Part shown: positions 1 through 64,000 of the stretch, one piece after another
Layout: each line of letters starts with the position of its first letter
How positions within the stretch are numbered: the first letter of the stretch is position 1
DNA from: Gammaproteobacteria bacterium BRH_c0
GTDB lineage: Bacteria; Pseudomonadota; Gammaproteobacteria; Pseudomonadales; Porticoccaceae
Length of the DNA stretch: 64,000 nucleotides
Direction of reading: 5' to 3'
Assembly: GCA_000961645.1 (NCBI GenBank)
Contig: LADM01000069.1
Coordinates: forward strand, 17,578-81,577
The notes under the pieces: model-generated
Told to the model about the DNA's origin: nothing
Databases searched by the model: none
Seen by the model: the letters and a program-made list of their open reading frames with translations, nothing else
Made by a program: the position numbers and the translations under genes

Positions 1-1242
1 AAAACCCACTACCAGCGGCACAAAGGATTTGCCCGGCAAGCCGACAGCGCGCATCAGGCGGTCCATGATAAAGGCTGCCCGCGCCATATAGCCGGAACCT
101 TCAAGAAATGACTGGAACAGGAACAGGGTGCCAATCACCGGGATAAAGCTGGCGACCAGTTGCACACCCGCGCCCACCCCATCCGCCAACAGGGTGACCA
201 GCCAGGCAGGAAAGTGCGCAGCGGTCATCAACTGGCGTGGCAATTCCACAAACAGCGCCGCTGCGATGGTATCAAAGGCATCAATAAAGGCGCCGCCAAA
301 ATTGATGGTAAACATGAACATCAGGTACATCACCGCCAGGAACAGCGGAAAGGCCAGCACCCGGTTGAGGAGCACACTGTCAAGCCGGTCCGTGAGGGTG
401 CGCTTGTGTCCCGCATCGCGGTGCAGGACATTTTCCGTGGCGGCCCCGATCCAGCGATAGCGGGCTTCAATCAGCAGATCGGTGGCATTGGTGCCAGAAC
501 CCTGCTCCAGCTGTTCGACGATAGCCAGCAGCCGGGTCTGCACATCAGGTGAAAATCGGGCCAGTACCGAGCCGTCGCGTTCCAGAATAGCGGCGGCCTG
601 CAAGCGGTCCGGGGCGCTGCCCTGTTCTGCCATGATGGCGGTGACGCTCAGAATTGCCTGCTCGATACTCGCACCCAGCGGCACAGGAGCCATATCCGTC
701 CCGCCAACCTCTTGCTGCACAGCTTTATTGGGCGGCGTCAGGCGATTGACGACGACATCCAGCAGGGAGCCAATCCCCTCGCGCCGACTGGCCACAATAG
801 GTACCACTGGCACGCCAATGCGGGCGGATAATTGCCAGGGATCGATATGGACGCCCTGCTGGTGGGCAACATCCATCATGTTGAGGGCGATGACGGTGGG
901 AATACCGGCATCCAGCAGCTGGGTGGTGAGGTAGAGGCCCCTCTCCAGGCTGGAGGCATCGATAATATTGACCAGCATGTCGACATGGTCGCCAAGAATA
1001 AACTGCTGGGCAATCTGCTGATCGATGGAGTCATCGCCGTGACTGACATGCAGGCCGTAGGTGCCGGGCAAATCCACCACCTCAAAGCGGGTTTCGCCGT
1101 GGTGGCAATGGCCGGTTTTTTTCTCGACGGTCACACCGGGCCAGTTACCCACTTTCTGGCGGGCGCCTGTCAGGGCATTAAAGAGGGTGGATTTACCGCT
1201 GTTGGGGTTGCCGATCAGGGCGATGGTGAAGGGTTGGTTCAC
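1..1242 (-). CDS. feoB: Ferrous iron transporter FeoB, N-terminal part (cut by window start)
   Basis: Inner-membrane Fe(II) transporter with a cytosolic GTPase domain. Reading leftward from 1242, the first 414 codons are visible and the C-terminal membrane part lies outside the window. The G1 motif GNPNSGKS is at residues 11-18, G3 is DLPG, and G4 is NMMD where most GTPases have NKxD, as is common in FeoB. Hydrophobic segments begin in the last third of the visible part. The start is GTG at 1242, inferred because it overlaps the TGA of feoA by four bases (translational coupling). It is presumably co-transcribed with feoA from the Fur-like promoter near 1500. Confidence 0.95.
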   Translation of the reverse strand, partial: MNQPFTIALIGNPNSGKSTLFNALTGARQKVGNWPGVTVEKKTGHCHHGETRFEVVDLPGTYGLHVSHGDDSIDQQIAQQFILGDHVDMLVNIIDASSLERGLYLTTQLLDAGIPTVIALNMMDVAHQQGVHIDPWQLSARIGVPVVPIVASRREGIGSLLDVVVNRLTPPNKAVQQEVGGTDMAPVPLGASIEQAILSVTAIMAEQGSAPDRLQAAAILERDGSVLARFSPDVQTRLLAIVEQLEQGSGTNATDLLIEARYRWIGAATENVLHRDAGHKRTLTDRLDSVLLNRVLAFPLFLAVMYLMFMFTINFGGAFIDAFDTIAAALFVELPRQLMTAAHFPAWLVTLLADGVGAGVQLVASFIPVIGTLFLFQSFLEGSGYMARAAFIMDRLMRAVGLPGKSFVPLVVGF

Positions 1243-1481
1243 AGCAGCTCAACCTCCATCACACCCGCCTCCTGACGGCGCAGGCTGAGGTGAAAGCCGC
1301 GCACGCGGATTTCCACCGGGTCTCCCAGCGGCGCGACATGCTGGACTTCAAATTCCGTTCCCGGTGTCAGCCCCAGACTCATCAACCGGTTGCGGTAGAG
1401 GCTATCCAGGGCCTGATAGCGCAACACCCTGGCGCGGGCGCCAACAGCCAGATCTTGAAAACGCAGTACATCTGCGGACAT
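1239..1481 (-). CDS. feoA: Ferrous iron transport protein A (FeoA)
   Basis: An 80-residue cytosolic SH3-like protein that supports FeoB-dependent Fe(II) uptake. The length and the pattern LxxLxVGxxARVLR followed by NRLMSLGLTPGTEFEV are typical of FeoA. The ATG at 1481 has a GGAG ribosome site at 1487-1490 (read on the minus strand), which fixes the start. It is the first gene of a feoA-feoB operon and lies just downstream of a Fur-box-like sequence. No feoC was seen. Confidence 0.93.
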   Translation of the reverse strand: MSADVLRFQDLAVGARARVLRYQALDSLYRNRLMSLGLTPGTEFEVQHVAPLGDPVEIRVRGFHLSLRRQEAGVMEVELL

Positions 1482-1498
1482 ATTGGCTCCAGCAGGAG

Positions 1499-1521
1499 AT
1501 TAATAATAACGATTATCATTT
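1499..1521 (-). promoter_or_regulatory. Fur-box-like operator upstream of feoA
   Basis: The minus strand here reads ATGATAATCGTTAT inside an A/T-rich stretch. That matches 13 of 14 bases of the core of the classical Fur box (GATAATGATAATCATTATC). It lies about 20 bp upstream of the feoA ATG, the expected place for Fe2+-Fur repression of ferrous iron uptake. The call is motif matching only. Confidence 0.75.
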
Positions 1522-1540
1522 TAATTGGGTTACAGGTATC

Positions 1541-1557
1541 AGGGAAGCAGCTTCCCT
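1541..1557. terminator. Small perfect hairpin between feoA promoter and recJ end
   Basis: AGGGAAG-CAG-CTTCCCT forms a 7-bp stem with a 3-nt loop in the recJ-feoA gap. A T-run follows on the plus strand only, whereas both flanking genes are on the minus strand. It is therefore a weak terminator candidate for recJ. Confidence 0.3.
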
Positions 1558-1610
1558 TTTCTGTCCGCCAAAAAGTGAGCTGACTTTCAGCCAAGCCAAT
1601 AGTGTCAAGC

Positions 1611-3338
1611 TCAACCCAGAAAAAGAATGCGCTCGATCAAGAGTTGCGGCGTTTCCCGACCCCGCCAGGCATTCACATCGAGGCGGTAGAGGACTTCAAC
1701 TCGTTGCGGGGATGCGACCGACCACTTGTCCGCCACATTGAAGGCTATCCCGTCCACCTCCAGATCGTTGTGGTGATCGCTGCCGAGGGTAAATTTGAGG
1801 TGCTTGCCACCCAGAACCCGCTGCTCCAGCACGATAAATTCACCACGAAACAGCGGCTCCGGAAACTGCTGACCCCAGGGACCGGCTTCGCGCAAGCAGT
1901 GGGCGTTGTCGAGACAGATATCAGTATGGGGCAGTACGCCGTCAATGAGGATTTCCTCCTCCAGCGCTTCCGGGCTCAGTTGTCGTCGCACTTCTTCCTC
2001 AAAGGCGGCGGCAAAGTCAGCGTAGCTTTCGCGTGGCAAACTGAGCCCCGCAGCCATGGCATGGCCACCGAACTTGCTAACCAAACCCGGATGGCGGGCG
2101 GCGATGGCATCAAGGGTATCGCGGATATGCAGGCCGGGGATGGAGCGGGCCGAGCCCTTGAGGTTGCCATTGCCATCCTGGCCGAAAGCGATGACCGGAC
2201 GATGGAACCTGTCCTTGATACGGGACGCCAACAAACCCACTACGCCCTGGTGCCAGTCGGCGTCATACAGGCACAGCCCCCAAGGCAGTGCCTGCTGGTC
2301 GAGATTGAGGCGCTCGACGATGGTCAGCGCCTCGCGCTGCATATCGGCCTCGATAACCCGGCGGTCCATATTGAGCTGATCAAGTTCGGTCGCCAGTTGC
2401 CTGGCAATCTGCGGATCATCCTCCAACAGGCAGAGAATGCCGTGGGTCATATCATCCAGACGCCCTGCCGCGTTGAGGCGCGGGCCGACGGCAAAGCCCA
2501 GATCGGAGGCCACCAGCCGGGTGTGGTCGCGGCCCGCCAGATCGAGCAACGCCTGAATACCGGGGCGACATACCCCGGCCCGCAAGCGCTGAAGACCCTG
2601 ATGCACCAGTACCCGGTTGATGCGGTCGAGTGGTACCACATCGGCCACGGTGCCCAGCGCCACCAGATCCAGCCAGGTGGCCATATTGGGTTCGGCCCGA
2701 CCGCTGCTGGCAAACCAGCCCAGCTCGCGCAGGTGACTGCGCAGTGCTGTGAGCAGAAAAAAGATCACCCCTACCCCGGCCAGGTTTTTTGACGGGAATG
2801 TGCAACCGGGCTGGTTGGGGTTGACGATGGCGTCAGCAGCGGGAAGCTGGCTGCCCGGCAGATGGTGGTCAGTGACAATGACCTTCATGCCTGCGGCCCT
2901 GGCTGCCGCCACGCCGTCGATGCTCGAGATACCGTTATCCACGGTGATCAGCAGGTCGGGATTGCGGGTTAATGCCAGCTCGACAATTTCCGGGGTCAGC
3001 CCATAGCCGTACTCGAAGCGATTGGGCACCAGGAAGTCCACCGACTGGAAACCCATGGCTTGCAGCGCCAGTACTCCCAGTACGGTACTGGTGGCGCCAT
3101 CAGCATCAAAATCGCCGACTATCAATATCTTATGTTGCTTTTTTATGGCGATTTCAAGCAGAGACAGGGCGCTGTCCATGCCCTTAAGCAGGGAGGGAGA
3201 AGGTAATTCCGCCAGCTGGCGGCCCAACTGTTGCTGGCTCTGCACCCCGCGCGCGCCGTAGATGCGCTGCAGCAGCGGCGGCAGAGTGTCGTCAAAGTGG
3301 CTCTCGCCGGGGGATGCAACACGCTCACGGATATTCAC
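1611..3338 (-). CDS. recJ: Single-stranded-DNA-specific exonuclease RecJ
   Basis: 5'-3' ssDNA exonuclease acting in RecF-pathway recombination and mismatch repair. It has 575 residues, the usual length. DHH-family motifs are in order: DFDADGA at 76-82 (motif I), TVDNG near 132-136 (motif II), DHH at 157-159 (motif III), and a DHHA1 GGH motif (GGHAMAAGLSL) in the C-terminal half, followed by the OB-like tail. The start is GTG at 3338 with a GGAGG site seven bases upstream. thrC lies 57 bp upstream on the same strand, so read-through from hom-thrC is possible. Confidence 0.96.
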   Translation of the reverse strand: MNIRERVASPGESHFDDTLPPLLQRIYGARGVQSQQQLGRQLAELPSPSLLKGMDSALSLLEIAIKKQHKILIVGDFDADGATSTVLGVLALQAMGFQSVDFLVPNRFEYGYGLTPEIVELALTRNPDLLITVDNGISSIDGVAAARAAGMKVIVTDHHLPGSQLPAADAIVNPNQPGCTFPSKNLAGVGVIFFLLTALRSHLRELGWFASSGRAEPNMATWLDLVALGTVADVVPLDRINRVLVHQGLQRLRAGVCRPGIQALLDLAGRDHTRLVASDLGFAVGPRLNAAGRLDDMTHGILCLLEDDPQIARQLATELDQLNMDRRVIEADMQREALTIVERLNLDQQALPWGLCLYDADWHQGVVGLLASRIKDRFHRPVIAFGQDGNGNLKGSARSIPGLHIRDTLDAIAARHPGLVSKFGGHAMAAGLSLPRESYADFAAAFEEEVRRQLSPEALEEEILIDGVLPHTDICLDNAHCLREAGPWGQQFPEPLFRGEFIVLEQRVLGGKHLKFTLGSDHHNDLEVDGIAFNVADKWSVASPQRVEVLYRLDVNAWRGRETPQLLIERILFLG

Positions 3339-3395
3339 TTGCGCATCCTCCAGCCTTGATCGGAATCGACGTCATCTGAATGCGCCAACGCCTTG

Positions 3396-4796
3396 TTATT
3401 CCGAGAGATGAGTGGCCATAAAATTCTGCACAGCCGCCCTGTCGTTGGCGATGACCTCGAAGCGCTCGGTGCGTTCGAACAGATCGGCCATATGGTGTGG
3501 CAGCGGGGGATCCTGGGGGTAACCCGCTTTTTTTACCGCGTCGGGAAACTTGGCGGGGTGAGCAGTGGCAAGGGCAATCATGGGCACGGCGGGATCGCGG
3601 CGGCAGTGGCGACCGGCAGCCACACCGATGGCGGTGTGGGGGTCGAGCAGGTAGCCGCTGGTATCGTATTCCTCGCGAATCACGGCCAGGGTGCCCTCAT
3701 CGTCGAGGCGGTGACTGGCAAACAGGCCCTGGGCACGGCCCAGTTCTTCCCTGTCCAGCACCAGGTTGCCACTGTGTTTGAACTCATCCATCAGGCTGGC
3801 AATGGCGGCACCGTCGCGGTTGTAAAGATCGAACAACAGGCGCTCAAAATTGCTCGACACCATGATATCCATCGACGGCGAGAGGCTGTGAATGAGTTGG
3901 TGTCTGCTGTGATCGTTGGCGCTGAGACAGCGGTGCAGGATATCGTTGGCATTCGTGCCAATCACCAGCTGGTCCACCGGCAGGCCCATTTTATGGGCCA
4001 GGTAGCCGGCGAAGATATCGCCGAAATTACCGGTGGGGACGGCGAAGGACACCTTGCGCAGCGGGCCACCCAATGACAGCGACGCCCAGAAATAGTAGAC
4101 GATCTGCGCCATGATACGCGCCCAGTTGATGGAGTTGACGGCCACCAGCTTGCGGTCTTGCGGCAAAAAGGTCTGATCGGAAAAACTGCCTTTCACCAGG
4201 TTCTGGCAGTCATCAAAATTCCCCTCAAGGGCAATATTGTGGATATTGCTGCCCGCCACGGTCGTCATCTGGCGGCGCTGCACAGCGGATACCCGATTGT
4301 GGGGATGCAGAATAAAGATATCGATATTGCGACAGCGACGGCAGCCCTCGATAGCGGCAGAGCCGGTATCGCCGGAGGTGGCGCCCATGATCACCGCTTT
4401 TTCGCCGCGCTTTTCCAGCAGGTTGTCGAGCAGGTGGCCGAGAAACTGCAGGGCAAAATCCTTGAACGCCAGGGTCGGACCATGGAACAGCTCCAGCACC
4501 CAGTCGTTGTGGCCGGTCTGTACCAGGGGGGCGATGGCGCGGTGCCGGAACGTACTGTAGGACAGGTCGATAATACGCTTGAGCTCATTGTCGGAAACCG
4601 CCCCTGCCACAAAGGGCGACATCACCTTGAACGCCAGATCGGTGTAGGACAGTCCGGCCCAGCTGGCAATTTCGTCCTGGCTGAAGGTGGGGATGGTTTC
4701 CGGCACAAACAGGCCGCCATCCGGCGCAAGGCCGGCAAGGACCACCTGCTCAAAGGACTGGGGGGCGACGCCACCGCGGGTGCTGATGTATTTCAT
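3396..4796 (-). CDS. thrC: Threonine synthase
   Basis: PLP enzyme converting O-phosphohomoserine to threonine, the last step of the pathway. It has 466 residues from the ATG at 4796. I preferred this to the start 24 bases further upstream because the family begins MKYISTRGG. The PLP-lysine motif FHGPTLAFKDFALQF places the lysine near residue 112, and the N-terminal domain YTDLAFKVMSPFV is typical of the long gammaproteobacterial form. It follows hom on the same strand. The 113-bp gap contains a large imperfect inverted repeat that may affect transcript processing. Confidence 0.96.
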   Translation of the reverse strand: MKYISTRGGVAPQSFEQVVLAGLAPDGGLFVPETIPTFSQDEIASWAGLSYTDLAFKVMSPFVAGAVSDNELKRIIDLSYSTFRHRAIAPLVQTGHNDWVLELFHGPTLAFKDFALQFLGHLLDNLLEKRGEKAVIMGATSGDTGSAAIEGCRRCRNIDIFILHPHNRVSAVQRRQMTTVAGSNIHNIALEGNFDDCQNLVKGSFSDQTFLPQDRKLVAVNSINWARIMAQIVYYFWASLSLGGPLRKVSFAVPTGNFGDIFAGYLAHKMGLPVDQLVIGTNANDILHRCLSANDHSRHQLIHSLSPSMDIMVSSNFERLLFDLYNRDGAAIASLMDEFKHSGNLVLDREELGRAQGLFASHRLDDEGTLAVIREEYDTSGYLLDPHTAIGVAAGRHCRRDPAVPMIALATAHPAKFPDAVKKAGYPQDPPLPHHMADLFERTERFEVIANDRAAVQNFMATHLSE

Positions 4797-4804
4797 GCTT
4801 AATA

Positions 4805-4907
4805 CCGTTTCACGTTTCACGTTTCACGTTTCACGCAACATCGTTCACATGCCGTCGCAGAGATCTCAGGCCCTTACGTGCAACGTGAAACGTGTTACGT
4901 GAAACGG
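4805..4907. repeat. Large imperfect inverted repeat built from GTTTCACG units, between hom and thrC
   Basis: The left arm (4805-4835) is a short tandem array of the heptamer-like unit TTTCACG. The right arm (4877-4907) is its reverse complement at 28 of 31 positions, and the loop is 41 nt. The right arm ends two bases before the hom stop codon. It can fold as a long hairpin in the hom-thrC transcript. It resembles extragenic REP-type sequences rather than a simple terminator, since no T-run follows. Confidence 0.8.
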
Positions 4908-4909
4908 CT

Positions 4910-6223
4910 TTATTTATCCAGCGCTTCCACCCGGATATGAACCACTGAACCCACAATGCCATCGAGATCCTCCACCGCACTGACTGCGGCCATCAGATCC
5001 CTTTCCACCGCCGTGTTGGTGAGCATGATCAGGGGCACATGGTTTTCCCCCGCCTTGGGCCGCTTCTGGATAATGGCTTCGATACTGATGCCGCGATCAC
5101 TCATGATGCTCGCCACCTGGGACAGCACACCGGGCTTGTCGAGCGCTGTCATGCGCAGGTAGTAGGCTGTTTCAACCTCTTCGATGGGGATGATGGGTGT
5201 GGCATTGAAACTGGCGTTACTGAAGGCAAGGTAAGGCACCCGCGCTTCCGCTGCCGAGTTGAGGGCCCTTGCTACGTCTATCACATCGGCCACCACTGCC
5301 GAAGCCGTCGGCTCGGCACCGGCGCCCGCACCGTAGAACAGGGTGGGACCGACAGCATCGCCTTTGACCATCACGGCATTCATCACACCGTCCACTTCGG
5401 CGACCAGGGAGTTATTGGGTATCAGAGTGGGATGGACTCGCACCTCCACGCCCTTGTCGGTCTGACGGGCAATACCCAGATGTTTGATGCGATAGCCCAG
5501 CTCGCGGGCATAGGCAATGTCCTGCAGATCGAGGCTGCGGATGCCCTGGGTGTAGACCTTGTCGAACTGCAGCGGGATACCAAACGCCAGGGAGGCGAGA
5601 ATCACCAGCTTGTGGGCCGCGTCGATCCCTTCAACATCAAAAGTGGGATCGGCCTCGGCGTAACCCAGGGCCTGGGCTTCCGCCAGGGCATCGTCAAAGG
5701 CGCGACCCTGCTCTTCCATGGCGGTGAGAATAAAGTTGCTGGTGCCATTGATGATACCGGCGAGCCATTCGATGCGGTTGGCGCCGAGGCCCTCACGCAG
5801 CGTTTTGATGATGGGGATACCACCGGCGACGGCCGCTTCAAAGGCAACCATCACCGACTTTTGCCGGGCGGCCTCGAAAATCTCGTTGCCGTGGAGGGCG
5901 ATCAGTGCCTTGTTGGCGGTGACCACATGCTTGCCGTTGTGGATGGCTTCGAGCACCAGCTCCCTGGCTACGGTGGTGCCGCCGATCAACTCAACCACTA
6001 CATCCACGGCCGGATTGCGGGCCACCGCGAAAATATCCTCAGTGACATTGACGTTGCCGGTATCACAAACCGGGTTAATCCGCCGTGCCGCCACCTGGAC
6101 AATCTGGATATTGGCCCCGGAGCGTGCATTAATAAGAGCGGTGTTGCGGGTCAGCACATTAAAAGTACCACCACCCACGGTGCCGAGACCGCAGATACCA
6201 ATATTTACCGTTTTCAAGCACAT
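4910..6223 (-). CDS. hom: Homoserine dehydrogenase (monofunctional, ACT domain)
   Basis: Reduces aspartate semialdehyde to homoserine, the branch point to threonine and methionine. The NAD(P)-binding motif GLGTVGGG is near residues 12-19, and the catalytic homoserine-dehydrogenase domain follows (ELIGG, ANKALIALHG, GIINGTSNFIL, YAEADPTFDVEG). The last ~80 residues form an ACT domain (YYLRMTALDKPGVLSQVA), implying feedback control by threonine. The start is uncertain: ATG at 6223, GTG at 6226 and TTG at 6217 are adjacent and none has a strong ribosome site. It is upstream of thrC on the same strand. Confidence 0.96.
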   Translation of the reverse strand: MCLKTVNIGICGLGTVGGGTFNVLTRNTALINARSGANIQIVQVAARRINPVCDTGNVNVTEDIFAVARNPAVDVVVELIGGTTVARELVLEAIHNGKHVVTANKALIALHGNEIFEAARQKSVMVAFEAAVAGGIPIIKTLREGLGANRIEWLAGIINGTSNFILTAMEEQGRAFDDALAEAQALGYAEADPTFDVEGIDAAHKLVILASLAFGIPLQFDKVYTQGIRSLDLQDIAYARELGYRIKHLGIARQTDKGVEVRVHPTLIPNNSLVAEVDGVMNAVMVKGDAVGPTLFYGAGAGAEPTASAVVADVIDVARALNSAAEARVPYLAFSNASFNATPIIPIEEVETAYYLRMTALDKPGVLSQVASIMSDRGISIEAIIQKRPKAGENHVPLIMLTNTAVERDLMAAVSAVEDLDGIVGSVVHIRVEALDK

Positions 6224-6367
6224 CACCCGGGGTTAAAAATAAAAGACGGCAACCTTAATGGCGGCCTCTGTTGGTGTCAATGGAGTGGGGCGTTGCACGC
6301 TTTACGCTAGCCGCCACACCCGGCAAACTGTTTTTTTGGGTGTAACGTGACGCGTATAAAGTGCAGC

Positions 6368-7105
6368 TTAAATCCCCAGAATCTCCAGCATATCTTTCAC
6401 TGGCCGGTAACCACCCAGCAGGGTGCCATCCATCAATATGGTGCTGGGTGTGCCGGTCACATCGAATGCCTGGCCGAGCTTGAACTGGGCAGCAACCGGG
6501 TTGTCCTGGCAGGCGCGGCTCTTGACGATCTTGCCGTCCTTCAAATCGGTCAGCGCCTGTCCCTTATCTGCCGCACACCATGCCTGCACCATTTTGTTAT
6601 AGGTGGGGGAACCAACACCGGCGCGGGGGAAGGCCAGGTAGCGCACCTCAACACCGTGCTTGTTGAGCTCGGGAACATCCTCGTGCAGTTTGCGACAGTA
6701 ACCACAATCAACATCGGTGAAGACGTTAATAATGGCTTTGGTTGTGCCTTTGGCCGGGAAGATGATCATGTCCTTTTTGGCCAGTTTCGCCAGTTCATCA
6801 CGGCGGAAATTGACCCGGTCTGCCTCGACAAGGTTGACGAACTGACCGGGCAGCACGCGGTACATCTCACCCACCACAATATGCGCGACTTCAGCGTCAG
6901 TGTAGAGCAGTGGGCCGCCGAGGATCTGCACCTGATAGATACCGGGCATGGCAGTATCTTTCACCGCGCCGTATTCGAAATCAGGTCTGGCAGTTTGCAG
7001 GCGCTCAATAATGACTTGATGAACAGCTTCGTTGCCGCCCTTTTCGGCAGCAGCCAGCGGCAGACTAAAAGCGAAAAGGGCACACAGTACAGTCAGAATT
7101 CTCAC
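6368..7105 (-). CDS. dsbC: Periplasmic disulfide isomerase DsbC
   Basis: Corrects wrong disulfides in periplasmic proteins. It has 245 residues from a GTG at 7105, preferred over an upstream ATG because it has an AAGGA site and opens directly into a signal peptide (MRILTVLCALFAFSLPLAAA). The thioredoxin-like active site is CGYC at 134-137 inside FTDVDCGYCRKLH. A second cysteine pair (QAWCAADKG and SRACQDNP) matches the structural disulfide of the family. It lies between xerD and hom on the same strand, a conserved neighbourhood in Pseudomonas-like genomes. Confidence 0.95.
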   Translation of the reverse strand: MRILTVLCALFAFSLPLAAAEKGGNEAVHQVIIERLQTARPDFEYGAVKDTAMPGIYQVQILGGPLLYTDAEVAHIVVGEMYRVLPGQFVNLVEADRVNFRRDELAKLAKKDMIIFPAKGTTKAIINVFTDVDCGYCRKLHEDVPELNKHGVEVRYLAFPRAGVGSPTYNKMVQAWCAADKGQALTDLKDGKIVKSRACQDNPVAAQFKLGQAFDVTGTPSTILMDGTLLGGYRPVKDMLEILGI

Positions 7106-7180
7106 AGGGTTTCCTTGCGTTCTGAGGGTTAAGGTAGCCAGAGTCTCATGATGGACCCTGTAAAAGGGTGCCATTCTACC

Positions 7181-8107
7181 CTATCCGCGCGGATGGTGCC
7201 GGGCGTGAAGATCTTTCATGCGGGCCTGGGCGATATGGGTGTAAATCTGGGTGGTAGACAGGTCGCTGTGACCCAGCAGCAGCTGCACAACCCGCAAGTC
7301 AGCCCCGTGATTCAGCAGGTGGGTGGCGAAGGCGTGGCGCAGGGTGTGGGGTGAGAGTGGCTTGTCGATCCCGGCCACCAGGGTCCAGTGCTTGATGCGG
7401 TGCCAGAAGGTCTGGCGGGTCATCTGGCGACCGCGCTCACTGGGAAACAGCACATCGCTCTGCCCCGCTGTCAGTAGTGCAGGCCGACCCTTGCGGACAA
7501 AGTTTTCGAGGTGATCCAGCGCTTCATCACCCAGCGGCACCAAACGCTCCTTGCCACCTTTACCGGTCACCCGCACTACTCCCTGGCGGGTATTGATCTG
7601 CATAACGGAAAGGGATACCAACTCGGTGACCCGCAAGCCTGTGGCGTACAGCAACTCCAGCATCGCCTTATCACGCAATGCCAGGGGGCTGTCGCCGGCT
7701 GGCGCACTGAGCAGCCGGTCGACGTCACTCTCGCTCAGGCTCTTGGGCAGCGGGCGACCCAGCTTGGGATTTTCGAGCAGAGCGGTAGGGTCACTGGCAA
7801 TCCGGTTGTCGCGGATCAGATACTGGTAAAAGCCCCGCAAACAGGACAGGGCACGGCTGGTGGAGCGGGCACTGATCTTGCTGGCCATACGCAGGGCCAG
7901 GTATTCCTGCAGAGTGATTCCATCGGCTTTATCGATGTCCAACCCCTGCTTCTCAAGCCACTGGGACAGCGCCTCAAGATCGCGGCGATAAGCCGCAAGG
8001 GTGTTGTCACTGAGTCCCTTTTCCATCCACAGCACATCGAGATAGCGCTCGATGAGGGGCCGGGCTTTGAGGTCAGCATCAGACTGTGCGGGTGAGGATT
8101 TTTCCAT
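7181..8107 (-). CDS. xerD: Site-specific tyrosine recombinase XerD
   Basis: Resolves chromosome dimers at dif together with XerC. It has 308 residues: an N-terminal SAM-like core-binding domain (about 20-110) and a catalytic domain. Catalytic residues are visible: R159 (ATGLRVTELV), K183 (TGKGGKERL), H254 and R257 (HTLRHAFATHLL), H280 (LLGHSDLSTT) and the nucleophile Y289. The typical XerD order beside dsbC supports XerD rather than XerC or a phage integrase. Confidence 0.95.
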   Translation of the reverse strand: MEKSSPAQSDADLKARPLIERYLDVLWMEKGLSDNTLAAYRRDLEALSQWLEKQGLDIDKADGITLQEYLALRMASKISARSTSRALSCLRGFYQYLIRDNRIASDPTALLENPKLGRPLPKSLSESDVDRLLSAPAGDSPLALRDKAMLELLYATGLRVTELVSLSVMQINTRQGVVRVTGKGGKERLVPLGDEALDHLENFVRKGRPALLTAGQSDVLFPSERGRQMTRQTFWHRIKHWTLVAGIDKPLSPHTLRHAFATHLLNHGADLRVVQLLLGHSDLSTTQIYTHIAQARMKDLHARHHPRG

Positions 8108-8179
8108 AGCGGGAGTTTATCAGGCTGGCGCATGAATCTCGCCGCTGGTTAAACACAGAGTTTGCATTATTGCGCCCAC

Positions 8180-8207
8180 AAAAAAGGGCGACCTCAGGCC
8201 GCCCTTT
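8180..8207 (-). terminator. Terminator of the rpsP-rimM-trmD-rplS operon
   Basis: On the minus strand an AAAGGGCGGCCT / AGGTCGCCCTTT stem is followed directly by six T residues, 24 bp beyond the rplS stop. It has the shape of a strong intrinsic terminator. Confidence 0.88.
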
Positions 8208-8231
8208 CGACTAAAGCTGCTGCCGAAGCAA

Positions 8232-8588
8232 TCAGCCCAGTTTTTCCTTGATACGTGCCTTGCGGCCGGACAGGTTGCGCAGGTAGTACAGTTTGGCCTG
8301 ACGCACATCGCCGCGACGCTTGATTGAAATGCTGTCAATCAAGGGGCTGTAGGTCTGGAAAGTACGCTCTACACCAACACCGTTGGATTGCTTGCGCACG
8401 GTAAAGGAGGAGTTGAGACCGCGGTTTTTCCTGGCGATGACCACGCCTTCATAGGCCTGGAGACGCTCGCGGTTACCTTCCTTTACTTTTACCTGTACCA
8501 CCACGGTGTCGCCAGGGGCGAATCCGGGGATTTCCTTTTGCATCTGCTCTTTTTCAATCGCAGCGATAATCGGGTTTTTGTTGCTCAT
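8232..8588 (-). CDS. rplS: 50S ribosomal protein L19
   Basis: 118 residues from the ATG at 8588 ([16 protein letters not shown]), with a GAGGAG ribosome site. The conserved core [20 protein letters not shown] and the C-terminal [19 protein letters not shown] are unmistakable. L19 sits at the 30S-50S interface. It is the last gene of the rpsP-rimM-trmD-rplS operon, followed by an intrinsic terminator. Confidence 0.98.
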
Positions 8589-8661
8589 GGTTTGCTCCTC
8601 ATATGTCGGTTTTGGTGGCATGCCACCTTGTCGAGTAGCGCTGCACAGAGAGGACAAGGCC

Positions 8662-9450
8662 TCACTCGCCCCTGTCATCTGCCAGCTTGCGGTTGGTGGT
8701 GAGGGTATCCTCATCCACCTGCTCCGCCAGTAATGCCTGCTGCTCCTCGCTGAGCATCAGGCGGTTAAAAATATCCGGTCGCCGTGCCCGGGTCCTGGCC
8801 AGCGACTGCGCCAGTCGCCAGCGGCGTATACGCTCATGGTTGCCGGACAGCAGTACTTCCGGAACCCTCCTGCCCTGGTAATCCTCCGGGCGGGTAAAGT
8901 GCGGGCAATCCAGCAGGCCTTCAGCAAACGAATCCTGCTGGGCAGAATCGCCGTGGCCGAGAGCTCCCGGTATTTGTCGCACCAGGGCATCGATCAGCAC
9001 CATGGCGGGCAGTTCGCCGCCGCTGAGGACATAGTCACCGATGGACCACTCCTCATCAATCTCCAGCTCAATCAGGCGCTCATCAATACCTTCGTAGCGC
9101 CCGGCTACCAGCACCAGATTGGGCGAGGTATCCAGCTGGCGTACACCTGTCTGGTCCAGCACCCTGCCCTGCGGTGACAGGTAGACAACTGTGACATCGC
9201 CTCCCTCTTCACCCGCCCAGTACCGGGCATCAGCAATGGCACTACGCAGTGGCTCGATCATCATCACCATCCCCGGGCCACCGCCATAGGGGCGGTCATC
9301 CACGGTGCGGTGACGATCCGCGGTGTAATCACGCGGGTTAAAACTACGGGTAGCCCACAGACCCTGCTGCAACGCCCTGGCGGTTATGCCGTACTGCGTC
9401 ACCGCAGCAAACATCTCCGGGAACAGGGTGACAGTGGCAATACGTTTCAT
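8662..9450 (-). CDS. trmD: tRNA (guanine-N1)-methyltransferase TrmD
   Basis: Methylates G37 of tRNAs to prevent frameshifting. It has 262 residues with the SPOUT knot region [17 protein letters not shown] and [17 protein letters not shown], plus the N-terminal TLFPEMF. The C-terminal tail is slightly longer than in E. coli (255 residues). It is in the conserved operon between rimM and rplS. Confidence 0.97.
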
Positions 9451-9537
9451 GGTTGTCAGCTCCGGGCCTGATTTGCAGCGGCGGGCTGGCTACTCCATTT
9501 CAAACTGATCCGGGCCGAACTGTTGCAGTTCAAAAAG

Positions 9538-10110
9538 CTATTCCAGCTCGAACGTCGGATCCCAGTCCACGCGGATAATACCGGCGGCGAGATCCACTTC
9601 TTCGATGTAGAGATCAACATAAGGGATAAGCCGCTCGATCCTGTCGAGGCTCTGCTCATCACCCTTGACCACCATCACGTCGTTGGCGCCGGTCTCCAGA
9701 AAATCAGTGACCGCCCCCAGAACCACATCCTGGCCAGCAACACTGGTGATCACCCGCAGGCCCATCAGCTGGTGCCAGTAGAACTCATCCGGCGCTGCCG
9801 CCGGAAAGCTAGAAACCGACACCTGGATATCGCGCTGGCAAAAAAGCCGGGCCCGATCGCGGTCATCCAGACCCACAATATGGGCCAGAAAACCCTTGGG
9901 CGTGGCGCGAAACTGGTCAACCTCAACCAACTCAGCCCCGCCGCCGACTCTCGCCAGCCACCAGGGCTTGTAGTCAAAAATATTGCCTTCCGGCTCGGTG
10001 AAAGAATGGACTTTCACCCAACCCTGCACACCGTGGACCGTGGTGATACGGCCGACAACAACCAGATCATCGGGCGCATCAACAGCCGTTTGCGATTTGG
10101 CTGAGGTCAC
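9538..10110 (-). CDS. rimM: Ribosome maturation factor RimM
   Basis: Assists maturation of the 30S head near S19. It has 190 residues: the N-terminal RimM domain (VVVGRITTVHGVQGWVKVHS) and a C-terminal PRC-barrel (YVDLYIEEVDLAAGIIRVDW). The first ~14 residues may not be translated, since TTG or GTG alternatives lie inside; the ATG at 10110 was kept. Its position between rpsP and trmD is canonical. Confidence 0.95.
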   Translation of the reverse strand: MTSAKSQTAVDAPDDLVVVGRITTVHGVQGWVKVHSFTEPEGNIFDYKPWWLARVGGGAELVEVDQFRATPKGFLAHIVGLDDRDRARLFCQRDIQVSVSSFPAAAPDEFYWHQLMGLRVITSVAGQDVVLGAVTDFLETGANDVMVVKGDEQSLDRIERLIPYVDLYIEEVDLAAGIIRVDWDPTFELE

Positions 10111-10162
10111 TTGGACACTGGCACTTGCAGGGCCACTTTGCGGCTATTCGCAGCTGTGGCGA

Positions 10163-10414
10163 TCAAGCCTGCTGACGTGCAGCCTCTTGAACCAGCTGGG
10201 CAACGCGCTCGGAAGTCTGGGCGCCCTGGGTCAGCCAGTAAGTGACGCGATCCATATCGATGCGCAGACGCTCTTCATTGCCGCGGGCAACGGGGTTGAA
10301 AAACCCGACGCGCTCGATAAAACGACCGTCGCGAGCCCTGCGGCTGTCGCTCACTGTCAGTTGGTAGAAAGGACGCTTTTTGGAACCGCCACGCGCTAAA
10401 CGAATTGTTACCAT
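10163..10414 (-). CDS. rpsP: 30S ribosomal protein S16
   Basis: 83 residues starting [17 protein letters not shown], the classical S16 N-terminus, with [18 protein letters not shown]. It is the first gene of the operon. An AAGAGAT ribosome site precedes the ATG. Confidence 0.98.
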
Positions 10415-10494
10415 GGACTATCTCTTCTTGAATGAACTGCCGATTAATTTTGCAAAGGCCGGGCACCCTCACAACAAAGGGCACCCCTGAAAGG

Positions 10495-10530
10495 CGCGCT
10501 ATTCTACGGGAAAGATCGGGCAAAGGAAAC
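10495..10530 (-). promoter_or_regulatory. Possible rpsP operon promoter
   Basis: The minus strand has a TAGAAT -10-like hexamer (10501-10506) followed by a GCGCG discriminator, about 85 bp upstream of rpsP. GC-rich discriminators are typical of stringently controlled ribosomal promoters. The -35 is weak, so this is tentative. Confidence 0.35.
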
Positions 10531-10556
10531 CACTGCCAGCCAATATAAACCCGGGC

Positions 10557-11954
10557 TCAGAACTTGAAGCCGCCGGGGGGCATTCCGCCTCCGGGGAAAC
10601 CGCCCTGGGGCATGTTGGCATTGAGGCCGCGCATCATGTTGGCCATGCCCTTGCCCTTCATTTTCTTCATCACTTTCGCCATTTGCTTGTGCTGCTTGAG
10701 CAGGCGGTTGAGGTCCTGAATATTGGTGCCCGACCCCTGGGTGATGCGGCGCTTGCGGGAGCCGTTGAGGATATCCGGGTTCTTGCGTTCCTTGGGTGTC
10801 ATGGAGTTGATAATGGCTTCCATGCGCCCGAACTGGGACGTCACATTCGATTGTTCTGCCATTTGGGCCATATTGCCCATACCCGGCAGCTTTTCCAGCA
10901 TGGAGCCGAGACCGCCGATATTTTTCATCTGTTGCAGCTGATCGCGCAGGTCTTCGAGGTCGAAATTCTTGCCGGTCTTGACCTTGTTGGCGAGCTTGTC
11001 GGCCTTTTCCTTGTCGACCTTGCGCTCCATGTCCTCGATCAGGGAGAGCATATCCCCCATACCGAGGATGCGGGAGGCGATGCGCTCCGGGTGGAAAGGC
11101 TCAAGGGCATCGGTCTTTTCGCCAATACCCAGGAATTTGATGGGCTTGCCGGTGACATGGCGCACTGACAGGGCGGCACCGCCGCGGGCATCGCCGTCTG
11201 CCTTGGTGAGAATGATACCGGTGAGGGGCAGAGTGTCATTGAAGACTCGGGCCGTGTTGACCGCATCCTGGCCGATCATGGCGTCCACCACGAACAGGGT
11301 TTCCACCGGCTTCAGGGCGCCGTGCAGGGCCTTGATCTCCTCCATCAGCTCGCCATCGATATGCAGGCGACCGGCGGTATCGACAATCAACACATCGGCA
11401 AAGGCCTTGCGAGCGGCAGCCACAGCGTTGGCGGCAATATCGAGGGGCTTTTGCTCGGCGCTACTGGGGAAAAAATGGGCGCCAACATCAGCGGCCAGTG
11501 TCTCCAGCTGCTTGATGGCGGCAGGCCGGTAGACATCCGCACTCACCACCATGACCTTTTTCTTGTGGCGCTCCTTCAGGTAGCGAGCCAGCTTGGCAAC
11601 CGAGGTGGTCTTACCGGCACCCTGCAGACCTGCCATCAAAATGACGGCAGGCGGCGCTACGGCGAGGTTGAGCTCCTCGTTGCCGGAGCCCATCACCGCT
11701 TCCAGCTCCTGCTGGACGATCTTCAGGAATTGCTGCCCGGGATTGAGGCTGCGCTTGATCTCGACACCCACGGCGCGGTTGCGCACATGGTCGATAAAGT
11801 CCTTGACGACCGGCAGGGCAACGTCAGCTTCCAGCAGGGCCATGCGCACTTCGCGCAGGGATTCCTGGATATTGTCTTCGGAGAGATGAGCCTTGCCGCT
11901 AACTTTTCGCAGGCTGAGGGAAAGTCGGTCGCTGAGGGATTCAAACATGGCCAT
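10557..11954 (-). CDS. ffh: Signal recognition particle protein Ffh
   Basis: SRP54 GTPase that, with 4.5S RNA, targets membrane proteins co-translationally. It has 465 residues: N domain (1-90), G domain with GLQGAGKTTSVAKLA, DTAGR and TKADGDARGGAALS, and the methionine-rich M domain (KKMKGKGMANMMRGLNANM). It ends in a glycine/proline/methionine-rich tail. The start may be the ATG at 11954 or the one two codons inside (11948), since the family begins MFESLSDRL. It is divergent from ypjD. Confidence 0.97.
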   Translation of the reverse strand: MAMFESLSDRLSLSLRKVSGKAHLSEDNIQESLREVRMALLEADVALPVVKDFIDHVRNRAVGVEIKRSLNPGQQFLKIVQQELEAVMGSGNEELNLAVAPPAVILMAGLQGAGKTTSVAKLARYLKERHKKKVMVVSADVYRPAAIKQLETLAADVGAHFFPSSAEQKPLDIAANAVAAARKAFADVLIVDTAGRLHIDGELMEEIKALHGALKPVETLFVVDAMIGQDAVNTARVFNDTLPLTGIILTKADGDARGGAALSVRHVTGKPIKFLGIGEKTDALEPFHPERIASRILGMGDMLSLIEDMERKVDKEKADKLANKVKTGKNFDLEDLRDQLQQMKNIGGLGSMLEKLPGMGNMAQMAEQSNVTSQFGRMEAIINSMTPKERKNPDILNGSRKRRITQGSGTNIQDLNRLLKQHKQMAKVMKKMKGKGMANMMRGLNANMPQGGFPGGGMPPGGFKF

Positions 11955-12084
11955 GGTAGGGAATTTTCCAGGATCTCGGTCTGTCAGTCGGGGCGGCAGT
12001 ATACCTCAACACCCGTCGCTTTGCCGTCATACATTTCTGTGACAAACTTCGTGCTGTTGCACAGCCACCGGGCCTTTTATCAAC

Positions 12085-12900
12085 ATGGTTATTCTCGCGT
12101 CGACCATCGCTGCCATCGCGCTTTACCTCAGCGCTACCCTTTGGCATGTTCGGCTGCGACTGAAAACACCCGCAGCAGAGACAGCACGCCCGACATGGCT
12201 ACTGCTGACGGGAAGCCTGGGCTTGCTGTGCCATGGCCTGGTGGCCTACAAACTGGTCTTTAGCGGCGCGGGCATCAACCTGTCCCTGTGGCCGGTGAGC
12301 GTGTTGATCCTGTTCGTGGTCAACCTGATCGTGCTGGCCAGCAGTGTCAGAAAACCCGTTCACAGCTTGCTGGTCCTGCTGTTTCCAGCAGCGGCACTGG
12401 GACTGTTGCTGGCCCTGCTGTTCAATCCGGCCATACCCCACAGCGAACACCTTGCCCCCGGGATCGGCATCCATGTGCTGTTCTCGCTGCTGTCCTACAG
12501 CCTGTTTACCATCGCGGCAGTGCAGTCGCTGCTGCTGGCCTACCAGCACTACCAGCTCAAGCACCACCATCCGGGAGGGCTGCTCTACGGCTTGCCTCCC
12601 CTGCAAACCATGGAGGCCCTGCTGTTTGAGGTGATCTGGAGTGGCTTTATTCTCCTCACCCTGGGCCTGGTCAGCGGCTTTGTGTTTGTCGAGAATTTCT
12701 GGGCCCAGCACCTGGCCCATAAGACTTTCTTTTCGCTCATTGCCTGGCTGTTGTTTGCCATCCTGCTGTGGGGGCGACACCGCCTCGGCTGGCGCGGCAA
12801 TATTGCCATGCGCTGGACGCTCGGTGGCTTTGCCAGCCTGGCCCTGGCCTACTGGGGCAGCAAGTTCGTTCTCGAGGTGATTCTCGGGCTCGGCACCTGA
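12085..12900 (+). CDS. ypjD: CcsA/HemX-like inner membrane protein (YpjD family)
   Basis: A 271-residue, predominantly hydrophobic protein with about eight membrane segments and the cytochrome-c-assembly (CcsA-like) fold. Conserved features are GIHVLFSLLSYSLFTIAAVQ, a histidine-rich loop (HYQLKHHH) and RWTLGGFASLALAYWGSKFV. It is the homologue of E. coli YpjD. Its exact role is unproven; heme or cytochrome handling is inferred from the fold. It is divergent from ffh and followed by a CorB-type gene, a pairing common in gammaproteobacteria. Confidence 0.88.
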   Translation: MVILASTIAAIALYLSATLWHVRLRLKTPAAETARPTWLLLTGSLGLLCHGLVAYKLVFSGAGINLSLWPVSVLILFVVNLIVLASSVRKPVHSLLVLLFPAAALGLLLALLFNPAIPHSEHLAPGIGIHVLFSLLSYSLFTIAAVQSLLLAYQHYQLKHHHPGGLLYGLPPLQTMEALLFEVIWSGFILLTLGLVSGFVFVENFWAQHLAHKTFFSLIAWLLFAILLWGRHRLGWRGNIAMRWTLGGFASLALAYWGSKFVLEVILGLGT

Positions 12901-12985
12901 GCCAGGCGCTGAAAATCCCGCTGTTGCCATCACTGCAAAACTTCTTCACCATAGCCTGCCCCATGGCGACGAAGGCCTCGCTGTT

Positions 12986-14275
12986 TTGAACGACACCCCG
13001 ATCTGGCTACTCTCCGGTTTGCTGGTCATGCTGTTGTGTATTTCGGCATTCTTCTCCGGCACTGAAACCGGCATGATGTCGATCAACCGCTATCGCCTCA
13101 AGCACCTGGCCAAGAAGCATCGCAGCGCCCGCCGGGTTCACCGCCTGCTGAAACGCCCTGATCGCCTGATCGGTGTCATTCTGATCGGCAACAACCTCGC
13201 CAACAATTTCGCCGCTATCGTTGCCGCCATTATCGCTGTCCACCTGTTCGGGGAAGGTTCGGAGTTTTTGGCCGGTGCCCTGCTGACCATTGTCATGCTG
13301 ATTTTTGCAGAAGTGACCCCAAAGACCATTGCCGCACTCAATCCCGAGCGCATTGCCTTTCCCGCCAGTTACCTCCTCAAACCACTGCTCAAACTGCTGT
13401 ACCCGGTGGTGTGGCTGGTCAACCACTTTTCCAACGGTTTGTTGCGCTTGCTGGGCTTCAATCCCGACAACGTCCGCGATGACGTGCTCAGCAAGGAAGA
13501 GTTGCGTACTGTCGTAGACGAATCGCGGGAGGACATCCACTCCGACCACCAGGGTATGTTGATCAATATCCTCGATCTCGAAAAAGTCACCGTCAATGAC
13601 ATCATGGTGCCGCGCAGCGAGATCCTCGGCCTCAACCTCGACGATGACATTGAATCCCTGGTCGACCAGATCGTGGCCACAGAACACACCCGCCTGCCCA
13701 TCTTTCAGGGCGACATCAATAATGTGCTGGGTATTCTCCATATGCGGCGGGTCAACCGCCTGTTGCGCCGCGGCGAAAGCGAGCTGACCAAGGAAGCCAT
13801 CAAGCGCTTTGCCCGCGAACCCTATTTTGTGCCGGAGAGCACCCCTCTCCATGTGCAACTGGTGAATTTCCAGAAGAACAAGCGCCGCATCGGCCTGGTG
13901 GTGGACGAGTACGGTGAAGTTCAGGGGCTGGTGACACTGGAAGATATTCTTGAAGAGATTGTCGGCGAATTTACCACCAATTTTGCCGAAGAAGATCAGG
14001 ACATCACCGCCAATCCTGACCGCACCTTCAGTATTGATGCCAGCGTCAACATAAGGGACATCAACAAGGTAACTGGCTGGAACCTGCCCACCGATGGCCC
14101 CAAAACCCTCAACGGCCTGTTGCTGGAGCAACTTGAACATATCCCCGAGGGCAATCTGTGCCTGGAGTTTGACGGTTACCGGTTCGAAACCCTGTCCCTG
14201 AGCGACAAGATGATCGACAGGGTGAGAGCACGACACTTGCATCCGGCAAAGAATAAGGACACTGAAGACGACTGA
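12986..14275 (+). CDS. CNNM/CorB-type membrane protein with CBS and CorC/HlyC domains (YfjD-like)
   Basis: A 429-residue protein with an N-terminal DUF21/CNNM membrane domain (about 1-190; FFSGTETGMMSINRYRL, AEVTPKTIAALNPE). A CBS pair follows (about 200-330; VNDIMVPRSEI, GLVVDEYGEVQGLVTLEDI), then a C-terminal CorC_HlyC domain. Homologues are linked to Mg2+/Co2+ export or resistance; the substrate here is inferred. The start is TTG at 12986. It overlaps a short out-of-frame ATG ORF, so the start is moderately certain. Confidence 0.92.
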   Translation: MNDTPIWLLSGLLVMLLCISAFFSGTETGMMSINRYRLKHLAKKHRSARRVHRLLKRPDRLIGVILIGNNLANNFAAIVAAIIAVHLFGEGSEFLAGALLTIVMLIFAEVTPKTIAALNPERIAFPASYLLKPLLKLLYPVVWLVNHFSNGLLRLLGFNPDNVRDDVLSKEELRTVVDESREDIHSDHQGMLINILDLEKVTVNDIMVPRSEILGLNLDDDIESLVDQIVATEHTRLPIFQGDINNVLGILHMRRVNRLLRRGESELTKEAIKRFAREPYFVPESTPLHVQLVNFQKNKRRIGLVVDEYGEVQGLVTLEDILEEIVGEFTTNFAEEDQDITANPDRTFSIDASVNIRDINKVTGWNLPTDGPKTLNGLLLEQLEHIPEGNLCLEFDGYRFETLSLSDKMIDRVRARHLHPAKNKDTEDD

Positions 14276-14299
14276 TTCATCGCCTGGCGATGAATCAGT
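14271..14299. terminator. Perfect 14-bp hairpin at a convergent gene junction
   Basis: ACTGATTCATCGCC (14271-14284) and its exact reverse complement (14286-14299) overlap the end of the CorB-like gene and face the DUF1289 gene on the other strand. There is no long T-run, so it may act as a bidirectional, rather weak terminator or a 3'-end stabiliser. Confidence 0.5.
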
Positions 14300-14319
14300 T
14301 TCGGACCAGACCGACTACC

Positions 14320-14508
14320 CTAGGCAAAGGGTTTGTAGCTGCGACTGCGCTGTTCCGCGCGAATTAATACTTCCCGGCGCTCACCATCGTCCATTTGCCG
14401 CCAGCGAATAATTTCATCGACACTGCGGTGGCAACCCACGCAAATATCCCCTTCATCCAGCGTGCAGAGTGAAACACAGGGCGACTCTACGCCTGCAGTA
14501 GTGCTCAT
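14320..14508 (-). CDS. DUF1289 small cysteine-rich protein
   Basis: 62 residues with the DUF1289 signature SPCVSLCTLDEGDICVGCHR: four cysteines that probably bind a metal, followed by DEIIRW. Function is unknown. Its ATG overlaps the stop of the upstream Nudix gene by four bases, so the two are translationally coupled. DUF1289 genes often accompany Nudix or oxidoreductase genes in proteobacteria. Confidence 0.85.
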   Translation of the reverse strand: MSTTAGVESPCVSLCTLDEGDICVGCHRSVDEIIRWRQMDDGERREVLIRAEQRSRSYKPFA

Positions 14509-15116
14509 GATTTCCTGCCCGCCAGATCCACCGGCCGGTACTCCAGGGGCAAGTTCAGCCCCAGCGTTTGTGACAGCATATCCACCAGCAAATGCAGGGT
14601 AAAACCCCAGATACAGTAACCCTGGTAAAAATAACAGGGCACTTCATAGCGACCGTCATGGAGGCTGAACTCCGTTGTCGCTGCGTTGCCTGCCTCCAGT
14701 AAAAAGGACAGCGGCACCTGGAAGATTGAATCCAGCTCACTCTCCTCGGGAATGAATTGCAACCCTTCGGGAATAAAGCCCACATAGGGAGAGACACGCA
14801 CATTGAAGCGAGTGGCCTGCACCGGCAGCGAGGCAATCAGTTCAACCTGCTGGGGAGGCAGTGCGATTTCTTCCTGGCTTTCGCGCAAAGCGGTATGCAG
14901 CAGGCTCTCATCACCCGGCTCCCACATACCTCCCGGAAAGGCGACCTGACCGCTGTGACTGCTCACATGTTCTGCGCGCTTGATCAACACCACGGAGGGG
15001 TCGGCAGCGCGGGTAAGTGCGATCAACACCGCAGCTTCCCGTATCAGGCCGTCGGTGAGTGGCTGACGCGGTTCGGGGGACAAGTGGCTGAGGCCGCTAC
15101 GGATCAGTTCAAGCAT
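14505..15116 (-). CDS. Nudix hydrolase, CoA-pyrophosphatase type (NudL-like)
   Basis: 203 residues from the ATG at 15116; a longer in-frame start exists at 15173. It has the Nudix box GGMWEPGDESLLHTALRESQEE followed by I-A-L-P, preceded by the UPF0035-type element SSHSGQVAFPGG seen in NudL/CoA diphosphatases. The predicted reaction is cleavage of CoA or a related dinucleotide to phosphopantetheine and 3',5'-ADP. The substrate is inferred from subfamily motifs only. It is coupled to the DUF1289 gene. Confidence 0.87.
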   Translation of the reverse strand: MLELIRSGLSHLSPEPRQPLTDGLIREAAVLIALTRAADPSVVLIKRAEHVSSHSGQVAFPGGMWEPGDESLLHTALRESQEEIALPPQQVELIASLPVQATRFNVRVSPYVGFIPEGLQFIPEESELDSIFQVPLSFLLEAGNAATTEFSLHDGRYEVPCYFYQGYCIWGFTLHLLVDMLSQTLGLNLPLEYRPVDLAGRKS

Positions 15117-15379
15117 TGTGTTCTCTGTGTATTTCGGACCCAGGGTGAGACCATCAAGTTGTGAAAAATTCAATCCTGGTGAGAATGGCTTTGACGCCGC
15201 CGGAAAGAGCGGGAGGGCAACACCGGCCAGCGCCTGAGTAGCACCTCATTCTGCGATTATAGCCCCGCAATGTGGCCTACTCGAAACCGTCAATCATTAT
15301 GCGCCCATCTGCATGATGGCCTGTAATCTGCCCAGCGCAGTTGCTATCCTTGCCCTGAATCCTGACAAGCGCAATAACA

Positions 15380-16900
15380 ATGGCATCACACAGTCTGTCC
15401 CAGCGCACCCTGAACCGTATCGAAGCCATTGGCAACAAGCTCCCCCACCCCACACTGCTGTTTGTCTGGCTGTGCGGAATTGTACTGGTACTGTCGCTGC
15501 TGACCTCACTGCTGGGTCTGCAGGCAACCCACCCCGTTTCCGGGGAAGTGATCCGCGCTGTCAACCTGATCAGCACCGAGGGTTTGCGGCTGATCCTGGA
15601 AAGAACGGTAACCAACTTCACCCAATTCGCCCCGGTCGGCACGGTGCTGGTGGCGATTATGGGCATTGGTATCGCTGAACACAGCGGGCTGATCGGCGCC
15701 CTGTTGCGGGTGTCCATTCTCAAGGCACCGGAAAAAATTCTTACCTTCCTGGTGGTGTTGGCGGGGGTGTTGTCGAGTATCGCCGCCGATAGCGGGTATG
15801 TGGTGCTGATCCCCCTTGCTGCGATGATTTTCCAGGCCGCCGGGCGCAGCCCCATCGCCGGTATAGCCGCCGCCTTTGCCGGGGTGTCGGGCGGGTTCAG
15901 TGCCAACCTGTTAATCGGCCCGCTGGATGCCATCCTCGCCGGGCTGTCCACCGAAGCTGCGGCGCTTGTCGATAATGCCTATCTGGTGAGTCCGGCTGCC
16001 AATTACTATTTCATGGTGGTATCCACTCTGCTGGTGGCAGTGGTGGGCACGGTAGTCACTGAAAAGATCATTACTCCGCGTTTTCCCCATACACCCCACA
16101 CCCGGGAAATCGCAGCACCTGTCTCGCTTGATGAACGCCGGGGCCTGAAGGGTGTGGGCCTGTTTACCCTGGTGTTTGTCGGCCTGCTGCTGTGGGGGCT
16201 GGTTCCCGAGCAGGGGGTTCTGCGCAGCCCCGGCCTGGATGGCGCCGCTGGCAGCATACTCCACTCACCGTTTATCGGTGGCATTGTCACCATCATCGCT
16301 GTCTATGCAGGTATTGCCGGCTGGCTGTATGGGGCACTCAGTCGCCGCTTCGCCTCCAGCTCCGATGCCATTACCGGCATGGAGTCGAGCATGGCAACCA
16401 TGGCGAGCTACCTGGTGCTGATGTTCTTTGCCGCCCAGTTCGTCAACTATTTTGCCTGGAGCCAGCTGGGCATTATCAGTGCCATCAAGGGCGCCGCTTT
16501 GTTGCAGGCGCTCGACCCCAATATCGCCGTGCTGCTGGTGTGCTTTGTGGTCTTTGCGGCATTGATCAATCTGCTGGTTGGCAGCGCATCGGCCAAATGG
16601 GCGCTGCTGGCACCGGTATTTGTACCCATGCTGATGCTCGCCGGCATCTCACCGGAGGCCACTCAGGTTGCCTATCGGATCGGCGACAGCAGCACCAACA
16701 TCATCACCCCCCTGATGCCCTACTTTGGCGTGGTACTGGCCTTTGCCCAGAAGTACGACAGGAACATCGGCATCGGCACCATTATCGCCACCATGCTGCC
16801 CTACAGCCTGTGGCTGCTGATCGCCTGGTCGGTCATGCTGGCGGGGTGGATTCTGCTCGGCCTGCCACTGGGCCCCGGGGCCAACATCTTTATGGGTTGA
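15380..16900 (+). CDS. AbgT-family transporter
   Basis: A 506-residue inner-membrane protein with more than ten hydrophobic segments, starting MASHSLSQRTLNRIEAIGNKLPHP, which is typical of AbgT (p-aminobenzoyl-glutamate transporter) proteins. Other family features are VGTVLVAIMGIGIAEHSGLIG, GSASAKWALLAPVFVPM and GDSSTNIITPLMPYF. Characterised members import p-aminobenzoyl-glutamate or export sulfonamides by H+/Na+ coupling; which applies here is unknown. No abgA or abgB peptidase lies beside it. Confidence 0.9.
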   Translation: MASHSLSQRTLNRIEAIGNKLPHPTLLFVWLCGIVLVLSLLTSLLGLQATHPVSGEVIRAVNLISTEGLRLILERTVTNFTQFAPVGTVLVAIMGIGIAEHSGLIGALLRVSILKAPEKILTFLVVLAGVLSSIAADSGYVVLIPLAAMIFQAAGRSPIAGIAAAFAGVSGGFSANLLIGPLDAILAGLSTEAAALVDNAYLVSPAANYYFMVVSTLLVAVVGTVVTEKIITPRFPHTPHTREIAAPVSLDERRGLKGVGLFTLVFVGLLLWGLVPEQGVLRSPGLDGAAGSILHSPFIGGIVTIIAVYAGIAGWLYGALSRRFASSSDAITGMESSMATMASYLVLMFFAAQFVNYFAWSQLGIISAIKGAALLQALDPNIAVLLVCFVVFAALINLLVGSASAKWALLAPVFVPMLMLAGISPEATQVAYRIGDSSTNIITPLMPYFGVVLAFAQKYDRNIGIGTIIATMLPYSLWLLIAWSVMLAGWILLGLPLGPGANIFMG

Positions 16901-17013
16901 ATGATGGCGGCCGGAGGGTAGATTGGCTCGCTCAATAGGGTGATAACACTGGCCGTGCTACAATCCCTGTCCTGCACGCCCAACTACCCCGCATCCAGCG
17001 CATCAAGAGTCCC

Positions 17014-19251
17014 ATGACCCAGGCCGCCCACCAGCAAACCAGCCCGCAACCTACCCCCCTCTACGGCTACCGCAAGTACTGGGCGGAATGCTATGGCACT
17101 GCGACTTTCCTGCCCACCACCCGGGCGGAAATGGATGCTCTGGGCTGGGACAGCTGCGACATTATCGTCGTCACCGGCGACGCCTATGTGGACCATCCCA
17201 GTTTTGGCATGGCAGTGATTGGTCGGGTACTGGAAGCCCAGGGTTTCCGGGTTGGCATCATTGCCCAGCCGGACTGGACCAGCAAAAGCGACTTCCAGCG
17301 GCTCGGTCAGCCGAATCTGTTTTTCGGCGTGGCGGCGGGCAATATGGACTCGATGATCAACCGCTATACCGCCGACCTCAAGGTGCGCAAAGACGACGCC
17401 TACACCCCCGGCAACGTCGGCGGCAAACGCCCGGACCGGGCTGTCACCGTCTATTCCCAGCGCTGCCGCGAAGCCTTCAAGGGTGTGCCCATTGTGGTCG
17501 GCAGCATTGAGGCGAGCCTGCGCCGTATCGCCCATTACGACTACTGGAGCAACACCGTCAAGCGCTCCATCCTGCTCGATGCCAAGGCCGATATTCTGCT
17601 TTACGGTAACGCCGAGCGGGCCATCGTCGAACTGGCCCACCGCCTCTCCCGGGGTGAAAAAATTGCCGATATCCGCGACATTCGCGGCACCGCCTTTGTA
17701 CGCAAGGCCATGCCCGAAGGCTGGCTTGAAATCGATTCCACAGAAGTAGACGAACCCGGCGTAGTGGACAAGCTCCACAGCCCCTACCAGGAAATAACTG
17801 ACCTGCGCGACAGCAAGGGCGACAAGCCGCCCTGTGGTACGCAGTCTGCCAACGCTGACGCCGCATCAGAGGTACAGGTGGTGCAGGTGCTCGATCTGCG
17901 CGACACCAACCGCCAGCTCAAGCGCTCCTTCAAGGGCCGCAGCTATATCCGCCTGCCCGCCTATGAAGCGGTCAAAAATGATCCGGTGCTGTACGCCCAC
18001 GCCTCGCGCATCCTGCATCTGGAGACCAATCCGGGCAACGCCAAACCGCTGGTACAGCGCCACGGCAACCAGGAGGTCTGGCTCAACCCGCCGCCGATTC
18101 CTTTAACCACCGAGGAGCTGGACTGGGTATTTGAGCAGCCTTATGCGCGCGCACCTCACCCCACCTATGGCGAGGAGAAGATACCCGCTTGGGACATGAT
18201 CCGCTTTTCGATCAATATCATGCGCGGCTGTTTTGGCGGCTGCACCTTTTGCTCCATCACCGAGCACGAGGGCAGGATTATCCAGAGCCGCTCAGAGGAC
18301 TCCATCATCCGCGAAGTGGAAGCCATCCGCGACAAGACCGGTGGTTTTACCGGAGTGATCTCTGACCTCGGCGGCCCCACCGCCAATATGTGGCGCCTGA
18401 ACTGCAAGAGCAAGGAAATCGAGGAGAGCTGCAAGCGCCTGTCCTGCGTCCACCCCGGCATCTGCAAGAACCTGGACACCGACCAGACGCCGCTGATCCA
18501 GCTCTACCGCCGCGCCCGCACATTACCCGGCATCAAGAAAGTGCTGATCGCCTCCGGCCTGCGCTATGACCTGGCGGTGGAAACCCCGGAATACGTCAAG
18601 GAGCTGGTCACTCACCATGTGGGCGGTTACCTGAAGATTGCCCCGGAGCACACCGAGGAAGGCCCGCTATCAAAGATGATGAAGCCGGGCATGGGCACCT
18701 ATGATCGCTTCAAAGTGATGTTTGAAAAGTTTTCCAAGGAGGCCAACAAGAAGCAGTACCTGATTCCCTACTTTATCGCCGCCCACCCCGGCACCAGCGA
18801 AGAAGACATGATGAATCTGGCCCTGTGGCTCAAGGAAAACGGTTTTCGCGCCGATCAGGTGCAAACCTTTTACCCCTCCCCTATGGCCATGGCCACCGCC
18901 ATGTACCACAGCGGCAATAACCCGCTGCGACGGCTTTCCCGCAAGCGCGGCGATGCGGTAGCCTCTGCCAAGGGCCAGAATGCACGGCGACTGCACAAGG
19001 CGTTTTTGCGCTACCACGACCCGGATAACTGGCCGTTACTGCGGGATGCGTTGAAGCAGATGGGCCGCAGCGATCTGATCGGCAGCGGCAAGCACCAGCT
19101 GATACCGCGCCTGCAACCCCAGGACTGGCTCGAAAAGCAGCGGGCGAATGCCATCAAACCCGGGAAGAAAATCCTCACCCAGCACACGGGACTTCCACCC
19201 AGGGATAACGGCGCTCGTCGCACCGCAAAGCCGAAGAGAACTTCACGCTAG
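17014..19251 (+). CDS. ygiQ: YgiQ-family radical SAM protein
   Basis: 745 residues. The N-terminal UPF0313 domain contains [20 protein letters not shown] and is followed by a radical SAM core. The [4Fe-4S] cysteines form CxxxCxxC at 406/410/413 ([18 protein letters not shown]). A C-terminal tail of about 70 basic, low-complexity residues is common in this family. The reaction is unknown. It is preceded by an AbgT gene and has no obvious operon partner. Confidence 0.93.
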
Positions 19252-19358
19252 CCAGCCCAGCCTGAATCACAAGAATCCAGTAGCCGGGCTTTAAACCACA
19301 ACCTCATCAGCGTTGCTGCACAACAGCGGTGATTACAGCCTGGCCACTGGCAAGCCGT

Positions 19359-19934
19359 TTATGTCACTCCAGGATTGGACTTCCGCTTTGCCCGTACTGT
19401 TTTTGCTCTCGCTGGCGCCGATATTTCGGCGCCACTAGCCACCGTACCCACTGACGGACCGCCCCCGCGATCCAGTTCACCAATATCCAGCAGTGGCGAA
19501 GCATCGATACCCTCAGCGTCCACCAGTGTCGCCAGGCGTTGCAGCGATGACAGAATCATCGCTTGCTCCCAATCTTCCAGAAACTGGAATTTATCGATCA
19601 GGCGCGTGTGCAGGGCCGTGGGGGCATTGTCGAGGATACGACGCCCCTCCTCTGTAAGGCTGACATACACCTTGCGTTTGTCCTGCTGTGACCGCTGCCG
19701 TTTCAGAAGCGCGCGTGCCTCAAGCCTGTCAACAATAGTGGTGACCGTCGCCTGGCTCAGGGACATACTCCTGGCAATATCGCCAATCGGTACCTCTACC
19801 TCACGCCTGACAGTCTGTAGCAGCAATAGCTGGGGCGCAGTCAGCCCGACTGTTTTGCTCAAATGCCTCGAATGCAAATCCGTGGCTCGAATCAGCCTCC
19901 GTAATGCCACCAGCACTTCATCAATGATCTCCAT
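19359..19934 (-). CDS. MarR-family regulator of the ectoine operon (EctR-like)
   Basis: 191 residues with a winged-helix MarR domain at about 10-140: LTAPQLLLLQTV, IARSMSLSQATVTTIVDRLE as the recognition region, and the wing RSQQDKRKVYVSLTEEG. A 50-residue C-terminal extension looks disordered. It is divergent from ectABC, exactly where EctR regulators sit in other halophilic proteobacteria. It is therefore predicted to repress ectA under low salt. The assignment as EctR rests on context. Confidence 0.85.
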   Translation of the reverse strand: MEIIDEVLVALRRLIRATDLHSRHLSKTVGLTAPQLLLLQTVRREVEVPIGDIARSMSLSQATVTTIVDRLEARALLKRQRSQQDKRKVYVSLTEEGRRILDNAPTALHTRLIDKFQFLEDWEQAMILSSLQRLATLVDAEGIDASPLLDIGELDRGGGPSVGTVASGAEISAPARAKTVRAKRKSNPGVT

Positions 19935-19991
19935 ACAGGGTGTCTCTTTAATCAGCCAGTTATCTTTGCAGGATTAAACGTTATTGCCAGG

Positions 19992-20061
19992 TTCTTTCGC
20001 CATAGCCCTTTCGCCATAGCCCTTTCTCCATAGCCCTTTCTCCATAGCCCTTTCGCCACAG
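19992..20061. repeat. Five tandem copies of a 14-bp unit upstream of ectR
   Basis: Five contiguous 14-bp units with consensus CCCTTTCKCCATAG: 19992-20005, 20006-20019, 20020-20033, 20034-20047 and 20048-20061. They differ at one to three positions and lie in the ectR-ectA intergenic region, next to the ectR start. This could be a length-variable element in the ectR leader or a binding array. Confidence 0.9.
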
Positions 20062-20095
20062 TCCATGGCCTCATCAGCACGCAAGCGGCATCGGT

Positions 20096-20124
20096 TTGAA
20101 CAAAATATATGTTTAGTGTACAAT
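20096..20124 (+). promoter_or_regulatory. ectA promoter with EctR-like operator overlapping the -10
   Basis: TTGAAC (20096-20101), a 17-bp spacer and TACAAT (20119-20124) form a good sigma-70 promoter about 165 bp upstream of ectA. The segment TTTAGTGTAC (20112-20121) equals the core of the EctR1 site reported for Methylomicrobium alcaliphilum (TATTTAGT-GT-ACTATATA, from memory) and covers the -10. That placement suits repression by the neighbouring MarR protein. Confidence 0.6.
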
Positions 20125-20289
20125 GGATTTCTCAATTGACAACGGAATGTCACATAACAGATAGCGAACAGCAATTATACTTAACCGGGTAATTAATCAG
20201 CTTTTCACAGTAGTTTTTGAATAAAAACTGACTTTGGATAATCTGACCTACCCTATATTAAGTAGAAATTTACTTATGGATGTATATAT

Positions 20290-20889
20290 ATGAATGCCGA
20301 CAGCGAGTCAGCGCACAGTACCAGCCAAAAGCCCCGCACTGGCAGCGAACAAGCCACCGGGCAACATATCCGATTCTCTATCCCCACCAAAAACGACGGT
20401 AAGGCTGTCTTTGACCTGGTCAAGCGGTGCCCACCACTGGACACCAATTCAGTCTACTGCAATCTGCTGCAGTGCCATCATTTTGCTGCTACTTCCGTCA
20501 AGGTTGAGTCAGCGGCCAGCGCAGGGGCGGGCACCGGGTTGCTGGGTTTTGTCTCCGGCTATAGACCTCCACAGCAGGAAAACACCCTGTTTGTCTGGCA
20601 GGTTGCTGTCGCCGACCAGGCCCGCGGCATGAACCTGGGGGTCAGAATGATTTGCAGCATCCTCGCTCGCGAGGAAAACGCAGCAGTCACCCAGGTGCAT
20701 ACCACCATCACCCCGGACAACGATGCCTCTTGGGGATTGTTTAAAAAACTGGCCCGCAACCTGGACTGCGAGATCGACAGCGAGGTCCTGTTTTCCGGTG
20801 AGGAGCATTTCGGCGGAGATCACAAGGATGAGGTACTGGTATCCATCGGGCCATTCTCGCACCAGCAAGTGCTGTCAACTGCGGACTAG
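20290..20889 (+). CDS. ectA: L-2,4-diaminobutyrate N-acetyltransferase
   Basis: Second step of ectoine synthesis: acetyl-CoA plus diaminobutyrate gives N-gamma-acetyldiaminobutyrate. It has 199 residues. The first ~27 are a polar, variable extension; a GNAT domain follows with CPPLDTNSVYCNLLQCHHF (family hallmark), GFVSGYRPP and the acetyl-CoA loop QARGMNLGVRMI. It is first in the ectABC-ask-symporter operon. A near-upstream ATG at 20276 runs into a stop after five codons, so 20290 is the start. Confidence 0.96.
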   Translation: MNADSESAHSTSQKPRTGSEQATGQHIRFSIPTKNDGKAVFDLVKRCPPLDTNSVYCNLLQCHHFAATSVKVESAASAGAGTGLLGFVSGYRPPQQENTLFVWQVAVADQARGMNLGVRMICSILAREENAAVTQVHTTITPDNDASWGLFKKLARNLDCEIDSEVLFSGEEHFGGDHKDEVLVSIGPFSHQQVLSTAD

Positions 20890-20962
20890 TCAGATAGCGG
20901 ACAAAACGCTTATTCATCAAATATTCACTCACTGAACTTTTGCTGAATCACTTATTTGATGA

Positions 20963-22336
<1,374 letters not shown>

Positions 22337-22360
22337 TAACGCCGTAACCAGGAGCCGAAC

Positions 22361-22759
22361 ATGATAGTCAGAAAATTGCAGGAAGCCGAAAAATCCGGCA
22401 GAAAAATTAACAGCAATGGCTGGGACAGCACCCGCCTGTTGCTGAAGAACGACGGCATGGGATTCTCATTCCATATCACCACCATCTACAAGGGCGCGGA
22501 GTTACACCTCCACTACCAGAACCACCTCGAATCGGTCTATTGCATTTCGGGTAAAGGCAGCATCGAGGATCTGGCCACTGGTGAGATCCATGCCATCAGC
22601 CCCGGAGTGATGTACGCCCTCAACCTCCATGACAAGCACATCCTGCGTGCCGAGGAGGAAATGAAAATGGCCTGTGTATTCAATCCGCCACTGCATGGCA
22701 AGGAGGTTCACAACGACAGTGGCGCCTACGAGCTGGATGCCGAATCAGTTTCCGACTGA
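22361..22759 (+). CDS. ectC: L-ectoine synthase
   Basis: Cupin-fold enzyme that closes N-acetyldiaminobutyrate to ectoine. It has 132 residues starting [16 protein letters not shown], with the metal-binding cupin region [19 protein letters not shown] and [19 protein letters not shown]. It lies 24 bp after ectB. No ectoine hydroxylase (ectD) follows, so hydroxyectoine is not predicted from this locus. Confidence 0.98.
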
Positions 22760-22848
22760 GTACTTCTGCCTTTTACGCATGCGATTAAAGCATCACGCTG
22801 GATTCTTTGGAGCCTAATACTCACTCATTTATATTTGGGATATCAGTA

Positions 22849-24285
22849 ATGAAACAGCACACCGTAGAAAAAATCGGTGGAACCTCCATGAGCAATTACC
22901 AGGCCGTGCGCGACAATATTATTCGCAGGGGCTGCAATTCACCGGACATCTACCAGCGCATTTTTGTGGTGTCCGCCTATGGTGGTATCACCAACTTACT
23001 CCTCGAGCACAAAAAAACCGGGCAACCCGGCGTTTATGGTCTGTTCGCCAACGTCAATGACGACAACTGGGAACTGGCACTGGACAAGCTCGGTGAGCAA
23101 CTGCGCACCATCAACGCCGAACTGTTTACCGACCCGGCCATGTGCGAGCACGCCAATCAATTTATTGATGAGCGTCTTCAGGAAACCCGTTCATGCCTGA
23201 CAGATTTAAAGCGGGTTTGCCAGCATGGACACTTTGCCCTGGAGACACACCTCAAGACTGTGCGCGAAATGCTGGCCAGTATCGGCGAGACCCACAGTGC
23301 CTGGAACCTGGCCCAGCTATTGAAGCGGGACGGGGTAAATGCCCGCTATGTGGATCTGACCGGCTGGAGTGATAACAAGCATCTATCGCTGGACGAACGA
23401 ATTCTTGAATCCTTTGAGGGGATCGACTTGGCGTCCGAATTGCCCATCGTGACCGGTTACGCCCACAGCAAGGAGGGCTTGATGTCTACCTTTGAACGCG
23501 GCTACAGCGAAATGACATTCAGCCGCATCGCTGTTCTTACCGCAGCCAGGGAGGCCATCATTCACAAGGAATACCATCTCAGCAGTGCCGACCCCCTGGT
23601 GGTAGGCGCCGACAATGCCGTGCCCATTGGTCGCACCAATTACGATGTGGCGGACCAGCTTGCCAATCTCGGGATGGAAGCCATCCACCCCAAGGCCGCA
23701 AAGGGATTGCGCCAGCAGGATATCCACCTGCGCATTATGAATACCTTTGAGCCGGAACATTCCGGCACTTTGGTCACCCGGGATTACGTCAGCAGCAAAC
23801 CCCGTGTCGAGATTATTGCCGGGGCGCGCAACATCTATGCTATTGAGTGTTTTGAACAGAATATGGCTGGTGAGATTGATCAGTTTGACCGCGACATTCT
23901 CGCCATCATCTCGCGCTTCAAGGGCCATATTGTCAGCAAGGACATCACCGCCAACAGCATTACCCACTATCTGGCCACCAACCTGAAAACAGCAAAACGC
24001 ATTCGCCGCGAGATTGAAAATCTCCATACCGAGAGTCACATTCAGGTGCGCAAGGTGGCAATCCTGTCCGCCATCGGTAGTGACATGAAGGTGCCAGGGA
24101 TTCTCTCCAAGGCCGTGAGCGCACTGGCAGCTGAAAACATATCGGTACTGGCCATACACCAGTCCCTGCGCCAGGTCGACATGCAGTTTGTCATTGATGA
24201 AGGCGATTATGACCAGGCAGCACGCAGCCTGCATCGTGCCCTGATTGAAATTCACGATCATGGTGAAGCCATTTGTGCCGCCTGA
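22849..24285 (+). CDS. ask: Aspartate kinase of the ectoine type (Ask_Ect)
   Basis: Feeds the ectoine pathway by phosphorylating aspartate, probably bypassing feedback control of the house-keeping enzyme. It has 478 residues from the ATG at 22849 (MKQHTVEKIGGTSMSNYQAV). The kinase motif KIGGTSM is at the N-terminus, with VVSAYGGITNLLLEHK and FERGYSEMTFSRIAVL. Two ACT domains end the protein (VAILSAIGSDMKVPGI, ISVLAIHQSLRQVDMQFV). A long insertion with HxxRH-type residues before the kinase core is typical of Ask_Ect. It lies 89 bp after ectC. Confidence 0.94.
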   Translation: MKQHTVEKIGGTSMSNYQAVRDNIIRRGCNSPDIYQRIFVVSAYGGITNLLLEHKKTGQPGVYGLFANVNDDNWELALDKLGEQLRTINAELFTDPAMCEHANQFIDERLQETRSCLTDLKRVCQHGHFALETHLKTVREMLASIGETHSAWNLAQLLKRDGVNARYVDLTGWSDNKHLSLDERILESFEGIDLASELPIVTGYAHSKEGLMSTFERGYSEMTFSRIAVLTAAREAIIHKEYHLSSADPLVVGADNAVPIGRTNYDVADQLANLGMEAIHPKAAKGLRQQDIHLRIMNTFEPEHSGTLVTRDYVSSKPRVEIIAGARNIYAIECFEQNMAGEIDQFDRDILAIISRFKGHIVSKDITANSITHYLATNLKTAKRIRREIENLHTESHIQVRKVAILSAIGSDMKVPGILSKAVSALAAENISVLAIHQSLRQVDMQFVIDEGDYDQAARSLHRALIEIHDHGEAICAA

Positions 24286-24317
24286 CACCCTGATCCGCGA
24301 TCACTGAAGGCCCCCCG

Positions 24318-25766
24318 ATGCTGATAAGTTTTTTGCTGTTTGTTGCGATTTTTACTGGTATCGGGCTGGCCTCAGTGTGGCAAAGCCGGGGAACGAAAAG
24401 CGATTATTACCTGGCCAGCAATTCCATCTCCCCCTGGCTGGTGGGCCTGTCTGCGGTAGCCACCAATAACAGCGGTTACATGTTTATCGGTGTAATCGGT
24501 TACACCTATGTCACCGGACTTGCTTCCATCTGGCTGATGCTTGGCTGGATAACAGGCGATCTTATCGGCTCACTGCTTGTTCATCGCAAACTGCGCGAAC
24601 GCGCGGGCGACAGTGGCGAAGCGAGTTTTGCCGGTGCTATCAGAGCCTGGTCGGGAACTACCAGCAAGAAGTGGCAGCTACTGGTGGCGGTGATCTCTTT
24701 TGCCTTCCTGCTGACCTACGCTGGCGCCCAACTGGTGGCCGGCAGCAAGGCGTTGCATGTGCTGCTGGACTGGCCTATCTGGGCAGGTTCGCTGATTGGC
24801 GCGGTGATGGTTGCCCTGTACTGCATGGCGGGAGGCATCCGCGCCTCTATCTGGACTGATGCGGCGCAATCCGTAGTGATGATACTGGCCATGGGGCTAC
24901 TGCTGTTTTTCTCGGTGCAGAGCATGGGTGGCTACACTGCTGTGGTGGCAGAAATGGGCACTGTAGAAGGCTTTCTTGACCTGTTTCCCCGCGACCTGGT
25001 AGTGCCAGGTGTAGCGGGTGGCGTTATTTTCGCCCTCGGCTGGCTGTTTGCCGGTTTGTCAGTGATCGGCCAACCTCACATTATGGTGCGCTTCATGTCC
25101 CTCAGCGGGGCAGAGAAAATGGTGCAGGCGCGCCTCTGGTACTACCTGTGGTTTACCGCCTTTTACCTGATGGCTACCGGCGTTGGCATGATGTCCCGTA
25201 TCTTCCTCGCCGACCCCGGCAGTTTTGATGCGGAACTGGCCTTACCCATGATGGCCATCGAACTGTTCCCTCCCGCAGTCGTAGGACTTGTGCTGGCGGG
25301 TATTTTTGCCGCCACCATGTCGACGGCAGATTCCCTGCTGTTGAGCAGCTCATCGACCATGACCCACGACATCCTGCCCCAGCGCATTGAAAAGCCGCTG
25401 GTGCTGAAAATCACCACAGTGGTACTGACCGCAATCGCCCTGCTGCTGGCGCTGTTCAATCAGCAAAGTGTCTTTGCCCTGGTCATCATGGCCTGGTCGG
25501 GCCTTGCGGTGATTTTCGGTCCAATCCTGCTGGTGCTGGCCTTTGGTGGGCGGCCCTCAACGGCAACAATGATTGCCATGTCGGTGGCGGGCCTTGGGGT
25601 GGCAGTACTGTGGCGCTGGCTGGGTTGGCACAACAGTGTTTATGAAGGGATGCCGGGCATGCTGGCCGGGTTGCTGGTGTATGGAATATGCTGCGGTTTG
25701 GCAGCTGTTTATTCCAGGACAGGCCTGCCAACCGAACCAGGTGAGTTGCGGCAGCCCGACCTCTAG
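24318..25766 (+). CDS. Sodium:solute symporter of the ectoine operon (PutP-like)
   Basis: A 482-residue SSS-family permease with about 13 membrane segments: SDYYLASNSISPWLVGLSA, SGYMFIGVIGYTYVTGL, the Na+-site region GIFAATMSTADSLLLSSSS and FALVIMAWSGLAVIFGP. It is closest in pattern to PutP-type sodium/proline carriers. It starts 32 bp after ask and ends before a strong terminator, so it belongs to the ectoine operon. Uptake of ectoine, proline or another compatible solute is inferred from context. Confidence 0.9.
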   Translation: MLISFLLFVAIFTGIGLASVWQSRGTKSDYYLASNSISPWLVGLSAVATNNSGYMFIGVIGYTYVTGLASIWLMLGWITGDLIGSLLVHRKLRERAGDSGEASFAGAIRAWSGTTSKKWQLLVAVISFAFLLTYAGAQLVAGSKALHVLLDWPIWAGSLIGAVMVALYCMAGGIRASIWTDAAQSVVMILAMGLLLFFSVQSMGGYTAVVAEMGTVEGFLDLFPRDLVVPGVAGGVIFALGWLFAGLSVIGQPHIMVRFMSLSGAEKMVQARLWYYLWFTAFYLMATGVGMMSRIFLADPGSFDAELALPMMAIELFPPAVVGLVLAGIFAATMSTADSLLLSSSSTMTHDILPQRIEKPLVLKITTVVLTAIALLLALFNQQSVFALVIMAWSGLAVIFGPILLVLAFGGRPSTATMIAMSVAGLGVAVLWRWLGWHNSVYEGMPGMLAGLLVYGICCGLAAVYSRTGLPTEPGELRQPDL

Positions 25767-25834
25767 GTATTCACTGTGGTTGAATTCAAACACTGATCCG
25801 CCACTAACGACATTCTCCACTGAAGCAATATTCC

Positions 25835-25869
25835 AAAAAAAACGCGCGGTGTTAGCCGCGCGTTTTTTT
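25835..25869. terminator. Bidirectional intrinsic terminator
   Basis: The stem ACGCGCGG-TGTTAG-CCGCGCGT is flanked by an A-run on the left and a T-run on the right. It lies between the symporter (plus) and the SnoaL-like gene (minus), so it can end both transcripts. Confidence 0.92.
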
Positions 25870-25890
25870 GTTCGCCGAAGCGTCAACCCA

Positions 25891-26436
25891 TTACTTCTCG
25901 TAGGGGTCGACCGGCTGGGGTGCATCAATGATGCCGATATCCATAAACATGGTCAGCACATCGGAGATGGAGTAGATGTGAATCAGCTTGTCGCCGTCAA
26001 ACTTGAGCCAGGAGAACCAGGTAACGTTGATTTCCTGCCCCTTGGCGGGCACGCCCATGTAGGCTTTCTCTTGCTTGCCGTAGTGGTGGCAGAGTACGCA
26101 GACTTCGTCGTCGCCATTACCCCAGGCTTTCAGGGTGCGGTATACGCAAGGCGGGAAAGTATTGTAAAGACCTTCGGGGGAAGTGGACCACTCTTCGAAA
26201 GAGCCGAGATCGGGACGGTTGGGGTTGTCGTAGGTGAACTTGGAGGTGTCGCAGTATTCGCGCAGCGCCTGGAAGTTGCCTTTGTTGAGCTCGTCGTGGA
26301 TGTTCATCCACTGGTTTACCATGAAGGTCTGACGCTCGGTCAGGCCTTTGCAGATCTCTGCACGCTTTTCAGCGGAGAGATTGAAATCTTCCATAGTGTA
26401 TTCTTGCTGGCCAGCTGGCAGGTTCTTGCTATGCAT
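25891..26436 (-). CDS. SnoaL/NTF2-like protein
   Basis: 181 residues with an NTF2/SnoaL-like cone fold: a helical start (KRAEICKGLTERQTFMVNQWMNIH), then a beta-rich part ending NVTWFSWLKFDGDKLIHIYSISD. Such proteins are polyketide-type cyclases, ketosteroid-isomerase relatives or dehydratases; catalytic identity is unclear. A GAGG site seven bases before the ATG at 26436 supports this start. It is at the left edge of the catabolic region and shares a terminator with the ectoine operon. Confidence 0.75.
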   Translation of the reverse strand: MHSKNLPAGQQEYTMEDFNLSAEKRAEICKGLTERQTFMVNQWMNIHDELNKGNFQALREYCDTSKFTYDNPNRPDLGSFEEWSTSPEGLYNTFPPCVYRTLKAWGNGDDEVCVLCHHYGKQEKAYMGVPAKGQEINVTWFSWLKFDGDKLIHIYSISDVLTMFMDIGIIDAPQPVDPYEK

Positions 26437-26786
26437 AGTTATTCCTCATAATTTACAGTGAATCATGCTTTGTAGGGCATGGTAATGACAGCCGACCCAC
26501 GAAGGCGATGCGGGGTGCGACCTGTTTGGCTCCTGCACACAAAAGCGATTATTGATATTGCTAATGACGCTCTTTGACAGAATCAGTGAAGACACTATTT
26601 CCAAACTGCGGGAAAAGATACTACATTTCACTTACTAACTAGTCAACCAGCTTTTACTTTGCGGCAAAAAGCAGCCTGCAAAGAATACCTGTACACAATC
26701 CCTACTGCACCTATCTTCGGATAACTGCCCTTTGATCCAGGCCAATAGCTTTAACTGAAAAACTGGACCGGCCTATCGGGCCAACA
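26437..26786. other. 350-bp intergenic region
   Basis: AT-rich stretches near 26540-26660 probably hold the promoter for the SnoaL-like gene. An imperfect CTTTGCGGC/GCCTGCAAAG hairpin lies at about 26656-26682. No convincing terminator for the LLM gene and no coding sequence was seen. Confidence 0.5.
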
Positions 26787-27770
26787 TCAAAGCCCCGGCA
26801 TGACATCCGCCAGCAATTGGTAGGAGCGTTTGCGGTCGGCAAAATCATAGGTGATTGTCACCGTCATGATTTCGTCAGCATCAAAGAGCTTTACCAACTG
26901 ACCAATCCTGGCTGCCACCTGGTCAGGCGTTCCCACACAGTCGTGGCGGGATTGCTGCTGCATATAGAACGATTCCTGCGGACTGTAGGAATACTGCTGT
27001 GCTTCCTCAATCGAACCGATACCACTAAAACCCTGGCGGGTGACCACCTTCAGCATCGACAGATGGCGGGCGCGAGCCAGTTGCGCGGCTTTTTCTTCGG
27101 TGTCGGCACAATAGACATTGATGGTGAGGCCCGCCAATGGCTTGTCGAGCAGCGCCGAGGGCTGAAAATGCTCTTTATAGATACGCAGGATATCCGTATC
27201 AGCATCGGCATTGATAAAGAGGGCGAAGTTGTACGGTAAACCCATACGCCCGGCCAGTACCGCGCTGTCCGCACTGGTTCCCAGCATCCAGACCACCGGG
27301 TTTTCCACGGGTCGCGGTGTAAGCTTGGGGCGATAGCGAAGATTGCCCAGTTTGTGGATCAACTCCTCGGTCTGTTGCTGGAAAAGATGAAAGCGCGGGG
27401 TACCGCCGTGGGCCAGCTCCCGCGCCGTATCCATATCAGCACCCGGTGCCCGACCCACCCCCAGATCCACGCGGCCCGGGAACAGCGTGGCCAGTACCGA
27501 TCCCACCTCCGCCACCTTGAAGGGGCTGTAATGGGGCAGCATGATACCGCCGGTGCCGAGGCGGATACGCTGAGTCTGTGCGCCAATGGCTGCCAGCAAC
27601 ACTTCCGGTGCACTGCCGGCATAGGCCGCTGTGCTGTGGTGTTCCGACACCCAGAAACGGTGGTAACCCAGGCTGTCGCACAGCCGCGCCAGCTCGAGGG
27701 TTTCCGCCAGGGCCAGTTCGGCACTGCCACCCTGCTTGACTGGCGACTGATCAAGAATGGAGATATTCAT
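26787..27770 (-). CDS. LLM-class flavin-dependent oxidoreductase (luciferase-like)
   Basis: 327 residues from the ATG at 27770 (MNISILDQSPVKQGGSAELA). It has the bacterial-luciferase-like TIM-barrel pattern of the MsnO8/YvbT group: LARLCDSLGYHRFWVSEHH, IGAQTQRIRLGTGGIMLPHYSP and LFPGRVDLGVGRAPGAD. It is expected to use reduced FMN from an unlinked reductase; the substrate is unknown. It lies 138 bp after a second LLM gene on the same strand, probably in one transcript. Confidence 0.88.
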   Translation of the reverse strand: MNISILDQSPVKQGGSAELALAETLELARLCDSLGYHRFWVSEHHSTAAYAGSAPEVLLAAIGAQTQRIRLGTGGIMLPHYSPFKVAEVGSVLATLFPGRVDLGVGRAPGADMDTARELAHGGTPRFHLFQQQTEELIHKLGNLRYRPKLTPRPVENPVVWMLGTSADSAVLAGRMGLPYNFALFINADADTDILRIYKEHFQPSALLDKPLAGLTINVYCADTEEKAAQLARARHLSMLKVVTRQGFSGIGSIEEAQQYSYSPQESFYMQQQSRHDCVGTPDQVAARIGQLVKLFDADEIMTVTITYDFADRKRSYQLLADVMPGL

Positions 27771-27908
27771 CGCTGACTCACTTGTTCTACCCGGTGTGCC
27801 GGGCAATCACAGACCGGCACAGACTACAAAAAACATCCCGACCAGGTTTCTGGCCGGGATTACGGCTGCACAATCGTGCAGTGGTATCGCTAACCCTGGG
27901 GTGGACGA

Positions 27909-28796
27909 TTATCTGAGCACTTCGCTGGCCAGAGTCTCGATGGCGGCACGGGCCTCATCCACCGACTTGATTTCCGGCAGGCTGAAGGCCAGGCGATCGG
28001 CTCCCACGTCACGGTAGGGTTCAATACACTCCACCGAACAGCCCGGGCTGACAATCACAGACACCTCAAAGTGCTCATCACCGCGGCCAGCCTGCTCGGC
28101 ATATTCGCGGATTTTGGCCTTGCCGCGCTTGACGTGCTCGGGGCCACTCAGGTCGATCCCCAGAAATGGCATGACCTTCAGGCCATCATGAGCCGGCAAC
28201 CAGCCGTTGCAGTGTTCACCGATACGCTTCAGAACCGTGTCGGTATAGCCACCGAGCCAGATCGGCGTGTGGGGCTTGCGGGCGGGGCGCGGGCCGAGCA
28301 GTGTCGGCGGGATATCAAAAAATTCACCCTTGAACTCAAAGCGGTCATCGGTCCACAGACCTTTCATGACCTGGATGCTCTCCATGGTGTAGGCCCAGCG
28401 ACGATCAAAACTGCCGCCGGTGATTTCGATCTCAAGCTGGCTGGCGCCGCCAGTACCCAGCCCCAGGGAAAAGCGCCCGCCACTATAACAATCAAGGGTA
28501 GCCACCTGCTTGGCGACATTGACAGGATGCTGCATCGGCATGATCAGCACGCCAGTCGACACTTCGATTGTTTTGGTCAGTGCCAGAGCACGGGCAGCGC
28601 CAATCAACGGGTCCTGATAGAGTGGGACACCAAAATGGGGCGGTTTCACCGGCTCGTCCAGGGGGCGCACCGTATGGTGCCCGTAGGACACCCACTCAAA
28701 CCCGCACTCTTCCGCTATCTGACACACTGCGCCCATGTCCACATCGGGGATAGGGTGACCCGGATCGCCAAAGGGTCTGCTGAGACCAATTTTCAT
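27909..28796 (-). CDS. LLM-class oxidoreductase, F420-type subfamily (TIGR03619-like)
   Basis: 295 residues from the ATG at 28796 (MKIGLSRPFGDPGHP). Barrel motifs are EECGFEWVSYGHH, KTIEVSTGVLIMPMQHPV, RFSLGLGTGGASQLEIEITG and KPHTPIWLGGYTDTVLKR. The last resembles LLM proteins that TIGRFAMs groups as probable F420-dependent. Whether this host makes F420 is unknown; FMN use is the alternative. It is divergent from the MaoC-like pair. Confidence 0.85.
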   Translation of the reverse strand: MKIGLSRPFGDPGHPIPDVDMGAVCQIAEECGFEWVSYGHHTVRPLDEPVKPPHFGVPLYQDPLIGAARALALTKTIEVSTGVLIMPMQHPVNVAKQVATLDCYSGGRFSLGLGTGGASQLEIEITGGSFDRRWAYTMESIQVMKGLWTDDRFEFKGEFFDIPPTLLGPRPARKPHTPIWLGGYTDTVLKRIGEHCNGWLPAHDGLKVMPFLGIDLSGPEHVKRGKAKIREYAEQAGRGDEHFEVSVIVSPGCSVECIEPYRDVGADRLAFSLPEIKSVDEARAAIETLASEVLR

Positions 28797-29177
28797 CGTT
28801 TGATTTCCTCTAGTATGCAACGGCGCAGGCCCGGGGCCATGGGGCAGCTTGCCCGTCCAGAAGGCAACCCGCCTGCTCGCCATGTTGTTATGGTTTGATC
28901 GACATGATTTTCCCCTGCCTTGATCCGGTTGTCCGTGTTAAACAGCCGGACCCATGACAGAGGCCTGCAAAACGCTCACCAGCATCATACCTGAAGTGAC
29001 AGCCAAACTTGCCAGCCAAAAGATAGGTGAAAACATAACCACAGAGCGGCAAAGTCCGTGATCGACCATCACTGTGTCTGTCGCAAGCAGTTTGCTTGCA
29101 GCCTCGCAGACCTGAAAATCAAAGCCCGACACTGACGGGCGCCATCACCATCAAAACCAATACCAGGGGAACAACCT
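28797..29177. other. 381-bp divergent intergenic region
   Basis: This separates the F420-type LLM gene (minus) from the hot-dog pair (plus). It contains a GCAAGC-AGTTT-GCTTGC hairpin near 29083-29099 and a TCCGG...CCGGA inverted repeat near 28924-28951. No clear promoter hexamers were found, and the small ORF at 28938-29132 (minus) has no recognisable features. Confidence 0.4.
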
Positions 29178-29621
29178 ATGGATTTACCTGCCCCGCCGGA
29201 TGTGGTCGGCACCTCGCTATCCGGTAGCGAGCCCTACATCATCAGCGCTGAAGAAAACCGTGCCCTGTGCAAATCCATCAACGCCGAACCGGCCACTGAT
29301 GGCAGCGCGCACCCGGTCTACTACTATATCGCCACCCAGGTGGGCATGGGCCAGACTGTTGCAGGCCTGTGTGAAGTGTGTGATTTTGACGTCGAAGTCG
29401 GCCCCATGATGGCGGGCAGCAAGGTCACCTTCTCAAGCCCGCTGATGACCGACCAGCCCTATCGGGTGGAAGGCGAAATCACCAGTATCGTGCGCAAGCA
29501 AAGCCGCAAACTGGGTGTTATGGACTTGATGTCCTATGAGCTGCGCCTCACCCTGCCCGATGGCACACCGGTGCTGACCACTGTCAATTCCTGGGTACTG
29601 CCAAGGAGGGAGCTCGCATGA
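29178..29621 (+). CDS. Hot-dog-fold dehydratase-like protein, N-terminal MaoC/FAS1-like type
   Basis: 147 residues resembling the FAS1-like (MaoC_N-like) half of split two-domain hydratases: PYIISAEENRALCKSINAE, a central helix with GQTVAGLCEV, and RVEGEITSIVRKQSRKLGVMD. It lacks the D-x-N-P-x-H catalytic motif carried by the next gene. The two overlap by four bases (ATGA), so they likely form a heterodimeric enoyl-CoA-hydratase-like enzyme. An AGGGG site precedes the ATG. Confidence 0.8.
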   Translation: MDLPAPPDVVGTSLSGSEPYIISAEENRALCKSINAEPATDGSAHPVYYYIATQVGMGQTVAGLCEVCDFDVEVGPMMAGSKVTFSSPLMTDQPYRVEGEITSIVRKQSRKLGVMDLMSYELRLTLPDGTPVLTTVNSWVLPRRELA

Positions 29622-30025
29622 AGCCACAAGCAGGCGATCAGCTGAAACCGTTTATTGTTGAATCCGTCAGCCGCCAATCCATGAAGGATTGGGCTGTTTT
29701 TCTTCACGACCCCAACCCCATCCACCTGGATGCCGAAATGGTCAAGGCCAAGGGCCTGGGAGACAAGGAAATCAACCAGGGGCCGATGAACGTGGCCTTG
29801 ATCATCAACATGTTGCACAACAACTTCCCGGGCGCCACGCTTGAGTCCCTCGACTCGCGTTTTCTCGACAATGTCTACGCCGACGATACCGCCGAAGCCT
29901 ACGGCGCCGTTACCGAGGTTGTGGCAGAAGGTTCGGAAATTCGGGTAACATGCGACATCGGCCTGCGGGTAGCCGCCCGGGGCGATGTGATCAGCGGCAC
30001 AGCCACGGTCAAAATCGCCCAGTAA
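29618..30025 (+). CDS. MaoC-like dehydratase, catalytic half
   Basis: 135 residues with a single hot-dog domain. It has the hydratase-2 motif HDPNPIHLD (about 29-37), whose Asp and His are the expected catalytic pair, then a C-terminal beta-strand region (EIRVTCDIGLRVAARGDVISG). It probably acts with the preceding hot-dog protein on an acyl-CoA. It lies 69 bp before a VOC gene. Confidence 0.85.
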   Translation: MKPQAGDQLKPFIVESVSRQSMKDWAVFLHDPNPIHLDAEMVKAKGLGDKEINQGPMNVALIINMLHNNFPGATLESLDSRFLDNVYADDTAEAYGAVTEVVAEGSEIRVTCDIGLRVAARGDVISGTATVKIAQ

Positions 30026-30094
30026 TATCCATCGGGAATACCACAGCTGTTAACGGTATCCCACCATGAACACTGACAATCAGGAGTAAATATT

Positions 30095-30586
30095 ATGCCT
30101 AGCGGTCCATTTGCACACGTATGTATGGTGGTTAAAGATCTCGAAGTAGCCATCGAAGACTGGACAAAAATTCTCGGTGTACTCGATCCGGGCCAGCTCA
30201 AGGACCCCATCGTAAAATACGACGAGTTCTCCAGCGGTGATGATGCCGGCATGAAATGGGCGACTTTTGTGTCCCACCACGGCACCGAAATCCAGTTTAT
30301 CGAGCCTTCCCCCGGCACCCCTATGGGCGACCGTCTGGAGCAGGTTGGCGAACACGTCCACCACCTGTGCTTCACCACCCCTGATGTTCCCGGCGCACTG
30401 GCCACCCTGTCTGCACAGGGCATCAAACTGGCTGGCGGCGGCAAAACCTACAATGATCCCGACATGACCTGGCAGAAGTGGGGCTGGATTTCCCACAAGA
30501 GCACCCATGGTTGCCTGATCGAAGTGGCCTCTCCCTACGAGAGCCACAAGGACGGTAAATGGCACCCCGTTGAGGCCGAAGGCTAA
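30095..30586 (+). CDS. VOC-family protein, methylmalonyl-CoA-epimerase-like
   Basis: 163 residues, two beta-alpha-beta-beta-beta modules. Metal-ligand candidates are H8 in GPFAHVCMVVKDLEVAIEDW, E in TEIQFIEPSPGTP, H in VHHLCFTTPDV and E in LIEVASPYE. The layout resembles methylmalonyl-CoA epimerases and other small VOC enzymes acting on CoA esters. The substrate is unknown. It is the last gene before a strong terminator at 30641. Confidence 0.8.
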   Translation: MPSGPFAHVCMVVKDLEVAIEDWTKILGVLDPGQLKDPIVKYDEFSSGDDAGMKWATFVSHHGTEIQFIEPSPGTPMGDRLEQVGEHVHHLCFTTPDVPGALATLSAQGIKLAGGGKTYNDPDMTWQKWGWISHKSTHGCLIEVASPYESHKDGKWHPVEAEG

Positions 30587-30640
30587 GCAAGTCTGGCCTC
30601 AACACTGACCGGTGATCTGCATGTACCGGGCGTTTACACT

Positions 30641-30673
30641 AAACCCCGCCTGGATCTCCAGGCGGGGTTTTTT
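30641..30673 (+). terminator. Intrinsic terminator after the MaoC/VOC operon
   Basis: A 13-bp perfect stem (AAACCCCGCCTGG, loop ATCT, and its complement) is followed by a T-run. Confidence 0.93.
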
Positions 30674-30708
30674 AATCCTTCATAATACTGACCCGCAAGG
30701 ACAGACTT

Positions 30709-31425
30709 ATGATCATCACAGAGCAGTATAACTACCAGGATGACAAAACCAATCTGATCGGCTATCTGGCCTATGACGACAGCCACGAGGCAAAGCGCCC
30801 CGCCGTCCTGATCGCACCGGAAGCACCGGGTATTGGCGAGCACGTCAAAAAGCGCGCCGCGATGTTTGCCAAAGCGGGGTTTATCGCTCTGGTGGCTGAT
30901 ATTTACGCTAACGGCAAATACTTTTCCGACATGGGTGACATGATGGCCCAGGTGGAAAAAACCCGCGGCAACCTGCAGGCCTGGCGCCAGCGCACAGGTG
31001 CGGCACTGGGGGCGCTGAAAGCGCATCCCATGACCGATGCAGACAGGGTATGCGCGGTGGGCTACTGCTTTGGTGGCTCGGGGGTGCTCGAACTGGCGCG
31101 CAGCGGCGCTGCCTTGCGTGGCACAGTGTGCTTCCACGGCGAACTGACCCCTTCTGACCATGATCCGAGGGGAATTGGCAGCAAAATCCTGGTCCTCACC
31201 GGCGCGGCAGATCCGTTTATCCCTTTGCAGCAGCGCAATGACTTTGAAGCAGAAATGCAGGCTGCTGGCGCCCAATGGGAAATGATCGTCTACGGCAGCA
31301 TCAAGCACGGTTTCACCAACCCCGAAGCGGACCTGTCTGGCATGCCCGCGATGGCTTACGATGCAGCAGTTGACCGGCGCTCCTGGCAGAGCATGATGAA
31401 CTGGCTGGGGTATGTGCTGGCGTGA
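30709..31425 (+). CDS. Dienelactone-hydrolase-family protein
   Basis: 238 residues, alpha/beta hydrolase fold. The nucleophile elbow is GYCFGG, so the nucleophile is cysteine as in true dienelactone hydrolases. The acid is D in GAADPF and the base H in KHGFTNP; APEAPGIGEH carries the family glutamate. It may hydrolyse an enol-lactone or ester in ring-fission degradation; the substrate is unknown. It has its own unit after a terminator. Confidence 0.88.
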   Translation: MIITEQYNYQDDKTNLIGYLAYDDSHEAKRPAVLIAPEAPGIGEHVKKRAAMFAKAGFIALVADIYANGKYFSDMGDMMAQVEKTRGNLQAWRQRTGAALGALKAHPMTDADRVCAVGYCFGGSGVLELARSGAALRGTVCFHGELTPSDHDPRGIGSKILVLTGAADPFIPLQQRNDFEAEMQAAGAQWEMIVYGSIKHGFTNPEADLSGMPAMAYDAAVDRRSWQSMMNWLGYVLA

Positions 31426-31571
31426 CGGGTACTTATTGTGACCCTGGCTGCAGCTCTCCCGACATCATCACCCGACTTGGCGCCGACAACACATGCCTTG
31501 GGGACTTACGGCAATCATAATGGTTGCCCGTTCCCGACAGCACTTCCACTCTTAAACGGATCATTATTACT

Positions 31572-32060
31572 ATGTTTCCCAGGCTTTTTGGCAATTTTTT
31601 CCAGCATGGCTACGTCACCAGCGATATGGCCGAAGCGAAGGCTGTCTTTGAAAAACAGTACGGCGTCAGCCAGTATCTCGATATCGACAATGCCCTGGAG
31701 GTTCACACACCTGCAGGCCTGCAGACCCTCGATCTGAAAATATCCCTGGCCTATGTGGACAACCTGCAGGTGGAGCTGATCCAGCCCGTCGGCGGTTCTG
31801 CAGCCGATCTCTACAGGCAGGTATTGCCAGCAACAGGCTTTGCCATTGCCATCCACCACATGGGTTTCCTGATTGAAGGCCCTGAGGAAAACTGGCATGC
31901 GTTCCGCAGCCATATCGGTAACGAAAGCTACCCCATCGCCATCGAAGCCGAGGTCGGGCCGGTCAGGTTCGCCTACATAGATACACGCAAGACGACCGGA
32001 CATTATTCCGAATACCTGTGGATGTCCCAGGACGTCAACGCCATGGTGCCGCGCAACTGA
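31572..32060 (+). CDS. VOC-family protein
   Basis: 162 residues from the ATG at 31572. It has a glyoxalase/VOC fold: FFQHGYVTSDMAEAKAVFEKQYGV, then VDNLQVELIQPVGGSAADLYRQ, FAIAIHHMGFLIEG and a C-terminal RFAYIDTRKTTGHYSEYLW. Histidines (H13, HHMGF) and glutamates (VELIQP, SEYLW) could bind a metal. Function is unknown. It is followed 73 bp later by a SnoaL-like gene on the same strand. Confidence 0.75.
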   Translation: MFPRLFGNFFQHGYVTSDMAEAKAVFEKQYGVSQYLDIDNALEVHTPAGLQTLDLKISLAYVDNLQVELIQPVGGSAADLYRQVLPATGFAIAIHHMGFLIEGPEENWHAFRSHIGNESYPIAIEAEVGPVRFAYIDTRKTTGHYSEYLWMSQDVNAMVPRN

Positions 32061-32133
32061 CCAACACGGCCAGCACGGACTGTCCAAGGCAAACTGTCCA
32101 GTCAAAATAACCAGACACAACAAGGTTACAGTG

Positions 32134-32586
32134 ATGAACGATAGTGAACTGCTGATTCGCATCAGGATTGAAGAGCTCAAGGCGCGCTATTGCCGCCTGA
32201 TGGATACCAAGCAATGGGATGCCTGGGGGCAGCTGTTTAGCGAAGATTTGGTGATGGATGTCAGCGATGATGTTCCTGCCGATATCGGCACGCCAATCCA
32301 GCGGGGACGGGATGTTGTGGTGGCCCAGGTCCGCGGCTTTGTCGGCCAGGCGATCACCGTGCACCAGGTTCACTCCCCGGAAATTGAGGTGTTATCCACC
32401 ACCAGTGCCAGTGGCATCTGGGCCATGTCCGATGTGGTGATCTGGCCTGAATGTGTTACCCCGCCGATTCCAGGCAAAGGCACTCTTTACGGTTACGGCC
32501 ACTACCATGAAACCTACGCCTTGCAGGATGGCGCATGGCGCATCACTTCCCTCAAGCTGACGCGACTGCACAAGCACTTTGCCTGA
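32134..32586 (+). CDS. SnoaL_4-type NTF2-like protein
   Basis: 150 residues. The N-terminal helix RIEELKARYCRLMDTKQWDAW and the following LFSEDLVMDVS are typical of SnoaL_4 proteins, the group with bile-acid dehydratase and scytalone dehydratase relatives. Later are TVHQVHSPEIEVL and YGHYHETYALQDGAWRITSLKL. These suggest a lyase or isomerase acting on a cyclic substrate; the reaction is unknown. A GTG codon immediately precedes the chosen ATG. Confidence 0.8.
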   Translation: MNDSELLIRIRIEELKARYCRLMDTKQWDAWGQLFSEDLVMDVSDDVPADIGTPIQRGRDVVVAQVRGFVGQAITVHQVHSPEIEVLSTTSASGIWAMSDVVIWPECVTPPIPGKGTLYGYGHYHETYALQDGAWRITSLKLTRLHKHFA

Positions 32587-32596
32587 ACCTGTAGAC

Positions 32597-32620
32597 AAAA
32601 AAACGCCCCTTGCCGGGGCG
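32597..32620 (-). terminator. Intrinsic terminator of the flavin monooxygenase gene
   Basis: Read on the minus strand, a CGCCCC/GGGGCG stem is followed by seven T residues, 44 bp beyond the stop at 32664. Confidence 0.85.
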
Positions 32621-32663
32621 CGCAGTGTCAGCCTTAATGGCCAAGCCAAATAACCAGATCGCC

Positions 32664-33866
32664 TCAGATAAAGTCAGGGGCGGAAATATTGGGTTCAACG
32701 CCCAGCAGCGACTTGCCAAAAATTTCGTAGCCCACATAGGGCAGGTTGGCCGTGTGCCGGGCACCCACATTGAGATCTCGCCAGATACGGGAAACTGCCT
32801 TTTCATCGGAGAAAGCACCCGAGCCGGCAAGAAACATCAGATCGTGCCCGGCTTTGGCCAGCAGGTCGATGGTGAATGAACCCTCTCCCTTGCTCATTGC
32901 CCGCTCCTGAGGAGTCATCGGCACCCGGGTAGCGCCGGACACATCAATCAGACCGCAGGATTTTTCCACCAGCAACCGCGCCGCCTCAACACTGGCGGCA
33001 ATGCGGCCAAACTCCGCCTGTACCACGGCTGATTCCGATTGCTTGGCATAGGTGGTATAGACGATGGGCCGGTTGTGGCTTGCCCTGGTAACCTCCTCGA
33101 ACAGCGCCTGGGCAGCACCAATCACCATGCCGTGGGCAGTGGCCCGCAGGAAAGGCATAAAGGGCCAGTAATCGGAGGGCTCACCCACATATTTTTTGCC
33201 GTCCGGGTGGTTGCCGATACCCTTGGTAAAATCCATAAAGCGGTTTTTCGGTACAAACACATCCTTCACCACGCAGGTTTCCGAGCCGGTACCTTTCATG
33301 CCCACCATGAACCAGGTGTCTTCGATCGCCATGTCGGCCATGGGGATGTAGATGTTGCCAAAGCCCACCTGCTCGTCCTTGTCGTTGAGCACCTTGACGG
33401 CAAAGCCACCCCATTCCGCATGACGTGAACCGGAGCAGTAGGCCCACCTGCCATTGACGATATAACCACCTTCTACCAGCCTCGCAGTGCCTGGAGGCGT
33501 GGCGGCACCGCAGATTGTGGGGTGATGGCCATTGGCGAAAATCTCTTCCTGCAGTTCATCCGGGCCAAGGCTGGCAATCCAGGTGGTGCCGTGCAGCACG
33601 GTATACACCCAGCCTACCGAGGCATCACCCTTGCCCAGTTCGGCACCCACCCGCGCCATGGCGCTGGCAGATGTGCCATAGCCGTCCCAGCGTCGGGGTG
33701 ATGCCATTTTCCAGAACCCGGCATCCGTCAGCTCGCGGAAGACATCAGCGCTGATGCGACGATTGGCATCGAACTCAGGCCCCTTGCTGCGCAGCAACGG
33801 CTGCAATTCACGGGCGCGACCAATCAGCTCCTTTTCAGCGGCTAGGTTGTAATCAGTAAATTTCAT
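32664..33866 (-). CDS. Acyl-CoA-dehydrogenase-fold flavin monooxygenase (HsaA/DszC-like)
   Basis: 400 residues from the ATG at 33866, with an AGGAG site. It has an ACAD-type fold with the C-terminal domain of the Acyl-CoA_dh_2 group: LTDAGFWKMASPRRWDGYG, ELGKGDASVGWVYTVLHGT, YIVNGRWAYCSGSRHAEW, VVKDVFVPKNRFMDF. Relatives such as HsaA, HpaB and DszC are two-component monooxygenases using reduced FMN or FAD. A hydroxylase role is therefore more likely than dehydrogenation. No flavin reductase is adjacent. It is divergent from the Rieske oxygenase. Confidence 0.85.
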   Translation of the reverse strand: MKFTDYNLAAEKELIGRARELQPLLRSKGPEFDANRRISADVFRELTDAGFWKMASPRRWDGYGTSASAMARVGAELGKGDASVGWVYTVLHGTTWIASLGPDELQEEIFANGHHPTICGAATPPGTARLVEGGYIVNGRWAYCSGSRHAEWGGFAVKVLNDKDEQVGFGNIYIPMADMAIEDTWFMVGMKGTGSETCVVKDVFVPKNRFMDFTKGIGNHPDGKKYVGEPSDYWPFMPFLRATAHGMVIGAAQALFEEVTRASHNRPIVYTTYAKQSESAVVQAEFGRIAASVEAARLLVEKSCGLIDVSGATRVPMTPQERAMSKGEGSFTIDLLAKAGHDLMFLAGSGAFSDEKAVSRIWRDLNVGARHTANLPYVGYEIFGKSLLGVEPNISAPDFI

Positions 33867-33995
33867 TCCTATCTCCTGCACATTCCGGTCAATTCATGTA
33901 TTGGTTCCGGCTAACGTTGGCACTGTTGAGGACTGCCTGGCTTTGCTCTGCCATCCGCGCTGACCGGTACAACTGCAAACTAGCACCATAAAACA

Positions 33996-34027
33996 TATTG
34001 AACAACTATTGTTTATTTTGTTCAATA
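33996..34027. promoter_or_regulatory. Inverted-repeat element A (10-bp arms, 12-bp spacer)
   Basis: TATTGAACAA (33996-34005) and TTGTTCAATA (34018-34027) are perfect inverted arms around a 12-bp spacer. On either strand it also reads TTGAAC-N17-TTCAAT, similar to sigma-70 spacing. It is a candidate operator or symmetric promoter for the monooxygenase gene on the minus strand. Confidence 0.65.
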
Positions 34028-34278
34028 CAGTTTTTTGATCTATATCAGTTGAAATGTCGTGCAGCTGGCAACGCAACCATCCATCAATTCTGAACCCCAG
34101 ACTTAATAACCAATAATTTCAATATCTTAAGGTTAAGCATCCTGAATCCTGGCTACTGTACTGAGGTCTGTGACAGCCTCTATTCCAAGAGCCGCCCATC
34201 CTCCACCAGTCGATACTTTCCTTTATTGATCTGGATCAAGGAAGGAAGGCCGCCAGGAGAATAGATTGGCGGCATGTA

Positions 34279-34310
34279 GATTGAACATATTGAACACATA
34301 ATGTTCAACG
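34279..34310. promoter_or_regulatory. Inverted-repeat element B (10-bp arms, 12-bp spacer)
   Basis: GATTGAACAT (34279-34288) pairs with ATGTTCAACG (34301-34310) at 8 of 10 positions, with the same 12-bp spacer as element A. Inside it, TTGAACA-CATAA-TGTTCAA (34290-34308) is a second perfect palindrome. It is 120 bp upstream of the Rieske alpha start. Confidence 0.65.
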
Positions 34311-34429
34311 AGCATAAACAGGGCAGAAAACACTTGCCAGTCAGGCGAGACAAGCCAAAGGGATCCAGCAAGGCACGTCAGCAGACGTCACCCGGCACGC
34401 TTGTTCAGGCAGCAATCGAGGAATCAGAC

Positions 34430-35821
34430 ATGTTAAATAAATCTACCCCGACCCTCCGGGACGGTACCCGAATCGAAGACCTCTTCAATCTGGAAACCCG
34501 CGAGGTTTCCCTCTCCACCATGTACGATCCGGAAATCCACCAGATCGAGATGGAAAAGATCTTTACCAAGGTCTGGCTGCTGCTTGGCCATGCGTCAGAA
34601 ATCCCCAAATCCGGTGACTACGTTGTGCGTTATATGGGCCAGGACGAGGTTATCGTTTCGCGGGATCGCAAAGACGAAATCCATGTCAGCCTCAACGTCT
34701 GCCCCCACCGCGGCATGCATGTCTGCACCGCCGAGTCCGGCAACGCCCAGGTACACAAATGTATCTATCACGGCTGGGCATTTCGCCCCGATGGCAGCTT
34801 TGTCGGCGCGCCGCTGGAAAAGGAAAAAATGCATGGCGAAATCTACCCCAAGGAAAAACTCGGTCTTAAAAAGGCCCGGGTACAGCTTTTCCACGGTCTG
34901 ATTTTTGCCACCTGGAACCAGGAAGCTGCACCCCTGGAAGATCAGCTCGGCGACATGAAGTTCTACTACGACATCATGTTTGGCAAAACCCATGGCGGCA
35001 TGGAAGTGCTCGGTGCCCCCCAGCGCCTGACCATTCCCGCCAACTGGAAAACAGCCGGTGAACAGGCCGCCTGCGATGGTTTCCATACCCTCACCCTGCA
35101 CCGCTCGCAGTTTGATATTGGCAACTTCGGCAATATCAGCGACACCATGGATGAGTTCATTCCCATCATGCAGGGCGTCAACGTGGCACAAAAAGGCAAT
35201 GCCCTGCGCTGTATCTCTGCCGCTACCACCTTCACGTCACTGATCGGTTCCGGCGAGGATTTCAGCAAGCTGTCTGACCTGGAAAAGATTACCAAGCTGC
35301 CACCGCCCGGCATCGTCACCGAGCAGTTGCTGGCGGAAATGAAAGAGCGGCTCAGCCCTGAACAAATCCACGTCTGCTCCGTAGCGCCGCCCCAGGTCGG
35401 CAATATGTTCCCCAATGTGAATCTGCTGTTTATCTATGCACCGCTGCCGGATGGCACCCTTGGCTCGGGCTATGTAATCCACACCATCAACCCCATGGGG
35501 GCCGACAAATTCCAGTGGATCACCTGGTTCCTGTGTGAAAAGGATACCCCTGAGGAGATCAAGGACATTATCCGCGCCGTGGCGGTACAGACCGGCGGCA
35601 CGTCGGGACTGATCGAACAGGACGACTCCGATACCTGGCCTCACATGACCATTGCCGCCAAGGGCGCCTGGGGGCGCACCGAAACCCTCAAATACCAGGC
35701 TATTGGCGGCGAGAACCGCCCTGAGGGCTGGCCCGACAAGGCCCACGTTTATGCAGGCCTGTCGAAGGACGATGCCCAGTGGCACTGGTGGCTGCAATAC
35801 CACGAGCTGATGACCCAGTAA
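34430..35821 (+). CDS. Rieske ring-hydroxylating oxygenase, alpha subunit
   Basis: 463 residues from the ATG at 34430 (GAGG site). The Rieske [2Fe-2S] ligands are C91, H93, C111 and H114 (CPHRG and CIYHGW). The catalytic domain has D216-x-x-H219-x4-H224 (CDGFHTLTLH), the bridging Asp and the two mononuclear-iron His ligands. It is a typical dioxygenase large subunit that adds O2 to an aromatic or unsaturated ring. The beta subunit follows; no ferredoxin reductase is in view. The substrate is unknown. Confidence 0.94.
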   Translation: MLNKSTPTLRDGTRIEDLFNLETREVSLSTMYDPEIHQIEMEKIFTKVWLLLGHASEIPKSGDYVVRYMGQDEVIVSRDRKDEIHVSLNVCPHRGMHVCTAESGNAQVHKCIYHGWAFRPDGSFVGAPLEKEKMHGEIYPKEKLGLKKARVQLFHGLIFATWNQEAAPLEDQLGDMKFYYDIMFGKTHGGMEVLGAPQRLTIPANWKTAGEQAACDGFHTLTLHRSQFDIGNFGNISDTMDEFIPIMQGVNVAQKGNALRCISAATTFTSLIGSGEDFSKLSDLEKITKLPPPGIVTEQLLAEMKERLSPEQIHVCSVAPPQVGNMFPNVNLLFIYAPLPDGTLGSGYVIHTINPMGADKFQWITWFLCEKDTPEEIKDIIRAVAVQTGGTSGLIEQDDSDTWPHMTIAAKGAWGRTETLKYQAIGGENRPEGWPDKAHVYAGLSKDDAQWHWWLQYHELMTQ

Positions 35822-35867
35822 TTGCCAGTCAATACCAGGATTTCACACCATTTTTGAGGTACGAAAC

Positions 35868-36437
35868 ATGAACAATACCGCCGAAAAAGTCGCACCGTTC
35901 GAGATTCCGCCCATCAACCTGCCCAAACCGACGGACTCGATTACCCACTACCAGATCCAGCAGTTCCTGCACCTGGATGCCTATCTGCTGGATCACAACA
36001 TGCTGGCGGAGTGGCTGAATATCCTCGCCCCGGACCTGCGCTACTTTGTCCCCATTCGTCAGACACGGGAACGCAAGGACCGCGACAAGGAATTTTCCAC
36101 CAAGCTCGGCCATATGGACGATAACTTCCAGTCCATCGCCATGCGGGTTCACCGCCTGGTGAACACTGGTACCGCCTGGTCCGAAGATCCGGCGTCGCGG
36201 GTGCGCCGCTTTGTCACCAATGTGTCGGTATGGGAAACCGATGTACTGGGTGAATACGATGTCACCAGCTACCTGTTGCTAACACGCAACCGTTTTTACC
36301 AGGACGATTATCACCTGCTCAGCGCCGAACGGATCGACCGGATCCGTCGCAAAGGGGAAAGTTTCGAACTGGTAAGCCGCGAGGTGAGGATGGACCAGAG
36401 TGTACTGGGAATGCCCAATCTGGCGATCTTCCTGTAA
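35868..36437 (+). CDS. Ring-hydroxylating dioxygenase beta subunit
   Basis: 189 residues, NTF2-like fold: QIQQFLHLDAYLLDHNMLAEWL, LRYFVPIRQTRERKDRD, RRFVTNVSVWETDVLGEYDVTSYLLL and RIRRKGESFELVSREVRMD. These are the usual small-subunit landmarks. It forms an alpha3beta3-type oxygenase with the preceding gene (46-bp gap). Confidence 0.93.
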   Translation: MNNTAEKVAPFEIPPINLPKPTDSITHYQIQQFLHLDAYLLDHNMLAEWLNILAPDLRYFVPIRQTRERKDRDKEFSTKLGHMDDNFQSIAMRVHRLVNTGTAWSEDPASRVRRFVTNVSVWETDVLGEYDVTSYLLLTRNRFYQDDYHLLSAERIDRIRRKGESFELVSREVRMDQSVLGMPNLAIFL

Positions 36438-36443
36438 CAGCAC

Positions 36444-36479
36444 GCACGGCTGCCGATCTTCCGAGATCGGCAGCCGTGC
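36444..36479 (+). other. Perfect 16-bp hairpin between the Rieske beta and P450 genes
   Basis: The arms 36444-36459 and 36464-36479 are exact reverse complements with a TCCG tetraloop, starting six bases after the beta-subunit stop. No T-run follows and the P450 start is 26 bp downstream. It fits an mRNA-stabilising or expression-balancing hairpin better than a terminator. Confidence 0.8.
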
Positions 36480-36505
36480 AGTGATCATTCACTGAGGAAT
36501 ATAAA

Positions 36506-37729
36506 ATGACCGTACATAACAGCCAACCCGGCAAGATTCCCGATCACATCCCCAAGCACCTTATTCAGGATTTTCCGCTGAAAATGGGCGTTTATGCCGA
36601 TGAAAACCCGTTTGATCGCATAGTCCCCGAGGTGTGTGAAGGGCCGGATGTGATCTATGCCCTCGATGTTTTGCCCGGCGGTCGCGGTGACGCGTGGATT
36701 TTCCGCCGCCAGGAGGATAACCGCGAGATTTACAACGATACCGAACATTTTTCCAACAAGGGCTTCAGCGGTTTTGCCGAGCTGATCGGCGAGCACTGGT
36801 CAACCATTCCTGCCGAAACCGACGCACCGGAGCACACCTATTTTCGCACCCTGCTCAACCCGGTGTTTGCACCCGGCTCCATGGCGAAAATGGAAGGCAC
36901 AGTACGCGATGCAGCACTGCGGACCCTGAAGCGGCTTGAGGGCAAAAAAGAATGTGACTTCATGGATGATTTCGCCTTTCCCTTTCCTGTCGGTGTAGTC
37001 CTCGATCTGATGGGGCTGCCCCATGAACGGATGGACGAGTTTTTAACCTGGGAGCGGATGCTGCTGCACTCCGGCAAGGCCGAGGTAATGGCCGACGGTG
37101 TGCGCAAGGTCACCGGCTACCTGCGCGAAGTGATCGCCGAGCGCAAGCAAAATCCCGGTGACGACCTGATCAGCTTTGCCATCAAGTCTGATGTCAACGG
37201 CCGCAAAATGACCGATGACGAACTGCTGGGTTACGCTTTTAATTTTTATATTGGCGGGCTGGATACTGTGTCTGCCAATCTTGGCAATTTTTTCCTGCAC
37301 CTGGCCACCAACCTCGATCACCAGCGGGAGCTGCGGCAGCACCCGGAAAAAATCCGCGAAGCCATTGAGGAATTCCTGCGGGTCTTTGCTGCAGTCAGTA
37401 CCACCCGCATCTGCATCAAGGAAAAAACCATCCGCGGCATTACCGTCAAGCCCGGCGACAAGGTGCAGATGAACACCACTGTGGCGAATCGGGACAAGCA
37501 CGTCTACGAAAACCCCCATGAGGTGATCCTTGACCGCAATCCGTCCCATGTCACCTTTGCCACAGGCCCTCACCACTGCCTGGGCGTACATCTGGCGCGT
37601 CGCGAACTGCGCATCGCCATGGAAGAGTTCTTCAAGGCCATCCCGGAGTTCCGGCTCAAACCCGGCGCCAAGGTCAGCTGCCAGATCGGTGGCATTATCC
37701 AGCCGCGCACTCTGCCTATCGTCTGGTAA
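36506..37729 (+). CDS. Cytochrome P450
   Basis: 407 residues, soluble bacterial class. I-helix GGLDT at about 250-254, ExxR at 289-292 (EEFLR) and the heme loop FATGPHHCLGVHLAR with the iron ligand C358. The N-terminus has no membrane anchor. It needs a ferredoxin; the [3Fe-4S]-type ferredoxin at 42670 is the obvious candidate. It follows the Rieske genes on the same strand. The substrate is unknown. Confidence 0.95.
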   Translation: MTVHNSQPGKIPDHIPKHLIQDFPLKMGVYADENPFDRIVPEVCEGPDVIYALDVLPGGRGDAWIFRRQEDNREIYNDTEHFSNKGFSGFAELIGEHWSTIPAETDAPEHTYFRTLLNPVFAPGSMAKMEGTVRDAALRTLKRLEGKKECDFMDDFAFPFPVGVVLDLMGLPHERMDEFLTWERMLLHSGKAEVMADGVRKVTGYLREVIAERKQNPGDDLISFAIKSDVNGRKMTDDELLGYAFNFYIGGLDTVSANLGNFFLHLATNLDHQRELRQHPEKIREAIEEFLRVFAAVSTTRICIKEKTIRGITVKPGDKVQMNTTVANRDKHVYENPHEVILDRNPSHVTFATGPHHCLGVHLARRELRIAMEEFFKAIPEFRLKPGAKVSCQIGGIIQPRTLPIVW

Positions 37730-37820
37730 CTAGCTTGGTAACTGCAGTCTGGTAACTGCTCCCGGCCACACTGCTTGCAGCGGCGTGGCCGGGACTATGG
37801 GCATCACCCGGGACAGCAAG

Positions 37821-38237
37821 ATGATTGATAAAGCGCTGATAGAAAATTCATTCGAGCAGGCTGCCGAAACACTGGGCGATATCACGCCACTGGTGTACGA
37901 GCAGTTTTTTGCGCAATTCCCCGAAGCTGAAGAACTGTTCAATATCAAGGGGCCCCAGTTCAACGCTGACCTGAAAAACAAGATGGTGAGCGACGCGCTC
38001 TATACTTTCATGGAATATCTCGACACACCGGAGGAGGTGGAAATTGTTTTCAAGTACACCATTCCCCAGCATGTGGACCTGAATATTCCCATGAAGTATT
38101 TCACCGGGTTGCTCAGTGCTGTTGCGCAGGTAGTTTGCGATACGACTCCCGATCAGGACAAAGCCGCCACCAGTGCAAGCTGGAGCGCACTGCTGGCGAA
38201 GTTTGATGCACTGGTGGTGAAATACTCAACTGAATGA
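37821..38237 (+). CDS. Single-domain globin-like protein
   Basis: 138 residues from the ATG at 37821; an in-frame GTG at 37785 would add 12. All-helical, with a globin-like N-terminus (IENSFEQAAETLGDITPLVYEQFFAQFPEAEELF) split here as A/B helices, and a probable proximal His in FKYTIPQHVDLNI. It resembles bacterial haemoglobins of the COG1017 type. Its position after a P450 suggests O2 or NO handling for the oxygenases, which is an inference. Confidence 0.8.
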   Translation: MIDKALIENSFEQAAETLGDITPLVYEQFFAQFPEAEELFNIKGPQFNADLKNKMVSDALYTFMEYLDTPEEVEIVFKYTIPQHVDLNIPMKYFTGLLSAVAQVVCDTTPDQDKAATSASWSALLAKFDALVVKYSTE

Positions 38238-38420
38238 GCCGTTGTTGAAAAACGGGCAGATCGGCTCAGTTGATGAACTGACATGATGGATTGAAAAGAT
38301 TTTTTCTCGCTGTGTGGACTCCTATACGTTTGTGGGTAGCAACTTCAACGGACCTCCCAAGGGAGGAGAAGTCCACTCATCGAGAGATAAAAAGGCCTTG
38401 TTGTTTAAACAAAACCCCGA

Positions 38421-39185
38421 TTAAAGCGTCATCCCACCATCCAGCGGGATAACAGCCCCGGTGATAAAACTCCCAGCCCGGGAAGCAAGGTGAATCACCG
38501 AACCGACAATATCGTCCTCCTTACCCAGGCGTCGCCGCGGCACCAGCTGCAAAATGGCTGGCAGCTGTTCGTCGGGGATCTGCGTTAACCTGGAAGGAAA
38601 AAATCCGGGCGCAATGGCGTTGACCGTAATATTTTCGCCGCCCAACCGCTTGCCCAGTGAACCAGTCAAGTGATGCAAACCTGCCTTTGCCGCCTGGTAG
38701 GAGTAATTCTCCTTGGGACCGACCCGGGTGCCACCCATGGAGCCAATATTCACAACGGCAGAAGGGTAGTCCGCAGTGGCACCGGCCCGCAGCAAGGGCA
38801 GCAGTGACTGGGTCAGAAAAAAGACCGACTTCAGATTCAGGTCAACCACATCATCCCAGCCCTGCTCGGTGAACTCCCCCAGTGGCGCGTCATACATGGC
38901 GCCGGCGTTGTTGACCAGGATATGCAGCATGCTCTCACGCTCACCCAGGGCTGAAGCCACAGCCTCCACACCCGGCATGGAGGAGAGATCTCCTGCCAAG
39001 GGCAAGCACTGGCCAAATGCCGACAGTTCCGTCGCGATAGCGCTACAGGTATCAGGGTTACGCCCGACGATATAGGTTTTGGCCCCGTGTTCCACCAGGC
39101 CCTTGGCAATCATGTAACCGATACCGCTGGTGCCGCCGGTCACCAGGGCGACACGGCCCCGCACTGAAAAAAGTTCACTCACCAT
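38421..39185 (-). CDS. Short-chain dehydrogenase/reductase
   Basis: 254 residues, classical SDR: TGGTSGIG (about 16-23), NNAG, catalytic S in VVNIGSMGG and YSYQAAK (Y-x3-K). It resembles the other two SDRs here (39277 and 46449), including a PGFFPS-type segment after the catalytic Lys. It follows a terminator, so it probably has its own promoter. It oxidises or reduces a hydroxyl or keto group of an unknown catabolic intermediate. Confidence 0.9.
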   Translation of the reverse strand: MVSELFSVRGRVALVTGGTSGIGYMIAKGLVEHGAKTYIVGRNPDTCSAIATELSAFGQCLPLAGDLSSMPGVEAVASALGERESMLHILVNNAGAMYDAPLGEFTEQGWDDVVDLNLKSVFFLTQSLLPLLRAGATADYPSAVVNIGSMGGTRVGPKENYSYQAAKAGLHHLTGSLGKRLGGENITVNAIAPGFFPSRLTQIPDEQLPAILQLVPRRRLGKEDDIVGSVIHLASRAGSFITGAVIPLDGGMTL

Positions 39186-39218
39186 GGTTTCCTCTTATGG
39201 TTATGGCTTTTGCCGCTA

Positions 39219-39251
39219 CAAAAAAGCCAGCCGGAGAACATCGGGCTGGCC
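39219..39251 (-). terminator. Intrinsic terminator after the SDR at 39277
   Basis: Read on the minus strand, GCCAGCC / GGCTGGC forms a stem followed by six T residues, about 25 bp past the stop of the SDR gene. Confidence 0.85.
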
Positions 39252-39276
39252 GTGGAATTACAGTCATTCAATGGTG

Positions 39277-40062
39277 TCAGTGACAGCCAAACATGCCGCC
39301 ATCAATGATGTGCTCGCCACCGGTGATATAGGCGCCTGCACGGGAGCTGAGGAAGATGCACAGGCCGACAATATCCTCAGCAGTGCCATAACGGGCCAGC
39401 GGTACACGGGCGAGGAATTCCTGGGAGGTGTCTTCCTCCTTGCGGATATGGGCGGTCATCTTGGTGGGGAAATAACCCGGCACCACCGCATTAACGGTGA
39501 TATTGTCCGGCGCCAGCTCCGCCGCCAGCACCCGTGACAGATGGTGAATGGCCGCCTTGCTGGCCACATAGGAATAGGCTGGCAGCGGCTCCACAGCCTT
39601 GCCCGCCAGGGAGCCGATATTGATCACCCGTGCAGGGTTGTCGCTGTTATCGGCTCCGGAATTTTTCAGCAGGGGGAGCAACTCTCGGATCAGGGTAAAT
39701 GGCCCCTGCACATTCACCGCCATCACCGGCGCCCAGGCCTTGTCGGGGAACGATTCAAGCGGCGCACCCCAGGTGCGCCCGGCGTTGTTGATGAGGATGT
39801 CGAGCTTATCCTCCAGCGCCTTGATTTTATTGGCCAGCTCCACCACCGCTTCGGGCGGATCGAGATCCGCTGCAATGCCGATACAGGTACCAATCCTGCT
39901 CATCTCGGCGGCGGCGGCTTCACAATCCGCAGGCTTGCGCGAAGTGATATAGACTTTCGCCCCTGCCTGCAGCAATCCTTCGGCGATCATGCGGCCCATG
40001 CCGGATGCGCCACCGGTAACCAGCGCCACTTTACCGCTGATATCAAATAATCCCGTGCTCAT
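39277..40062 (-). CDS. Short-chain dehydrogenase/reductase
   Basis: 261 residues, SDR fold: TGGASGMG at 16-23, INNAGRTWGAP, VINIGSLAG and YSYVASK (Y-x3-K). The C-terminal DDGG-like motif reads IDGGMFGCH. It lies 22 bp downstream of an MDR gene and is probably co-transcribed with it. The predicted role is an NAD(P)-dependent alcohol dehydrogenase in the catabolic set; the substrate is unknown. Confidence 0.9.
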   Translation of the reverse strand: MSTGLFDISGKVALVTGGASGMGRMIAEGLLQAGAKVYITSRKPADCEAAAAEMSRIGTCIGIAADLDPPEAVVELANKIKALEDKLDILINNAGRTWGAPLESFPDKAWAPVMAVNVQGPFTLIRELLPLLKNSGADNSDNPARVINIGSLAGKAVEPLPAYSYVASKAAIHHLSRVLAAELAPDNITVNAVVPGYFPTKMTAHIRKEEDTSQEFLARVPLARYGTAEDIVGLCIFLSSRAGAYITGGEHIIDGGMFGCH

Positions 40063-40084
40063 GATGTCTCCTCGAATCCACTAC

Positions 40085-41086
40085 TCAAATATTAACAACG
40101 ATCTTGCCCATACCGTGGTCATTCTGCAAATACAGCAGGGCGTCCACGGCCTGGTCGAGATTGAACTGGCTGTCGATCACCGGCTTGATATTGCGCTCCG
40201 CCACAAAGGCCATCATGGCGCGGAAATCGTCCAGCGTGCCCATGGCGGAGCCGTGGATGGTGGCGTGGCGGAAGAACAGCTCCGGAGCCACCACCTGGAA
40301 CTTGGCGCCACCGGTGGGGCCGTAGATAACCACCCGGGCACCCATATTCAAACAGCGGCTGTATTCGGCAAAGGATACGGCGGGCGCCCCATCAATCACC
40401 ACATCGACGCTGCCAGCAAGCGCCGCGAGGGACTTGCCCCACTTCTCCTGCTTGTATACCACGCCGCCCTTCGCACCCAGAGCCACAGCCTGGTCAATTT
40501 TGTCCTGCGCGCCACTGGTGACGTAGACCTCAGCGCCCATGGCGACGGCAAAGATCAGGGCCTGGATAGCAACGCCACCACCGATGCCGGTGATCAGCAC
40601 CTTCTCTCCGGCCTTGAGATTACCCTTGGTGGTCAGGCAGCGCCAGGCAGTCAGGCCTGCCAGGGGAATCGCAGCTGCCTCTGCAAAGGTCAGCCCGGCG
40701 GGTTTTGCCACCACCGCATCGGCAGGCACGCAAATATATTCCGCCAGGGTGCCGGGATAGGGCATCCCCAGACAGCCAAATTCCGGGCTTGGGTAGTCGG
40801 GATTGTCACCCCAGTTGGCGGCGGGATAAAGCACAACCTCCCGACCAACCATGTCGGCATCAACGCCCTCGCCCACCGCATCCACCACACCGGCACCATC
40901 AGCCCCAAGAATGGCAGGCAACTGCATGCCGGGGTACTGCCCCAGGCTGACCCACAGCTCGCGGTGGTTGAGTGCCGCCGCCTTGAGCGCGACGCGCACC
41001 TCCCCTGCGGCCGGGACAGGGGTATCCCTCTCTGTCACCGTGGCGCTTTGTGGCCCTTGCGGGGCGGTCAGAACCAGTGCTTTCAT
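40085..41086 (-). CDS. Medium-chain (zinc-type/quinone-type) dehydrogenase
   Basis: 333 residues, MDR superfamily: LKAAALNHRELWVSLGQYPGM, LGADGAGVVDAVGEGV, GTLAEYICVPADAVVAKP and the nucleotide-binding region VLITGIGGGVAIQAL. The structural-zinc cysteine cluster of true alcohol dehydrogenases is absent, so a quinone-reductase or enoyl-reductase role is also possible. It is first in a two-gene unit with the SDR at 39277, downstream of the ACAD terminator. Confidence 0.88.
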   Translation of the reverse strand: MKALVLTAPQGPQSATVTERDTPVPAAGEVRVALKAAALNHRELWVSLGQYPGMQLPAILGADGAGVVDAVGEGVDADMVGREVVLYPAANWGDNPDYPSPEFGCLGMPYPGTLAEYICVPADAVVAKPAGLTFAEAAAIPLAGLTAWRCLTTKGNLKAGEKVLITGIGGGVAIQALIFAVAMGAEVYVTSGAQDKIDQAVALGAKGGVVYKQEKWGKSLAALAGSVDVVIDGAPAVSFAEYSRCLNMGARVVIYGPTGGAKFQVVAPELFFRHATIHGSAMGTLDDFRAMMAFVAERNIKPVIDSQFNLDQAVDALLYLQNDHGMGKIVVNI

Positions 41087-41127
41087 CCACTACCTCAGTT
41101 GTCTCTGTCATGTCGAAAAGGCAGACA

Positions 41128-41163
41128 TAAAACAGCGGGGCTTGTTGCCAAACCCCGCTGTTT
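41128..41163 (-). terminator. Intrinsic terminator of the acyl-CoA dehydrogenase gene
   Basis: AAACAGCGGGG (41130-41140) and CCCCGCTGTTT (41153-41163) pair perfectly. On the minus strand a short T-run follows, 30 bp after the stop at 41193. Confidence 0.82.
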
Positions 41164-41192
41164 GAACCGCCAGCTGGCCGATCAGATCAGGA

Positions 41193-42356
41193 TCAGAAAG
41201 AACGCGGCATACCCAGCATCTCAGCAATGGCGTTGCGGCACATTTCGTTGGTGATCGGCCCTATGCGCCACAGGCGGCTGTCGCGCCAGTAACGCTGCAT
41301 ATCGGTTTCTGCCGAGTAACCCATCCCGCCCAGAATCTGTATGCCGAGATCGGCAGCCCTGTTGGCGTATTCGGAGGCCTGCAACTTTAACATAGTCGAC
41401 TCCATATGGCAGGGCTTGCCGCTAGTCATCAACCAGGCGCAGTGGTTCATCATCAGCTCGATGGAATAACGCCAGGAGGCAATATCCGCCAGGTAATGCT
41501 GGAGAGCCTGGAAATGGCCGATGGTTTTACCAAAGGCCTTGCGCTGGTTCATATACTCGATGGCGTCCTCCTGAATACCATCCATCACCCCGAGGCAGAA
41601 AGCTGCCACCATCAGGCGCTCGTTATTGAGGGTCGGCAACAGGGTGTACCAGGCATTGTGAGGCTCGGCAAGCACCTGTTCATCGGTGACCAGGACATTC
41701 TCAAAATGCACCGTGCAGGAACCCATGGAACGCATACCCAGCTTGGGCAGCGGGGTGATGGTGATGCCGGGCTGTTTGGCCGGCACCCAGAACAGACTGA
41801 CCCCTTGATGACGCTTTTCCACATCCTTCTTAGTACGGGCCAGCACCAGCAGGTAATCCGCCACATGGGCAGAAGAACTCCAGATCTTCTCGCCATTGAG
41901 AATCCAGCCGCCATCGCCACGTACACCCTCAGTGCGCAGGGCACCGAGCACATCGGTACCGCCATCCGGCTCGGTAAAGGCAATCGCTGCCCGCAGCTGG
42001 CCCGTGGCAATCTTCGGCAGGAATTCTTTCTTTTGCGCATCCGTACCATAGACGCCAATGGATTTTGACCCGGCAAAGGAGGTAATACCCCAGATCCAGG
42101 CAAGACCGCCCAGAGGCCGGGCGAGTTCACGGGCAAGAATCATCTGGGTGATAACGTCGCCACCCTGACCGTCATAGTCTTCAGAAATGCCGATACCGTG
42201 AAATCCTGCCTCTGTGAACTTGTCCCATAGCTCGAAAGGATAATCGTGTTCTTTCGCCTCCAGTTCGCGGGCCCAGCTTTTGGGAAGCTCCTTGCTCACC
42301 CATTTACGGGTGAAGTCCTGAAACGCGACATATTCTTCCTGCATTTGAAAATCCAT
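41193..42356 (-). CDS. Acyl-CoA dehydrogenase family protein
   Basis: 387 residues with the complete ACAD layout: N-terminal helices, AFTEPDGGTDVLGA flavin loop, NGEKIWSSSAHVADYLLV, RKAFGKTIGHFQALQHYLADI, and ILGGMGYSAETDMQRYWRDSR. At the position where many ACADs have the catalytic Glu (YEGT), this one reads RIGPITNEM, so the base may be elsewhere or lost. It probably acts on a ring-derived acyl-CoA. It is divergent from the ferredoxin gene. Confidence 0.9.
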   Translation of the reverse strand: MDFQMQEEYVAFQDFTRKWVSKELPKSWARELEAKEHDYPFELWDKFTEAGFHGIGISEDYDGQGGDVITQMILARELARPLGGLAWIWGITSFAGSKSIGVYGTDAQKKEFLPKIATGQLRAAIAFTEPDGGTDVLGALRTEGVRGDGGWILNGEKIWSSSAHVADYLLVLARTKKDVEKRHQGVSLFWVPAKQPGITITPLPKLGMRSMGSCTVHFENVLVTDEQVLAEPHNAWYTLLPTLNNERLMVAAFCLGVMDGIQEDAIEYMNQRKAFGKTIGHFQALQHYLADIASWRYSIELMMNHCAWLMTSGKPCHMESTMLKLQASEYANRAADLGIQILGGMGYSAETDMQRYWRDSRLWRIGPITNEMCRNAIAEMLGMPRSF

Positions 42357-42669
42357 TGCTCTCTCCGGTTGGGTTTGCCAGTATGCCTGTGGGCTGGCTG
42401 ATAAATGCTGAAGCCATTCCGTGTTGCGGAATTCTCTGCTCTCGCCCCAATCCCAACACCTATCTTTTTATAGATCAACTTGCGGGACAGACTGGCTCGG
42501 CAGGATTGAACATTTATACTCAATTATGTACAATCGTTTCTGCTTACAGAACGGTGATAATGCAGGCCATGCTGGGTATACCCGCCCTTCCTGTGTGATA
42601 ATCGCTCCTGAATCATCAAGCCCATCGCCCCCAGCGATATCAAAACCCAGACATGATTAGAGGTGTAAA
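42357..42669. other. 313-bp divergent control region of the ACAD and ferredoxin genes
   Basis: It contains the inverted-repeat element at 42504-42535, described separately, about 148 bp before the ACAD start and 135 bp before the ferredoxin start. Nothing else was recognised. Confidence 0.6.
42504..42535. promoter_or_regulatory. Inverted-repeat element C overlapping divergent promoters
   Basis: GATTGAACAT (42504-42513) and ATGTACAATC (42526-42535) pair at 9 of 10 positions across a 12-bp spacer, the geometry of elements A and B. On the plus strand it reads TTGAAC-N17-TACAAT; on the minus strand TTGTAC-N17-TTCAAT. It can therefore serve as a symmetric divergent sigma-70 promoter for both flanking genes. 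Confidence 0.65.
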
Positions 42670-42888
42670 GTGAACGACGCGACCAGAATCAAAGTGAAAG
42701 TGATCAAAAGCGCCTGCTGCGCCTATGGTCTGTGTGCAGAAATCTGCCCTGATATCTACAAGTTGGACGAAAACGGTATCGCCTACGTGGAAGACGAACT
42801 GGTTCCCGAAGGCATGGAAGAACTGGCCCGTGAAGGCGCCGCCGCCTGCCCCCAGCTTGCCATCACCGTAACCGAAGTGACCGATTAA
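42670..42888 (+). CDS. [3Fe-4S]-type ferredoxin (P450 partner)
   Basis: 72 residues from a GTG at 42670, with an AGAGGTG site. Cluster ligands are C16 (or C17), C22, C26 and C60. The pattern C-C-A-Y-G-L-C-A-E-I-C-P...C-P is that of single-cluster ferredoxins serving bacterial P450s, where the second cluster cysteine is replaced, here by Y19. It is the best electron donor candidate for the P450 at 36506. It is divergent from the ACAD gene and ends at a strong terminator. Confidence 0.9.
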   Translation: MNDATRIKVKVIKSACCAYGLCAEICPDIYKLDENGIAYVEDELVPEGMEELAREGAAACPQLAITVTEVTD

Positions 42889-42912
42889 GCTTTGTCAGGC
42901 TACCCCGATCAC

Positions 42913-42948
42913 ACCAAAACGCCCCGCTGACCAGCGGGGCGTTTTGGT
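42913..42948. terminator. Bidirectional intrinsic terminator
   Basis: A perfect 16-bp stem (42913-42928 with 42933-42948), loop GACC, bordered by AAAA and TTTT runs inside the stem. It lies between the ferredoxin (plus) and MFS (minus) gene ends. Confidence 0.92.
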
Positions 42949-42970
42949 TTGGGGCTACCAGGGCGAGTAC

Positions 42971-44119
42971 TTACAGCCCCCGTCGCTCCCTGACCTGCGC
43001 GGCCAACTGCCAGGCAAAGACCATCAGCGCAGCCAACGCAATGGCGATACTCATGCACAGAAACACAAAGCGCGGCGATGAATCGCCAAGCCCGTGGGCT
43101 ATGCCGTCGAGCAATAGCGGGGTGGCAAACTGGCCAAGAGAGGCCGCTGTCGCCACCACCCCCATGGCCCCGATCACACTGCCACCCTTCACCACTGTGG
43201 TGGCGGAGAAAAACAGGTAGGGCATCAGAAAGCCATTGCCAAAGCCGATGGCCAGCAACGCCACGATGGTGGCAGGCAGGGTGTGGGCGCTGGTCAGCAG
43301 CCAGTAACCAACCGCACCCATCACCAGTGTCGCGAAGATAAAGTAGCGCCCCAGCAGACTCCTGACCCGCACTCCGAGAAAGCCGGTCACAAAGCTTGCC
43401 GCCGTGAGACAGGAAATGGCTATGCCCGTCTCGCGGGAGCCGCCAATGGCGTTTTCTGAAATAAACAAGGCAATATTGACCGGCACAGCGTAGATGGCCA
43501 GCAACTGCACAAACACCGCCACTGCCCACCAGTAGACCTGAATCGGCAGTCTGGCTGGGATAGCCAGGGTCTGCGCAGCGGCTGGTGCCGCGTGAATATT
43601 GGCCAAAGACAGGGCTATCACCACCAGTCCTGTGGCATACACAGCAAAACCGTAGCGCCAGCTGTAAACCGTCAGGTAGCCCACGGCGATATTGGCGCAG
43701 ATGCCAAAAAAGCTGGTCACTGAAGACGACCAGCCCATCATCCGCAGGCGCTCACGCCCGGAAAAGTACTCGGCAATCAGTCCGGACGACATGGGCATCA
43801 GCACGCCAATCCCCACCCCCAGCATCAGGCGCATGAAAAACAGCAGCTCAAAACTGTTGGCAAGACCGCCACCCAGACCACCAGCCACATAAAAGCACAG
43901 GCCGCCAATCAGCAGGCGTCGTGTACCAAGCCGATGGCTGAGCCAGCCCGCCAGCGGTGCGATAAACATCATGGTCAAGGCGGGCGCCGTCAGCAGGGCC
44001 TTGATCTGGGTCGGATGAATATGGGGGAAGGCGGCGGCAATCTCCGACAGCGCCGGGGCAATGGCGGCACTGGCAAATACGGTCAATAGCGAAATCGACA
44101 GTATCGTCACTCTCAGCAT
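42971..44119 (-). CDS. MFS transporter
   Basis: 382 residues, twelve predicted membrane segments. The MFS motif A region GWLSHRLGTRRLLIGG lies between helices 2 and 3, and RLMLGVGIGVLMPMSSGLIAEYF follows. It is likely an importer or exporter for a catabolic-cluster substrate, which cannot be specified. It is single on the minus strand between two terminators. Confidence 0.88.
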   Translation of the reverse strand: MLRVTILSISLLTVFASAAIAPALSEIAAAFPHIHPTQIKALLTAPALTMMFIAPLAGWLSHRLGTRRLLIGGLCFYVAGGLGGGLANSFELLFFMRLMLGVGIGVLMPMSSGLIAEYFSGRERLRMMGWSSSVTSFFGICANIAVGYLTVYSWRYGFAVYATGLVVIALSLANIHAAPAAAQTLAIPARLPIQVYWWAVAVFVQLLAIYAVPVNIALFISENAIGGSRETGIAISCLTAASFVTGFLGVRVRSLLGRYFIFATLVMGAVGYWLLTSAHTLPATIVALLAIGFGNGFLMPYLFFSATTVVKGGSVIGAMGVVATAASLGQFATPLLLDGIAHGLGDSSPRFVFLCMSIAIALAALMVFAWQLAAQVRERRGL

Positions 44120-44264
44120 GGTGAATTCCCTGAAAAGGCACAGAAAGGTGGGCTACTACAGGCGCTACAATCTGCTCCTGGTCATCACCTGCTCCTGGCC
44201 ATCATTAGTGGCTTGCCCTAGCATTGGCAATAATGGCCAGACCAATTGCACCAAACGCTGGCGG

Positions 44265-44300
44265 AAAAAATCAGGGGGAGTCCATGGACTCCCCCTGATT
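44265..44300 (-). terminator. Intrinsic terminator of the FAH-extradiol dioxygenase operon
   Basis: AATCAGGGGGAGTCCA and its complement (44269-44300) form a perfect 16-bp palindromic stem. On the minus strand it continues into a T-run, 40 bp after the dioxygenase stop. Confidence 0.9.
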
Positions 44301-44339
44301 GCCTGGCTTTAGCTTGAAACCAACCTGTCAGTGCTGATC

Positions 44340-45278
44340 TCAGGCCTGCTCAAGGTTATCGGTAAACCCGGCGGGGACATCCGGGCCCCACAGGTAGAAG
44401 GAGTCTTCCGGGCCAAGATCGGAATCTTTCCAGTCGACATTGGCAGGAATGTAGTCCATACCGGCAGAATACTCAGTCCAGCTACCCCAGGGATCGCGCA
44501 CATAGTGGAAGTAGTTGGAACCCAGTACATGACGCCCCAGACCCCAGCTGTAGTCAAAGCCATTGAGCGCCATGTGGTTGGCGCCAACGCCCACTTCATT
44601 GACGGAGCTCACTTCCCAGCTGGTGTGGTGCAGACCGGGCCCAGTGCCACCCAACAGGGCGATGGTGTGGTGATCACTGCCATGGGGCGCATGCATGAAG
44701 GCAACGATATGCAATGAACGGTCCGACAGGCGCAGGCCGAGCACATCCCGGTAGAAGTTGATGCCGTCATCAAGATCGCCGGTAAACATTGCCAGGTGGG
44801 ACAACCTGCGAGGACGGGTTCGCTCGCACTCACTGCGCAAGGGGGCAGCGCGTTTGTCGCTGGAGCCACCATTGGCATCGAACGGCGCCAGTTCATTGTT
44901 GGCGGTACGGGCGGCGATGCGAATTTCCAGAGGCAGGCCCATGGGGTCGGCAAAACGCACTGACTGGTCATCGCCTTCGAAGCTCACACCCTGCTTGTCG
45001 AGATGCTCCTTGAAACGCGGGAGGTCGTCCGCAAAGCAGCCAAAGCACAGGCCGGCGAGCTTTTTCGGTGTGCCCTGCCTGATAATTCCCCAGCGCTGGG
45101 AGCCGCCGTAGCAATACAGTCCCAGGGTTGCACCTTCTTCCTTAACCTCGAGACCGAACAGGTCGAAGTACTTTTTGGCTTCGGCCAGATCCGGGACATC
45201 CATCACGAAATGATCCAGTGAATGAACGCCCAGAACGCCCTGACGGCGGATTTCCTGCTGGTTACTTGCTTGGGTCAT
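44340..45278 (-). CDS. Type I extradiol ring-cleavage dioxygenase (VOC fold)
   Basis: 312 residues, two VOC domains. The catalytic C-terminal domain carries the 2-His-1-Glu facial triad: H in RRLSHLAMFTGDL, H in GLHHTSWEVSS and E in DPWGSWTEYSAGMD, plus the second-sphere H in HYVRDPWG. It is predicted to cleave a catecholic ring beside the two hydroxyls (meta cleavage). The substrate class (catechol, biphenyldiol, steroid-like) is not decidable here. It follows an FAH-fold gene in one operon. Confidence 0.92.
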   Translation of the reverse strand: MTQASNQQEIRRQGVLGVHSLDHFVMDVPDLAEAKKYFDLFGLEVKEEGATLGLYCYGGSQRWGIIRQGTPKKLAGLCFGCFADDLPRFKEHLDKQGVSFEGDDQSVRFADPMGLPLEIRIAARTANNELAPFDANGGSSDKRAAPLRSECERTRPRRLSHLAMFTGDLDDGINFYRDVLGLRLSDRSLHIVAFMHAPHGSDHHTIALLGGTGPGLHHTSWEVSSVNEVGVGANHMALNGFDYSWGLGRHVLGSNYFHYVRDPWGSWTEYSAGMDYIPANVDWKDSDLGPEDSFYLWGPDVPAGFTDNLEQA

Positions 45279-45335
45279 AGCTGACTCCTCCCGATGTATT
45301 GGTTATGTTCGTGCAATCCTGAGGCTGCGGAGTGC

Positions 45336-46196
45336 TTACTCCTCGTCTTCAATACCGTTGCTGAGCAAGCCGAGGCCTTCGATCTCAACTTCACAGATAT
45401 CGCCCGGCTTCATGTACAGCGGCGGCTTGTGGAAGTGGCCGACGCCGGATGGAGTACCCATCACCAGCACATCACCGGCTTCGAGGGTAATGGCCTGGCT
45501 CATCAGGTGAATCACGTTGGCAACGTCAAAAATCAGCTGGTCGGTATTGGAGGACTGCACTACCTGACCGTTGAGGCGGGTCTCAATTTTGAGGCCGCTG
45601 GCGCCCGGTGGCACTTCGTCCGGGGTGACCAGCTCGGGGCCGAAGGCACCGGTGCCGTCAAAGGTCTTGCCCACTGTCCACTGGCTGGTGCGAATCTGGT
45701 AGTCGCGCACGGAGCCATCGTTAAACACGGAATAGCCAGCAACATAATCCAGCGCATCGGCGAGGGGAATATGGCGGCCACCCTTGCCCAGCACAGCAAC
45801 CAACTCACCTTCGTAATCGAGCTGATGAGAGATGCGGGGGCGAACGATATTGGCCTTGTGGCCGATCAGGCTGGTGTTGAAGCGGGTGAAGATGGTTGGG
45901 TAGTCAGGCAGGTCGAGCCCGGCTTCCTTGGCGTGGTCCTTGTAGTTCAGGCCCAGGCAGAAGATTTTGGTGGGGTTGCTCAGGGGTGGCAGCACCTCAA
46001 CCTGGTCGATATCGACGGCATTGCCCTTGGCCAGGATGTCGCCCGCTTTGGCCAGAGCCGCTGAACCCTGGCGCACCAGGCTGTCGAGGCTGCCGGGGTA
46101 GCCGGCATCGGTTTCGACCAGTCCAGCAAAGGTGCCATTTTGGCCCTTGACCGCCAAACCCTGTTTACCGTCTTTTTTGAATGATAGAAAACGCAT
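45336..46196 (-). CDS. Fumarylacetoacetate-hydrolase-family protein
   Basis: 286 residues with an N-terminal cap and an FAH domain: FCLGLNYKDHAKEAG, the metal ligands in LDYEGELVAVLGK, FNDGSVRDYQ and VLVMGTPSGVGHF. Family members hydrolyse or hydrate ring-fission products (acylpyruvases, 2-oxopent-4-enoate hydratase relatives). It sits 57 bp upstream of the extradiol dioxygenase on the same strand, so it probably processes the product of that enzyme. Confidence 0.92.
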   Translation of the reverse strand: MRFLSFKKDGKQGLAVKGQNGTFAGLVETDAGYPGSLDSLVRQGSAALAKAGDILAKGNAVDIDQVEVLPPLSNPTKIFCLGLNYKDHAKEAGLDLPDYPTIFTRFNTSLIGHKANIVRPRISHQLDYEGELVAVLGKGGRHIPLADALDYVAGYSVFNDGSVRDYQIRTSQWTVGKTFDGTGAFGPELVTPDEVPPGASGLKIETRLNGQVVQSSNTDQLIFDVANVIHLMSQAITLEAGDVLVMGTPSGVGHFHKPPLYMKPGDICEVEIEGLGLLSNGIEDEE

Positions 46197-46230
46197 GAGT
46201 CAATTCTTCCCGATAGTGGATCACAATCCG

Positions 46231-46269
46231 CAGGCTGGGCCAGGCTTCACACAATCCTGGCCCAGCCTG
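46231..46269. other. Perfect 14-bp inverted repeat in the leader of the FAH gene
   Basis: CAGGCTGGGCCAGG (46231-46244) and its complement (46256-46269), with an 11-nt loop. It lies 35 bp before the FAH start and 180 bp after the SDR stop, with no T-run. It could be a weak terminator of the SDR transcript or a 5'-UTR structure. Confidence 0.6.
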
Positions 46270-46373
46270 CAATGAAATGGTGCCTGGGATCCATTAGGAA
46301 CCGCCAGGACGACCGGTAGTCAACCTGCCCAACCGCGCAAACTGTCGCTAACTGCACTGGTTGGAAGAGGCAG

Positions 46374-46405
46374 GATTATACACTTACTCGCCATGTTGTA
46401 CATTT
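46374..46405. promoter_or_regulatory. Degenerate inverted-repeat element D
   Basis: GATTATACAC (46374-46383), a 12-bp spacer and TTGTACATTT (46396-46405) each match the arms of elements A-C at about 7 of 10 positions with the same geometry. It lies 178 bp upstream of the FAH start. It is weaker than the other copies. Confidence 0.4.
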
Positions 46406-46448
46406 ATAGCATCCGGGCCATTCTGCCCCCATGATCCGGATCAACACA

Positions 46449-47228
46449 TCAACCGTAGATCTTGCCACCATCCACCGGCAGCATGGACGCGGTTATAAAC
46501 GCCCCGGCGCGGGAGGCCAGGTAAATGACCGCGCCGACGATATCGTCCTCGGTGCCCAGACGCTGGCGGGGGATGCTGGCGATAATGGCATTGTGGACTT
46601 CAATGGGTGGCTCGTAGCCGATATCGCTGGGGAATACCCCCGGAGCAATCGACACCACATTGATATTGTCCGGCGCCAGATACTTGGCGAGGCCACGGGT
46701 CAGGTGATGGAGACCGGCTTTGGAGGCGATATAGGAGTAATACTCGATGGGTGCATTCTCGATACCACCGGCAGAACCGATATTGATAACCCGCGCGGGG
46801 TCGTCGTAGGTGCCCGAGGCGCGCAGCAGCGGCAGCAGCTTTTGAATCAGGAAAAACGGCGCCTTCATATTGATGTTGACCGGGCCGTCCCAGCCCGCCT
46901 CGTCCACTTCCTCCAGGGTCTGGAGCGTCAGCAAACCGGCATTGTTGACCAGGATATCCAGTTTCGACTCTTTTGCAGAGAGCTCGGCGACAACCGCTTC
47001 AATGCCCGCCAGGGACGACAGATCGCCGGGGATAAATGTACATTGTCCCAACTTGGCCAATTCGGCAGCGGCATTCTCACCCTTGGTGACATTGCGGCCG
47101 ACAATATAGGTTTTGACACCGGCTTCAACCAGTCCGCGGGCAATCATCAGGCCGATACCGTTGGCACCGCCGGTGACCATGGCCGTCTTGCCGGAGATGG
47201 AAAAAAGCTTGCTTATAATGTCACTCAT
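46449..47228 (-). CDS. Short-chain dehydrogenase/reductase
   Basis: 259 residues, SDR: TGGANGIG at about 20-27, VNNAGLLTLQ, VINIGSAGG and YYSYIASKAG (Y-x3-K). It closely resembles the SDRs at 38421 and 39277 in the segment after the catalytic Lys (HHLTRGLAKYLAPDNI). It is upstream of the FAH-dioxygenase operon on the same strand. A dihydrodiol dehydrogenase role after the Rieske enzyme is possible but unproven. Confidence 0.9.
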   Translation of the reverse strand: MSDIISKLFSISGKTAMVTGGANGIGLMIARGLVEAGVKTYIVGRNVTKGENAAAELAKLGQCTFIPGDLSSLAGIEAVVAELSAKESKLDILVNNAGLLTLQTLEEVDEAGWDGPVNINMKAPFFLIQKLLPLLRASGTYDDPARVINIGSAGGIENAPIEYYSYIASKAGLHHLTRGLAKYLAPDNINVVSIAPGVFPSDIGYEPPIEVHNAIIASIPRQRLGTEDDIVGAVIYLASRAGAFITASMLPVDGGKIYG

Positions 47229-47687
47229 TCACTTTCACCTTTCAGGTTTTTATAGGTCAGCACGAACAGCACCGGGAAAAAGGTCTCAGGCTGGACTGGC
47301 CAGATCAGGATGTTGTTTTCAATCAGGCAAATCTCCCAAACCGACACACAGGAGTTGCATGTCTCCACCGCAATAACAGGGTATCAATGGACGTCTTGCC
47401 AGGGGCGCACAGTCTATACATAACCCGTCTGGCCACGCAACAGAACCCCGCACAGGACCCCGCAGAGGCACACCCAGCGTCGAAATCGGCATTGCGGCCT
47501 TATATAGCCCGGCAACTATAACAAGAGTTGCCCCGTGCCGGAATTGACAATCAGCGGTTGTCCGCACAGCAACATCAGTCCCAGATCGACACACCCCGAG
47601 CCACCCGTCCTGTGGCACACTTGCAGCAGCCTCGCAGCAGCGGGTAATCTCCCTGACCATCAGCCAAACCACCGGACAGAGCAAGTT
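47229..47687. other. 459-bp divergent intergenic region
   Basis: It separates an SDR (minus) from an enoyl-CoA hydratase (plus). One short hairpin is visible: GGCAACT (47511-47517) with AGTTGCC (47526-47532). No promoter pair matching the other control regions was found. The long antisense ORF here is a shadow. Confidence 0.4.
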
Positions 47688-48461
47688 ATGACAGCAGTAC
47701 AACGGCAAGACCTTCAATCCTGTGCGGTGCTCAGTCTCAACCGGCCCGATGTGCGCAATGCCATGAATGACGCCATTGTCAGCGAGCTGGAAAGACACCT
47801 CGACGCTATCGAGCAGGACAGCACCCGCGCCATCATTATCACCGGCAGCGGCAAGGGCTTTTGTGCCGGTACTGATCTCAAGGAAATGCTGGCCCTGGGC
47901 TACGAAGGCTACCAGCAGCGCATTGGCCGCATGCACAGCCTGTTTACCCGCCTGCGCACCTTTCGCTGTATATCCATTGCCGCCATTCACGGCCCGGCCC
48001 TGGGCGGCGGTACTGAACTGGCCAGCGCCTGCACCTTTCGCGTGGCAAGCACTGACGCCCTCTTCGGCCTGCCGGAAATCCGCCTTGGGGTGATGCCCTG
48101 CTACGGCGGCACCCAGAACGTCGCCCGCCTGATCGGAGAGAGTCGCGCCCTCGACCTGATGCTCACCGGCCGCACGATTACTGCCGAAGAGGCCTTGGCG
48201 ATGGGCCTGGTCAACCGCATCAGTCAGCCGGATCAGGATGCTCTGTCTGCGGCCCTCGAACTGGCCGCCAGCATCAACGGCTTCAGCGCCGTCGCCCAGG
48301 CCGCCATTCGCACGGCCACGGCTGCAGCCTTTGACAACGCGCTCAAGGATGGCATGCTTGTCGAGCGCCAGCAGGCGGCACTGGCATTTGCCAGCGAGGA
48401 TGCCCGCGAAGGGGTGTCTGCCTTTATCGAAAAGCGTCAGCCGCTGTTCCGGGATTGCTGA
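47688..48461 (+). CDS. Enoyl-CoA hydratase/isomerase family protein
   Basis: 257 residues from the ATG at 47688. Crotonase fold: oxyanion-hole segments GKGFCAGTDLKEML and HGPALGGGTELASAC, and the second catalytic Glu in GLPEIRLGVMP. Both crotonase glutamates are present, supporting hydratase activity on an acyl-CoA from the degradation pathway. It is upstream of the SSS pair on the same strand, with a 69-bp gap. Confidence 0.9.
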   Translation: MTAVQRQDLQSCAVLSLNRPDVRNAMNDAIVSELERHLDAIEQDSTRAIIITGSGKGFCAGTDLKEMLALGYEGYQQRIGRMHSLFTRLRTFRCISIAAIHGPALGGGTELASACTFRVASTDALFGLPEIRLGVMPCYGGTQNVARLIGESRALDLMLTGRTITAEEALAMGLVNRISQPDQDALSAALELAASINGFSAVAQAAIRTATAAAFDNALKDGMLVERQQAALAFASEDAREGVSAFIEKRQPLFRDC

Positions 48462-48530
48462 GCAAAGGAAGCCCCAGCGGGTTTAGCAAGAAGAAAACCC
48501 GTCGATAACCAACAATAAGAGTGAGGAAAA

Positions 48531-48782
48531 ATGAAACCCGTCGATATATTCCGTATTGTCCTGGTGCTGGCCATACTGGCACCCCTGGTGATTATCCAGA
48601 GTGGGCCGGGCGTTGCCCCGCAGTGGATGAATCAGCGCCTGGGCGGCATACCCGTCACCGTCGTGGCTACCACCCTGTGGTTTATCGTGATGATGTCCCT
48701 GACCGGCATCATTGCCCGCCAGCAGACTATGGCCAGCCGCAAAGATATGGCCAGCCGCAAAGACGCAGGTAACCAGCCATGA
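48531..48782 (+). CDS. Small two-helix membrane protein paired with the SSS symporter
   Basis: 83 residues with two membrane segments (about 5-23 and 43-62) and a basic cytosolic tail. It overlaps the next gene's ATG by four bases, as small accessory subunits of SSS symporters (DUF485/DUF3311-like arrangements) often do. The tail contains a tandem duplication: MASRKD twice, encoded by an 18-bp direct repeat at 48729-48764. The family assignment is by context. Confidence 0.72.
   Translation: MKPVDIFRIVLVLAILAPLVIIQSGPGVAPQWMNQRLGGIPVTVVATTLWFIVMMSLTGIIARQQTMASRKDMASRKDAGNQP
48729..48764. repeat. 18-bp tandem duplication inside the small symporter subunit
   Basis: 48729-48746 and 48747-48764 differ at one base (GAT/GAC) and encode MASRKD twice. 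The repeat keeps the reading frame. Confidence 0.9.
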
Positions 48783-50278
48783 TGTCCGCCTCGATTGGAT
48801 ATTTTTTTGTCACCATCGCCATCACCCTGGCAATCACCTTCTGGGCGGCGCGGCGCAACACTGGCCGCGCCTCGTTCTATGCGGCAGAAGGTCGTATTAC
48901 CGGCACCCAGAACGGCTTTGCCATCGCCGGCGACTATATGTCGGCGGGCACCATTCTCGGCATAGTCGGCCTCTACACCCTGATTGGCGTGGATGTGTCA
49001 CTGTATTTTATCGCCCCCCTCGGCGGCCTGTGCCTGGGGCTGGCGATCCTGGTGGGCCCCCTGCGGCGGATGGGCAAATACACCCTCGGCGATGTGGTAC
49101 AGAGCCGCCTCAAGGAACCCCGCACCCGGGTTGTACTGGGGGCCTGCACCATCACCATCTCCCTGATCAATCTGGTGGCACAGATGGTGGGCGCTGGCGG
49201 GCTGATTTCCATCGTGTTTGGACTGGAATTCAACCTGGCCGTGATCACCGTCGGCACCCTGATGACCTTTTATGTCGCCTTTGGCGGCATGCTGGCAGCC
49301 ACCTGGGTACAGATTATCAAGGCCGGCTTACTGGTTGGTGCCGTGATCCTGTTGTCCCTGCTGTGCATCATCAAGGCGGGCGGGCTGGGGGCGCTCTATA
49401 CCCTGGCGGAAACACCCCAGGCTTCAGACCGTTCACTGTTTGAATTTGGCGCCATCAACCACGGCCTGTTCTCGTCCATCTCCCTGGCGGTGGCCTCGGT
49501 GGCGGGCATGATGAGCATGCCGCACCTGCTGATCCGCTTTTTTACCGTACCCGACGAGACCCAGGCCAAGCGTTCACTGCTGGTGGGTACCCTGCTGATC
49601 GGCGGCACCATGGGGCTGGTATTTCTGGTGGTCAGTCCGGCGGGGCTCGCCTTTGTCACCGGCAACGCGGCCTATCAGGATGCCAGTGGTGGGGTGAGTG
49701 GCGGCTCCAACATGATCAGCCTGCACCTGGCGCGGGAACTGGGGGGTGAATTCTTCTTCGGGGTGATGAGCGCCGTGGCATTCTCCACCATCCTGGCGGT
49801 GGTGGCCGGGCTGACGGTGGCGATTTCCTCCGCTACCTCCCACGACATCTTTGCCGCCCTGCGCAAGGGCGCACCCATGTCGGAACGCCAGGAAGTGGGG
49901 ATTTTCCGCCTCGCGGCGGTATTCACCTCAGCCGCTGCGGTCGGGCTTGCGGTGGTGTTCCAGCACGAGAACCTGACTTTCCTGATCGTGATGGGCCTCA
50001 ACGTTGCGGCCTGCACCACTTTCCCGCTGCTGATGCTGGCCATTTACTGGCGCGGCCTGACACCGGCTGGCGCGGTGGCAGCCGGGGTGGTGGGGCTGGT
50101 GAGCAGTGTGGGCCTGATCGTGCTCAGTCCGGCCTTCTGGGTGAAAGTGCTGGGCAATCCCGAAGCGGTGTTCCCCTCAGACTACCCGGCCCTGGTGTGC
50201 ATGCCGCTGGCCTTTGCCGCTGCGTGGCTGGTATCCCGCTTCAGTACCGGCCCGCAGGAGGCTGCGGCTAGCTATTGA
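48779..50278 (+). CDS. Sodium:solute symporter (ActP-like)
   Basis: 499 residues, about 13 membrane segments, SSS family: FYAAEGRITGTQNGFAIAGDYMSAGT, KYTLGDVVQSRLKEP, MSMPHLLIRFFTVPDETQAKRS and AVAFSTILAVVAGLTVAISSAT. The pattern is that of ActP-type acetate or short carboxylate carriers. It is translationally coupled to the small upstream membrane protein. It is likely an importer of an organic acid used by this catabolic region. Confidence 0.9.
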   Translation: MMSASIGYFFVTIAITLAITFWAARRNTGRASFYAAEGRITGTQNGFAIAGDYMSAGTILGIVGLYTLIGVDVSLYFIAPLGGLCLGLAILVGPLRRMGKYTLGDVVQSRLKEPRTRVVLGACTITISLINLVAQMVGAGGLISIVFGLEFNLAVITVGTLMTFYVAFGGMLAATWVQIIKAGLLVGAVILLSLLCIIKAGGLGALYTLAETPQASDRSLFEFGAINHGLFSSISLAVASVAGMMSMPHLLIRFFTVPDETQAKRSLLVGTLLIGGTMGLVFLVVSPAGLAFVTGNAAYQDASGGVSGGSNMISLHLARELGGEFFFGVMSAVAFSTILAVVAGLTVAISSATSHDIFAALRKGAPMSERQEVGIFRLAAVFTSAAAVGLAVVFQHENLTFLIVMGLNVAACTTFPLLMLAIYWRGLTPAGAVAAGVVGLVSSVGLIVLSPAFWVKVLGNPEAVFPSDYPALVCMPLAFAAAWLVSRFSTGPQEAAASY

Positions 50279-50288
50279 CCCTCCTCGG

Positions 50289-50321
50289 CACTGCGCTGAT
50301 CCAAAGTCGTTCAGCGCAGTG
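50289..50321. terminator. Hairpin at the convergent SSS/RND junction
   Basis: CACTGCGCTG (50289-50298) and its complement (50312-50321) with a 13-nt loop lie between convergent gene ends. No T-run is present, so termination would be weak. Confidence 0.45.
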
Positions 50322-50345
50322 GCCGGGATTGCACCGACCGGCCTG

Positions 50346-53300
50346 TCAGGCCACCCCATCCCTGGCTGGCTGCGATTCCATCCTGCCGACAACAGCCACC
50401 CCCTTGCGCAGCTTGCCCATACGCTGATGCAGCCCGCTCACATAGGTGAACACCGCAGGCACCACCAGCAGGCTGAGGGCTGTGGAGGTAAGCAGGCCAC
50501 CGATCACGGCAATGGCCATGGGCTGGCGGAAACTGGCATCCCCGCCAAAGCCCAGCGCCAGGGGCAGCATCCCGGCGATCATCGCCACTGTGGTCATGAC
50601 AATGGGGCGCGCCCGCTTGTGGCACGCATCGATCAGTGCCTCATACTCATTCAGGCCGTGATCCCGCATCCCCAGAATGGTGTACTCCACCAGCAGGATG
50701 GAGTTTTTCGAGACAATGCCCATCAGCATGATCAGGCCAATCAGGGACGGCAGGTTGAGCCCACCACCTGTCACCAGCAGCGCCACAAAGGCTCCGCCCA
50801 TGGACAGTGGCAGCGCCGAAAGAATGGTGATGGGCTGGAAGAAATCCTTGAACAGCAGGACCAACACACAGAAAACACAGAAGACCCCGGTGACAATGGC
50901 CATGCCAAATCCACGGAAGGTTTCGTTCATCATCTCCACCATGCCATCTTCGAGGATATGTACCGTATCGGGCCTGTTCTCCAGTGATGGCAGGTTGAAC
51001 GCAGCCGTGCGCGCATCGCCGAGGGTAATGCCGCTGAGATCGGCACTGATGGTGACAAAGCGCTGGCGGTCATAGCGCCCTATCTCGGTCGGGCCGCTTT
51101 CGACACTCAGATCGGCAATGCTCGACAGGGGCACCAGCCCATCGCGCCCGGGCACCCGCAGGTTGGCAAAGGTATTGATGTCGGCGCGGTCCACATCGGC
51201 AAGCCGCACGCGGATATCCACCTGGCGGTTGTCGAGATTGAGACGCGCCAGCTGAATGCCAAAATCGCCGCTGGTGGCAATGCGCACGGTCTCACCGATG
51301 GCGGCGGTGGTAACACCCTGCTCGGCGGCGCGCTGCAAATTGGGGCGAATGATGATTTCCGGTCGCTCCAGGCTGGCGGTAGACGCAATATTGCTCATGC
51401 CCTCGACACCGCGCAGCTCGCCTTCGAAGGTCCGCGCCATGGATTTCAGCAGCGGCAGGTTTTCGCTGGTGAGAATGATGGAGAACTTGTCCCCTGCCCC
51501 GCGGCCGCTGACGGTAAAGCGCGCGCCGGGCACATTTTCGAGGCGCTTGCGAATCTGCTGCTCAATGGTGGACTGCGACTCACGCTGGTCCCGTGGCGCC
51601 AGAATAACTTTCAGGGAAGCAATCCGCACCTCGCCACCGGCGAGGGTCGCATTCGGAGTCATGCCCCCCTGAGCATTGCCCACCAGGGTGAAAATGCTCT
51701 CGATGCCGGGCAGATCCTCAACCGCCTCCCGCACCTGTTCCGCAGTCGCCAGGGTTGTGCCCACGGCGGTACCAGGCGGCAGTTCCACATTGATCATGGT
51801 CAGCCCCTCGTCCCCTGGCGGCACCATGCCGATCGACAGCAGCGGCACCAGCGACACTGACGCCACCAGAAACAACCCGGCACTGACTACCGTCAGCCCC
51901 CGATGGCCGAGGCACCAGCGCACGGCACCCAGGTACCAGCGCATGATCGGGCCATCCTCTTCCACCTGCTGTGGAGGGGCAGCCCCGTCGACCTGCACAG
52001 GCCTGTGATCGCGCAACAAATACGCCGCCATCATCGGCGTCAGCAAGCGCGCCACCAGCAGGGAAAAGAGGATCGCAATGGTCGCCGTCCAGCCGAACTG
52101 CTTGAACAGCATGCCGGCCACACCATCCATAAAGGCGGTGGGCAGGAACACCACCACCAGCGCCAGGGTGGTGGCAATCACCGCCAGGGCGATTTCAGTG
52201 ACCGCATCGGCCGCCGCTTTCCTGATCGGTTTGCCCATGCGCGCATGACGCACGATATTTTCAATCTCGACAATGGCATCATCCACCAGAATCCCGACGA
52301 TCAGCGCCAGGGCCAGCAGGGTGATGGTGTTGAGGGAAAAACCCAGCCAGTGCATGGCGGCAAAGGTGGGGATCACGGACAGCGGCAACGCAGAGGCCGC
52401 CACCAGGGTGGCGCGCCAGTCGCGCAGGAAGAACCACACCACCAGAATCGCCAGCAATGCGCCCTCGTAGAGCATCAGCATCGAGCCCTTGAACTGCTCC
52501 TCGGTATGGTGAGCGGTGCTGGAAATGAGGTGGAATGTCAGGCTGTCATCGCCGCTGGCAATCTCGTCAAGCACCTCGTGAACCTGGGCGGCAGTTGTCA
52601 CCTCATCGTGACCCTTGGCGCGAAAAATCTGGAACCCCACCACCGGCTCGCCATCCAGCAGAGCCATTTCCTGGCGTTCGGCAAAATCGTCTTCGATGGT
52701 GGCGATCTGGTCGAGGCGCAGCGCCTGGCCACCGCCCAGCACAATGGGCAGGGCGCGCAAGTCACTGGCCTGTTCGACGGTGGCAATGGTGCGCACCGAC
52801 TGCTCGGTTTCCCCGAGCTGGCCGCGACCGCCGGACAGCTGCTGCTGGACAGTGCGCAGGCCGCGCGACACCTGGGCGGCTGTGATGCCCAGGCCGTTCA
52901 GCTGGGCCGGGTTGACCTCCACTCTGATCTCACGGCTGAGGCCGCCCACGCGCTTGAAACTGCCGACGCCCGGTACCGTCAACACCTTGCGGGCCACGCG
53001 GTCGTCGATATACCAGGACAGTTCGCCTTCATCCATGCGGCTGGAACTGACCGCAAAGGTCATCATGGTGAAGCCCGCAATGGTGAGGGCGCTGATATTG
53101 GGTTCTTCCAGATTCTCGGGCAGCTCGGAGCGGATACGATCGACCGCCTCCCGAGTTTCGATCAGGGCCGTTGACAGGGGTTTGCCGAGTTCGAATTCGA
53201 GGGCCAGCTGTACAGCGCCATCGGTAATGGTGGTGGTCTGGTGGCGCAGGCCCGGCAGGCTGGCGACGGAATTCTCCACCTTGAGCGCGACTTCTGTTTC

Positions 53301-53477
53301 CAGCTGGGCAGGCGCGGCGCCGGGCTGGTACAGGCCGACCTTGATCATCGGAAATTCCATATCCGGCATGCTTTCAACACTGAGCTGCGAAAACCCCCAC
53401 AGCCCGGCGACGGAGAGCATCATGAACAGCAGGATAGCCGGAATGGGATTGCGGATTGACCAGGTTGCCAGATTCAT
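50346..53477 (-). CDS. RND efflux pump, inner-membrane subunit (HAE-type)
   Basis: 1043 residues, twelve membrane segments with two large periplasmic loops. The N-terminus MNLATWSIRNPIPAILLFMM, the TM4 acidic pair in GILVDDAIVEIENIVRHAR and GIVSKNSILLVEYTI are typical of proton-driven AcrB/HAE relatives. It forms a pair with the overlapping adaptor gene. No outer-membrane factor is in the window. The substrate is unknown; hydrophobic catabolic substrates or intermediates are plausible. Confidence 0.94.
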   Translation of the reverse strand: MNLATWSIRNPIPAILLFMMLSVAGLWGFSQLSVESMPDMEFPMIKVGLYQPGAAPAQLETEVALKVENSVASLPGLRHQTTTITDGAVQLALEFELGKPLSTALIETREAVDRIRSELPENLEEPNISALTIAGFTMMTFAVSSSRMDEGELSWYIDDRVARKVLTVPGVGSFKRVGGLSREIRVEVNPAQLNGLGITAAQVSRGLRTVQQQLSGGRGQLGETEQSVRTIATVEQASDLRALPIVLGGGQALRLDQIATIEDDFAERQEMALLDGEPVVGFQIFRAKGHDEVTTAAQVHEVLDEIASGDDSLTFHLISSTAHHTEEQFKGSMLMLYEGALLAILVVWFFLRDWRATLVAASALPLSVIPTFAAMHWLGFSLNTITLLALALIVGILVDDAIVEIENIVRHARMGKPIRKAAADAVTEIALAVIATTLALVVVFLPTAFMDGVAGMLFKQFGWTATIAILFSLLVARLLTPMMAAYLLRDHRPVQVDGAAPPQQVEEDGPIMRWYLGAVRWCLGHRGLTVVSAGLFLVASVSLVPLLSIGMVPPGDEGLTMINVELPPGTAVGTTLATAEQVREAVEDLPGIESIFTLVGNAQGGMTPNATLAGGEVRIASLKVILAPRDQRESQSTIEQQIRKRLENVPGARFTVSGRGAGDKFSIILTSENLPLLKSMARTFEGELRGVEGMSNIASTASLERPEIIIRPNLQRAAEQGVTTAAIGETVRIATSGDFGIQLARLNLDNRQVDIRVRLADVDRADINTFANLRVPGRDGLVPLSSIADLSVESGPTEIGRYDRQRFVTISADLSGITLGDARTAAFNLPSLENRPDTVHILEDGMVEMMNETFRGFGMAIVTGVFCVFCVLVLLFKDFFQPITILSALPLSMGGAFVALLVTGGGLNLPSLIGLIMLMGIVSKNSILLVEYTILGMRDHGLNEYEALIDACHKRARPIVMTTVAMIAGMLPLALGFGGDASFRQPMAIAVIGGLLTSTALSLLVVPAVFTYVSGLHQRMGKLRKGVAVVGRMESQPARDGVA

Positions 53478-54805
53478 TGGGTGGGTTCCGCAGAGACTGG
53501 TTCGGAAGCATCAGGCTCAGGTAAAAGCGCTTCAGGTGATGCCATAGCAGCCGGAGATAATTCGGCTGGCGTTTCCTGTGGCATGGTTGGCTCGATATAT
53601 GCCGACTCTGGCGAGACCGAATCCAGCTGCGTCGACGCAACAATCCGCACCTGATCCTGGTCCGCCAGAAACCCGGCGCCATCCACCGCGACACGCTGAC
53701 CGGCGTCAAGCCCGTCCACCACTTCCACCTCGTCACCCTGGCGGCGCCCCACCTCTACCCGCTGGCGCGCCACCCGGGCAATTTTCCCCTCACCCTCGGC
53801 GAGGAAGACATAGCTGTGGCCATCGTTGATGACAATACTGCGGGACGGAACGGTGAGCGCTGGGGTGGATTCCAGTTCGATCAGCGCTTCCACGTACATC
53901 CCGGCGCGGGCGCTGGAGCCTGGCTCCAGATCGGCATAGAGACTCGCCAGCCGCGACTGGCTGTCCATGGCGGGCGCTATCTTGCGGATCACCGCCGTCG
54001 CCCGGGCGCCGTCCGGCAAGCGCAGGATAACCGACTGACCGGGCGCCACCAGGCCAACCTGGGAGGCATTGAGTTCACCATGCCACTCCAGGCGATTCTG
54101 GCGGATCAGGCGAAACAGCTCCTGGCCGCTGGAGGCTACACTGCCCAGGGTGGCGCTGCGGGCGCTGATGACACCATCGTCCGGAGTCCTGATCTCGGCG
54201 TGGCGCAATTGCACCCGTTTGGATGCCAGCCGTGCTTCTGCAGAGGCCAGCTGGGCTCTGGTTGTCTTGGCGCGGGTCACAGACTGCTGGATTTCCTGCT
54301 CGCTGAGGGCCTTGATGCGGCCCATGGCGAGGGCGCGGTCGCGGTTTGCTTCAGCCTCGGCGAGAATGGCCCGGGCCTCGGCCACACCGGCCTCCAGTTC
54401 GGCTTCTTCGGCACGCAGGGTATCGGTGTCCAGGCGCGCCAGCACCTGGCCCTTGGTGACACTGTCACCTACCTCGACATTGAGTTCCACCAGGGGCATT
54501 CCACCCAGGGACGAGCTGATGATCGCCTCCTGCCAGGGGGCAATGGCGCCGGAGGCCTGCACCTGCAATGGCCAGGAAACCTCGCGGACAAGGTCGGTGG
54601 TGATGGTCAGGGCGACAGTCCCGGAAGTCGGCGTTTGCGTTGCACCGACCGGACGCGGGGGAGAATCACTGGCAGAAACTGAGGCCAGCACTGCGCCGAC
54701 CAGGGCAGAAACCAGAGCCACGACCAGCAACGACAACACAGGCCTGCGCAGCAGCATTCCCGTCCATTTTCCGGCAACGAGGGTTGGTGTTGGTTGATAG
54801 TGCAT
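53474..54805 (-). CDS. RND periplasmic adaptor subunit
   Basis: 443 residues: membrane anchor at about 18-42, lipoyl-like segments VELNVEVGDSVTKGQVLARLD, an alpha-helical hairpin rich in Ala/Glu/Arg (AEEAELEAGVAEARAILAEAE), a second lipoyl half, and beta-barrel domains (SVILRLPDGARATAVI). The last ~50 residues are a Pro/Glu/Ser-rich tail unusual for the family. Its stop overlaps the pump ATG by four bases. Confidence 0.92.
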   Translation of the reverse strand: MHYQPTPTLVAGKWTGMLLRRPVLSLLVVALVSALVGAVLASVSASDSPPRPVGATQTPTSGTVALTITTDLVREVSWPLQVQASGAIAPWQEAIISSSLGGMPLVELNVEVGDSVTKGQVLARLDTDTLRAEEAELEAGVAEARAILAEAEANRDRALAMGRIKALSEQEIQQSVTRAKTTRAQLASAEARLASKRVQLRHAEIRTPDDGVISARSATLGSVASSGQELFRLIRQNRLEWHGELNASQVGLVAPGQSVILRLPDGARATAVIRKIAPAMDSQSRLASLYADLEPGSSARAGMYVEALIELESTPALTVPSRSIVINDGHSYVFLAEGEGKIARVARQRVEVGRRQGDEVEVVDGLDAGQRVAVDGAGFLADQDQVRIVASTQLDSVSPESAYIEPTMPQETPAELSPAAMASPEALLPEPDASEPVSAEPTQ

Positions 54806-54942
54806 CCTTGATTCTCTCAGTGGTTTGCCCGCTTAGTGGCGTGGCGCCAGCTGCACGATTGCGGCAGATGGCACTTTGAATACTGTCGTGGCATTAACCA
54901 CGATAGTTGTGACAACAGTTCTGAAAACACTGACATCACAAT

Positions 54943-54991
54943 AAAAAAAAGTGCCGGGCGAGCAGTCCATTGCTGGTCCACCGGCCCGGCA
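54943..54991 (-). terminator. Intrinsic terminator of the tannase-like hydrolase gene
   Basis: Read on the minus strand, TGCCGGGC and GCCCGGCA pair around a loop that itself can form an AGCA/TGCT stem. Eight T residues follow, about 20 bp after the stop at 55010. Confidence 0.88.
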
Positions 54992-55009
54992 TTGTAACGG
55001 TTGGCAGAC

Positions 55010-57106
55010 CTAGCTAACCACTACCCGTGCCGAAGCCAGATTGGTCACCCGCCGTGCCACGGCGTTGACATCCCCTTCGCGGTGGGAGGTCACCCGGGCA
55101 GTCACAAAGTAGGTACCCGGTTTGTCATAGCTGTGGCTGGTAGCGAGCCTGACACTGGTCTGGGTGCCATCGACCGCACCGTGCTCGGGAAATGACCCCA
55201 TGCCGTCAAAATCCCACTCCACATCGATGATGGTACCGGCACCGGGGGGCACTTCGCCGCTCATCTCCAGCTTCACGGCCTCACCGGTTTTGACCTCGGC
55301 GCGCACAGCGCCATTGGCTGTTACCGTCACCACGGACTGGATACCCTTGCGCTCCGCTGCCGAGGCAGGCAGGTTGACCCGGCCATCGACAAATTCAAAG
55401 TCGGTGCCGACGGGATGAATACCCTTCTCGACCCAGTCGCACAGATCCACCAGACTCTGTTCGATGTAGGGCATGTAATCCACCAGCCAGGTGGAACTGG
55501 CGCGTGTCGGCGATGAAGGCAGGAAGCGCGGCGGTACGTGCTCGGCATTTTCCACCCAGCGCAGCTGGAAGTTCTGCGCCGCGCCCTGTGGGCCCTGGGC
55601 CTGCTCAACGCCACGCTTGTAGATCAACCCCTGTGGCGGCCACAGCGAGGCGTCATGGGTGTGGTGGACCCACATCAGCTTGCCTTCGTACTTGCCGGAA
55701 TAAGCCACACCCATCAGCGGTGACTGCAGGGGCAGCAGGTGCTGCGGATAGATCGGAGCGCCGTCGAGGCGCAGGAAATCGCAGGAGGGATCGTCGGACA
55801 GGTGATGGCGGTAGGAGTAGCAGAAAGCCAGGAAGGCGCGGTTGTTGATATGCACATCATCGCCTTCCTTGACGCCGCTAAAGCGCAGCAGGTTGGCATC
55901 GCCACGGCCATCGCAGAACAGCACATCGTGGCCAAAGTTGGAGCAGTACAGCTGGCGTCCGGCGGCATCGCCGCTCAGCAGTTTTACCCCTGTACCCAGG
56001 CGATAGCCCTTGTCGAGGCCCTTCACTTCAATGGCGATGGGGAAATCACCCACCTTGGCTGCCATCATCATGGCCACCGGGCGCGCCCGATCATACTCGG
56101 GACCGGCGAAATCCGGGCTGGTGAGCAGATCGTTGGCTGTCACCACCTTGCTGACCTTGAGTTTTACGTCAATGATGTCGTCGCCGACATATTCCGGGTT
56201 GTCGTAGCCCACATAGCCGGGCTGGGTCCAGAAATTCTCGAAATACTCGGCATCTTCCTCCTGGAGCATGTCGGCAATGGAGGTCCACAGCCAGATCTGG
56301 CCCATGGGCACAGCAATCATGAATTCATCACCCCGCGGGTAGCCGAGGCGGTACAGATTGTTGAGTTCTTCACGCTGATGGCTGTTGAGGCCAAGGAACG
56401 GATTGCCGCTGCCACCGGGCTGCATGGCGTCGATCACCTGGGCGATCTTGGGGCCCAGTACGCGCTGCACATTGAACATGGCGCCGAAGTGGACGGGCTG
56501 CTCGGTGCGGATGCGGTCTTTGGTGCCGTGCTCGGCAATCACGCCGCCGCCCATGAAAGGCAACGCGCCCTGGTATACGCCAGCGCCGTACTCCAGACAC
56601 AGGGGTGAGCGACGTCCGCCGCCACTGCCGCCCCAGACATAGGAATATTTGGGCTCTTCACCGTACACCTGGGCCGCCACATGCTTCGACAGGCGCGCCG
56701 TCTCAACACTGGCGCGGTGGCCGTAAACGGTAGGATCGTCACCGGCTTTGGGGTCAACTGTGTCGCCGATATGGCCGGAGTTGGATTCAACCATGTAGCC
56801 ACCAAGACGGGCGATCATCACCAGGCCGCCAACCATCTGGCCCATCAGGCCATCAAAGGCATCTTCGTGACCGGCGTGGGCGCCTTCGATAGGCTGGAAC
56901 ATACGCGACTGGTAATCGGCAGCAGGCGGGAAGTAAAAGGTAAAACGGGTATCGCAATCAGCGAAGCCCCCGTGGATATTGCGGTGCGGATAGGGGGTTT
57001 CCCGCCATTCGTCCCGGTCGATGTAGGGTTTGCCAAAATAGGTGTCAACCACCTTGTAGGAATCTGTTTCAATAGTCTTAATTGCGCCACCGGTGTCCGC
57101 GCTCAT
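55010..57106 (-). CDS. Large tannase-like alpha/beta hydrolase with C-terminal PKD-like domain
   Basis: 698 residues from the ATG at 57106, seven bases after a GAGG site (another ATG lies at 57112). A nucleophile elbow VWGGSGGGRRSPLCLEYG (Ser near 160) and a late His in WVENAEHVPPRF suggest a hydrolase triad like that of tannase/feruloyl esterase-type proteins. The last ~90 residues (IDVEWDFDGMG...TSHSYDKPGTYFVTARV) form a PKD-like beta-sandwich. No clear signal peptide is seen, so it may be cytosolic. Neither substrate nor family is certain. It is divergent from a TetR regulator. Confidence 0.7.
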   Translation of the reverse strand: MSADTGGAIKTIETDSYKVVDTYFGKPYIDRDEWRETPYPHRNIHGGFADCDTRFTFYFPPAADYQSRMFQPIEGAHAGHEDAFDGLMGQMVGGLVMIARLGGYMVESNSGHIGDTVDPKAGDDPTVYGHRASVETARLSKHVAAQVYGEEPKYSYVWGGSGGGRRSPLCLEYGAGVYQGALPFMGGGVIAEHGTKDRIRTEQPVHFGAMFNVQRVLGPKIAQVIDAMQPGGSGNPFLGLNSHQREELNNLYRLGYPRGDEFMIAVPMGQIWLWTSIADMLQEEDAEYFENFWTQPGYVGYDNPEYVGDDIIDVKLKVSKVVTANDLLTSPDFAGPEYDRARPVAMMMAAKVGDFPIAIEVKGLDKGYRLGTGVKLLSGDAAGRQLYCSNFGHDVLFCDGRGDANLLRFSGVKEGDDVHINNRAFLAFCYSYRHHLSDDPSCDFLRLDGAPIYPQHLLPLQSPLMGVAYSGKYEGKLMWVHHTHDASLWPPQGLIYKRGVEQAQGPQGAAQNFQLRWVENAEHVPPRFLPSSPTRASSTWLVDYMPYIEQSLVDLCDWVEKGIHPVGTDFEFVDGRVNLPASAAERKGIQSVVTVTANGAVRAEVKTGEAVKLEMSGEVPPGAGTIIDVEWDFDGMGSFPEHGAVDGTQTSVRLATSHSYDKPGTYFVTARVTSHREGDVNAVARRVTNLASARVVVS

Positions 57107-57483
57107 TATCATACCTCTCGGGATTTACTGGGATATTGGATTTGCACAGCCCTCCTGAAGGACCTGGTGGGGCTGGCCAGGGAAGTCACATGAATAACGG
57201 GTAAAAAAACCACGTCTAAGTGAATCCGCCGCTACAATAACGGCAAAGCATTAATTTAACAAAAGTGTATACTTAATTTTACATTCAGCACAGAGGGCAA
57301 GTGCCATCACCCCAGGGCCGGGAAGGCCAGGTGCAGCAGGGTCTGCAGCCAAGACTTTCACATCTTTCATGGAGTTACAGAGGGGACTATAATAAGTGCT
57401 GATTTTCAGACTGCCAGGCATGGGCGCAGGGAATCCCATACGTATATTGACAGTAATGACCCAATCATTGGAGCTCAAAACCC
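57107..57483. other. 377-bp divergent control region of the hydrolase and TetR genes
   Basis: It contains direct repeats TTAATTTAACA (57251-57261) and TTAATTTTACA (57273-57283), 22 bp apart, with AAGTGTATACTT between them. These are candidates for TetR binding. No gene was recognised. Confidence 0.5.
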
Positions 57484-58188
57484 TTGAAACCTGACACTGC
57501 AATCGCCGCCAGCGCCAAGCCCGCCACCAGAGCCCGCGCCAAAACCAGAAGCACCAGAGGCAAAGGCCGCCCCACCCAGGAAGATAGCGAAGAGACCCTC
57601 AGAACCCTATACCACGTTGCCTACGCACACTTTATTGTCAACGGGCTGGATGGCGCCAGCATGCAGGCCATCGCCAGGGAAGCTGGTGTTTCACGGCAGA
57701 TGATCCACAACCGGTTCGGCAACAAGGAGCAGTTTTTCAACACCGTAGTACAAAATGGTGAAAAGATTTTTGCCGGGCGGTTCTCTGTAACATCGCTGCC
57801 CGACACCAAGGACCCCTGGGTTATTTTCAATCATATCGGCAACCTCATCTACAACATCCTGGTCGACCCCAAGGGTATAGACCTGTTCCGGGTCATGAAT
57901 GTCGCCCTCTACCGCCACCCTGAAATTGCGATCTTTCATACCCAGTCGCTGAATAATGCCTACCGCATGATCTCCACCTACCTGACCATGAGCAGCAAGG
58001 CGCTCAATGTCGAGGTGGATAAAAGCAGGGCCGCTGCCCAGGATTTTGTCTCGCTGATTCAGGGCCTGGCACAGCCGATTATTCAAGGCCGCATGGAACG
58101 GCCTGGTCCGCAAACCCAGAAGCGGGAAATCAAGGGTGTCGTCAACCGCTATCTGCGCGGCGTCGGTTTCAAGGATCCGGAGAAGTAA
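57484..58188 (+). CDS. TetR/AcrR-family transcriptional regulator
   Basis: 234 residues from a TTG at 57484; no in-frame ATG precedes it before a stop, and a GGAG site lies about ten bases upstream. A basic, low-complexity first 30 residues (about) precede a TetR helix-turn-helix: GASMQAIAREAGVSRQMIHNRFGNKEQFF. The C-terminal ligand domain is divergent. It is likely to control the divergent hydrolase gene and perhaps other parts of the catabolic region. Confidence 0.9.
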   Translation: MKPDTAIAASAKPATRARAKTRSTRGKGRPTQEDSEETLRTLYHVAYAHFIVNGLDGASMQAIAREAGVSRQMIHNRFGNKEQFFNTVVQNGEKIFAGRFSVTSLPDTKDPWVIFNHIGNLIYNILVDPKGIDLFRVMNVALYRHPEIAIFHTQSLNNAYRMISTYLTMSSKALNVEVDKSRAAAQDFVSLIQGLAQPIIQGRMERPGPQTQKREIKGVVNRYLRGVGFKDPEK

Positions 58189-58279
58189 TCTATTGAGGTG
58201 AGAACAGCTGTTCTCAGCGAGGGCACTTGAATCCCACCCTGACAATAACGCCAGGCACGGATATATTCTTCAGGCAACT

Positions 58280-58508
58280 CGTCTCGGCAAACACTGCGGT
58301 GGCTTAAAGGCGTTTACGGATATCTGCTTTGCCACGGCCTGTTTGGCCCCAATGGGACGGGCAAAACCACCACCATTGAGCGCATCGAGGAAATCACAGC
58401 GCACTACTTCCGGGTTGCAGTACTAATGGCTTCCGGGTTGCAGTACTCATGGCGAGATTCTCTGCAGAGGCAACGCCCACCAGTTGCGTAAAGCCTGCGA
58501 TGCAAAAA
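58280..58508 (+). pseudogene. Decayed ABC-transporter ATPase fragment
   Basis: Three short segments in different plus-strand frames match consecutive parts of an ABC-2 type ATPase. GLKAFTDICFATA is at 58301-58339. The Walker A block LFGPNGTGKTTTIERIEEI begins at 58339. GEILCRGNAHQLRKACDAK is at about 58451-58507. A 23-bp tandem duplication (58408-58430 and 58431-58453, one mismatch) lies where the frame changes. The relic runs up to the nadE stop codon. It has no start and no Walker B. Confidence 0.7.
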
Positions 58509-58509
58509 A

Positions 58510-60135
58510 TTACACCCCCGCCTTCCACCCGTTAGTCACCGGATAGCGCCGGTCGCGGCCAAAACCGCGGCGGGTGATGCGCACGCCGATGGGCGCCTGA
58601 CGGCGTTTGTACTCGTTGATGTCTACCAGACGGATAACGTGATAGACATCCTCGGCTGCAAAGCCCTCGCCGATAATTGCCTCGGCGCTCCAGTCATACT
58701 CAATGTACAGCTCCAGAATCCTGTCCAGGATCGCATAGGGCGGCAGGTTATCTTCATCTTTCTGATCTGGCGCCAGCTCGGCAGAGGGCGGGCGGGTAAT
58801 GACTGACTCGGGGATCACCGGCGACAGGCTGTTGCGATAGCGGCTGAGTTCAAACACCAGCGTCTTGGGCACATCCTTGAGCACATCGAAGCCGCCCGCC
58901 ATGTCACCGTACAGGGTACAGTAGCCGACAGCCACTTCGCTTTTATTGCCGGTGGTCAGTACCAGCAAGCCCTTTTTGTTGGAGATGGCCATCAGCAACA
59001 CACCGCGGGCACGGGCCTGGATATTCTGCTCGGTGGTATCAGCAGCCAATCCGGCAAACTCATCCTGCAGTGCCGCCATAAAAGCATCGTACATCGGCTC
59101 GATACTGATCGACTGGTAATTGACGCCCAGCAGACGCGCCTCTTCAGCGGCGTCGTCCTGGCTCATCTGGGCGGTGTAGCGAAACGGCATCATCACCGCC
59201 TCGACCCGCTCTGGCCCCAGGGCATCCACTGCCACCGCCAGGGTCAAGGCTGAATCAATACCGCCGGACAGCCCAAGCACCACTCCCTTAAAGCGATTCT
59301 TGTTGACGTAATCCCGCACCCCGGTCACCAGGGCCCGGTACACAGAGGGAATCAACGGCAAGTGATCGGCGATAACTCCGACCACAGGCGTGACACCGGC
59401 AGCACTGACCTCAAGACGGGTGTAAAACAAACCTTCCTCGAACATGGGAGTACGCATGGTCAACTGGCCGGCGGCATCAATCACCATCGAGCCGCCGTCA
59501 AAGACCAGCTCATCCTGAGCGCCCACCTGGTTGATGTACACCACCGGCATATCGCCTTCCAGCGCACGGCTGGCAACGATTTCTTCCCGTTCCAGTTGCT
59601 TGCCGCGGTGGAAGGGAGAGGCGTTGATGCACAGCATCAGGCGCGCTCCCGCCACCTTCGCCTGGGCCATGGGCTCGGGTTGCCAGATGTCCTCGCAGAT
59701 AGTGATCGCCGCTTTGGTTCCAGCGATGTCGACCACACAGGCACTGCTGCCCCGACCAAAATAGCGCTTTTCATCAAACACCTGGTAATTGGGCAACAGC
59801 TGTTTGGCGTATTCGGCCTGCAATTCACCATCACGGAAAACGCCCGCCATGTTGTAAAGCACCCCGTCACGGCGACGCGGATAGCCTACTACGGCGACAA
59901 TGCCGCGACAGGCATCAGCCACTGCGGCAATGGCATCGTCAATGCGACCGGCCAGGCTGGGGCGCAGCAACAGATCCTCCGGTGGGTAGCCCGTCAGCAT
60001 CAACTCCGGCAGCAGCACCACGTCGGCGTGATTGGACCTGGCGGCATCAATCATATCGATAGATTTTCGGGTATTGCCGGGAATATCCCCGACCAGGGGA
60101 TTAATCTGCGCCAGGGCAATGGAGATTGAGTTCAT
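58510..60135 (-). CDS. nadE: Glutamine-dependent NAD+ synthetase
   Basis: Final step of NAD synthesis, deamido-NAD to NAD using glutamine. It has 541 residues from the ATG at 60135 (MNSISIALAQINPLVGD). The N-terminal nitrilase-type glutaminase domain has E44 (LLPELMLTGYPPEDLL), the Lys in EYAKQLLPNYQVFDEKRYF and Cys in ITICEDIW. The C-terminal synthetase domain has the PP-loop LGLSGGIDSALTLA and TTGNKSEVAVGYCTLYGD. It is divergent from pilS. Confidence 0.96.
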   Translation of the reverse strand: MNSISIALAQINPLVGDIPGNTRKSIDMIDAARSNHADVVLLPELMLTGYPPEDLLLRPSLAGRIDDAIAAVADACRGIVAVVGYPRRRDGVLYNMAGVFRDGELQAEYAKQLLPNYQVFDEKRYFGRGSSACVVDIAGTKAAITICEDIWQPEPMAQAKVAGARLMLCINASPFHRGKQLEREEIVASRALEGDMPVVYINQVGAQDELVFDGGSMVIDAAGQLTMRTPMFEEGLFYTRLEVSAAGVTPVVGVIADHLPLIPSVYRALVTGVRDYVNKNRFKGVVLGLSGGIDSALTLAVAVDALGPERVEAVMMPFRYTAQMSQDDAAEEARLLGVNYQSISIEPMYDAFMAALQDEFAGLAADTTEQNIQARARGVLLMAISNKKGLLVLTTGNKSEVAVGYCTLYGDMAGGFDVLKDVPKTLVFELSRYRNSLSPVIPESVITRPPSAELAPDQKDEDNLPPYAILDRILELYIEYDWSAEAIIGEGFAAEDVYHVIRLVDINEYKRRQAPIGVRITRRGFGRDRRYPVTNGWKAGV

Positions 60136-60222
60136 GGGTCGTATAACAGCACTGAAAGGGGCTATCATTTTCAGCTAAAATGCCCGCAATAGCAAAATAA
60201 CCCAGGCAGCCTCAGAGACCCT

Positions 60223-61860
60223 ATGGACGCAGACAGACAGTTTTACAAGCAGGATGCGCTGTCCTCCCAAGCGCTGTGGTTTTACCTCCTGTACCGCCTC
60301 GCACTCGGTCTGCTGTTGCTGGGTATTTTTCTCTCCAAACTCGCGCCCGACATTTTCGGCTCTGTTCATGACAAGCTGTATTTTTACACCGCTGCCATTT
60401 ATCTGCTGATAACCACCATCGACCTGGCGATCAGCAACAGTGAGCGCTATCGGCTTGGCACCACTCATCTGCTATTTATCCTGCTGACGGATATCACCGT
60501 CCAGACCTTGCTGATGCACGCCAGTGGTGGCCTGCCAAGTGGTATTGGTTACCTGATGCTGGTGACAGTTGCGGTCGGGTCGATATTTTTTACCGGCCAG
60601 CTGGCTATCCTGGTGGCCGCCGTGGCCAGCATCGGCATTATCGTCGAGAGCGCCAGCACACTGTTCCTCTCCCCGGAATTGCGCAGCACCATGTTCCCGG
60701 CGGGATTGTTGGGCATTTTGCTGTTCCTGACGTCCCTGATTGTGCAAGGCCTCAATCGTGCCCTGCGCAAGGCGGAGCGGGTGGCTACGCTTGAGTCAGC
60801 ACAGTCGGCCCAGCTACAGGAGCTCAATGAACTCATCATCAGCCGCATGCTCACCGGCATTCTGGTGGTGGACGCGGCGGGCAATATCGAGCTGATCAAC
60901 CAGGCCGCCGTGCAGTTGCTCGGAGGCAACCGCCCTGAAGCGCCGTTCAAGCGCGGCGACAATATTCGCGCTGAACCCAGCCTCGCCACCCAGCTGCGCA
61001 ACTGGAGCAAATTCAGCTGGCTGCGTGCCAACCCCTTTATTCCGCGCTTTGGCAACACCGAGGTACAGGCCAGTTTCAAACACACTGACCAGAGCGATAA
61101 AAAGCGCATCATGATTTTCCTTGAGGATTCCCGGGCCGCCACCCAGCACGCCCAGCAACTCAAGCTGGCCTCTCTGGGGCGCCTCACCGGCAGTATCGCC
61201 CACGAAATCCGCAACCCCCTCGGCGCCATCAGTCACGCTTCCCAGCTGCTGGCAGAATTCCGCGACCACGACGACGCCACTACCCGCCTCACCGACATCA
61301 TTGCCAAGCAGGTACGCAGGGTTAACCTGATTGTGGAAAACGTGCTGCAGCTATCACGGCGCCAGGAACACAATTTTCAGAAAATAGATTTGCCAACATG
61401 GTTGCAAGGTTTTGTCGATGAGTACCTGGAAACATCGCGCCAGCGCCCTGAAATTGGCCTCGATATATCGGCCAACATTATCACTACCACGTTCGATCCC
61501 TCCCACCTCCAGCAGGTGCTGACCAACCTGCTGGATAATGCCGTCCGCTACAGCCGCCTCACCTCTGGCACCCCCTGGGCGGGGTTGCGGGTTCGGCTGG
61601 GCGGGGTCGACAAACTGCCCACCATCGATGTCCTGGATCTGGGTCCCGGTGTCGCTGAGCAGGATCGCAATAAGCTGTTTGAGCCATTTTTTACCACCTC
61701 CAGCGAAGGCTCCGGCCTCGGTCTGTACATCGCCAGGGAGCTGTGTGAAATCAACTATGCAACCCTCAAATACGAACCGCCGGAAGGCACTGAAGGCGGA
61801 TTTTTCCGCATCAGTTTTGCCCACCCCGGAAAAATACTGGAGCGCAGCGATCATGACTAA
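60223..61860 (+). CDS. pilS: Sensor histidine kinase PilS
   Basis: 545 residues: six N-terminal membrane segments (about 20-185), a PAS-like domain (about 205-300, LNELIISRMLTGILVVDAAG), and a kinase core. The H-box is GSIAHEIRNPLGAISHASQL with phosphorylated H327. ATP-binding motifs include LTNLLDNAVRYSR, DLGPGV and GSGLGLYIARELC. It senses pilin levels and phosphorylates PilR to drive pilA transcription. It overlaps pilR by eight bases. Confidence 0.95.
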   Translation: MDADRQFYKQDALSSQALWFYLLYRLALGLLLLGIFLSKLAPDIFGSVHDKLYFYTAAIYLLITTIDLAISNSERYRLGTTHLLFILLTDITVQTLLMHASGGLPSGIGYLMLVTVAVGSIFFTGQLAILVAAVASIGIIVESASTLFLSPELRSTMFPAGLLGILLFLTSLIVQGLNRALRKAERVATLESAQSAQLQELNELIISRMLTGILVVDAAGNIELINQAAVQLLGGNRPEAPFKRGDNIRAEPSLATQLRNWSKFSWLRANPFIPRFGNTEVQASFKHTDQSDKKRIMIFLEDSRAATQHAQQLKLASLGRLTGSIAHEIRNPLGAISHASQLLAEFRDHDDATTRLTDIIAKQVRRVNLIVENVLQLSRRQEHNFQKIDLPTWLQGFVDEYLETSRQRPEIGLDISANIITTTFDPSHLQQVLTNLLDNAVRYSRLTSGTPWAGLRVRLGGVDKLPTIDVLDLGPGVAEQDRNKLFEPFFTTSSEGSGLGLYIARELCEINYATLKYEPPEGTEGGFFRISFAHPGKILERSDHD

Positions 61861-63217
61861 ACACCAGGCACTGATCGTCGACGACGAAGCGGATATTCGC
61901 GAACTGCTCCATATCACCCTGGACCAGCTCGGCCTCAAAGTATGGGAAGCTGAGAGCGTACAGCAGGCCATCACCCTGCTCGACAGTCACCAATTTGACC
62001 TGTGCCTGACCGATATGCGCATGCCCGGTGGCGACGGCATGACCCTCGTGGACCACATACAGCGCCACTGCCCACAGATGCCAGTGGCGGTGATCACCGC
62101 CCATGGCAACAGCGACCTGGCCGTGGAAGCCCTGAAAAAAGGCGCCTTTGATTTTGTCTCCAAACCGGTGCAACTGACGCGTCTGCGAACCATGGTGCAA
62201 ACCGCCCTGCAATTGCGCCACGACAGTCGCATCCCCCACACCGATGAAAGCGGCCTCAACGGCAACTCCCCGGTCATGATCAATCTGCGGCAGCAAATAG
62301 CCCGCGTTGCGCGCAGCCAGGCACCCATCTTTATCAGCGGCGAATCCGGCACAGGCAAGGAACTGGTGGCACGCGCCATCCACTATCTGGGGCCGCGCGC
62401 CAACGGGCCGTTTATTCCTGTCAACTGCGGTGCCATCCCGGCAGAATTAATGGAGAGTGAATTCTTCGGCCACAAAAGAGGCAGCTTTACCGGCGCCATA
62501 CAGGACAAGCAGGGGCTGTTCCAGGCCGCAGACGGCGGCACCCTGTTCCTCGACGAAGTGGCCGACCTGCCCATCGCCATGCAGGTCAAACTGCTGCGCG
62601 CCATCCAGGAAAAGTCAGTGCGCTCCATCGGCAGCCAGGATGAAAAAAATATTGACGTGCGCATTCTCAGCGCCACCCACAAACCGCTTCACAATGAGGT
62701 GCTGAGCGGCACTTTCCGCGAAGATCTTTTTTATCGCATCAATGTCATCGAGATCAAAGTACCGCCTCTGCGCGCTCGCCGCGAAGACATTCCCGAACTG
62801 GCCCAGCTGTTTATCGCCAAGTTCGCCAAGGAAAGCGCCACGACAGCCCCCAAACTCAGCGATGACGCACTCAAGGCCCTGATCGAATACCCCTTCCCCG
62901 GCAATGTCCGGGAGCTGGAAAACACCCTGGAGCGAGCCTTCACCCTCTGCACCGATGGCATCATTACAGTCCACGACCTGAGCCTGCGCGCACTCACAGC
63001 AAAAGCCACTCCACAAGCACCGGGAATCAGTTCAGGCAGCGGCGACTACATCCCGGACGCAGGTCTATCCATCGACGATTATCTGGCCGATATCGAGCGC
63101 GAAATCCTGGTGCGAGTACTGGAAGAAAACCGCTGGAACAAAACCGCCAGCGCCGCAAAACTGGGAATCAGTTTTCGCCAGTTGCGCTACAAGTTGCAGA
63201 AATTGGGGATTGATTAA
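61853..63217 (+). CDS. pilR: Sigma-54-dependent response regulator PilR
   Basis: 454 residues from the ATG at 61853, which overlaps the end of pilS. Receiver domain with phospho-acceptor D54 (LTDMRMPGGDG), and an AAA+ domain with GESGTGKELVARAIH (Walker A), the sigma-54 contact loop GSFTGA (a variant of GAFTGA) and GGTLFLDEVADLP (Walker B). It ends in a Fis-type helix-turn-helix (NKTASAAKLGISFRQLRYKL). It activates type IV pilin genes with RpoN. Confidence 0.95.
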   Translation: MTKHQALIVDDEADIRELLHITLDQLGLKVWEAESVQQAITLLDSHQFDLCLTDMRMPGGDGMTLVDHIQRHCPQMPVAVITAHGNSDLAVEALKKGAFDFVSKPVQLTRLRTMVQTALQLRHDSRIPHTDESGLNGNSPVMINLRQQIARVARSQAPIFISGESGTGKELVARAIHYLGPRANGPFIPVNCGAIPAELMESEFFGHKRGSFTGAIQDKQGLFQAADGGTLFLDEVADLPIAMQVKLLRAIQEKSVRSIGSQDEKNIDVRILSATHKPLHNEVLSGTFREDLFYRINVIEIKVPPLRARREDIPELAQLFIAKFAKESATTAPKLSDDALKALIEYPFPGNVRELENTLERAFTLCTDGIITVHDLSLRALTAKATPQAPGISSGSGDYIPDAGLSIDDYLADIEREILVRVLEENRWNKTASAAKLGISFRQLRYKLQKLGID

Positions 63218-63285
63218 CTAAGGGCTAGGCATAAAGGTTTGCCTCAAATATCAAATCTCTTCGACATGCTGTGGTAGCACATAAA
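63218..63285. other. Short trailer between pilR and the CRISPR array
   Basis: 68 bp with no gene. It follows the pilR stop and precedes the degenerate terminal repeat. Confidence 0.5.
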
Positions 63286-64000
63286 TACTTAATCCATGCC
63301 CCCGTGCGGGGCGCGACCGCCGCCGCCATGTTCCAGCACATACAGGGTGACGTTTCAATCCACGCGCCCCGTGCGGGGCGCGACCTCTAACTGTCCATTT
63401 ATGAGGCTCGTCTTTACCGTTTCAATCCACGCGCCCCGTGCGGGGCGCGACGTGCTGGTGTTGGCGTAATTGAGTATGGCCTGGCGTTTCAATCCACGCG
63501 CCCCGTGCGGGGCGCGACCACCTCCAAAGTCGCGCTGATCACCCGCGAATATGTTTCAATCCACGCGCCCCGTGCGGGGCGCGACGTGCAGGTGGGGTTC
63601 GCCTCGCTTGGTTTGCTCGTTTCAATCCACGCGCCCCGTGCGGGGCGCGACATGGTGTAGGGGTCGCCGCGCAGGTGGTGCCAGCGTTTCAATCCACGCG
63701 CCCCGTGCGGGGCGCGACGGCACCACCTGCGCGGCGACCCCTACACCATCGAGTTTCAATCCACGCGCCCCGTGCGGGGCGCGACGCAGTTTACCGATCG
63801 CGCCCGCGAACTATCCAAAGTTTCAATCCACGCGCCCCGTGCGGGGCGCGACAAAAGGTTTCGATGGGCTCGCAGTCTTTGGGGCCGTTTCAATCCACGC
63901 GCCCCGTGCGGGGCGCGACTTACACATGGGAGCAGCAATGTGACCTAGGGCAAGTTTCAATCCACGCGCCCCGTGCGGGGCGCGACGCAGGTTAAGCCAA
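63286..64000 (-). CRISPR. Type I-C-like CRISPR array, distal (trailer) end, cut by window end
   Basis: Ten identical 33-bp repeats start at 63352, 63419, 63486, 63553, 63619, 63686, 63753, 63820, 63887 and 63954. A degenerate repeat (63286-63317, 5' half decayed, one base short) precedes them. There are ten full spacers of 33-34 nt, and an eleventh is cut at 64000. Read on the minus strand the repeat begins GTCGCGCCCCGC and ends GTGGATTGAAAC, the I-C (Dvulg) consensus. That end and the degenerate left repeat imply leftward transcription, with leader and cas genes to the right of the window. Confidence 0.97.

Follow-up and report, generated by a model that had tools for sequence, protein, structure and literature searches.

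The stretch of DNA that was analysed (here, the window) is 64,000 nucleotides long and corresponds to bases 17578-81577 of contig C7, from a genome of 3.5 Mb in 140 contigs. The contig stops at base 81577, within a CRISPR array. The features of the array end in the window, in window coordinates, are as follows.

63285..64000, minus strand: type I-C array, trailer (old) end, with ten exact repeats, all in the same direction
63285-63317: degenerate terminal repeat with 12 mismatches, at the trailer end of the array
63652..63685, minus strand: spacer A, 34 nt, crRNA orientation GCTGGCACCACCTGCGCGGCGACCCCTACACCAT (GCTGG...ACCAT), sixth from the trailer end
63686..63718, minus strand: single CRISPR repeat separating spacers A and B
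63719..63752, minus strand: spacer B, 34 nt, crRNA orientation TCGATGGTGTAGGGGTCGCCGCGCAGGTGGTGCC (TCGATGG...GTGCC), seventh from the trailer end
63652..63749, no strand: 31-nt perfect inverted repeat (arms 63652-63682 and 63719-63749) flanking the CRISPR repeat

The repeat, GTTTCAATCCACGCGCCCCGTGCGGGGCGCGAC, is 33 nt long and occurs at 63619, 63686 and 63753. In crRNA orientation it ends in GTGGATTGAAAC, so that the array ages from right (young) to left (old), and the degenerate last repeat is as expected for the trailer end. The window has ten complete spacers, of which that at 63318-63351 is the oldest, and an eleventh that is truncated where the contig stops. A second contig, C83 (survey locus L031), carries 17 further exact repeats, then the leader and then, on the minus strand, cas2, cas1, cas4, cas7, cas8c, cas5c and cas3. 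The break between the contigs falls within a spacer (window 63987-64000, L031 1-24) and both ends contain CCAA; joining them at CCAA gives a spacer of 34 nt, and C7 and C83 are therefore likely to be one continuous array. Together they hold 27 exact repeats, with spacers of 33-35 nt. As the array is read leftwards with the leader on the right, A is the older spacer and B was gained next after it.

The assignment to subtype I-C made in the initial annotation was supported by profile search, which recovered a complete operon (cas3-5c-8c-7-4-1-2) with cas4, cas1 and cas2 adjoining the leader. The products of cas8c (csd1), cas7 (csd2) and cas5c scored above the cut-offs of NCBIfam TIGR01863, TIGR02589 and TIGR01876, and those of cas3, cas4, cas1 and cas2 above the cut-offs of TIGR01587 and TIGR01596, TIGR00372, TIGR03640 and TIGR01573. 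The repeat length, the repeat end in crRNA orientation (ATTGAAAC) and the spacer length are also those of type I-C arrays (repeats of about 32-33 nt, spacers of about 33-35 nt). Among the matches listed, the closest named relatives of Cas1 were from Porticoccaceae/Porticoccus and Zhongshania (86-87%), which makes the source probably a member of that gammaproteobacterial group; for its own Cas1 cluster, 14 contigs were listed. The three-repeat unit had no match in E. coli genomes. Upstream of cas3 (L031 9231-11990) there are an ORF with what we take to be a SWIM-like zinc-finger region and a transcription factor, presumably WYL-like; either may regulate the I-C locus or simply adjoin it.

Spacers A and B are reverse complements of each other over 31 nt, as first annotated and at the same repeat and spacer coordinates. 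An inverted-repeat search found the two arms to be 100% complementary, with 36 nt between them; it reported no longer inverted repeat in 61500-64000. Each spacer has 3 private nt, on opposite sides of the 31-nt block, and the two merge into one site of 37 bp, GCTGGCACCACCTGCGCGGCGACCCCTACACCATCGA. Read as its reverse complement, this site begins with the 34 bases of spacer B, which bears out the earlier description of a single 37-bp site read from both strands. Apart from this pair, the longest stretch common to any two of the 27 spacers compared was 9 nt (one of the 27 was one base short and another is real only if the contigs join), and the 31-mer occurred at only two places in the genome, A and B, with up to 3 mismatches allowed. 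By arithmetic, the probability of a chance match of 31 nt is negligible; identity at 31 of 31 positions and the adjacency of the spacers suggest that both came from one element. Both spacers are of normal length (34 and 34 nt) and offset, rather than exact inverted copies, as expected of independent antiparallel protospacers.

An inverted repeat or fold-back read could in principle have produced such a pair during assembly, and the assembly is indeed fragmented, with a contig that ends within the array. However, a fold-back would have inverted the repeats as well, whereas all ten exact repeats run in the same direction, nor would it have created three private bases on each side. We regard an assembly artefact as very improbable.

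The nature of the target was investigated from the merged site. When the six frames of the 37-mer were compared, one, reading WHHLRGDPYTI, had no stop and ended every codon in G or C (11 of 11 third positions); another had G or C at 12 of 12 third positions, yet contains a stop. The site thus probably lies within a gene of a GC-rich element. The peptide given in the initial annotation, RWHHLRGDPYTIE, is in the stop-free frame, but its R and E depend on bases of the assumed PAMs. The search with the merged sequence against phages and plasmids that had been proposed with it yielded no target: blastn with the 37-mer at E values up to 10 and tblastn with the doubled peptide gave weak matches only. 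The best phage match of the 37-mer covered 32 nt at 87.5%, close to the end of a 4.8-kb record, with CCC rather than TTC in the PAM position of A. IMG/VR yielded no target for the exact 31-mer, for two 20-mers or for two peptide patterns translated back into DNA (searches run without a positive control). Nor was one found in the genome-contig collection by one peptide pattern, in 111 other genomes of the same family, or among 390 genomes sampled from the order, its own included. A DNA methyltransferase of a Saphexavirus phage (WNHLKGDPFTI, 8/11, E = 5) was considered as the target and dropped as a weak lead. Among the 120 listed of its 743 homologues, the match recurred in one near-identical protein and exceeded 5/13 in no other; 200 scrambled peptides reached at best 7/13 (twice), against 8/13 for the real peptide.

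The newest spacer of the array (L031 1065-1099) encodes RHSFATHLLESG, which is integrase-like and which we take to be a tyrosine-recombinase motif. It had no match in IMG/VR but matched 85 plasmid records, several annotated as tyrosine-type integrases, the best being a Skermanella integrase (94.3% over 35 nt). The PAM position in the six plasmid homologues inspected, which are relatives of the likely target and not the target itself, held CTG (four), CTT or CTC, and in none of them TTC.

According to the account in PMC8482600, the canonical I-C PAM is TTC, with TTN, TTT, CTT, CTN and CCN also in use, and the Legionella I-C system is described as having acquired 20 of 22 spacers in the laboratory from sites with a GAA (= TTC) PAM (PMC5071653). 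With this PAM, the common target site of A and B is predicted to read TTC-GCTGGCACCACCTGCGCGGCGACCCCTACACCATCGA-GAA.

For comparison, type I-C loci were assembled from three sources. A Cas1 profile applied to the genome collection gave 127 confirmed I-C loci, of which the best 80 were kept; a phylum sample of 398 genomes contributed 20 stretches; and class-level samples, together with the remainder of the phylum sample, contributed 43 more. Four arrays (66 spacers) were dropped for spacers in common with another array; one of these, L093 (31 spacers), was a second piece at the same locus. The final survey comprised 107 arrays at 101 loci (C7 and C83 counted as two) and 3,634 spacers, of which 22 had been detected twice, leaving 3,612 distinct. 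Nine of the ten spacers of the window were included, the oldest being left out. Five arrays of unclear orientation were kept as found, and ten arrays had 37-nt repeats.

Same-strand overlaps shifted by at least 3 nt allow the PAM side to be read, as the outer spacer reveals the trinucleotide before the inner one. Over seven sites, a count that leaves out L097 and L105, this trinucleotide was TTC at three, TTT at three and GTT at one (L066); TTC and TTT together make up 3.4% of the trinucleotides within spacers. At L097 (Avibacterium gallinarum), spacers 6, 15 and 17 overlap spacer 13, and these three outer spacers differ only at the trinucleotide that would be the PAM of spacer 13 (CTT, TCC and CCC), as if phage variants differed there. 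The weaker overlap at L105 (24/29) has TTA before the inner spacer. The TTC-type PAM on the expected side that had been assumed for this locus thus agrees with six of seven sites, but not with GTT at L066, the three variants at L097 or TTA at L105. On balance the overlaps support the orientation used here and a putative TTY-like PAM.

We consider that A and B were probably captured one after the other, in normal orientation, from opposite strands of one foreign 37-bp site with a predicted PAM at both ends. The Cas4-Cas1-Cas2 complex would anchor at one PAM and measure 34 nt inward, the PAM would be removed and the fragment would be inserted at the leader. One capture from each PAM, first A and then B, would give spacers of 34 nt each, displaced against one another by the remaining 3 of the 37 nt. 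This capture model draws on the anatomy of the spacers and on published Cas4 biochemistry, in which Cas4 is described as holding the PAM end and setting the orientation (PMC10504553), a role also proposed for type I-C (PMC6519985). As in the processing described in those reports (PMC6519985 for I-C, PMC10504553 for I-G), cas4, cas1 and cas2 here lie by the leader and the spacers are of near-fixed length and would be PAM-anchored. The I-G integration substrates described carry a PAM at one end at most (PMC10504553), and the available text of the two reports describes no prespacer with facing PAMs at both ends. The pair is best explained by ordinary I-C adaptation at a facing-PAM site; two independent PAM-anchored protospacers need nothing special. 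That the site recurred or was primed, as originally suggested, is plausible; the adjacent positions fit one encounter and two equally well.

Antiparallel overlaps were found in 12 pairs at seven of the 101 loci (L052, L067, L097, L105, L119, L132 and the window). L097 supplies four of the 12, three of them at one site, and with these three counted once there are ten PAM-to-PAM combinations, with inter-PAM lengths of 36, 37 (the window), 37, 38, 39, 49, 49, 50, 50 and 55; none of the ten was below 34 or between 40 and 48. The arrays with 37-nt repeats held no antiparallel pair. Repeats in crRNA orientation end in GAAAC in all seven loci, and the lengths therefore do not arise from mis-set repeat ends. 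The targets of three other pairs were sought for a reading of their PAMs and none was found. The eleven other pairs, from six other loci, lie 2 to 62 places apart, none of them adjacent, and several are diverged (e.g. spacers 2 and 64 of L132, 29/30, and spacers 78 and 107 of L119, 27/32), as would be expected of separate acquisitions. A and B are the only adjacent antiparallel pair; adjacent same-strand overlaps occur at L056, L107 and L111. Adjacent positions were thus seen in 4 of 22 overlapping pairs, against 1.1 expected from random order (P ~0.02, treating pairs as independent, which those of L097 are not).

An origin from a single PAM was also weighed. Here the same site would have been sampled on two occasions, and one of the two fragments would have slipped by 3 nt as a prespacer and been integrated the wrong way round; the resulting spacer would probably be non-functional. 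Flipping combined with slipping is documented in type I-F, where slips of at least 2 nt are reported to raise flipping, and the flipped and slipped spacers described there explain an inverted orientation with a displaced end (PMC5059440). In our survey, five of the 12 antiparallel pairs, that of the window included, overlap almost fully and are displaced outward (d = 36-39), which consistent mis-trimming could also yield. A flip without a slip would leave an offset close to 0, and slips of 2-5 nt, if common, should also show in the same orientation. This was examined among near-full same-strand overlaps, comparing spacers within each detected array only. Offsets were 0 (30 diverged, 51 identical), 1 nt (4 diverged, 3 identical) and 6 nt (2 diverged), so that the PAM-side end was common to 30 of 36 diverged overlaps and shifted by 1 or 6 nt in the other six. 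The identical counts were not used, as they include duplications and differently trimmed array pieces (L066, L103 and L109, with apparent offsets of 1 and 2); the two identical pairs at offset 2 are both from L103, one of the loci with arrays in such pieces. Within the surveyed arrays, then, no near-full same-strand overlap was shifted by 2-5 nt, unlike the slips reported for I-F (PMC5059440), and this argues against a flipped and slipped prespacer, which would require slips to occur solely when the prespacer is flipped. The view first taken of the offsets, that they point to two protospacers rather than to one flipped prespacer, is favoured for the same reason. Type I-F systems are not known to have Cas4. 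The present locus has cas4, and Cas4 is reported to keep hold of the PAM end (PMC10504553). On these grounds we judge the single-PAM origin unlikely.

Another reading retains both PAMs: A mistargeted an escape variant and so primed the acquisition of B from an overlapping site on the opposite strand. The geometry is the same as in the preferred account, and the odds of the two overlap. B directly follows A, as priming would have it, and priming is described as strong in Legionella I-C, where overlapping spacers were taken as a sign of natural priming (PMC5071653). However, A agrees with B at every one of the 31 common nt, which leaves no visible escape mutation there; the only places where one could lie are the PAM of A and the 3 nt that A does not have in common with B. 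In the laboratory priming reported for I-C there was, moreover, no enrichment near the priming site (PMC5071653). We treat primed re-acquisition as possible, though less likely than not.

A close parallel is that of Legionella pneumophila Toronto-2005, also of type I-C and with a GAA/TTC PAM, in which two spacers of the same array likewise cover overlapping stretches of one invader, there the element LME-1, and in which spacers from laboratory priming came from both strands (PMC5071653). The older spacer of each Legionella pair is reported to mismatch the known element in the PAM or seed (PMC5071653), whereas here A equals B over 31 nt. A word search of the open-access literature found no description of adjacent antiparallel I-C spacers or of the spacing pattern. 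The pair is uncommon but mostly explained: it fits known biology, and overlapping I-C spacers are already reported in Legionella (PMC5071653).

Under captures from both PAMs, the spacings themselves may be considered. All ten are at least 34 (P ~0.002 against a uniform distribution from 14 to 56) and they cluster within 34-56 (P ~0.02), while a largest-gap test gave P = 0.04 within 34-56 and 0.64 over 14-56; all of these tests are post hoc and on small numbers. GAA (1.46%) is about as common as TTC (1.18%) inside spacers, and scarcity of sites is therefore no obvious reason for the gap below 34. Primed spacers of type I-E are described as avoiding an internal PAM but not its complement (PMC6282206), so that an aversion to the complement offers no ready-made explanation for the gap. 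A two-PAM mode of I-C adaptation is a speculative and doubtful proposition: in it, both strands would be sampled where PAMs face each other at a preferred distance (36-39 and 49-50 nt), and antiparallel pairs with a spacing below 34, in which each spacer would include the PAM of the other, would be excluded. The spacing pattern across arrays is nevertheless the only part of these observations that could become new biology, on the basis of ten cases. A single pair is a curiosity, but if a larger set bore out the spacing that recurs across unrelated I-C arrays, this would inform prespacer capture, and paired opposite-strand spacers are natural records of Cas4-dependent choice and orientation of fragments.

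The pair may also affect the transcript. Folding of the repeat-B-repeat-A-repeat transcript is predicted to give a single long hairpin of -134 kcal/mol (z -10.9; the mean of 200 shuffles was -81.8). One neighbouring unit, folded as a control, gave -84.7 kcal/mol (z -3.2). So stable a hairpin might suggest that the inverted repeat was selected as an RNA or DNA structure, a pre-crRNA hairpin or cruciform, rather than as two immune memories. The 31-nt arm has no other copy in the genome, the two arms resemble ordinary spacers in length and placement, and the site has a coding-like frame; selection for structure is hardly credible beside capture from two PAMs. The pair nevertheless raises the question of whether complementary crRNAs of one array interfere with each other: crRNAs A and B, complementary over 31 nt, could anneal, at a possible cost. 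Self-targeting, on the other hand, should be prevented by the 3-nt offset. At the PAM position, the array copy facing the opposite crRNA has CGC instead of TTC. Opposite the first three spacer bases it has GAC, which mismatches crRNA B at three of three and crRNA A at two of three, and neither crRNA would thus find a proper target in the array copy of the other.
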